Below are positions 1-64,000 of a stretch of DNA of 64,000 nt, piece by piece. How positions within the stretch are numbered: position 1 is the stretch's first letter; every line of letters starts with the position of its first letter. Under the pieces are notes generated by a model that had not been told where the DNA came from, searched no databases, and saw only the letters and a list, made by a program, of their open reading frames with translations. The stretch is from Antedon mediterranea (Eukaryota > Echinodermata > Crinoidea > Comatulida > Antedonidae), in assembly GCF_964355755.1 (NCBI RefSeq), contig NC_092671.1:5715001-5779000 (forward strand). Direction: 5' to 3'. The position numbers were made by a program, and so were the translations under genes.

Positions 1-3000
1 CAAGCCGTAAGTGGCGGATTTGTTTCTGCTGTTGGTTCTGGTTTTAAAAATAAAATTTAAAAAAACTTACATAGGTGTAAATCTACCAAGTATATAAGCC
101 TCCTCTGCAGCACTATGGAAGCTAGCAAGATCACCACCCATTTTTAAACAAGACTGCTGGGCTTCTAACCATGACAACCTGTTATTTTGACTGGATTCTT
201 CGTTTGGCTGAAAAAAAATTTAACAAAATTGATTTAAACATATCTGCTCAAATATCTATTGTTAATTTAAAAATCACACCATATTTAATGTACATTTAGG
301 TACTAAACATTATAGTCTTTAGCATGGTAAGCTTACTGATAGTACATAACCTTTTTTTGTTTAAATTAGGTAAATATTAAATACCTAAGTGCATTGAAAA
401 AGAAACACAAAATCTAACCAAGTCATTAAAAAATCACTTTTATTAACACCATAATTTAATGTACATAGGTACTAAACATTACAGTCTTTAGAATGGCAAG
501 CTTACTATTAGTACATAGCCTTTTTTTTTAATTAGGTCAATATTGAATACCTACTGTAAGTGTGTTAAAAAAGAAAAACAAAATCTAACCAAGTAACAAG
601 AGCTTCCATAGCCAATCCATCCTGGTGCACAGTTCTGGTCACTTGGGGGTGTTGTACGAGGGGGATTTGTGTGAGGTGGGTGTGTGTAACCAACTCGGCT
701 CTTCTCACACACATATGGAAGTCCAAGAGCACAGTTTGTGTCTATCCAGAAACCTGGTGAACTCTGACCCGATGTTATAGATACGCAATCTCCACCACTG
801 TTATCTGAAATAAGATTATGTTCATGAATTCAATATGGTAGGAATAATGATTGTTAATGTATAACATTTTCTAGGTCTAAGCACTACACAAGTAGGCACA
901 ATATTCACGTCCATACAAAACAAGGCTGTTCATATGCTTTCACATCCCTACATTAGGTATGTATAAAAGGATGCTCTAAAATGAATTTTTTTTCACATTT
1001 TAGGTTCAATCCATAGTTAACATAAGATAATATAAATTCACTCCAATGAAAAAACTGAAAAAATATCAAGAACAAGCTCATTAATGCAGAATATTATGAA
1101 CTAACCTGGCTGTCCTTGAGCCCAGTTTGTGTAAGAAACCGAAGCACCATCTGACCACACATATGTGCCTGGAGTAACAGTGTCACTCAAGCCAATCCAG
1201 TAATTGTTTCCATTTTCTAGACTCAACTCACTTTCCAACAATGCTTGACCAAACCTAAGAAAACATATTTAGATTATTCTTTTAAGAGGTTAAAACATTA
1301 CAGATAGCTAGAATCACTATTGCGAAATGTAATGAGTAACCAGCGCCCATACTTACTGATCGTGGATAGACATAAGATTTCCATTATTTGTATTGCAGTC
1401 TTTTTCTGCATCTTGCCAAGTTTTTGGGCTGTTCACTATCTTCACACATCTGTACTCATGACCAATCCAGCCCTTTATTGAAAACAAAAATAATTTTTAA
1501 TTTTAAAGATATATCTTCCCTCTAAAACAATTTTTTTTTTTTTGGAATATGCCATTTTAATGTCACATAATAGTTATTCACTTTGACCAAAAACTGGATC
1601 GGGGAAAAAAAGATTTACCTGAAAAAATGTAATTTAAAGCAAAAAATACTTAAATTGTCCGTCAGTCAATTGTTGGCTTTTTAAAGGGGAACTCATTATT
1701 TTTGTTTGTTTTTAGTGAGTGAATAACTTTATTAAAACTACAAAATCGCCTATTTAAAATCTGATTTAATTAATCTTAATTTTTCATGTTTTTAGGGGAC
1801 AATTACATCTTTAAATAAAAATCAAGTGATAAGTGATCACTTTTGAAACTCATGGTTTGTATACAGATATTTGTACTTACAGCACCGCATCCTTTATCTG
1901 TAGGTATTGCAGTATTTCCCACATCGATCTTCTTCATTTTGCAGATAGATGTAAATGCTCCACTACAAACATTATCATTCCAAGTTCCCTGTAAAAAATA
2001 ACATTTACGAGGATGATTAATAATCCACCAGAAATTGTCTTATTTTACTATAAAACATCAAATCAAATTTGTTTCATCAGATTTCAAGAAACTGAAGAGT
2101 CAAATACTGTTTGATGCCATGACTAAAGCTCTGTCTACACTATCAAACTGGTTTTGACAAAAAAAAGTGTGATGTACCAAATTATGGTAGTGATATGCCC
2201 AAATATGAGTGACGTGATACGACATCATCATGTCAATAAATGGGCACATCACATTTTGTTGTCACATAAAGTTTGATAGTGTAGGCAGAGCTCAAACCAG
2301 TAACAAAAGTCATAATAAAAAAGCTTACATCCCAGTAGCGAAGCTCAATGCAGTCTTCTCCATCGTACCAATTATCAGGTTGGTTTTGTCCCCAGTAGGT
2401 GAAGTCGACCTTTGAACCATCAAGCCAAGCAAAGGTTCCTTCATTGTTGTTATCACTCATTCCAATCCAAGTAGAGTGGCCAAAAAGATCTGAAGACATT
2501 TATTTTATACTACTAAAGAAACTTTTATTGCGTAGGGGAAAACCCAATATCATCATCCACACAAAAACCAATAGATGCACTGATTATATTTAAATAACAT
2601 AGTATAAAACTGACTCAAAATATTACAAGAGGCAAGTCATGATTCTATTTCTATTCTACAAGAATCAATATAAATCAGTGTTTTGAAAACATAAATACTC
2701 TACCTTGTTGAACAAGATTCAACAGAAAACTATTCTCTCCTACATTGTGGACCGATGCCAATTCAGCACCTGCATAGCGGTTTTGGCATTTCATACTGGA
2801 AGCATCAAAATTGGCCACTGTGTTATCAGCATAGTAGCAATAATTATCATAAGTTTTCCAACCACTGGGGCATCCGTAGTATGCGGGTAGTGTAGTAGGC
2901 GGGGCATCAGTTGGCACATTCATATCTAGTAAAAAATCCAGTATAATAATACATCTTTAATAAATTCGTTTGTGAATTTACGACTCTACAATGAGTTGTT

Positions 3001-6000
3001 CTCTTTCAACTACAGTACCATAATAACAGATAATAGAAGAAAACAATAAGGAAACTAACAGAAAAAATGAAAGAAAATATTTTCAAAAGAAATATATTTT
3101 ATGTACGACACTAGACAAACATAAATTATTTCTCACTGTTATGTTTGTAAATGTCTGTCTGATTTGTAGTAGCAAATGAATTTAACAATTTTTTTTTATC
3201 AACTAAAAATTTAGATGGTAAAAAGTTTCACAAAAAAGCTTCTTCAGAAGATTGACTTTTACCATCTACGTTTTTATTTCAATTGGCTTGTTCAAAAGAA
3301 ATTTCCAAATTCATAACCTCATGAATACATTATTTAAATACCTCTTTCGTAATGGTCGTAAATATCGCCAGTGTAAGTTGGAGTAAGCCCGCCAGCACTA
3401 TCCTTGTTGAAAGAGCTTAATTGACATGTTTTCTGATTACGATTGTAATCAAAACTTAAACATGTGAAGCCAGTTCCCTCAATACACCTTTTGGCACAGT
3501 CACTTGGATAGACATCCGTCAGCACAATGTCATCCTTCCCACTGATGAAAGCATAATGATACGAGTCAAAGTATTTGTTGATGTATTCTGTAATTAAAGA
3601 AAAAAGAATTTGAGTGAGTGGCTGAGTGGTTAAAACAGTGGGACTGTAATTAAATAGCCATAACATCGGCAAGGGTTCGAGGCTCACTGTCTCCATGGTT
3701 TTGGTGGTAGAAGAACAAGTCTTCTTGGATAAGGACTATAAACCGTAGGTCCAATGTACACATTTAGCTTATGTGCACTTTAGGGAATCTAATACATCTT
3801 TCGAGATGAGTAGGGGGGTCTTAACCCAGTGTACTAGTACATCACAGTATAAATCAAAATATTTCAATTCAACAAGTGGAGGCCCAAATGGTTTTTTATC
3901 ATAAAAAGGAAAATGAAAGAACAACGCAGAAGTGGAGGCCCAACTGGTGGGCAGAAGTGGAGGCCCAACTGGTGGGCAGAAGTGGAGGCCCAACTGGTAG
4001 GCAGAAGTGGAGGCCCAACTGGTGGGCAGAAGTGGAGGCCCAACTGGTGGGCAGAAGTGGAGACCCAACTGGTGGGCAGAAGTGGAGGCCCAACTGGTGG
4101 GCAGAAGTGGAGGCCCAACTGGTGGGTAGAAGAGTGGAGAGTTTAAAATCATAGTTCATTGATGATATATATGATGAATATAAATAATTTAAAATGCATG
4201 TAGACAATTGTAATATTCAATTGAAAAAAAAAATGAGTTTGGAGCTTATATGACCAGTATTGGTAACAAGAAAAACGTAAGTTTAATGTATTCAATCTGC
4301 AGCAATACTGTTTCGCTCTTATTAGATCTCGTCAGTGCAGCTCAGATTTTAACATAAAAATGAAAAACATAATTGGCTCAATATATAGCATGAGTCAGGT
4401 AGTACAGTATGTGGAACATGGTAAACTGATTATAAACACAAGAGTACACAAACTCAACGTGACCTATGACATTTTCCTTACTATCTTTTTTGCAGATATA
4501 TCCAATAAAATTCTTTTCACATTTATGATCATTCCAGACTCCCTGATTTACAATTAATTCTCCACAATTTTCACCGCCTGAAAATGGCCCATCGTTGTTT
4601 GGTTCACCTGTAAACAAATTATATGTAAATTACTTTAAAGCCTTGGTCAAAAAGAATGCTATCATAATACTGTTTTTTATTTATATTATTATTTTATAGA
4701 AAGTTGCATACACATACCACTCTTCCAGTTAAAGTATACAAATGGTTCCTTATCGGTCCATTCCCAGCCACCCTCAGTCGTCAGATCATTGGCTCCTATC
4801 CACATTGTAGGCTCAGTGACACCTCTCAAAAGAGCTATTTGAAAAAGTACATAAAATAAATAAATACAGTACTCTGTGATCAAAATCATGAAAAAGATAA
4901 TTATTATTATGTATTAAAATAAGAATTAAAAAGAATTTTCAAAGAAAAAATTAAAATAAAAATATTTAAAGATGTATTGTCCTCCTAAAAAAATAAGAGT
5001 TTACAATTTTTTGATGAATATGCCGTTTTAATGTCACATAATAGTTATTCGCTTTGACCAAAAACCGGATTGAAAAAAAATTAATTTCCTGACAAAAATG
5101 TAATTTAAAGAAAAAAATAATCTTTATTTTTTATGTTTTTTGGGGACAATACATCTTTAACTAATTCTCTTTTATTAAATTAGCTACTGTAGTTTATTCT
5201 CCAATCAAATTCTTCCTTTGGTTTATTTATGGGAGCGGTTTAGATAATCTAACCAATCAGAGCATTTTTAGTGACAAATGTAACATGTTGATTGGTTAAT
5301 TTCCAGTTACTTACAAATAAGGAAGTTTTCTTCTTCATACGATGTAATACTAACAAGGTCACCGCCTTCAATCAGACACTGGTCTCTTGCGCCAGCCCAG
5401 TCCTTATAGTCAGATGGTCTTAAAAGGTAACACTTGCCAGAGGCGCTATCATACACCCAATCAATGCCACAACGGGTGTCAAAAGCACCTGATAAAAGTT
5501 TCAAAATAATCATTCACTTATTTTTCATCAGTTTTTATAAGAATATACACCTAATAATATTTCTCGAAGCTCTGTCTAAACAAATATGGTAGTGATATGC
5601 CCAAATACGGTAGTGATTTGATATCATCATGTCCATATATGGGCACATCATATTTTATGGTAGTGATATGCCCAAATACGGTAGTGAAATGACATCATCA
5701 TGTCCATATATGGGACCATCACATTTTTTGACAGGGCTTAAGGCATATTTGTTAATAGCAATCTCAATGACTGTCTAAATATCTATTCATAGTACAAAAA
5801 TACAGTATACAATGGTTCACAACATAAGCCTATTAGTAATTAGTAGTTTTTTTTTGTGAAACATACCAGTTGGCAGAGGTGTTGCTGTGTGTACAGTATT
5901 GTCATCAGCTGAAATAATAACAATAATAATATTAATACAACTGTAATAGCCACCAAGAGTAAACAAAATTAGAAGATGAATAGCAAGACTCTTTTCTGAG

Positions 6001-9000
6001 AGAAGTGATTTAGAATTTCCTGGAATATTTACTTTTAGGCTTTTTGCAGACCCAGCTTTCTTCTCTGCTACATGTCAGGTCATTCCACATGCCTACTTTG
6101 TAGTAGTTAATCTCCAGATGAACACAGTCCTCATTTCCAGCATTGTTAGGCTCACCAGGTGCCCAGTTGGTGAAAGTGATCTACAATAGTATCAACATGA
6201 CTAATTAATCATATTTAAAAACCTTTTTTTTTTCTTAAATATTTTGAATATGATATTGTAGGAAATGTAGTGCCTTTATTCTATCAAAAAGTCTTTATAT
6301 CAACTATATATATTATATAATAAGTACTAAATGTCATATTGTCTGTATTATTAATATCTAAGCTATGTATATGCTGGTAGTTTTTTGTTTGTTCAATACT
6401 GTTTATATGGTATTTTTCAACACGTTTCTTATTTGCACAGTTTATATATTACTTATCTATAATTTGAATTTCCAAAAATGATAAAAATGAAATATGTACT
6501 GTAGATGAATCTGTCCATTCAAAGTTTCCCTCGCCATTAGCGTCATGGAAACCAATCCACATATTGTCCTTGGCAATATCAGCACGTACTAAACAAAAAA
6601 TAATATATTATTTTATATGTATTAATTTAATTTTTATGTCAGATATAACAAAATAAAATTTTCATTGAAAATGTTGATCTATCAAATATTTGCATGGTAG
6701 ATTTCTTAGAAGGAAAGATTACCCACTGACTGTCACTTGTATAGGCATATATTGTTTGGCTCATATTTTGTCTCCAAGTATATTACTTTGTTTGTGTGTT
6801 GGTTTTTCCTGCTTGGATATAAGTTTGTTTGCATTATGACGTCCCCAATTTTCAAGTTATCATTCACTGAATTTTGTTTTTAGACCAAGCTTCAGGATAA
6901 TCGATATACAGTAAACTCTCCCAATACCGGACATCTTTGGACCATCTAAAATGGTCTGATATAAGTCTGATATTCGGAATGTGTTTTTAATGGTAAAAAG
7001 GAAATTGGGACCTTTTGGTTTTCAAGAAAAGTCAGAGTTTCTGGTTGTCAGAGAGTCCGGTATTGGGAGAGTTGACTGTATATGTTAACATCATAAAGGG
7101 TTAACAAAATCTTTAGTTATCTACATATTATTTGATATTCGCTGAAATAGTAAATAGCTCTCTGCATGCTTTGATTTTTTTGCTGTATACAAATTTGAAA
7201 AGACCCTTTAAATATTTGCATATTTACCAGACAAAAATGACTGTTCATCAGCATCTAAAATACTTGTCAATGATGCCTGCATTGATTCACATGTAGTCTT
7301 AGCTGCACTCCATGATTTAGGGTTGGTTCCAAAGTAATAGCAATTGTCTCCATACAAAGCCCAGTTAGAAGGACAACTTCCAATTTCTAACACAATAAAA
7401 AAGAATGTCACATGTGTGATTGGCTTGGCAGTTGATGGATGGCTGTTTCATTCATGAAAGAAAGCCCTAATAAAAGCTTTTGTTTAAATACTGTGCCAGG
7501 AGTGTTAATGTTTGTTTCAGTTATTTTAGATGAAAAATTAAAAAAAAATAACACATTTTCGGGTAGCCGGGATCTGAATAAAAAAATTGGAAAAACCTGC
7601 AAATTTCTGGGAACCTGGGACCTCTGCATTTTTTTAAAAATGAAAGTTTAATAATTAAAACTTTATTGTTTTAAGCACATTTTTTAAAAGTTTGGTTGAC
7701 ACCATACATGGCCGGGAGTTCAGTATTTTCACAGTGTGAACCAAACCTAAAAAGTAAAAATAATCATTTACCTTTGTATGGAGGTATTGTTTGCACTGCA
7801 GCTCCTGTCAAAATAATGAAATATATTAGATATTGGTAATTCATAATTATTATTTCATCATGTCATAGCAAGAAAGAACAGTTCCCATTTGTCAATGTTG
7901 TAGCATTGAATGAAATTTAAAATATAATTAAATTTAGACCAACCTGCTTTAATCTTGCAAATAAATGCTTGAAGAACGTAACAATTCTTTGTATCCCATG
8001 TTGCAGTAGTAGAGTCTAAAAAAACAACCAAAGCAAAAGTTCTAGTTACCGTACGTATGATAATATTACTGTATTAAGGCTTATTACAACCACTAGAGGG
8101 TGAGCTCGCTTCGCTCGCTCCCCCTCTAGGAAGTGTAGACGATGGTTCTCGGAATGATAATGTTCTCCTTATACATTTTCTGTCGGTTACCATTATTGAA
8201 AATGCTTGACATTCGTAAAACTAAACTACTTTGTTTCACAGTGTTTTAGATGATTAATAACATTTTAAAGTATAGTTTTTATTGTTTGGTAGGGCCCTTT
8301 GGGGAGGCGGAGGTCATTTGAGGGAGGTGCTTATTCGAGGGATATATGTTAAATTTTTTAGTTTAATAATATGGTAACATTTATAATCAAATGAAATCCT
8401 CTAATACAGTAGAAAAAGTGGTAAAAAAGAATAACAAATGCTTGGTAAATTTTGTAGATAACAGTGCGGTGAATTCTACTACAAATAGTATAATTGTGTT
8501 ATTATAAATATGTGGATGGACGTTTATTGGATAGTTGGGTGGGGGGGGGGGAGGGGTTTATTATTCAAAGTGATGTTTTATTGGAGAGGCGTTTATTCAA
8601 ATGAATACCATCCTAATAATTATTAATACACTATTTAATTTAATCATCTTTTGAAACTGCCGTAACAGAGTGGGCCCAAGAAAGAAGACATTACGGCTTG
8701 CAACATGGGCAGACATCTCGGTCCTAACGGGACACAGGAAGATAGCCTACAGTTATTCCTGCAAGCTTACTCAATAAAACTCAGCTATCGGGATTTCACT
8801 CGAAAAATGTCTTATCATCAAATCTCCCTATGTAATTTTATAATACTATTCCCCACAATATATTCTGATTCTTTATGACGTATATTTAATTTGATCTTTA
8901 TTAATTTGCAGTATAATTTAACTACTGTACCTTCACACACGCGTGGTATGTTTTAAAATAAACAAAAAACTGAAATGGCTATGACTCCTACTATCTGATT

Positions 9001-12000
9001 TTTTTTTCGTCTTCCAAAGGGACACTGTATTGATTGATGGAAAGTGCCTGTTTCCAGTCACCTTTAGGGTCAAATCTATTATTTTAACTGCTCCCTTGTG
9101 TTTAAAAGAGAGAAAATATTGGAAACCAGGTCGTTGCAAGGTGAACTTATCTTAAACCCGGAAATTACTTTGACCGGGAAGAATTGAAATTGAGAGGAAA
9201 ATCTAATGTTGAAATCATAAATGTTGTTAAAAAACTCTTTATAATATCTTCCTAAGATATAAATATGGAACAATAGCGTCGGCGTGCACACTAATGTTAT
9301 CAAATCTACGTTTCGCGGTACATCTCGGATAGATAAGGTAGGTATCCAAGGCGGAGATTTGTACCAAAGTTTTTGCATTGTGCTCGCCTATGTCAGAATT
9401 AACCATAATTTATATATAGATACCCAATACATTGTATGGATTGGTAGACAATATCTCAATTTCTCATCTTCTCCATGTTTTATGATGGTCTAAAGTCCTG
9501 TCTACACTATAAACTAGTTTGAAAAAAAAAGTGTAATGTGCCCAAATATGATAGTGAGATATACCCAAATATGGTAGTGATATGATTAAGCACATCCCAT
9601 TTTTTGTCACATAAAGTTTGATAGTGTAGACCGAGCTTAAAACCTTGTTTGCATTTGTATGGATTTTGGTCTGCACTGCTTGGCATTCAGTTTAATTGCA
9701 TGTATCATATTTTATTCAGCAGTAGCAAACAAATGAACCTACTACTTAGCAAGTTACTTACTAATCTTCACAACAAAATATTTACCTGTATAAATACTTC
9801 CACAGTCAGTTTGACCTTTGACATTGCCAGGCTGCCCTGGGTTCCAAAAATTAACTGTTATCGGTGCACCTTCAGACCATACAAAATTGCCATCACTTGC
9901 AACATCTATTTAAAAAAAGAAAGAAATCATTACAATGTGGAGAATGTGTTAAACACTACAAAAGTATAAAACAAATAAATACATAAAATTACTAATACAG
10001 TAGAAACTACTACAGCCACCCCATTAAGGTGAAACACCTATTAAGGTGAAACACCTATTAAGGTGAAACACCTATTAAGGTGAAACACCTATTAAGCATA
10101 TAATTAGGCAGTCAGTAAGAAGCAATTGTTAGGTCGTGTTAATTAACCATGCGCATGTGAAGAAGTTGAGACATGTTTCGCACTATTTAACGACACAATT
10201 TTGGTGGTTTCTGGGTCCAGATGATGACGAACAACACATTAATGCATAGGTCACTAGACATCTACTGACAGTTACAGAAAGTGTCTTCATTTATTTATTA
10301 TCTGATGATCTTGTACTCTTTAATACTGTACAAATATTTTTTGTCTAGGATCAACTGCTTTCTCTGTCAAAGAAAATATGAATACAGTACTGTGCATACC
10401 TGACATGCCAAACCAAACATCGGTCCTTCCAGCTTTTTTCAGTTCGGGTAGTTGACTGGTAATAAACTCATTCTCACGATCCCTAAAAAAAAGACCTATA
10501 AAGTACAGTAAAGCAATTCAGGACTGGAAATTAAGGGTTTAAATTATCGCCGTTGCTAAAGATACGGTACCGTATCCATGCTTTTAAAAACTAAAGATAC
10601 GGTAATTATAGAGGGCGCTTCCGTTTGCTAAAAGTACGGTAAAATTGCATTCCTAAAACTCGTACCTAAATATAAAACTCGTTCCTAAATATAAAACTCC
10701 TTCCTAAATATTAAAAACCTAACCCTCTAAATAATCTCTCTTAAATTTAAAACTAAAAAAAAAAAATAAAAAAAAGACGTCAAGAAGAGTATCGAACCTA
10801 CAACCCCTTAAGCCAAAGCCTCACCACATGCCCACTAGGCTACACAGCTGGCTTGCAGAAAACCAATGCAATAACCTATTTGATTAACATCCACATTACA
10901 TAGCGCCCTCTATAATTACCGTACCTTTAGTTTTTAAAAGTATGGATACGGTACCGTATCTTTAGTCATAACGTTAAATTATTTATTAATATCATGAGGT
11001 ATAAATAGAATTGTCTGGGATGTAATGCAGTACTGATTTGACAGTATTTGGATCATTATGCGGAAGTTATAAAATATAAAGTAACATAGCATTTCTCTTC
11101 TGATAATTAAAAGGACATTTGGTTGGTGTGCATTAACAGCAGGCTACTTACGACAGTATTGATGTAAGGTATCCACCTTGAGCTTCACAGTAATGTTTTG
11201 AGTCAGTCCAGGTCTTTGGACTATTTGCATTGATTTGGTAACAGTTCCCATCAAATAGTCTCCAGCCAGTGGCACAAATACCTAGAATGTATTAGAAAAA
11301 AACACACATAAATATACAGTACTACTAGGCCTAGTGGGATTACGGTCGAAGCGGCCGCCAACTAAAGCGGCCGCTAGTTCAATAACGGTAATCTGTATGG
11401 AACGCCGTGTGCGCTTTGATTGTCGTTGTTTTGTAATCTTTGATCGTCATTGTTTCGACAGGTTTTCTTTACCTCGGACGTAAATAACAATCTACATTAT
11501 TATGTAATTTATTCTCTTTTTTTTTACAGATTGAATGTGATACGCGTACGTTCTTTTAAACGAAATGGCGAATCGATGATTACTTATTTTAACTGTTCTA
11601 AATGATATACATATGTTTAATAAAGTCTATAAAATACATTGTGGTGTTTATATTGTATATTAATATAATATAATAATAAGCCAATTATTAAGAATTATAT
11701 ATAAATAAACCAATCAATAAAGTATATCAAAATATATAAATATATTAATAATTAAAAATATTTGTTATTGTATATTAATTAATTAATAAAGTAACTATTG
11801 TAGTGTTCGCAATCATAATTTAATTACAATAACATGATGACAGCAATTTATTTAATATCCTACACTATTTTATTACTTCAGATATTTAAATATTGATCAA
11901 TTGAAAATGAGTTTTAAATACTTAAATAAGATGAAAGTGTCTTTGATACGGTAATTAATTACGCGAATTTCTGCTAATAACTCGACTGACGGCCAGCAAT

Positions 12001-15000
12001 AGTGCTGCTGCACATTAGGTGCGCGTCCCATGTTGCTTTATTGAAAACACAAACAATGTATTACAATGGAATAACACTTAAATGTATAACACACCCTATT
12101 ACTAATAATAAAAACCAAGATTCGATAGTACAGTATGTAAATGAGATATAAATATTCGGCAATACCGTACGTAAATTATTATTGCAATACTGTATAAAGA
12201 TTCGATAGTATGTAAACAAGATATAAATATTTGGCAATACCGTACGTAAATTATTATTTAATGCAATACTGTATAAAGATTCGATTAAGTCTGTAAATGA
12301 GATATCAAGATTCGGCAATACCGTACGTAAATTATTAATGCAATACTGTATAAAATTCGATAGTTAAATGTAAATGAGATATAAATATTCGGCAATACCG
12401 TACGTAAATTATTATTGCAATACTGTATAAAATTCGATAGTTAAATGTGAATGAGATATAAATATTCGGCAATACCGTACGTAAATTATTATTGCAATAC
12501 TGTATAAAATTCGATAGTATGTAAATGAGATATAAAGATTCGGCAATACCGTACGTAAATTATTATTATTGCAATACTGTATAAGGATTCAATAGTATAT
12601 AAACGAGATATAAAGATTCGGCAATACCGTATACGTAAATTGCAATACTGTATAAGGATTCAATAGTATGTAAACGAGATATAAAGGTTCGGCAAAATAT
12701 ATTTCGATATATGTATTAGTTAATAGTAAATACAAATAAAATATACATTTATTTATCGGCAGGCAAACTTAATTATTATAGAAATATAAAGATTTGATAG
12801 TACATGAGTTGGCTTATATTTATTTAGCTGTAACTCAACTCGCCATAGGCCATGGCGTTGACAACGACAATCAAAGATTAAAGCGCACATGGCGTTCCAT
12901 ACAAATGACGATATTAAACTGGCGGCCGCTTTGGTTGGCGGCCGCTTCGACCATACTCCGCCTAGTGTACTGCTGCAAAGCTACCAAAAGTTTGACATCA
13001 TTTGTTTTTACTTATTTACTGCTACTCCTACTATTCTATAACTATAGCCTTTAGTAATAGCCTAAAGTACTAGAAGGGTTAGGTTAAGGCTAGCCTCTGC
13101 TATGCCTACTAGGTAATACCACTGACTAGCTAGGCCTAGCTAGGCACCACCTGTCCTTGCTGCTCTGGAGGAGGATCCAGGCCTAGCTAGTAGCCGGCCT
13201 ACCTAACTAGCTAGGGCCTACCTAGCCTAAACAAATCATGGAAAAAACACACAGTACCTTCGGGTCTTTGGCAAATAAAACTTAATGTCTGCGAACATGG
13301 TGCAGTACTCCATTTACCAACACTGTTAACTGTGTCAAGAACTTCAGCACAATTACCACCTGATGCAAAATATCTAAGAATAAAAGCAGACAACTATTTA
13401 TTTACCTTATTTCTTCCTTTTAAATTTCGTGCGTGTGTGGTTACACACGTGACATGCTGCCAATCAGTACGCCCTCTGTAGTTTAAAGATGTATTGTCCC
13501 TTTGACTAATTCCCAAAACAAATTTTGTTTTTAATTTCGAAAAAAAGTGGGTCATTTTGAAGTATCATAATAGTTATTAACTTTCACCAAAAATTAGTAA
13601 AAAAAAAAATAATTTAACCGAAATACAGATGTTTTTTTGTTCAAAGAATAACTTTGACTTCCAGTCAAAGTTTTCAATCAAAACATATCCCATAATGCAA
13701 TGCGCTTGTTTGGCTAATCTGTATGCATAATCATAAAACTTCCTTGCAATCTGTGTGAAAACACCTTCTCAACCGTGATGAGTTGTAAACAATCCTAATT
13801 AGCATCATGCATAATGCATACTCATGGTTTGAAATCTTTGTTTACTTTCGCTTGCGACGATTCTCAGACGAAATGTAATCTAATTAATTTACCTGTTAAT
13901 TACGTAAACTGTTGTTTTTGGCTCGAATTTTCGACTTAAAGTGAATAACTTTAATATTACTTTGATATGGCCAATTTAAATTTAGAATATTTTTTTTTCA
14001 TTTTTTGTGTTTCAAGGGACAATACATCTTTAAAAACTCTGAACTTCAATTACGGTTGGTTCCCGGCGACGGTGTTTGGAAATAGAACAAAACTACTACG
14101 TAAATTTAAAATATAAATAAAGCGAATCTTAGAGATTCCTTACTTGTTGTTTGGTTCTGTAATTGCCCAATTAGTGTATGATCCAAGAGATGTATCATCA
14201 CTCCATTTGTAGTCACCCTCCGTGTCACTATTCTATATTTTTAAAAAAATGGAAAACGATACTTATTACAAAGGTTCTTAATTTATTATAAGCAGGTTAT
14301 AAAAACAAAAGATCGATTGTGTTTATTTGTTTTACTAATTAAACATGTAGGACTGTTTATACAGATTAAGAATAAATGAAAACTAAAAATTGGCTTACAG
14401 AATCCGACAATCCGATCCAATAGGTCCGTCGGTAACGTGACGTCAGCACGTTTAGGTAATCCTGTGTGTTTTGGTTCTCAACTTTGACTAACTGTCCGCC
14501 AACTAATTCACATTCGCTTGCTGCTCTGTCCCATGAGCGTTGTTCATCAACAAATAAGTAACATTTGCCGTTGGAGTTTGACCATCCATTTGATTCATCA
14601 CATTTTATTTCAACATCTGAATAATTTATAAGTACCAGTTTTTTACACATCTATTATATTTAGCTATATAAAAAACATTATTTATCTATATAATATAAAC
14701 TTGAGTCACCCACAACTAACTGTGGCCGGCCATCACCATATACAGTATTACGGTAGTTATATACCGTAGGATAATGTATTTCTATGTTAATGATATCATC
14801 ATTCATTATCGTCATCATCGTCGCCGCCGCTGTCCTAAAATTCCTGAACTTATAAACGTCAAAATATTGTTATCACCACAACTAATATCACCATCATCAT
14901 CATCATCATCATCATAAAGCGTGGTTCCCACTAGCAACGCAACGCAAGGACGTAACGCAACGCAAGTGAATTGACCAATCACAAGCGATGGCTTATTCGC

Positions 15001-17620
15001 TTGTGATTGCTAACTGTCTATAACTTCGCTTGTCATTGGTTAAAACGCTTGCGTTGCGTTTACGTCCTTGCGTTGCGTCGCTAGTGGGAACCACGCTTTA
15101 CATACTTACTTTGTTTTCTTGAGCATATATACGGTAACGGTGTAACACAATTCTCATCATTCCAAAGGCCAGTATCCGCCCTTATTTGCACACAGTCTTC
15201 TCCTAACAGATTATAATCATTTGGTTCGCCTGGCTTCCAACTCCTTTATTGATTTAAAAAAATTAAAAGAAAAAACAAATGAGAACTCTCACTTGATAAA
15301 TAGATAAATAGAACAAACAGTAATAATAAGAAGCAATGTATATTATAATTCTAATCTTTTTCTAGAATGTCATGACATTATCTTGACAAATTATTTAAAC
15401 ATTTATTGTTTGATAATGTTGCAGATGTGAAAAGGGTTAGAGTATCAACGACATAGACCAGTGCAGAATCATTTCATTCACTGCCCCCAAACGTAAGTAA
15501 GTACAAAAACATTATTTTGTTGTCGACTTACGCCTGAGATTGATCCAAATCTGTTCCATCAACCCATTTGAAATTGCCCTCATTCGATGTATCATGTAAT
15601 CCTATCCAGAAATCTCGGTTCGAATCTTTTATTAAACCACTTAAAAAAGTCTAATTAATAAAAAAAAAACCAAGAAGAATTAAAATACGTTAAAGCAGAT
15701 GTGTGATAAATGTTCAAATACCCCACCCATCTCCTCTCTCTTCTCACTCAGACTTGCCTTGTAGTTATTCTTTTTTTTTTATGTTAGTCCATCAGTCGAC
15801 GTTTCGATTTTTGTCTGAATTCTACGAAAATATGAGCTCATGTATTATACGTATGAAACACCATATATTTATCTTTTATAAATTTCGGTCTAGAACCTAG
15901 ACTAATTCCTCCCCTTCATCGTTCACTTTTTGTGTAAAATGTAGTTGTAATTGGAAGTTATAATAATAAAACCTTAGGCCAGACTATAAATTAACAGACA
16001 AACGAAGCTTACATTAACGTCCTGTGACGGTATAATGGCAAGATCTGCTTGTAGATTCTGACAGTTTTTCCTAGCTTCATCCCACCATTTTAAATCGGAC
16101 TTGATCAGGTAACATGTATCACCGTACTGTTTCCAACCTTGTCCACACTGCTGACTCAACACTGCAAAAAGGGTAACAAATCATGAGGGATGACAATGCA
16201 TTTTATTTATTATACATTGATATTGATTGATATCACATTAATAATCCAGTCTATATTATGTATACACAACACTCCTTAAGATATCTTATTGATTACATCA
16301 TCTATCATCTTATATTGAAGTAACCTATTTCACTAATTTGTTACATATTGATTTAATTAAAGATGTATTGTCCCTCTGAAAAACTAATTCCTAACATTTT
16401 TTTTCTTCAATATGCCATTTTAATGTCACCTAATAGTTATCCACTTTGACAAAAAATCGGGAAAATGTATTTACCTAAAAAAGTGCAATTTAAAGCGAAA
16501 ATAGTAAAATTGGCTGACAGCCAATGGGTTTTTGGTTGAATTTAACCATTCATTTTATCATTTTATAAGTAAAAACACTATTTTTTCCGGTTTTTTTTCT
16601 ACGGAAGTCATTGACATTATTAAAACTACAAAATAATCTATTCAAAGTCTGATTTTAATAATCTTAATTTGTTATGTTTACATCTTTAAGCAGTCTTATA
16701 TAAAGTAGAATCTACTACAGTGGGTCATGATATCAAAACGTTTTTGTTAAGAGCCTTTATTGGTTTACCTTCAATACATTATCGTTATCTATATTTTGAC
16801 TATTTGTGATTGTTATTATCACTTGCTCTAAACTGCGCATGCTCGATGCTTCCCTACAACTGGTACGAGAGATATCTTATCCGATTAGAGAGAGAGGAAG
16901 TTAGAACGACAAAATGGGCTTTTGAGTTTGTTTACAAGTCTAATGTTTTTATGTAATAATTTTATTTTAATATCCTTATTACTTTATTCAAAGTTGATTA
17001 TAATTACAAAATGCGTAGGGCCTATAGGCCAAATAAGTATTGGTATCATAACAAAAAGTTTTAGTTTATTTTGTCCGCGTCTATTTTATTATGAAGCAAA
17101 GATCTAAAGTATCTAAGTCTAATTCCACTTTCAAATCGCCTAGCAACCTTCTTCGATGTTTCTCCGGAGTTTGTAATCATGGTGTTTAAGTGTGAAAAGG
17201 GGTCTAAGAAGCAATTAAGGAACCAAGATAAGTTCCTTTTTCGTAAAACTTATAAACATAGCACCAAAATATGAAACATATACACTGGTAAAATTCTGAA
17301 AGAAATTTGGAAAGGAAATATTTGTTGAATAAGTAGGCCTAAATTGTCATACAATACAAGTATTACACAACTAAGACGCGTTAATTCCGTAAAATTCGCA
17401 ATACTTATTTTTCAAACCATTTATAATTAAATAGTTCCTGCTGATTTTTTCGGCCTAAATACCAATGCGTGGGTTATGCTTTCTGTTCTTCGTATAACCC
17501 TTATTTAGTTTTTCCATTTTTTATACACAGCCTAACAATGTTCCACAAGTCAAAAAAGATAACATTTAAAGCCTTACCTCCATACAAAAGTGTAGAGAGA
17601 ATCAGTATCCTTAGTATCAT
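1..17620 (-). CDS. Multi-CTLD mannose-receptor-like lectin with a PAN domain (3'-incomplete)
   Basis: Probable Ca-dependent glycan-binding receptor or secreted lectin. Coding exons, 5' to 3': 17620-17578, 16161-16013, 15650-15532, 15243-15110, 14616-14399, 14232-14144, 13373-13258, 11281-11152, 10482-10400, 9905-9786, 8015-7944, 7804-7772, 7386-7228, 6588-6500, 6180-6033, 5908-5867, 5488-5315, 4834-4718, 4607-4482, 3587-3342, 2925-2704, 2489-2329, 1988-1881, 1472-1357, 1254-1106, 804-590, 207-71, 37-<1. All junctions are GT/AG and in phase, giving 1184 residues so far. Residues 1-14 are a signal peptide (MILRILILSTLLYG). CTLD1-5 cover about 20-720, a PAN/apple domain 722-801, CTLD6-7 about 820-1096, then a Pro/Thr linker and the start of CTLD8. 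CTLD1, 4 and 5 have EPN plus WND; CTLD6 has QPD plus WND; CTLD2, 3 and 7 have a changed WND. The last exon's acceptor is ambiguous (repeated CAG) but the frame is fixed. A paralogue lies directly upstream. Membrane anchoring is unknown because the end is missing. Confidence 0.9.
1503..1815. mobile_element. MITE family B, copy 1
   Basis: Inverted ends TTAAAGATATATCTTCCC and GGGGACAATTACATCTTTAA. The core has AATATGCCATTTTAATGTCA. It is intronic in the large lectin. Confidence 0.7.
2127..2293. mobile_element. MITE family A, copy 1
   Basis: Ends are AAGCTCTGTCTACACTATCA and its inverted copy. The core holds repeated ATGGTAGTGATATG and CATCATCATGTC motifs. The same element recurs about eleven times in this window. 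This copy is in a lectin intron. Confidence 0.85.
3342..3587 (-). other. PAN/apple domain exon inside the lectin gene
   Basis: One 246-nt exon, phase 1 on both sides, encodes a PAN/apple-type module between CTLD5 and CTLD6. The six-cysteine-like layout is visible in DCAKRCIEGTGFTCLSFDYN followed by KTCQL; an aromatic-rich stretch precedes it and a Tyr-rich end (DIYDHYER) follows. PAN modules bind proteins or carbohydrates. Because the exon is symmetric (1-1), it could be skipped or inserted without breaking the frame. The assignment rests on the pattern alone. Confidence 0.78.
3611..3846 (+). mobile_element. tRNA-derived SINE
   Basis: The tRNA-like head has an A box (GTGGCTGAGTGG) and a B box (GGGTTCGAGGC). 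A body with TCTTGGATAAGGACTATAAA and a tail ending near 3846 follow. It is intronic and antisense to the lectin. Confidence 0.6.
3926..4131. repeat. 25-bp minisatellite, about 8 copies
   Basis: The unit is about GTGGAGGCCCAACTGGTGGG plus CAGAA. Because 25 is not a multiple of three, open frames run through it in several frames on both strands. These are artefacts. It is in the lectin intron between exons 19 and 20. Confidence 0.95.
4966..5160. mobile_element. MITE family B, short copy
   Basis: Ends TTAAAGATGTATTGTCC and GGGGACAATACATCTTTAA, with the shared AATATGCCGTTTTAATGTCA core. Confidence 0.8.
5569..5745. mobile_element. MITE family A, rearranged copy
   Basis: The GGTAGTGATATGCCC / CATCATGTCCATATATGGG core is duplicated in tandem and the inverted ends are eroded. 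Confidence 0.75.
6908..7078. mobile_element. Pogo-like MITE, 171 bp with TA duplication
   Basis: CAGTAAACTCTCCCAATACC and GGTATTGGGAGAGTTGACTG are inverted ends flanked by TA on both sides. It is in a lectin intron; a decayed relative is at 62,968. Confidence 0.75.
9491..9641. mobile_element. MITE family A
   Basis: Inverted ends TCCTGTCTACACTATAAACT and GTTTGATAGTGTAGACCGAG, with the family core in between. Confidence 0.8.
10024..10097. repeat. 17-bp tandem repeat, 4-5 copies
   Basis: AAGGTGAAACACCTATT repeated; each unit contains the small palindrome AGGTGAAACACCT. Confidence 0.9.
10556..10965. mobile_element. 410-bp inverted-repeat element with tRNA-like core
   Basis: Terminal inverted repeats of about 64 bp (10556-10620 and 10902-10965) include GATACGGTACCGTATCCAT and TAGAGGGCGCT. 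The core on the minus strand has A-box-like TAGCCTAGTGG and B-box-like GGTTCGATAC sequences. No clear target duplication is visible. It is in lectin intron 8. Confidence 0.7.
11337..12959. mobile_element. 1.6-kb hAT-like non-autonomous element
   Basis: Flanked by an exact 8-bp target duplication GCCTAGTG (11329-11336 and 12960-12967). The ends are inverted repeats of about 100 bp, each with two GCGGCCGC palindromes. No transposase is visible. The middle holds a satellite of about 78-bp units (12119-12700). It lies in the intron between lectin exons 7 and 8. The 8-bp duplication points to the hAT superfamily. Confidence 0.8.
12119..12700. repeat. About seven tandem units of 74-82 bp
   Basis: GGCAATACCGTACGTAAATT recurs near 12158, 12231, 12313, 12391, 12467, 12541 and 12619. 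The units fill the core of the hAT-like element. The ORF across them (12061-12318, minus) is a by-product of the repeat. Confidence 0.85.
13483..14033. mobile_element. MITE family B, long copy (551 bp)
   Basis: Ends TTAAAGATGTATTGTCCC and GGGACAATACATCTTTAA. The middle carries an extra 250 bp or so (about 13,650-13,920) absent from other copies. Confidence 0.8.
14915..15100. mobile_element. MITE family C, 186 bp
   Basis: Inverted ends TAAAGCGTGGTTCCCACTAG and CTAGTGGGAACCACGCTTTA, followed inwards by ACGCAACGCAAGGACGTAA-type arms. It adjoins a CAT microsatellite (14880-14914) and lies just 3' of the donor of lectin exon 4 (15110). Confidence 0.85.
16357..16689. mobile_element. MITE family B
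   Basis: Left end TTAAAGATGTATTGTCCC is intact; the right end is reduced to TACATCTTTAA. It is in intron 1 of the large lectin. Confidence 0.75.
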
Positions 17621-17715
17621 TTTGATGTGCTTTTCACCGTCCGTGCCCAATATTTTAAACCATTGGGAGATTTGATCACCTAGTGCGGATTTTGGGGCTG
17701 ATCTCTGCCTTTACC

Positions 17716-17746
17716 TGATAACAAAGTTACATTAAGATAAGGATAA
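17716..17746 (-). promoter_or_regulatory. GATA-like cluster upstream of the large lectin
   Basis: Three GATA cores (TGATAA at 17716-17721, AGATAA at 17735-17740, GGATAA at 17741-17746) lie 96-126 nt upstream of the start codon at 17620. GATA factors commonly drive haemocyte and gut genes in animals. The motif is short, so function is inferred from clustering and from a similar arrangement at the paralogue. Confidence 0.3.
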
Positions 17747-18404
17747 AGCCAGGTAAACCTAGGATGGCCTGGACTTTTGATCATAATTATCATCAGCGGT
17801 CCATCTAGTTAATCATTGATATTTAAGTTCAAATTCTGTGACATTGTGGTGGTAATTAACGCATTTAATGCAATATTAATATATGACACTGGGTCTAATT
17901 AATAAGCAGACAGCAATTTATAATGTGCGTGTTGTGATATAGACATGCAACAAGTCTATTTGTCTTTTTTATGTTTCAATTTCTTTTAGCTCAAATATTA
18001 TACGTATGAAACGCCATATGCGCCAACATATTTATCCTTTACTAATATCAAGTCGACACAGAACCAAGACTAGTTGTCATTCTTCCTTATATGGTAATAT
18101 TATTATTGTTGTAAAGTGTATGTAAACGTCATTGGCGATGGAATATGTGTTGGTAAAACATCAACTATTGAAAAAAAACTTTGATTCAAACTTTTCCGAA
18201 GTTACGTAAAGCAACACCACGTAAAAAGATGTCATAAAGTAAACCAGTTAACAAATAAAACGTTTTATATCTTCGTGATATATATCAAAATGCAAAAACT
18301 ACAAACGTAAGCAAATGTAAATTTTATTGGTTCTCATATATATACAAATTACACTAAAGTCATTTCATGTTTTAACTATACAAATAATCACTCAGACTGT
18401 TTAA

Positions 18405-18410
18405 TTTATT
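18405..18410 (-). terminator. Candidate poly(A) signal of the four-CTLD lectin
   Basis: AATAAA on the minus strand about 110 nt past the TAA at 18518-18520. The position suits a short 3' UTR. Other AATAAA hexamers lie further down, so the signal actually used is uncertain. Confidence 0.45.
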
Positions 18411-18517
18411 GTATTCCTTTCAATTTGTTAATATTCATATTGTACCAATAAATTTCTGTGATACTAGGGTAGAACGATTTCTTATGTACAAGCAATGTTA
18501 GTACTGATTTGTATTGT

Positions 18518-21500
18518 TTATTGTCGCTTTTTCACAACCAGAACAGTCAACACAGAAGCCAGGACAAGTACACATATGAATCCAATAGTGATGCCTGCGA
18601 TAGCACCTCCAGATAGAGTTCCAGCTGAGGAGAGGAAAGTATATTCAATCACCTCACGACCTTTTGACATGGAATACCAAATTTGACAACCGTTGACTTC
18701 GTAGTTTGTGTTAAGCTCTGTCTACACTAACTACTTTGACAAAAAAAGTGTGATGTGCCCAAATATGGTAGTGATATGCTTAAATATGGTAGTGATATGA
18801 AATCATCATGTCCATATATGGGTACATCACATTTTGTTGTCAAACAAAGTTTGATAGTGTAGACAAAGCTTTACATTTTACTATTCTAAACTCTGTTTAG
18901 GCTTTGAAACCATACAATACATTAAAATGACACATTCTGTTGATGAGTGGCAATGCCTTCAAACTCCAAAGTGATCATTTTCTTCTCTATCTACCCAAGT
19001 GGCAATGATATGTTATTATCATCATTATTGGAGACAGTTCTAAGATTAATTAAACAACAAACTCTTATGTAATTTGAATATTCAGGTAATTCTTTGTACA
19101 ATTTTTATTTAAATACTTACATGGTCCATCGGTTTTACCAGAAGAGGGTGGAGTTACTGGGTTTACAGGTCCTCCACCACTATCTGAAAAGCAACATATT
19201 ATTACATAATTAACATTCTGATGGAACTGCGACTTCAGTTTATTCACTTATAATATTTTCTCTATGTGTCTTCACCCAATGATCAATGCCTAACACCCCA
19301 CTCAATAATCAGCCAAAGTATCAGAAAAAAAAGATTATAATTTTAAAAGTATTAGACAAAAATACATGCTGTACTAACTGTATGGTCGTTTACATATGTA
19401 AGGTTGATGTCGTGTACAATCCAAATCATTCCACATGCCAAGTCTGGAGTATTTACTAACGAAGCTAACACAATCTTCACCTGATCCAGCCTCATTCGGT
19501 TCCCCTGGGGCCCAATTGGTAAATGATAACTGAAATAAAACAATTTACATGTGACAATTTACTGAAGCAAAAATAACAAATATTAGTACATACATGGATA
19601 TTCAGTATGCCTACTGTTATTATTATTCTTGGTGAAAATGGTGTTTTTCAGATTTACAATATTTTTTTTCTTCTTTGTACTATGATTATTCATGTATGAT
19701 TATATGGATATAAAGAAAGAAAGACTGTTTAATAAATTACATTCTGTAACATTATTAAAGTTATTTATAGATACTTACAGCTGATCCATCAATCCACTCA
19801 AATGTGCCTTTTGTATCATGTAAACCAATCCACATCTCAGCTCTCAAAACATCAGCTCGAACTAAATGTAAATTGTAAAGATAATAGTATAATAGAAAAT
19901 AATATACATAATATGGAACTATTTCCAACTGAAAAATAATTTGTAACATTTTTTTGTTGTTGAATATGCCATTTTAATGTAACTCAATATTTATCCACTT
20001 TGACCAAAAATTGGATATAAAAGAAATGTATTTACCTGAAGAAACTGTAATTTATTGGAAAAAATTGTCAAATTGGCTGCCAGTCAATGGTTTTTTTTAA
20101 ATGAATTTTACCATTTATTTTGTCATTTTATATGAGAAAACATTTTTTTTTTTTACCGAAGGGATTAACTTTATTAAAACTACAAAATAACCGATTCAAT
20201 GTCTGATATAATTAATCTTCATTTTTCATGTTTTTGGGAGACAATACATCTTTAAAAGTTGAGAGTTAAGTTGTGAATAATTTTCAAAATTCATTTTGAG
20301 TTAATTATGTTTTGTACATACCTGAAAGAAAATCCTGCTCCTCTTGGTTAGTAATGGTTACCAGTGAGCCACCTTCATTGGCACAAATAGCCTCAGCATC
20401 CCAGTATGGTTGGAAATCAGTGGCTCTAAACAAGTAACAAGAATTACCATGCGCTTGCCAATCACCTTCACATGAATGGACACCTGTATACAAATGTAAT
20501 TTAAATTCATGAATATCAGTATTATTATATGGTTTGATTTCTAACATTCTTAGAATCCTAAATTCATTTTTATTTTTTATTTAATGGTTACGGTACTGTA
20601 TGGATTTACAGAGTACATTGATCTTTAAATCTTATTTTTATGAATTTTTAAGAAAATCGATATATGGCTATGGATATAGACTTAATTCAAGTGAAAATGT
20701 TTTAGTCTCAACAATTATAGGCAAATTCTTAGATAATTCAAAGATGCTCTCCAGGTGGAATGCCATCTTGAGATGAGTAGTAGTAATTAGTACAGTCTTG
20801 TTTATTTTTCATTTATATGTAATTTTAATTTCCAGAGATTCAAAAACAAATGAATGAAATAAAGCCCTTACCTTGATCTGCTACAAGATTTGTGACAGCT
20901 CTTCCTGCTGTTATCTGGCAAATAAAAGCCTGCTCATAGTTGCAATCTATAGTATCCCAAAGCGCCGCATTGTTTCCTGAATCAAAATAAACATAATAAC
21001 TAAACCATATAAAATAATTCAAGTGTGACAGTGTGGAAAGACTTACTCATTGTTATTTGTTTGTTTTTATACTCTATATATTAAGTACCAAGGATAACCA
21101 TAAGTGAATTTATTCACTATCCTTCTTGTGCACAGATGTAGAATTATGACATGACAGGAATTGAACCCAGGACTCTTGGATTGGTAGCCCAGCATCGTAA
21201 CCACAAAGCTACTTCAGTCTTTTTGATACTGCAAGATATTGTAATTATAATCTTAGCAGCTTGTGATTAGCTGTTGCTGTTCCTGGTCTCCTTGTCATAT
21301 ATTTGTTTATTTCATACGCATCCAACAGCAAGTAACTCGCCAGTTACAGGATGGATAAACTATTTTATAATTTATCATGCCTCATTTGAGGCTTAGAGAG
21401 TGGAGTTGAAAGAGTAGTGAGTTACAACCCTGGCACTAAGTCATGATTGAAAGCTGGACCTTGGGATTGGAAGGCAAGCATGTTGTTGGATTTTACCTGT

Positions 21501-24500
21501 ATTCATACTGCCACAGTCTGCCTTATTTGGTTCGTTCTGTGGATTGTCTATATTCCAGCTGGTATAGTCAAGATCAATGTCCTGCACCCATTGGAAATTT
21601 CCATCTCGTTTAATGTCTAAAAGAAAATGGAGATATCATATTTAAAATGTTGTAGAAGGCAGAAGAAGTAGATCTCAAAAGGTACTGTATGAGGGGTAAA
21701 CTACTGTAATTCAAGATAATCTTAGTGAAAGGTTCATGAGCAGTTTATGATCAGAAATTATTGGCATTACAAAAGCTAAATATGGTAACTAGGTCGGTAC
21801 TATGTGGTAATTGGCAATGGAAGACAATATTCTTTGTAAGAAATATTGAAAACACACGTTTTACCTGAAAGCCCAAACCAAATATTCTGTCTCACATTTC
21901 TCCAGAATTCCGGGAATAAAGTTGCAATAAAAAGATTTTCACCATCGCTATAAAGAATGATTTAATTAATTAAAACAAAATTGTACTTTCTACAGAATAG
22001 CAAGTGCACACAATAGAAATAATAAGCTTTTTCATTTGTTATGTGTTATATTGTTATCTAAGCTGACATAAACCTCTGACCAAGCCTGTATAAACTTCTG
22101 CTTCAGTTATTTATGTAAGAAGTAATAATAGTAATACCTGGTGATTGTAATTAAATAACCTCCCTGGGCCTCACAGAAACTTTTTGCATCTATCCAAGTT
22201 CTTTTATTCATATTTGATTGATAGCACTGGCCATTGTAGTATTTCCATCCCGACGAACAAGTACCTTAAAACAGTAAAACATTAGAAAGAAATCTAAGAA
22301 GCATGGAACAAATGTCAGTTACTCTGAGACACTGATTGTATATTTGCATTGACAACATGGTATATAGAGCTAGCTAGCCTAAGAATTATGAACCACTTTA
22401 GTGGCCTTACCTTCTCTGGCTTCACACATGTAGTTCTTTGCTAGGTAGCAAGGTGCTGTCACCCATAAACCGTCACTTGATATGTCATAATTCTGCATCT
22501 GTGCACAATTTCCACCATTGCTATAGTACCTAATAAAACAAACAGTAAGGAAGATATTCTATTACTATTCTAATACTAATTCTAGTGTACAATTTTGCTT
22601 CTCTATCAATTTTAAGACAAGTTCTTAGATATTATATTGATGGTGGTGATGGCATCTTTTTATCTACTCTACCTGGTGTCTGGCTGGTTGTTGTCCCATT
22701 TCATGTAATCTGCAGGACTGCGATCAGTCCAATAGAATGAGCCTGCATTATTTGACTCCTGTTCAGAATAATAATTAATTAATTAAGAATTAATAAACAA
22801 AAAGAGAAAATTCACAATTTACTAATCTATATTTTAGAATCTTTACCATGTAGGACGATCTTCGGCAAACTGTAGGTCTAAATCTGAACGGCGGCTTGAG
22901 AAATTGGAAAAAAAATTATTAAGGAATCAATAGGCCTACATAACAAAAACAAGCATGACATACCTTGTCTGTTAAACCAATCCACATTCCCATCCCCTTA
23001 AATTGTTGCAACATGTCATTAACAAAATTCTGTTCATCGTCTGAATTGATGCTGATGAGGTGTCCATTGAGTAGAGTGCAGAATGTCTCTGCCTCTGTCC
23101 AAGTCTGAAGCTCAACATTCCTCCACAAGTAGCATTTATTGTCATAATTAATCCAGCCATTACGCTCATCACATTCAACATCCACATCTAATGGTAAAAA
23201 TTGAAAGAGATAATTAGTAAAATACTTAATGAAACACCATCATTTTGGTACACTGTGTGTAAACTCTGGAGATTAGCAAGGCAATGTGAAAGGCGTATCA
23301 AGCACCTTTATTAAAATGATTTTAGGCCACATAAACAAAATATCATAAAACTTACAATCTTTGGAACAGATGTAAGACTGTAGTGTTGTAGAACAACCTT
23401 CATCATTCCACTGCCCACCTCTGTCGGTGTTAATCTCAACACAGTCCTCACCAGCTCGATAATCATCTGGTTGTCCAGGCTGCCAATTACTAGAAAAGAA
23501 AAGTCACATATAAAATGTTATGGAAGGAAGCAGTTACTGTGGTTCTTGACTTAGTTGTGAATGTTATGGAAGGAAGCAGTTACTGTGGTTCAAGACTTAG
23601 TTGTGAATTTTATGGAAGGATCAAGCAGTTACTGTGGTTCTTGACTTAGTTGTGAATGTTATGGAAGGAAGCAGTTACTGTGGTTCTTGACTTAGTTGTG
23701 AATGTTATGGAAGGAAGCAGTTACTGTGGTTCTTGACTTAGTTGTGAATTTTATGGAAGGATCAAGCAGTTACTGTGGTTCTTGACTTAGTTGTGAATTT
23801 TATGGAAGGATCAAGCAGTTACTGTGGTTGTTTACTTGACGTAGTTGACACTTGTCATATCGATGAGTATAAACGGATCTAAAGGAAAGGGAAAGTCAAC
23901 AATACTATAAATAAAAATAGCTATTATACATCCATCCTCTTTTTCTGTTTTATTACTTCAGCCCATATCGAACATGTTAAATCACGAGTAACCATGGGAC
24001 TTAGGTAGTAGAAATGGGAATTTAGGGAATTAGAAAAAGTAGTACCTGAGATTAGTAGTAGATAGTATAGTAGTAATAATAAACATTTTGATTCCATGAA
24101 AACTGAATCTACATACGCTTTTGCAGGATCAAGCGGTGTGTTGTCCACCCATATAAAATTTCCTTCACCTCTGGTATCCTGAAGACCTATCCAGTACAAG
24201 GAATGAGTAAAACCAAGCAGATCTTGCAAAAATTCCTAGCAAAAAAAAAAAACATATGTAATTATTATAAGAAGAGATGCTTTCAAAAATATATTAGTGA
24301 TTATGAATAAATATCTGATATAAAATTGGAGGTAAATTTAGAGATTTAGAAAAGTTGGTTGTTCTAGTAAAAAGTAACAAACTTTTATTTTAGAAATATT
24401 GTTTACTAACATTTTGTTCTTTGTTTCTGATGATGGCTAAGTCAGCATCCATTGACTTGCATATATCCCTAGCCTGATTCCAAGATTTAAACTGCTGTGA

Positions 24501-24719
24501 AGCATAGAAGCATGTGTTGCCAAACTGTTGCCATCCCTCTCCACATCCTTGACTATAAGCTAAAAATAACATTCTTAGTTAATTCCTGATACATGTTTTT
24601 TTAGGGATGTAAAGTAAACAAACAAACAAACATATCTATTGCTCTATACCAAATAATATAAGTAAACGTAACTTACCATATCCAAGAAAGACTGAAAATA
24701 TTACAATTCTTGAGAACAT
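18518..24719 (-). CDS. Four-CTLD type I transmembrane C-type lectin receptor
   Basis: Complete gene of 16 coding exons: 24719-24677, 24559-24411, 24235-24117, 23489-23356, 23187-22964, 22758-22673, 22529-22411, 22264-22138, 21947-21865, 21616-21497, 20976-20872, 20483-20322, 19861-19779, 19529-19379, 19183-19121, 18624-18518. This gives 1875 nt and 624 residues, with every junction GT/AG and in phase. Residues 1-14 form a signal peptide (MFSRIVIFSVFLGYG). CTLD1 covers about 17-148 (QPD, WND), CTLD2 149-291 (QPD, no WND), CTLD3 292-424 (EPN, WDT), CTLD4 437-568 (EPN, WND). A Gly/Pro/Ser linker follows (569-590), then a Gly/Ala/Ile-rich transmembrane helix (about 594-620) and a tiny basic tail, KKRQ. 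It looks like a cell-surface glycan receptor with little cytoplasmic signalling capacity. The exon lengths match the first 15 exons of the downstream paralogue closely, so the pair arose by tandem duplication. Confidence 0.93.
18711..18872. mobile_element. MITE family A next to the lectin receptor 3' end
   Basis: A full-length family copy in the intron before the transmembrane exon, about 90 bp from its acceptor. Confidence 0.85.
19930..20255. mobile_element. MITE family B, left-truncated
   Basis: Core AATATGCCATTTTAATGTAA and right end GAGACAATACATCTTTAA, in an intron of the four-CTLD lectin. Confidence 0.7.
21090..21225 (-). mobile_element. tRNA-derived SINE, copy 1
   Basis: The minus strand has TGTGGTTACGATGCTGGG and GGGTTCAATTCCTG (B box). 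It shares its layout, with ATTCACTATCCTT on the plus strand, with the copy at 35.2 kb. It is intronic in the four-CTLD lectin. Confidence 0.5.
23516..23850. repeat. About 46-bp minisatellite, 7 copies
   Basis: The unit begins GTTATGGAAGGAAGCAGTTA and continues with CTGTGGTTCTTGACTTAG. Some units carry GGATCAAG instead of GGAAG. It lies in intron 3 of the four-CTLD lectin. Confidence 0.9.
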
Positions 24720-24854
24720 ATTTCTCTAAATGTCAGAAACAATTATACAGCACAATAGTCATTAAAATTATATATTAAGTTTGTACTACCAGAGGCCCAG
24801 TGCAGCGAGGTTCAGAATCCAGAGTTCAGTATTATGATACTGGGCTTAAAGACC

Positions 24855-24894
24855 TGATAAGGTATTTAATGAACGGGTCAGGTCCTTGTGATAA
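24855..24894 (-). promoter_or_regulatory. GATA-like pair upstream of the four-CTLD lectin
   Basis: TGATAA occurs at 24855-24860 and 24889-24894, 136-175 nt upstream of the ATG at 24719. A TATA-like AT run (24768-24775) lies about 50 nt upstream of the ATG. The octamer CCTGATAA recurs upstream of the downstream paralogue. Confidence 0.3.
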
Positions 24895-25896
24895 GGTGGA
24901 TACGGTACCTGGTATATTATTAATATTTTTATTTGCAATCTTTAATTAGAATAAAAACCTATCATCCTACACAAGTAATCAAAATACTATTTCATATTTA
25001 TATGCAAGTTTTTTAAACATGGTTTATTATTTACTATATACTTTAAATGAAAATAAAAACATTCATCGAAAAACAGTGTTTTTCTGGAGTGTTTAAATGG
25101 TTGAAAATAAATACGTAGTTTTTAGCCAATAGTCACAGTTTGTTTTATTTCAGTGGCTTAGAAGTGGAAACAAGTTAATTTTATCTATAGAACTTTTACT
25201 CAATTTGATTCAGGTGTATTGATTTATAGATTTCACAAATATTATAAATCTTATATTTAAATATTATTCAATACCTTAGTATACAATAGGTATTATCAAA
25301 CATAGGGCCCACTCTGGGGCCACTTAAGCTCTGTGGCCCCTGGGTTTATCAAACATGCATAAATCATCGACTATTTACACAAAAGCATATCGTAGTGTCC
25401 ACAAAATAATCACAAAGTATTTAGCCACCTACAGGTTGTATTTGATAACCTTTCATATCGACTTATATCAATTTTGATCCAAATCCACCCTGTTCTTATT
25501 TGCTTGGTGAGTGATAGAATGTCACCAGCATCTCCAATGTTCTCTAATTAGTTATGTAATCAGATAAGTAGAATTCTGAATGCAGTATGTATAACTTGTA
25601 TACACATTCTATATATATATAAATCCAAAGGCAAATTACTGAAAAAAATGATTAATAAAGGGCTAGTGTTGCCCGAAAGCTCTGCCTAATTTTTCTGGCT
25701 GTTTTACTTTATTGGTTTGATTTATCTTTTCGCTTTTTTTTTGTATCTCCATTGAGATCCAAAAAAATAAAACCTTGAAAACAATGAATATACACTTTAC
25801 ATTATGGGAGTTATATCTTAATATTTTATAATTATTTGATTAGAAACAGTATATTCAGTGGCGTTATATAGCAAAGTCATTGATGAAGTGCACACT

Positions 25897-26023
25897 CAGT
25901 GGCGTAACACAGTAGGCAAAGGTGCTGGAGAGTTGCATTGGACTTCTCATGCTCTGGGGCCCCTTAAGCTCTGAGGCCCCAGGGTTTAGCCCGTGAGCGC
26001 TCATAGTCGTTATTACGCCACTG
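25897..26023. mobile_element. 127-bp hAT-like MITE
   Basis: Ends CAGTGGCGTAA and TTACGCCACTG; flanks TGCACACT and TGCACATT match at 7 of 8 bases, suggesting an 8-bp target duplication. Its inner GGCCCCTTAAGCTCTG part recurs near 25,315. Confidence 0.7.
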
Positions 26024-26868
26024 TGCACATTCGACCATCTACAGTATAAAGTAGAAGCATACAAAATTAAATGAATCAAACATAAAAGATTAATTGTTAT
26101 TGACATAGATATTTTAATTTCTCATATTTTTTTTAAAGGTAAACCAAAGCAAGTTTACTGTACACACAATCCACAAGGCAACATAAGATATATTATTTGC
26201 TCACAATTTAGCCTCGACTAAAAATACTTGAACAAATAATTTTATCTCAATAAAATTGTTCAAAAGAGTAATTTATCACTACATGATAAAATCCAACCTT
26301 GTTTCAATTTTTTAAATTAAAACAAATATATTTTTTTTAAAGAATTAAATATCACTATATAATTTACACAATTCTAAGTACCGTCTAAACACAACAAGTT
26401 AATTATTAACTTGACCCGTCCCAAACAAATAAAATAAGGGGGAAGTAAACTAAATGCAAGTGTGTGAGTTACAAAATGTTTGTATGGCTATCACCACAAT
26501 TTATTCTAAAAATGTATTTAATTCTAAGGATTCTATTACTGTAGTTTATTTTATCTAAGCTGTTTTGTCTGAAATTTAAACAAAAAACAAAAGGAATATT
26601 TGAGATGCTGCTAATTAATTGTGGTTGAATATGTAAAATGTATATACTGTGCATTAGTATATATAAAGTGGTAATTGATTACTTGTTCTTGGCTTCTTTA
26701 ATGTATAAAGGAATTTGTGGGTTCAAATCCCAGCCGAGAACGAATTGCAAATTTGTTCGTAAAGTGTTATCAATGTACTCAACAGTCAGTTTATGTCAGA
26801 GTAGGGAGAAACATTTGACTGAGGTATTTAATATAATACATATGTGCACACATTGTTTCAAATCTAAA

Positions 26869-27020
26869 GCTCTGTCTACACTATCAAACTAGTTTGACCA
26901 AAAAAAGTGTGATGTGCCCAAATATGGTAGTGATATGATCAAATATGGTAGTGATATAACATCCTCATGTCCATATATAGTCACATCACATTTTTTGTCA
27001 CATAAAGTTTGATAGTGAAG
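26869..27020. mobile_element. MITE family A, intergenic copy
   Basis: Ends AAGCTCTGTCTACACTATCA and AAAGTTTGATAGTG, with the usual core. Confidence 0.85.
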
Positions 27021-28298
27021 AGCATAAAATAAAATTACAAAATTATAATAATTAGAATACAAATAAAAGGTGCTTTAAAAATGTGTTTGTTTTAAAAAAC
27101 AAAAAGAATTATTCCACAATAATTGTGGATGCCATATTCGAATAATATAACTTCAACAAATCATATCAAATTAGTATAATCTCATAAGATCTTGATAAAA
27201 AATTTGGCAACATTTACAGGGTGGGATTTATACTATGATAATAACATGGCAATATCATTTATTTTTAAATAATAATAATTTAAATCAATAGACTTAATGT
27301 CCATAATTCATATCTCATTTAACATTATTTTATGAGTTGTACATGCTTGCTAAAATCCTTTGTTATTTTACTAAAGACTGTTTACTTGAATGAAATAGGT
27401 TATTTTGGACCGGGTATAAATAAAAAAACTAGAATACAAACATAACAAAAATGGTATTATCCAAAACAAAAAAAATGGGGGGGGGGGGGATTATATTCAA
27501 GTGCTATACTCAATTTGCTAGGTTCTACCCAAAAAGTTTAGCAGGACAAGCACTTCTAAACTATAAACATAAATTAAAACAAACTTATTGAATATATTTA
27601 AGCACATACTATAAAATATTAAGCCTGCTTGATAGATCTTTTCTAGATATCAAGTAGTTGTATTCATAATTTGGTTCATCTTACTGTTTAACATGCTCTA
27701 ACATTTTACATCACTCTACAGTCCTGTTTATCTGGCTGTAAATGATGACAATACACGGTATATGACATTAATGTTGGCTAAACCAACAAAATAATATTAC
27801 ACATTTACTGTCTATATCTGATATACATAATGTAACACATTATAATTTATAACTAAATTTTTAGTTTTTCAACATAAATTATGCTTTACTTATATTTTTA
27901 TTAAACATTAAGTTAATGGAAACCCATGAAGGCAAATCAAACCATCTTGGAGTTTATATTACCTTATGGTTAAACGCATCATCGGGCAAGAGAGCTACAT
28001 TTTTCCAATATCTTGGTTATTGTTGAATTACATAATAAATTCAATTTTGTCATTAATGATACAGCAACATGCCAATCGAATGTTTATATATGTCATTACT
28101 ACTGCCTTTCAATACCATCGCCTCCGTATTACTCATCAAAGAGGGTAGCACAATATATCCACAGCACCAACGTAATCGGACATTCACTCACACTGCATGA
28201 GTAATATAAACGAAAAAGGACAAACCGCAGAATTTACTGTAAAATGCACATGGAACATTGGTCATCAGTTCATAATGTCAGGGGTACGGTGTGGAATT

Positions 28299-42590
<14,292 letters not shown>

Positions 42591-42731
42591 GATATCTTAT
42601 CTTGGAAAAACTTCTGTAAAAAATAAATTATGTAATTATTGGCGAATTGAATGTTTGCATAAACAAAGTATAGTACAGTATTATTTGAATAGGATACAGT
42701 ACTGTAAATTTGTATTATCATATATCATGCT

Positions 42732-43565
42732 GGGTGCAGGTCAAGTCAGCCCCAAACCGTCTCGGCCAAAGTCAAGTCGGCCCCACGTCAAGTCGGCCCC
42801 AAGTCAACTCGGCCTCAAGTCAACTCGGCCTCACGTCAAGTCGGCCGAAAACTAATCGGTCAACTCGGCCACAATAAAGTATGGAACGCAAAAAGTGCTT
42901 AATATTATTACGATTCTTACTATCCACGTTTTAAAAAAAATGAAGAAATAAAAAATATAATATATAAAAAAATGAACTCATTGCCGATATGAATAGAAGT
43001 ACCCGCGTGTTACAAAAAACACGTGCAGGTACCGTATTTTAGGAAATCGAAGACGGAGGCCTACGTTCCACCATTTGGCCATAGAAAAAATGATCGTACA
43101 TCGTTTTTGTGCATGATTTGCGTTTTTAAAAAAGGGGAATCCCCCGGTCAGCGAAAACACATAGCAGTTGTAGATATCGAAAAAGCTGGCAAACGCGCAG
43201 GGAGGCTCAGCTACGAAATTTTATTAAACGTAAATAAAGGAAAGTTGGTGAAATCATTCCTATTTTTTTTGCTAAATATATTATTGTCTAAATAATAATA
43301 TTCATTAAAAGTCAGAATTATTCATAGTTAAAAAATTGTGAAGAAATATTATTTTATCAATCCCCTTCATTTGCACTTTTTGCGTTCCATACTTTAACGG
43401 GGCCGAGTTGACCGATTATTTTTTGGCCGAGTTGACGTGAGGCCGAGTTGACTTGAGGCCGAGTTGACTTGAGGCCGAGTTGACTTGAGGCCGACTTGAC
43501 TTGGGGCCGACTTGACTTTGGCCGAGACGGTTTAGGGCCGACTTGGATCGAAACCTTTTAAAACC
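42732..43565. mobile_element. 834-bp foldback element upstream of the dynein start
   Basis: Arms of about 150 bp carry inverted GGCCGAGTTGACTT-like repeats, bounded by TATGGAACGCAAAAAGTGC on the left and its inverted copy on the right. The flanks show an exact 8-bp duplication ATCATGCT (42724-42731, 43566-43573). The loop has a 90-codon ORF (43023-43295) of no recognised family. It lies in the dynein 5' UTR intron. Confidence 0.75.
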
Positions 43566-43573
43566 ATCATGCT

Positions 43574-45038
43574 AATTGCATTGCATCGCATCATTGATGT
43601 GTATGTTTATTATTTTACAGTAGTACAGCATAAATATTTGGATGATTTGTGATTTATAGGTTATAACATATAGTATAATACAGTGACTTTAGTAGGCCTA
43701 GTAGTAGAGTACCCCAGAAATAGTAAGACTATGTTTATGGCACTGTATTAGTCAGTAGTAGTAATTCTGGAGTTAAAAGTACATGGTTAGTAATTAATAG
43801 TATCAAATGTACAATGTGTGTGAAATATACATATCACTTATCAGAATCTGAGTGAGTTGTGTTAAATGCTGTAAATGCCTACTTTTTATTACAATATAGG
43901 CCTAGGCATATAATTATGATAATGAATTAAACATTTTTTTAAATAAAATAAATAACTAAAACAATTAGCCTACTAGTACTCTAGGCTAGATAAGATAGGG
44001 CCGCCGTAGTCTACTCTCTAGCATAAATAAGCTAGTCTAGGCCTATCTATTCAATGTTGAATGCTTTATTATTACATAATTAGGGCATGACTATATCGTT
44101 TTTAAGTTACTTGTGAGGTAGTATTTTTACGAATCGCATATCTTCGATAATCCAGTATAGGCTAATTAACAATACGCAATGCTAGGCCCGATGTCGCCAG
44201 AGACAGCACAGGCACCACGGTGACTGAACGTCACTCTCTCAGCCTTTCTACCGGCTAGCCGTGTTCAGGGGGAAAGCATATTGGTAAATTGTAAAGCGAG
44301 TTTAGCTGACCGAAATACTCCCTACAATAACTTATACATATGATAGGGCACGTTTAATTTACTTTATTTATTCGGTATCAATAAAGATAAACAATAGTTT
44401 AAAAGATCTATAAATCATTGTTTAAATCTAAATAATACACACCCAATTCTGAAATCCTTATGTAGCCTAGGCTCCACTCTCCAGTCGCGCTCGCGCTGAA
44501 AGGTGAACGTGAGTATTAATTTGTATTTTTAGTAGTATATTTTAACCAGTTAATAATATATTTAAAATATTATATTTATTTTTAGTTTAAATTTATAAAA
44601 CCAAATAATTATAAGTTTGTTTTTATTGATATATGAAATTAAAACAACAATATTCTACTTAGCATCAATATACTGTTATATAAAAAATGTTTAGCAGTTT
44701 TGTCGACTGCTAACCAAAACTTACAACACGATTTATGTATTGAAAATCCAACTAGTAAGTTAACATTTGTTGTGTGTCTTTATCTAGGGTAGACAAATGC
44801 TTATGATACCTCAAGAGAAGATATAGCTTAAATATGAGCTTGAAATAGCCAGCATTAATGACGCTGGAAGTGCTAGCTAGCCTAGGCCATCATACCAGTC
44901 ACCGTGACCGTGTGAGTGAAATACACGGCGCGGTCGTGGTTGTGAGGTGACACATCCATAGCCTAACGGGGCCTAGGCCTAGACCGTATTACCAAAACAC
45001 ATTATGCATTGTGGGCGAGAAGATGAGAGAGAGGTTTT
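43574..45038. other. Divergent promoter interval
   Basis: No coding sequence seen. It should contain the untranslated first exon and promoter of the dynein gene (minus) and the SDHAF3 promoter (plus). GC content rises locally at 44,170-44,280 and 44,480-44,510, the likeliest start regions, without a clear TATA box for dynein. Confidence 0.4.
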
Positions 45039-45075
45039 TATAAGGAGCCGACGTCTATGTACAATATTCTCAGTC
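45039..45075 (+). promoter_or_regulatory. Candidate core promoter of SDHAF3
   Basis: TATAAG at 45039-45044 and an initiator-like TCAGTC at 45070-45075 are 33 nt apart, measured from the TATA start to the A of the initiator. This would give a 5' UTR of about 220 nt. The spacing is normal for a TATA/Inr pair, but the motifs are short. Confidence 0.35.
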
Positions 45076-45292
45076 TCTCCTCGCTAGGACAGGTTATTTT
45101 ATTTATAGGCCCTATATATATACCGGGCGCCAGAAATTTAGGCTGGTTATCATAGAGTAGGCCTATTAATGTAGTTTTGTCAAACGAAAGTATCGAAAAG
45201 GTTATTGATAATCGATCACCCTGTTACCGCAATCATTATTATCTATCTACTACACAGCACTCACACTATACTAGTGATTTAGATGATGATAA

Positions 45293-46130
45293 ATGATGTC
45301 ATCATCTCATGTATTGATGGTAAGAAGCTTGTATAAAAGGATTCTCAAACTGCACCATGGACTTCCTATTGAAATGAAAGCAATTGGTGACCAATATGTC
45401 AAATCAGAGTTCAAGAATCACAAAACAGCAAAGGAAGAAGAAGTAAAGATATTTATAGCAGAATGGATGGTACGGCACTAACACCATAAAATTATAGGCC
45501 TACTATTAATAAATAATGTCCATTATATAAAATAGTCTGAGTATACTTAACTAAGAAAGGCTTTTCTACACTATCAAACTTTGTGTGAAAAAAATGTGAT
45601 GTGCCCATACATGTATTGACTTTGACATGATGATGTCATATCACTACCATATTTAGGAATATTTAAAAACAATAATCTGTTCTATTGACAGTTAATAACT
45701 TCTCCCGCAAGTTTTTAATGGTAAATAGATAGATTTCTATACAGCACCAATATTAAAAAGATGACAGGTGGTATCACTTGATTGACAATTGAATTGTTGC
45801 TTTAAAATCTATTGAAATACATGTATTACTAAGATTAGTAAAAGACTATGTGAGTAATCAAGAACCAAATTAGCATATGAAATATACGACTTCGCGCCGA
45901 CAGTTAATTACGAGATCAAGCATTTTCCATACATTTACATACATTCTATTTTCTTATAGAATTACGCAAAACAACTCGAGGAACAGTTATCTAGAAAGTC
46001 ATCATTGGGCAGTTCGATAGATGTCAGCCGGTTAGACAGCTTCAGGCCTGAACAAATCGGACAATTGTACGAACTTCACGTGGAAACTAAAAAACCATCA
46101 CAATTTATACCACCAGAAAATATATCATGA
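45293..46130 (+). CDS. SDHAF3: Succinate dehydrogenase assembly factor 3 (ACN9 family)
   Basis: LYR-family mitochondrial matrix factor that helps mature the iron-sulphur subunit of complex II. Two exons, 45293-45469 and 45960-46130 (donor GTACGG, acceptor TTATAG, phase 0), give 115 residues; animal SDHAF3 is about 120-125. The N terminus SSSHVLMVRSLYKRILKLH carries the LYR-like LYKR motif. It is followed by GDQYVKSEFKNHKTAKEEE, a family hallmark, and in exon 2 by FRPEQIGQLYEL, another. Two in-frame ATGs (45293, 45296) are possible starts. It is divergent from the dynein gene, whose ATG is 2.7 kb away. Confidence 0.95.
45550..45655. mobile_element. MITE family A fragment in the SDHAF3 intron
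   Basis: Reverse-oriented half copy with CTACACTATCAAACTTTGTG and the ATGATGTCATATCACTACCA core. Confidence 0.65.
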
Positions 46131-46244
46131 TAAAATGGAGAAATAATATTCGGCGTCTAAACGCAAACATTCAGATTCAGATTCGATTTATTAAGTCATT
46201 CATACATAGTACAATGATAATTGTTTTCTTGGCAGAAAAACACA

Positions 46245-46250
46245 AATAAA
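46245..46250 (+). terminator. Candidate poly(A) signal of SDHAF3
   Basis: AATAAA 115 nt past the stop codon. It lies in sequence that resembles the reverse of a LINE 3' tail (GATTC repeats at 46172-46190), so the gene may have recruited a transposon-derived signal. Confidence 0.4.
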
Positions 46251-46756
46251 ACAATACACACAATATGTACATTCGTGAACATGGAACTAACAACTGATCA
46301 AGCAATATAAAATACAAAAAGACCTTATGACCTATCTTTGGAACTCATTGTTGTGTAGCCTATGCATATAACACATAAAAATACATTGTGATGATAGATT
46401 CGAGCCAAAACCAGTACTATGCGCCACTTTGTACCATCATGAAGACATAGCTTTATTTCTCCATGGTAGGCCTACCATTAAAGCTGCACTTGTTCCGTTT
46501 AACGGAACGGAAGACAGTGCCGTTTTGTTAAACAATGGGAAAATATATACAGAGTTGAATGGTGCCGTGTTCCGTTCCGTGAAACAGAGCAGGCACGAAT
46601 TTAGCGTTAAGAATGGAACTATTAAATTAGATTAGACTAATTTTATACCTTCATGCTTTAAGCTTATTTGTTATAGGCCAAACGTTTGTAAATGTATTTC
46701 TAATTTGAATTGTTTTGAATGTTTTCTCAGTTAAAGCCGGCTAATATAGGTAATTC

Positions 46757-46917
46757 AGCTTGGTTCCCACTAGGACAAAACGCAAGAACATAAGCGCAAC
46801 ACAAGCGAGTTGTCCAATCACAACGCGATGGATCATTGAACCGTCGCTTGCCACGGGTCACCTTGCTTGTGATGCGTCTACGTCCTTACGTTTCGTCCTA
46901 GTGGGAACCAAGCTTTA
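46757..46917. mobile_element. MITE family C, downstream of SDHAF3
   Basis: Ends AGCTTGGTTCCCACTAGGAC and GTCCTAGTGGGAACCAAGCT form a 20-bp exact inverted repeat. Confidence 0.85.
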
Positions 46918-47562
46918 TTAATATAGCTGCGTATGACGCATGACGTCATTATATTGAACTAGAAACTGCTAAATAAACTTTAGTGTTATCTTGAGAAGTA
47001 TTAATAATACTTAAAGGATTAATAATTCTAGTAAAACTATATACGATAATTAAGTATTGTAAATCTATTTTTCCTGATTGATATATTAATTAGGTTATGG
47101 GATTGGCATGTGGATCCTGTATAATATTTAGAAACGCGATTGGGAAACCGTGAAAACAATCTGGTCAAATGGTTGGGAAATCTGCATATCAAGCAGAAGG
47201 TTCCGTGTTTGTATCTTGGTTGGGGCGACTTTTTCTCATTCTCACAGATTTCCTCATCTTTATCATTTCAAATTATGATTAGGCCTACATTTCAGTATAG
47301 CACCGGACGGTTTAGTATTTATTCTGTACCTGTGATGTTTATATATATATATATATATAAGTTTGGTTATCTAAAAACAATTAAGGGCTTGTACTAAGAA
47401 AAGGGACGGAAATATAATGGGTTTGGCCCAAAATACTAGATCATGCCACGGATGTGTTGACCTGCGTCACTATGTTATCTTCAGTGTACGTCAATGTGAG
47501 GCGCGGGTGTGGGGGTCAAATGTGTTGATGAGGGTTGATGAAACGGAAGATGAGGAACAGCA

Positions 47563-47730
47563 TATATAAAGGTATACATTGTATAGGCTACCTGTTGTCA
47601 GTAGGTAAACATTTTAACGGAGAAAATGAACTCGAAAACTGTGATACTGGGCCTAAAATCCATATTACTCCTTCACATAACAGTAGGCCTAACGATAGAA
47701 GAATCTGCGAGAGTGAAAAAATCGCACTAA
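47563..47730 (+). other. Orphan TATA box and signal-peptide-like ORF
   Basis: TATATAAA at 47563-47570, an initiator-like TCAGTA about 35 nt on, then ATG at 47626. The 34-codon ORF begins MNSKTVILGLKSILLLHITV, which has the shape of a secretory signal peptide. The TAA is at 47728-47730. It may be the first exon of a gene whose later exons I could not find, a tiny secreted peptide, or chance. Confidence 0.25.
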
Positions 47731-48439
47731 ATTCTCAAGCGATAGTTTAATGACGAAACAATAGTAATAAACCTAAATGTTTAAACTTAAATATCCAATC
47801 AAATCAGTTCATTCTGTAATAATATTGTGTAACCACAACTTGAAATGTGACGTCAACAAGTGTTGAAGCGCCGGAAATGATAAATTGGTGTCATAGAAGC
47901 TGCGAATAAAGAACTAATAGATATAATGCAACATTTTGTATTCTTTGGTAATGTGCTTATTTTATCATTATGGCCGACTAAAACGGGAGTCTTGTCATGT
48001 AGGCCTATGCTCCAGGGCTACATGACAAGACAAGACTCTCGATATTACGGCTATTATGTTTACGGAAATTGATAATTCGTTCAAGTTAGTAGTGTAGGCC
48101 GCACTTAATCCCAAATCCCATTTCCGTGTTGAAGTGAAGTGTTGAATACTGACTTTCTGTAATAATTTACAAAAATTAAATAACTGGCACATGTAATACT
48201 AAATTCTTCCACCGGAACTATTTTCACCGGTCAAATTATCCATGGTTTGATAGGCCTAAGTGGTCACTTATCACTTATTTCTGGAGGTCACAAAAATACC
48301 ACATGGGGTTGGCGAGTGGACAAAATAAATTTTGTAAAGTACTGGTCAAGAACGACACTACATACCAATAAAGATCAATTGATGTAATCTACAGGTCATT
48401 GACTGACTGATTGATTGATTGATTGACTCTCGCTATCAA

Positions 48440-48575
48440 CTTTAGGTGACAACAAAAATGTGATGTGCCCATATGGACATGATGATGTCATATCATTACC
48501 ATATTTGAGCCTATCACTACCATATTTGGGAACATCACACTTTGTTTTGTCAAACTCGTTTGATAGTGTAGACAA
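48440..48575. mobile_element. MITE family A, reverse orientation
   Basis: Family core inverted relative to other copies, ending GTTTGATAGTGTAGACAAG. Confidence 0.75.
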
Positions 48576-48889
48576 GAAAAAAAGCTAATATATAATATGA
48601 GAATTATGAAACATTAGGCATGACCTACCCGCAGAGATAGTTCAGGTCGCTCACGTTCTTAGACATTTTCTGAGTTCCATTCCCACTAATTATTAATGTT
48701 GTAACTTTAGGTTAAGTCGTATTATTGACGCTGTTAAGGTAAAAAGTTTAAAATCGTAATTATTAGGCCTCTCTTAATATTTGTCTTGACTGACCTTAAA
48801 AACAGATCAGCAAACATGCCACCTGAAATATCCAACAAATATACAAGAACGTTATAATGTTGTGTGAATAAAATATTTACATTAAGTAT

Positions 48890-49240
48890 TAGGCCTAACA
48901 TCGAGTTTAGATTAAATTATTGTGAAGGAATTTAATTTACAACCCGTTGCCCATTGTTCAGAGAGGACATCTGGTAGAAGCTACCTTGCTAGTATCAAAG
49001 GATTTGATAGGGAAGTTTATCTATATCTAGTGCACAAAGTAGAATGAAGAACCCGAGATACACACATTAGGCCTAACATCGAGTTTAGATTAAATTATTG
49101 TGAAGGAATTTAATTTACAACCCGTTGCCCATTGTTCAGAGGACATCTGGTAGAAGCTACCTTGCTAGTAGCAAAGGATTTGATAGGGAAGTTTATCTAT
49201 CTAGTGCACAAAAATAAAGAACCCGAGATACACAAATTAA
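48890..49240. repeat. Tandem duplication, period 178 bp
   Basis: Sequence starting TAGGCCTAACATCGAGTTTA at 48890 recurs at 49068 with small deletions. No gene is seen in it. Confidence 0.9.
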
Positions 49241-51591
49241 AAAGATACGCAGACTATAGATGATATTTAATGTCATAATAGGGCCTAACAATCTTGATAT
49301 TAAATTGAGCGGCCGAGCTGCGTATTGTCTGAGTAGCTTCTATTCATATTGACCTTCTAAGATCAACAACACAATATTTTCAATAATTGACACGTACATG
49401 CTTCTTCTATATTCACGTCAAGTACAGACATAATTGAAACGAGTATGTGAAATTGTTTTTTAACATGTTTGGACGTTTGAACTTTGATGCTATTTAAATT
49501 CATAGTTTTCCCCATAGTTATACATATATAGTGTATACTATGTCTAAGTCCATTTCAATAATTGTAATAAGCAATATAACAATTGATTCTTTTCTACATA
49601 AAGTTGTATATTGTTTTTTAACATGTTTGGACGTTTAAACTACAGCTCATCTCATACCTTGTCATGAAACGTTTGTACCTTGTCAAAATATTAGATTGAA
49701 AAAATTCTAACTAATTTGAATGTAAAACATGGCAGGAAATACAGAATTCCATGGAAACTAATTTCAACGCCAACGTCTTGTCACTTCTTTAAACCACTGA
49801 GTGATGAAATTTCATGCTCAATTATCACGTACCGTAGTCATTGCCTTTGATTTAATCACATTGGCTTTTCATGGCAAAATCCTATCGTTGTTACAAATGT
49901 CACGTACGTAAACCTATAATAATCAATATCAAATTTTCTTAGAGACAAATTATTGGTGCTTTAATGAGTGTTGAGCTATAGTTGATGCTATATAAATTAA
50001 TTTTCTCTGTAGTTATACTATTTCTAAGTGCATTTCAATAATTATAATAAGTAAGCAATATAATAATTGATTCTTTTCTACATTGTGGATTGTAACAATT
50101 TATCACAGTACTTATTATTCAAATTAAGCCGAATGATAGTAAGAATTTATAGAGAGATCAGTTAGAGGGAAAATGGCAAAATCAGCACTGTGGTCAAAAC
50201 AATATAGATTATCTGATAACATTCCTAGAAAGTTGTTTTGCCATTTTTCCCCTGACTGTTATATGTAAGCCTCATAACATTATCTGAAATATGTTATCAC
50301 AAATTTGTCGCGACGCATCCCGGACCTAATTTTACGCCACCACACCTATGAGTTTTTCAAATGAAGAATCATATTATATTTTGAATTTGCAATTTTTCGC
50401 TGTAATAATAAAAGACTGCTCTGGAAAACTTCGCCGTGCGGCCACGGCTGTGGACGTGTATATCGTAAATTGAACTGAAATTGCGGCAGCTACAGGGGCT
50501 ATCAATAAGCTGCAGTAAATAATGCAGGTTTGAAAACGGTGGTTATGGAATGCATTATCAAAGTAGGCCTACAGTAGTAAGGGAAGGAAATGATTATATA
50601 AGTATTAGACCACAATAAGCAAAGTACAGTTTTGTTTCCAAGGACAGTATTGCTATATAATGACAGTCATAATCATCTGGTTATAATTTCCCACACTTCT
50701 TACATAATATAAATTATTACGGTAGATATTTATGAATTCATAGTAATCTTTTTTTGTTTTGCATATAGAAGATGTTTACAAAATAATATCACGGATCCAT
50801 TTAGATGGTATTCAATTAGTGTGATCATACCATTGACTTTGTACAAAAAAATAAGCTATAGGCCTAAGTAATTGTGTGGAAATTCATTTAAACCAAAACA
50901 CGGACTGCAATCCGCAACGTAGGCCTACTATTAGGTCTACACGGCAATAACAGTAAGTACAGTAAATGAAGGAGATAAAAATCAATCGTTATCTTATCAT
51001 TATTATCATATATAGGCCTAGCAAATTATCAAAACAAACCATATTCTAAAAACAACTAAAATGTTTTTATGTTGTAAGGAGAGCTCGTTACAACACAAAC
51101 GACATCTGTCGTCGATATCTTTATCGAATAAATTATTCTATAGGTGTAGGCCTAGATTACACTTGCAGAGGCCTACTTTGTGCGTGGGAACGAAGTCAAG
51201 GTCGTTCCCGAAAAGCAACTTATGCGATTTCATATTAGGCCTATATTTATCCGTGATATGTGTATTTAAAATTACAAGGACCAGTGTATTTACTTATACG
51301 TAGGCATTGACTCTATATACACTATTGTTTCATGAGTATGATACAATATTTTTGGGTTATATATCCGTTTTAAATCCAGCGTATTGCCGTCCGATTGAAC
51401 GATTGTATACTATAACGTAACGACCTTCAAACAAATTTTATTAAATAAGTTATTAGAAAATTACAATTTTTTTTTCAAAACGGATGATGTTGTAACACTG
51501 TCACAGTAGTGGATCAGCGACGGGATAAAAAAAACCACACCCATGAACAGGTAGCTAGCTCTGTGTTTAAATTGTCTATTGTTTCAAGCTC

Positions 51592-51748
51592 ACTATTAAA
51601 CCATAGTTTGACAAAAAAGTGTGATGTGCCCAAATATATAGTAGTGATGTTCCCAAATATGTTAGTCATATGACATCATCATGTTCATATATGGGCACAT
51701 CACATTGTTGTGTCACATAAACATTTCATAGTGTAGACAAGGCTTAAA
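51592..51748. mobile_element. MITE family A
   Basis: Core with GTGATGTGCCCAAATATA and a right end TTCATAGTGTAGACAAGGCT. Confidence 0.75.
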
Positions 51749-53876
51749 ATAAACCTTACAATAACTTTGATAATGAACCCACTTATTTTCTAACAACGGT
51801 GAACAGAATAAGAATCGTGAAATAACCCCATTTTTTTAAAGTTTGTTTATTCTATTCAGGACTTTTTAGTAATGTTGAAGAAGATAGGAATTTTAGGCTT
51901 ACTGATTTTCAATGAATGACAATCGTTAACCGGGTAACATTGGTAATAAATAGGATTTTTTAATGTACATTCATTGGTCTTTCGATTGATATGTTTTTCC
52001 ATAAGAAAATACTTTAAATTTGCATAATTTTTAGAGTCAATTTTAGTGATTTTCCTATCCTAACATTAGGACATGGAATGTGATATTGATAATATTATGA
52101 AATCTTGATATCATTAAGATTCAAATTTCAAACGCGAAATTGTTAAATACTTTTATGAAATTATCACAGCTGTTTTCATACAATTAAAATGTGCGTCATA
52201 AAATATAGTAGTTTTGTTGTTTTCGATGTCTTATCAGTACAGTAGCGTTTCACTTTCGTCACTGCAGTTAAAAATAATAATACATAAAACATGTTTTTAT
52301 TACGTTGTTTCTAAAAATGGTTAGATTATTTGTTTTTTTTATTGTTACATCACGTTTTAAAGGTATATAATATAATAACACCCATATTTCTTTTGTTCCA
52401 AAATTCTACTTTTGCAAGGTTTCCACCAAACCTATGTTATTATTACATGTTTATATTTATTAATACACTAACACTTTCTTTGTGGAAATAATAGTTATAT
52501 AATAATTTCGAACTTCTTAAAAATCAAAAGTGATTGTTATGTAATTCTAATTAATAAACTGACCAAACAACACAAATGTATTTGGCTTTCGAATCTATTA
52601 TTATACAATTCAACTTAACTTTTGTTTCTTTGTAATTTCTTTGCATTATGAGAACATTGTTGATTTGGTGTTTGGTTTTTGTGTCGCCCACACATCACTG
52701 ATTTTAACACCAAAATGACTCATAATAATGCTTGCGTGACTAATCAATCAGAAGTTATCAATTTTGTAAAGAACGTAAATTTAAATTATAATTAGAAAAG
52801 AAATATTGTTCATTACTTCGAACTCTGTATATCAATGTATTGTTTTAATATCAATCACTGTTGAAGCATGACTACATTTTATTGCTCCATGCTTGAGTGA
52901 ACGTCATCTCCTCTCTCTTGTTGCATGCTTTCGAATCAGGGCCTTGATTTTGTGCAAAATAATAAATAATATAACATACTTTTTTAAAATTACAGTTTTA
53001 AAATCAACATTCTCATTACAAATCGAAAAAAACCTTAAAATATTGAAATGAAGCTCGTGCACAAAAAAATTGGAGTGAAATTTCATGTAAAATTGAAATC
53101 TTTTACTTTTGACAATTTCTTCGGGACATTGTTGGGATTGAAGCGTTTTTTTGCGTTTGGTTTAAGCTTACAGTGAAATCGTCGACCGATACAATGCCGC
53201 TAATATCCGTTTGCCGATGTTACTAATACAAATCTATAGAGAATACAAAACTTTGACAGTAGGCCCATAGAGATATAATATCTCTATGGTAGGCCTAATT
53301 ATCATATTTAAAATAATAAACACACACGTTTGGAATCTATAATATGACATGACAGATAACATATGGGATATAGGAAAATTTGGAAACGTTCCGTGCTCTT
53401 ATAGTTATCCTCTTTATTAGCTATACTCTACCTAATTAAAAATGGGTTAAGTTGCTAAAAAAAAAATAAATTGCTGGTTGTTTTTTCTCCAATGTATTGG
53501 GACTTTTAATAAGAATGAGATTGCTTGATCATGAAAAAAAACTTAGGCCTATTCCTCGTAGAACGATGGATATCACACTACCAGGAGTGAAATTCCGACT
53601 CATAGTATTGTTACAAGTACGTCACAGCCGGGTAACCGTCATAATGGCGGATTAATTCATCCATTTGAGTCACATAATCCTACATTATTTGATTAAATCC
53701 TCACAAGCATAATCACTGGTATTCGAGTATAATCGAAAGTTTGAATGAGGAGTAACATATAATCGTGATGACCTCAGAAATCGGGTTTGCGTTAAATGAA
53801 ATAAAGATTGTCTGCCACCGGAACTTGATCCATATTAGGAAATAGGCCATATTAGTACGCGTGCCTTGGCATAGAA

Positions 53877-53910
53877 TATAAACAACACTTGGCTTCTTCT
53901 GGTGTCAGTT
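53877..53910 (+). promoter_or_regulatory. TATA/initiator core promoter of the LDLa gene
   Basis: TATAAA at 53877-53882 and TCAGTT at 53905-53910, with the initiator A exactly 30 nt from the first T of the TATA box, the canonical spacing. It predicts a 5' UTR of about 92 nt. Confidence 0.55.
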
Positions 53911-53998
53911 GTAGGATAAATCGCACGCTGCTTGGAACTCTATTGAATCTGAGAACAATTTCTAGAATTATTATTTGTGTGTTCCACTAACTTTGAAG

Positions 53999-56900
53999 AT
54001 GAAAATCCAAATAACATTAGCGTGTTTATTAGCTGTTGTGGTGTACTGTTCAGGAAGAAGAATTAAACGTAAGTAACAGAATCCAAGTAAAGTATAAGAT
54101 AGAATAAAGATTTCCTTTAAACATTTTTTTTAAATTTAGGTCACAGACTGTATACCGTTTCCTTTGTTTAAAAAAAAGAATAATAGCATACTACAGTATA
54201 TTGATAATTCTAATAGGCCTATATATTGTAATTTTGTTGTGACTATTACTCTTGATTTTTTCTCTAACTTTATCCGTGGGACATACCAGCCAGTATGTAT
54301 ACAAATCCTCCTTGCTTAAAACCGGTACAGTACAGATATATGAGAAGATGCAGTCCCTTGACCTAGTAATCTGATACCGAATTCCTAACTTCATGCTATT
54401 TTTGTTTATAAGCTATGGTAAATCCGTTCTGTCGTATGGAGCTATTATCTAATAATGTCCAGTTATACTACCTGTACTATATTTTGTGTTTAAAACAAAA
54501 ACGGCAGTGATATGCAATGGTTAAGATTCTAAATTATGTACGCATAAAGAAACCGGAAAAAGATACGACGTTATTACGTAATCATAGTTAGGCCTACCCG
54601 CTTCTCCAACCAATATCTTGTGTAAGATAAACAATTATAAAGAATTTTATTTATATTGAAGATCTTGCCTCAATTTGCAATGTTTTACAATACATATTTC
54701 CTTAAACAAGCACATGTTTATCGATTTCGTTTAAAAAAGGTTACAACACAGAGTATAACATTTGTTAATGAAAAGGCAGACGAAATAAAAAAAAATTATG
54801 GAGTTTTGTTGACAACATGATGAGACAGGTGGTTCTACTGTACCAATGATTAATACATTTGTTCGCTGTACTTTTCTTGGTGGTTACTGAATGTGATAGG
54901 TCAATTAAACTTTGTAATACAGCCCTATTAAACTATGGACCTATAAATTAGAATGTATAGGTCCATGATTAAACAAATAAAGTAACTTTGTTGTACGGGT
55001 ATTGTGTTATTTTAAAATTAATTTTAGAATTACTGTATTGGTTAATTTAAAGAGGGCGACAACACAGCAATATTTCATACCTTTTGTAATTTTGTAAAGT
55101 CATGGAAAGAGTGAAATTCTTCCCTGGTAAAGTGAAATGTAATTGTAATAAAACACTAGTGCAGTGGCTTTAAGATTGAACATTTTCAACATCAGTACCC
55201 AACTTTGGACACATTGAACTTTCGACTATAAATCTGATGGGTTGGCTTAAGTGATTTAAATCCTGATGATGAAAAAAATAGTAAACTGTCTAATAATAAA
55301 ACAGCAGGGAATGAATATTAATGATTTTTTTAGTCTAACTCCTGAACCTGGTATAATACTGGAACATTGCTGAAGGGAGACAAGACTCTCCATCGTATAG
55401 ATGTATGGTACAGTAAATGTCATCACTGAGCCTAGCACTTTATTATAAGAAGATTTCATTTAACATTAGAAATATCAGCGCATTAGTCTGTCATTCGCTA
55501 AGTGCATTAAAATATACCAGAACTGATGATGTACAGTAGTAGTAAATTACGCGAGATGTAATAATGTTTATTAATTAAATTAACTAAAAGATATATCAAT
55601 TGAACCATGTAAATGAATATGATGCATCATGACTTGACTATTTTCTAGAACTGGTTATTTTCTGGTAAATATTTATCAAGATAAAAGATGATTTTTTTTT
55701 TGCTTCAGATTTTCCTTTTTTTCCCTAAAATGTTATATAAAAATTGTAATTTTGAAATTTATAACAACTTGTCTGCAATACAGATACATTCAATGGAGAA
55801 TCAGCACCATACGAGTAAGCATTTGAAAGATAATGGTACATGTATTTAATTGTTTTTTTGTTTGTTTAATTGATTAACTTATATAGTTGGATGAAGCCAT
55901 GTCCGGTATCCAATAATTAGCATCCATGGTAGAATCGAATGTTTTTTTTAAAGATAGGCTATATATCAAAGGCTAGCAGGAAGTGATACTGTATAATGTA
56001 CGTACTGTATGGGAATTACTTCATTTTTTAACGGTGACGATGAGAGGATTTGTGAGACTTAAAAAAACCTGCCGCAGCCCCATTGACCTACGTGATTACT
56101 TGAAGAAAAGAACAAACTAATCTATATATGTGTACCGCCAAACCAAAACCAGGCGTTTGTCGGCAGCAAGGGATTTCTGTAAAATGCTTCTGAATGTGTA
56201 AAACCTATATCTTGACCATTTTTAGTTTTTTAAATATTCTTACAGAAAATTTACCGTAGATTCCAAAAATCTATGTATTTTAAAGAAATTATAAGTATAA
56301 ATCAATGAAAATAACATTTTAATGAGACCCCCTTTTTCGTCTTTGGTGAAAAAATCAAGTTCTATTCTGTAATTTGTGTCTATTTCTAACCAACTTTTAC
56401 CACTTTGATTATGAGAAGACCCCTTAATGTGTGGTATTTTTAGAAAGCTCGTGAAAAAATCTTTCCAAAGATGAAGGTTGTAGGTCATGTAAAATAATAG
56501 TATAGCCAATCAAACACATTCTTTAATAACCTTTTGGTATAAGCAAACCAGTCTTGTTGCTACGGAATCCTGAAACAGGCAATTTGATTGGCTAACAGAG
56601 TGGCTCAAGTCATTGAAGCGTTAAATTTGCCTTTAACAGCTATTCAAAGTACACTGAGGAAGCGGTAAGGTTTTAACAAAACATTCTTACTGTAAAAAAC
56701 ATTCAATATTAATTTATACTTGCTATTTATGCATCCTAGATAATAATAAAACAACATAGAATAGTTTAATGATTTATATAATATGAAAAGTAGAAATATT
56801 GGCTTCGCTAGCGAATCATAAACAACAAGAGGTTAGAAAGTACGAAATGACTTTCTAGCGCGACACACTCAGTTTGGTGAACACAGAAACACTTTTGATC

Positions 56901-58430
56901 AAAATATTAGGCCTAGCCTAGGCATAAGATAAGAGATGAACTGTATGCCAGCTTAGTACTTCAAGTTAGCCTAGTAAAACCACCTAGCATACCTTGGTCT
57001 AGGCCTAGGCCAAAAAAATGATTTTTTAATGTGTTTAAAAAAGTTTAATTTAATTTTTCATTCTGTTTTCAGATCTTGATTGGTAATACTGTAATGTAAT
57101 ACCAATAGTTTTGACAGTGGTGGTGATGCTGTTGCTACTTTCTCAAACAACTCCAATAATGGTGATACGATGCTTAATATAACTTTACAAAAATGACTTT
57201 GATTCTGATACATGAAACATGTATTCTATTATGCAACGTAACCCTGAATAAAACCGTGAAATAACTGTATAGAAAAATATGTATGTATTTAAAAGACCCG
57301 GCACAAAAGATGAAAATACTGTTGTTGTAACACGCAGCCTGAAATGACCAAAATGTTATAATTTAAAGTGTACCAATTGTAAATAAATTTAAACACATCA
57401 AACACAATCAACTGTCTGTGTATCTTTAATTTTGGTTCGTTTCTATGTGTTTATTAATAGTACTTATTATAGTTATTACAAGCCTCACACATAACATAAG
57501 TTTAGTAAAAAAAAGTTTACTAACGTATGTTGTTATTTGAAGTCTCATTTGACAATGTTAATGTTACTGGATTTCTTTGAAATTTTTAATGATTATAGAA
57601 AAATGTATTAGTTACATTTGTGCTAAATTTCAAAGTCATAGGTATACTACAAGTTAGCGTTGTCAAGGTGAACATGAGTCGCTGTCTGCCAGCACATTTA
57701 AACTTCCTGTTTGAACTATTGTTTATCTTTGAATGCATTTTTCACTGCTAAATAAAAATTAATTCTTACTTGTATTTCTTTACTTATTGTATCATAACTC
57801 TAAAAATACTTGACCAAATTGAATAATTTTTTCAGTATTTTAAAGCAAATTATGTGCTCTGTACAAATATCTTTAAAACTCAAAATGTCACATTTACGAC
57901 AAATGCCTGGTTTTGATTTGGCTGTACACATATGTAATCATGTGTATTTCATTCATTCAACATTTATTTAGAAACAATAAATAAAAGGAGAATAGATTTA
58001 CAATAGCTTTCCTAAAAAAATCATAAATGTTTTAGATATTCGATGTGATGCATACAGAAAAGAAAGAAAGACTACTAAATTTATCTCCAAGAAACCCACA
58101 GTTGACAATAATATAGTGGACTATTATAATCATCTGTTCTATTCTTGTATATTGTTTGTCATTGTATTTTAATCCGGAGTTCCGTTGCCTTAGAGCATAA
58201 TCGCCACAGTTGTCTTTATTTTCCGTCCCATTGCCAACTTGAACCTAAAATTCACGCTTTTGTCACGCAATATGCCAAATATAGTTAAATGCCTTATTAT
58301 TATAACTAATTTATATTAATATAAATCTTTAATAGATAAGACAGATAAGTCAAAGTAGTTTTGATAGTTCGGCGTAGGTGTTATATTGATGACAATACTG
58401 TAGTTATCAACTATTATACTTTTACATACA

Positions 58431-58497
<67 letters not shown>

Positions 58498-61400
58498 CAA
58501 TTCGAAATTATAGAGTAGGCCTACTACTGTGGCAATCAATCAATGTCTTGATGAATTTACAATTTCAATAAATACTGTGAAGAAATCAAGGTTATTTTTA
58601 ACCATGGACACAATGTTATCAAACACGAAGGTCCAATCAATTAATTGTGCGTGTCTTTAAGATAAATAACTTGATTAAAAAATAAGTTAATTAAAAAAAA
58701 TGTAGTGTAAAGTACACGTACACACAAAAGAAGCTACCAACGTGTGTATTGTGTGTAAATTAGTTGTGAAGAGAAGGCAAACGCTACATTTCATCTAGGC
58801 ATGACCAATTTCATTTCTGGGTTTAAATTAATATCTCTTGATTAAATTAATTCATTTTTGATGAGCAAACCCCAAAACAAGCTCAATCAAGTTGTACACT
58901 CAATGGGTTTATGGTCTGGTTGCCTGATAGATCCATAAATAACAAAAAACACCGCTCATCTCACAATAACTACCGTACTGTCTACAGGCATCTCAATATT
59001 CATAGCCTCTTTTTTCCCAGACGTGCTTTGGGGTGTGCGCATGTCCAGTCCGGGTTTTCAGATTATAAGTTACCGCATGGTAACTGCTTTATAATGTTTC
59101 CATTCTCTTTAAAATAACTTCCTAAAGGAGTGGCGCGAAACGTCACGCCACCGCACAATGTCATCCCGCTGTTGTCTGTGTAGGCTAACACTAGTAACTG
59201 TTGCATGTCAACAAAATCTGCCGATGATTGAACCTGAAATCTTCATACCTTGATCATGCTATCTATAAATTTTACCGAAGGTTTACAATTTCATTTCAGA
59301 TAAAGTTATGAATTTATGACAGGAGTGATATATTGAATTGCAATCGGATGATGCTCCTTTTATCCACATCGAACGTTAAACTTACGATGTTGGAATTTGT
59401 CTATGGATCTCTTTGCCTATAATATTAAGATTACGAGATTACATGACATTACTATCTTAAGATTCCGATGAAGTCTCAACGGTGATTATCCTGATGTTAG
59501 GTGTAAAACATTTGTCAAAGTGTTATTTCCCGTTGATCCTAATCCGCGAACCAAATAAGGCATGTTCCCGTTGCCTCGGTACCTCGCCGTAATATAATAT
59601 AATGAATAATAATAATAATATACTGAAGTGTGTTGGAATAAAAATAATTCCAACAAACTATATAAGATAAAATACGATCTTTCGTCAATTTCTACAAAAA
59701 ATGCCAGTTAAAGAAACGTGCGCGCGTAAAATCAGTTTGCGTTTTAGTTAAAGTTACGTGAAACCCTATTTTAAGGAATACCTTTTCGATCCAACGATGT
59801 TCCCCTTTAATACAGTAGAGATGTACCGGAATATAGGTTGGCTTAGTGATCTGTATATTTCTTCTCGTTTTACTGATATAGGGATGTCGCCCTTTCTTTA
59901 GATTGCCAAGTTAATTTTGATAATCTGTTTTTTACAGGACCGAATTGCGATTCGTCAAATGGGAAAAAGGTAGATGGATTCAGCTGTGGTGATGGACAAT
60001 GCATATGGAAAAGCTTGGTAATAATCTACTTATAACTACTGCTAGTATAAGATATATCGATAAGGATCGAAGAAAACTTAATAGTACAGTAGATGAATTT
60101 ACTACACGCTGTAAAGTCATCTACTTACGTTAAGTAACTCTGTAGAGTCAGTATTGATTAGTTTTCAGTTTCAGTCTTTTTTATAAAGATAGGTGTCTAT
60201 TTCAATACAGTTTAAGCTTAAATTTAGTTTTTATTGGTTTTGTTATGATACTGTACAGCAACGCAACTGTTGTTTTCCTAAACACGTTTAAAACTGTGTT
60301 TTTTCAGCAACCACGCGATGGAGAACAAGACTGTTGTAATAGATGACTATTTCAATACAGTTTAAGCTTAAATTTAGTTTTTATTGGCTTTGTTATGATA
60401 CAGCAACGCAACTGTTGTTTTCCTAAACAAGTGTAATACTGTGTTTTTTCAGCAATGCGATGGACAACAAGACTGTTTTAATCGATTTGATGAAGAAGAC
60501 ACGTTATGCGGTGTTGATACGTACGTTTGTAAAGAAGACGAGTTTGATTGCGGAGACGGCTCTTGCATCAGTGCCTCCAAAAGATGTAACAATAAAAGAG
60601 AATGTAAAAATGGGGATGATGAGAAAAATTGTGACGATATGTATTGTAAGTCGACTATTTAATGTTATCTATCGATTGAATATTGTTAATTCGGTCCAAC
60701 AATTTGTAGGTTAATTATCCAATAATTTAATCCGAATGATTTATTAACTTTATTATTATAGCTTTGAAAACAAGATCGTCATTAGTACGGTGTCGCATGA
60801 CATACAATGTAAACACATACCGTATTCAGTACAGCTGTGTTTAAAGAATAAATACTATTTAGTCTCATTGCTCTAAATTCAGATCCGTTAAGTATAAAAA
60901 AACAAACATCTCTGTGTATAGTGGTATTGGTACACATTTCTTGATAAAACTGTAGGCCGACATTTAATCATCTTTAATGAATACGGGTCCAAACGATGTA
61001 TACAGCCAAGCTTAACGTTGTTATTGTTTAATATTATTTTACCATTTCAGTAATCCGACCAAATTGTGACGAGACCAATGGTAAACCTGTCAATGGAATC
61101 GATTGCGGTGACGGTCAATGTATATTAACAAACCAGGTTAGATAAGCAACATAAGCCTATAAATACGTTTGTTTATGATATTTATGATTTGTTTTATACA
61201 AAGAACACCATCTTTTTAAATGAGGGACTAACTAAAAAAACAGTATACTCACAGTAGCACAGCACAGTAGTATAGTTGAAATACGTACAATATACGAATA
61301 AATCCGAATGAAGATCCGAGTGAATATCCGAATGTAGACGTAACAACGAGCATAACGTATATTAGTTTCTTCTTACATTCTCTTCTCCTATCATTTTTGC

Positions 61401-62446
61401 TGTGTAACGATGTTTTTGTTTATGATTTACATTTGTTTATATACTCAAGACCACCATCTTTTTAAATGAGAGATTAACTAAAAAAAATATTAGTAGTAGT
61501 AGTAGTACTCACAGTAGAACTGTTGCATAGTTTAAATGCGAATATATCCGAATGAATATCCGAATGAATATCCGAATGAATATCCGAATGAATATCCGAA
61601 TGAATATCCGAATGTTGACGTCGTAACAACGACCTGTTGAAACTGCAACAAGAAAGTGCTGCGCAAAGGTATATTGGTTTCTTTAGCTTACTTTCTCTTC
61701 TCCTATCATTTTAGCTGTGTAACGATGTTCAGGATTGTTTTAACCGGATGGACGAATCATCTTCGACCTGCCCTGACAAGTTTGCAAATCTTTGTACTAA
61801 AACAGAATTTCAATGTGGTGATTCTAAGCAGTGCGTACCGTTAACAGACAGATGCGACGGGAATAAAGATTGTAGAAATAACGCTGATGAATACAAGTGC
61901 TCCAACAAAAAATCGTGTGGTAAAGGCAAAATTGACTGTGGCGATGGTGTTTGTTACAAACTAGATAAAGTAAGTTATCCCTTAACAAGCGTGACTTACA
62001 AGCGATGGATTATCTGAATTTCGCTTGTGATTGGTCAACTTGCCTGAGTTGCGCTTACGTTCTTGCGTTGCGAACTAGTGGGAACCAAGCTTTAGGACGC
62101 AAGGTCGTAAGCGCAACAAAAACGTGTTGATCAATGACAAAGTGAGTTCGGATAATATATTGCTTGTGATTGGCCAATTACTTGCGTTACGTAGCAACCA
62201 AAAGATAGTTTCCATCGCAAGGACTAGGGGTAACGCAAATAATTTGACATGTCACAAAATAAATCACATCTGCACAAATTTAAATAGTGAAAACTAATGA
62301 CCCCAACTATCACGGATTTTCTCATCTTTATTGTTTCATATTATTTATTGTAATAATTGTAATTTTCTGTCTCTCCATAGTTATGCGATGGTCGACAAGA
62401 TTGTTTCAACAACTCAGATGAAAAACATTGCACACCAAATGTATAA
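53999..62446 (+). CDS. Secreted protein of five LDL-receptor class A modules
   Basis: Six exons: 53999-54068, 59938-60017, 60453-60645, 61051-61136, 61715-61969, 62381-62446; 750 nt and 249 residues, all phases matching. Residues 1-20 are a signal peptide (MKIQITLACLLAVVVYCSG). Five LDLa modules follow, at about 27-69, 76-111, 119-162, 170-205 and 211-245, each with six Cys and an acidic Ca-binding end such as CDGQQDCFNRFDEE or CDGRQDCFNNSDE. Module 2 reads CNNKREC, so its first Ca ligand is Asn instead of Asp. Nothing follows module 5 except TPNV, and there is no membrane segment. LDLa modules bind ligands in a Ca-dependent way, but the partner here is unknown. Modules 1, 3 and 5 are split by a phase-0 intron just before the CDG-type half. 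The first intron is about 5.9 kb. Confidence 0.9.
55784..57100 (+). other. Possible alternative 3' exons of the LDLa gene
   Basis: Segments 55784-55814 (phase 1-2) and 56640-56664 (phase 2-0) have AG/GT borders and would splice in frame to the signal-peptide exon. A strong polypyrimidine acceptor at about 57072 would then add ILIGNTVM and stop. This would yield a secreted peptide of about 50 residues instead of the LDLa protein. The phases fit, but the segments are very short, so chance is a serious alternative. Confidence 0.2.
58435..58494. repeat. (TA)30 microsatellite
   Basis: Sixty bases of pure TA in intron 1 of the LDLa gene. Confidence 0.97.
60308..60346 (+). pseudogene. Decayed duplicate of the start of LDLa exon 3
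   Basis: Preceded by TTTTTTCAG, this segment copies the opening of exon 3 (CAACCACGCGATGG against CAATGCGATGG) and then reads into TGA at 60344-60346. It belongs to a 150-bp tandem duplication (60197 repeats at 60347) covering the intron end and exon start. It is not usable as an exon because of the stop and the lost first Cys. Confidence 0.7.
61400..61414 (+). pseudogene. Decayed duplicate of the start of LDLa exon 5
   Basis: CTGTGTAACGATGTT repeats the first 15 nt of exon 5 (61715), inside a degenerate intron duplication (about 61173-61414 against 61425-61729). The acceptor has become TG, so it should not splice. Confidence 0.65.
61545..61613. repeat. 12-bp tandem repeat, about 6 copies
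   Basis: GAATGAATATCC repeated just upstream of LDLa exon 5. The sister intron copy at 61,300 has only two or three diverged units. Confidence 0.9.
61983..62240. mobile_element. MITE family C, nested or rearranged
   Basis: Right end AACTAGTGGGAACCAAGCTT with inner CGTTCTTGCGTTGC arms, then a second run with GCAAGGTCGTAAGCGCAAC. It lies in the last LDLa intron, only 13 bp after exon 5. Confidence 0.65.
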
Positions 62447-62643
62447 GCATAAATGACGTTCCTAACCTCAAATGAAGTCATTTACCTTTAACCTTTGACC
62501 AATGATGACCAGTGACTTTCGAAAGGAACTGTTCATTCAGTTTTAGCAAACTTTGTTTTACATTTAATAATTGTACAGTGATTTTGTGGAGCTAACGTGT
62601 ATATAGGAATAATGTGTCTGTCTTGTATATTTCAGTGTTGATA

Positions 62644-62649
62644 ATTAAA
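62644..62649 (+). terminator. Weak poly(A) signal candidate of the LDLa gene
   Basis: ATTAAA about 200 nt past the stop codon. No AATAAA was seen closer. Confidence 0.2.
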
Positions 62650-62967
62650 ATAATTAAAACACAAACTTGTTCATTCCGGTTTATGTGTATGTTTTCTGCA
62701 ATTTTATTGTTAATATTACTTCCAGAATATCACAAACAATTTATTTCCTTCATGAAAGGTGTTGGTTCGGACTCGTTCAGTCGACATAATAACCGATATC
62801 AGCATGCTTTCAATATCTCACGTAACTTAACAAACTAAGTAATTGTTTATTAAACCTAAAATTAAATTATTTTATAAAAAGTAGGCCTATAGTTTTTCCT
62901 CGCATATTCCCTGTTTTCGTGGGTTTAACACACCTTTTTCTTCCTATTTTTTATCCATAAACAAGTA

Positions 62968-63118
62968 CAGTCAACTCTCCCAATGCCGGACTCTTTGAAA
63001 ACCAAGAACTCTCTCAAAACCACACAAATTAATATTTACGATTACAAATGTACTCCGAATACGAGACTTTCCGAAAAAACATGACATATTAGGAACATCC
63101 CAAACGGTATTGGGACAG
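62968..63118. mobile_element. Decayed pogo-like MITE
   Basis: Begins CAGTCAACTCTCCCAATGCC like the element at 6908. The opposite end (CGGTATTGGGACAGTA) is weaker. Confidence 0.5.
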
Positions 63119-63531
63119 TATATATACAGTATATCTAGATTTTTTTATATTTGTTTTCAGCTAAACACATTACAGCACAGGCGTCAATAGAAAAAATAAT
63201 AGTTTATACCTTTAGAAGTTTGTAATCAATGTAATAGTCTCAATGATATAATGTGGTTAAGGGTGTCACGAAACCTAAGACCACGAAAGCTAAGACCCCC
63301 TAAGACCTAAGATCACGAAAGCTAAGACCCAAGACCTAAGATTACAAATATTTATCTTTCGCACCTACCTTGTATTTTAACTCCCAACATTTATTCTGAA
63401 TACCACACCTTAGAATTGGTACTTTCATGAAAAAGAATCACATAAAAAGTAACAAATACATTTTTAAATTGATGATTTTACAGACATTTTTCTCGCACAC
63501 AAAATGACTAGCCTACAGTACAGTAGGCCTA

Positions 63532-63821
63532 CCCCATGTTCAATGTTTTTGTTTCTATGGAACGTCAAAAGAGCAAACATTATATAGAGGGCTGAAAACT
63601 CTGTGGAGTCCATCTACAGTGTGGATGGAACAATGTAAAATTAAAATTGTAATGATAATAGTATAATCATGCAAGTACGAGGAAATAAATACTGGCAAAT
63701 AAATTTTAATTAAAAAATCATGATAAGTTTTTTTTTGTTTCGTTTTCTTTCTGTTTTTATACTTGTACTATTATTGTTGCTCTTTTGGCGCTCCATAGAA
63801 ACAAAAACATTGAGCATGGGG
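63532..63821. repeat. Inverted repeat with 44-bp arms
   Basis: CCATGTTCAATGTTTTTGTT and the following TCTATGGAACG at 63532-63575 recur inverted at 63777-63821. Probably a MITE or hairpin. The 83-codon ORF that overlaps the right arm is not convincing. Confidence 0.75.
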
Positions 63822-64000
63822 AGCTCGAGGAGTTACATTACAGGATACAAAGTCTCAAAGAAACACATCTGTAAAATCATAAATTTAAAGGATTTATTTA
63901 TTTGTTATTATGTGTTTCTCCTTCTGAAAGTACTTATAAGTCCTAATTTTAAAGTGTGGTGTTCAGGATAAAGTTAGTCAACAAATTTGGAGTCAAAATA

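Follow-up and report, generated by a model that had tools for sequence, protein, structure and literature searches.

Towards one end of the window (the whole 64-kb stretch of DNA that was analysed) lies an LDL-receptor-type cysteine-rich gene, five exons of which are backed by splice signals, reading frame and conserved cysteines. Exon 2 (59938-60017, plus strand like all features of the gene given below) was defined by its translation, splice signals and Pfam LDLa match; it encodes PNCDSSNGKKVDGFSCGDGQCIWKSL, the A (first) half of one LDLa module, and is entered in phase 1 and left in phase 0. Exon 3 (60453-60645) encodes the second (B) half-module and one full LDLa module. Exon 4 (61051-61136, phase 1 in and phase 0 out) opens the next split module with an A half, exon 5 (61715-61969; 255 nt, phase 0 at both ends) a B half, a full LDLa module and another A half, and exon 6 (62381-62446) the last B half and the stop codon. 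When joined, exons 2-6 encode 225 residues, in which the Pfam LDLa profile (PF00057) matched five stretches with 130.7 bits, compared with a gathering cut-off of 24.1. The layout, with intron phases in parentheses, is A (0) B+LDLa (1) A (0) B+LDLa+A (0) B. All three phase-0 introns are located five residues past the third cysteine of the module. A simple scan upstream of exon 2 revealed no convincing signal-peptide exon 1.

Two of the introns contain tandem duplications reaching into the following exon. The first involves intron 2 and exon 3. With the most economical junction it is a head-to-tail arrangement of an extra copy of 150 nt (60191-60340), consisting of the end of intron 2 and 33 nt of exon start, and a working copy of 142 nt (60341-60482); the duplicated unit thus takes in 112-117 nt from intron 2 and reaches 30-33 nt into exon 3. 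The copies are approximately 93% identical over the aligned bases (9 differences in 142 sites, with gaps of 5 nt and 3 nt), and the local alignment score was 221, whereas none of 500 shuffles exceeded 25. The exon-start remnant (60308-60340, 33 nt) pairs with 60453-60482 of the working copy; over 30 sites, three substitutions and one 3-nt gap separate it from the start of exon 3. This 3-nt difference in length stems from 60308-60316, where the extra copy reads CAACCACGC and the working exon has CAATGC; it keeps the frame and replaces the first cysteine codon of the B half. The alignment bore out the 150-bp spacing and the 60197/60347 registration given in the original prediction, as well as its claim that an intron end was copied together with the start of exon 3.

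The second duplication consists of exactly abutting head-to-tail copies at 61168-61414 and 61415-61729, which are approximately 93% identical in their non-repetitive blocks (score 211, shuffle maximum 33). The extra copy (247 nt) contains most of intron 4, which starts at 61137, and 15 nt of exon start: the remnant 61400-61414, CTGTGTAACGATGTT, matches 61715-61729 over exactly 15 nt. The working copy (315 nt) includes a 12-bp minisatellite, (ATATCCGAATGA)n, present in 5.9 copies at 61544-61614, which accounts for part of the length difference between the units. The 15 nt of exon 5 had been anticipated correctly, but what had been described as the end of the next intron is almost the whole of an intron, and this intron separates exons 4 and 5 rather than directly following exon 3. 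Intron 5, the third of the homologous introns, has no acceptor duplication; it carries a 71-nt inverted repeat (61998-62167, arms 73% complementary and 28 nt apart).

Alignment detected no sequence similarity between the units of the two duplications, indicating that they arose in separate events, as had been proposed. It had also been proposed that the second was the older one. This was not borne out by the divergence of the copies, which is alike: 9 of 142 sites differ in the first duplication and 10 of 150 in the second (Fisher p = 1), and the K2P distances are 0.066 ± 0.022 for the first and 0.075 ± 0.034 and 0.065 ± 0.030 for two clean blocks of the second. Length changes are more numerous in the second duplication. 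In the exon structure described above, both duplications cross the acceptors of B-half exons, the 'CDG' type of the original prediction. Each duplicated region was found once in the 354-Mb assembly, and neither a close paralogue nor a second allele of the gene was found, other LDLa matches being at most 56% identical.

Tandem Repeats Finder missed both two-copy duplications, and the base rate of such structures was therefore estimated by self-BLAST of the 64-kb window and of 15 arbitrarily placed 10-kb stretches. The 15 stretches contained six two-copy tandem duplications and 13 arrays. The window contained four two-copy duplications and four arrays, and in addition the intron 4 duplication, which self-BLAST missed owing to its gaps and minisatellite. 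Pooled, this amounts to 11 two-copy cases in 214 kb (approximately one per 19 kb), or 28 tandem structures when arrays are included, although these are small numbers and the window, as the site of the finding, does not count as an independent sample. Small tandem duplications are thus common in this genome. From these figures the chance that a given acceptor is spanned is approximately 0.9%, and that two of five acceptors are spanned approximately 0.1% per gene; for an assumed 20,000 genes with five acceptors each, this predicts roughly 19 genes in which two acceptors are spanned, before selection. Other LDLa genes were not enriched: one sample had a single case in 30 kb, another a single case in 32 kb, the latter within a coding frame that is itself repetitive. 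On the minus strand, a C-type-lectin-like gene contains two copies (276-423 and 446-594) that are 85% identical and 22 nt apart. They share ACTTG/GTTAGA, the end of an exon and its donor, and this apparently donor-spanning duplication would be a weaker parallel, as its exon overlap is only 5 nt. Elsewhere in the window a 178-nt head-to-tail tandem duplication (48888-49239, 94% identical) lies outside identified exons, and self-BLAST found minisatellite-type arrays at 3926-4140, 12117-12695, 23514-23837 and 40132-40387 (best offsets 67-92 nt). Arrays of this type are common in the sampled genome.

Duplicates created during assembly, by mis-joining of haplotypes or reads, are usually nearer to identical than those seen here. 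The copies at the two acceptors differ by about 7% and by indels, they abut head-to-tail, and similar structures occur across the genome, all of which makes an assembly artefact highly improbable.

Neither extra copy contains a complete exon, the exon body and the donor being absent from both. If the acceptor at 60308 were used, the product would read ...CIWKSLQPRDGEQDCCNR and then terminate, with 12 codons before the stop; the remnant 60308-60340 itself reads QPRDGEQDCCNR and is followed by an in-frame TGA across the unit junction. In the extra copy of the second duplication the acceptor AG has been changed to TG, and if this site were used a stop would be met 16 codons beyond the copied exon bases. 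With no whole exon present, and with a stop after 12 codons in one copy and a lost AG in the other, neither of them can supply an LDLa module. These observations bear on the proposal that the duplications show how the gene gains modules, the partial half-module exons being snapshots of new exons in the making. Both duplications are indeed located at B-half exons of split modules, as this proposal would have it, but the copied exon parts are short (33 and 15 nt), lack exon body and donor, and are disrupted. The existing modules fit a different history. The polypeptides encoded by exons 2+3 and exons 4+5 are identical at 41 of 89 residues and have the phase-1/phase-0 intron pattern in common, which suggests that the modules arose by duplication of the whole exon pair; the third split module shares 19-20 of 40 residues with the first two. 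The simplest history is that the two exon pairs are old paralogues. Their duplication would long predate both small duplications and is most likely the way in which, we infer, the gene gained modules. Alignment against shuffles detected no similarity among the three homologous phase-0 introns, and introns 3 and 5 scored 33, slightly over the shuffle value of 31. The two small duplications thus lend no support to the suggested route of module gain and tell little about it; as snapshots of that process they are already disfavoured, and we regard this reading as most improbable.

The description of the extra copies as dead holds for their coding capacity, as shown by the stop codon and the lost AG, but need not hold for the splice site of the first. 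Its acceptor is intact (cag at 60305-60307). The final 15 intron nucleotides before 60308 are identical to those of the working acceptor, so that 60308 may be a decoy acceptor rather than a dead site. The extra copy also contains GTAATA at 60336-60341, whereas the true exon has no GT at that place. This is a possible cryptic donor, whose use would create a 28-nt exon, shift the frame and lead to a stop soon afterwards. Such features would fit a poison site at which a premature stop lowers or regulates the gene's output: the acceptor is the same as the real one, as are the 15 intron nucleotides ending in it, 60308 is closer to the donor of exon 2 than the working acceptor is, and its use would lead either to the stop after 12 codons or to the frame-breaking 28-nt exon. 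However, no constraint is evident in the copied exon part, with its three substitutions and 3-nt gap in 30 sites, and we consider a role of this kind unlikely. That a chance duplication created a new off-switch, either a regulated poison acceptor at 60308 or a 28-nt poison exon, seems more doubtful still.

The explanation that we strongly favour is that two unrelated, ordinary small tandem duplications affected two introns within a single LDLa gene and were tolerated as near-neutral intron growth. Each duplicated unit would have covered the 3' splice site of its intron by chance. In both cases the acceptor of the downstream copy is intact, and the exon that follows it is open and supplies the rest of the LDLa pattern. 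As this copy retains the acceptor joined to the full exon, normal mRNA could still be formed by way of the last acceptor, and with correct splicing at that site the duplications could persist as near-neutral additions to the intron, while the upstream copies decay. This explanation is favoured by a head-to-tail structure far from chance expectation, by the dissimilarity of the units and of the homologous introns, by the non-coding state of the upstream copies, and by the base rate of tandem duplications given above, with the lectin gene as a comparable case and other LDLa genes not enriched. Three points speak against it. Had this one gene been chosen beforehand, the prior for two spanned acceptors would be low (the approximately 0.1% estimated above); the introns hit are homologous and were hit at the same end, so that some local cause may have gone undetected; and the acceptor at 60308 is still intact, a state that selection against mis-splicing would not favour.

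Tolerated tandem duplication across a splice acceptor is an ordinary phenomenon, and the adjacent copies described here, each containing an intron end and an exon start, belong to it. Literature searches on duplicated acceptors turned up models of a general kind and no survey that matched directly. The locus provides a clean example of introns growing and acquiring second acceptors, and suggests that duplication over a 3' splice site is tolerable since correct splicing is still possible at the last copy; 60308 offers a cheap test of whether the spliceosome ignores a decoy acceptor that is recent and intact. In the closest model, that of intron gain by tandem genomic duplication, an exonic segment is copied and AGGT, present in both copies, gives rise to a new intron (PMC3443670). 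There too a short tandem duplication provides a second copy of splice-site sequence, and the spliceosome can excise one copy with the protein unchanged. The segments described here, however, span an existing intron-exon border: both units cross the 3' end of an existing intron, which grows and gains a second acceptor, and they are not cases of intron gain. Mutually exclusive exons arising by tandem exon duplication require a complete second exon (PMC6071210). The duplicated stretches resemble such cases in containing intron and exon sequence, but no whole exon was copied, and extra copies with 33 or 15 nt of exon and a stop or a lost AG offer no second exon to choose. The class 1-1 rule of module shuffling involves phase-1 borders (PMC8001218). 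The present gene, with its run of LDLa modules (PF00057) and exon pairs with phase-1 outer borders that were apparently duplicated, resembles this pattern; it differs in that three of its modules are split into half-module exons by a phase-0 intron just before x-C-(D/N)-(G/D).
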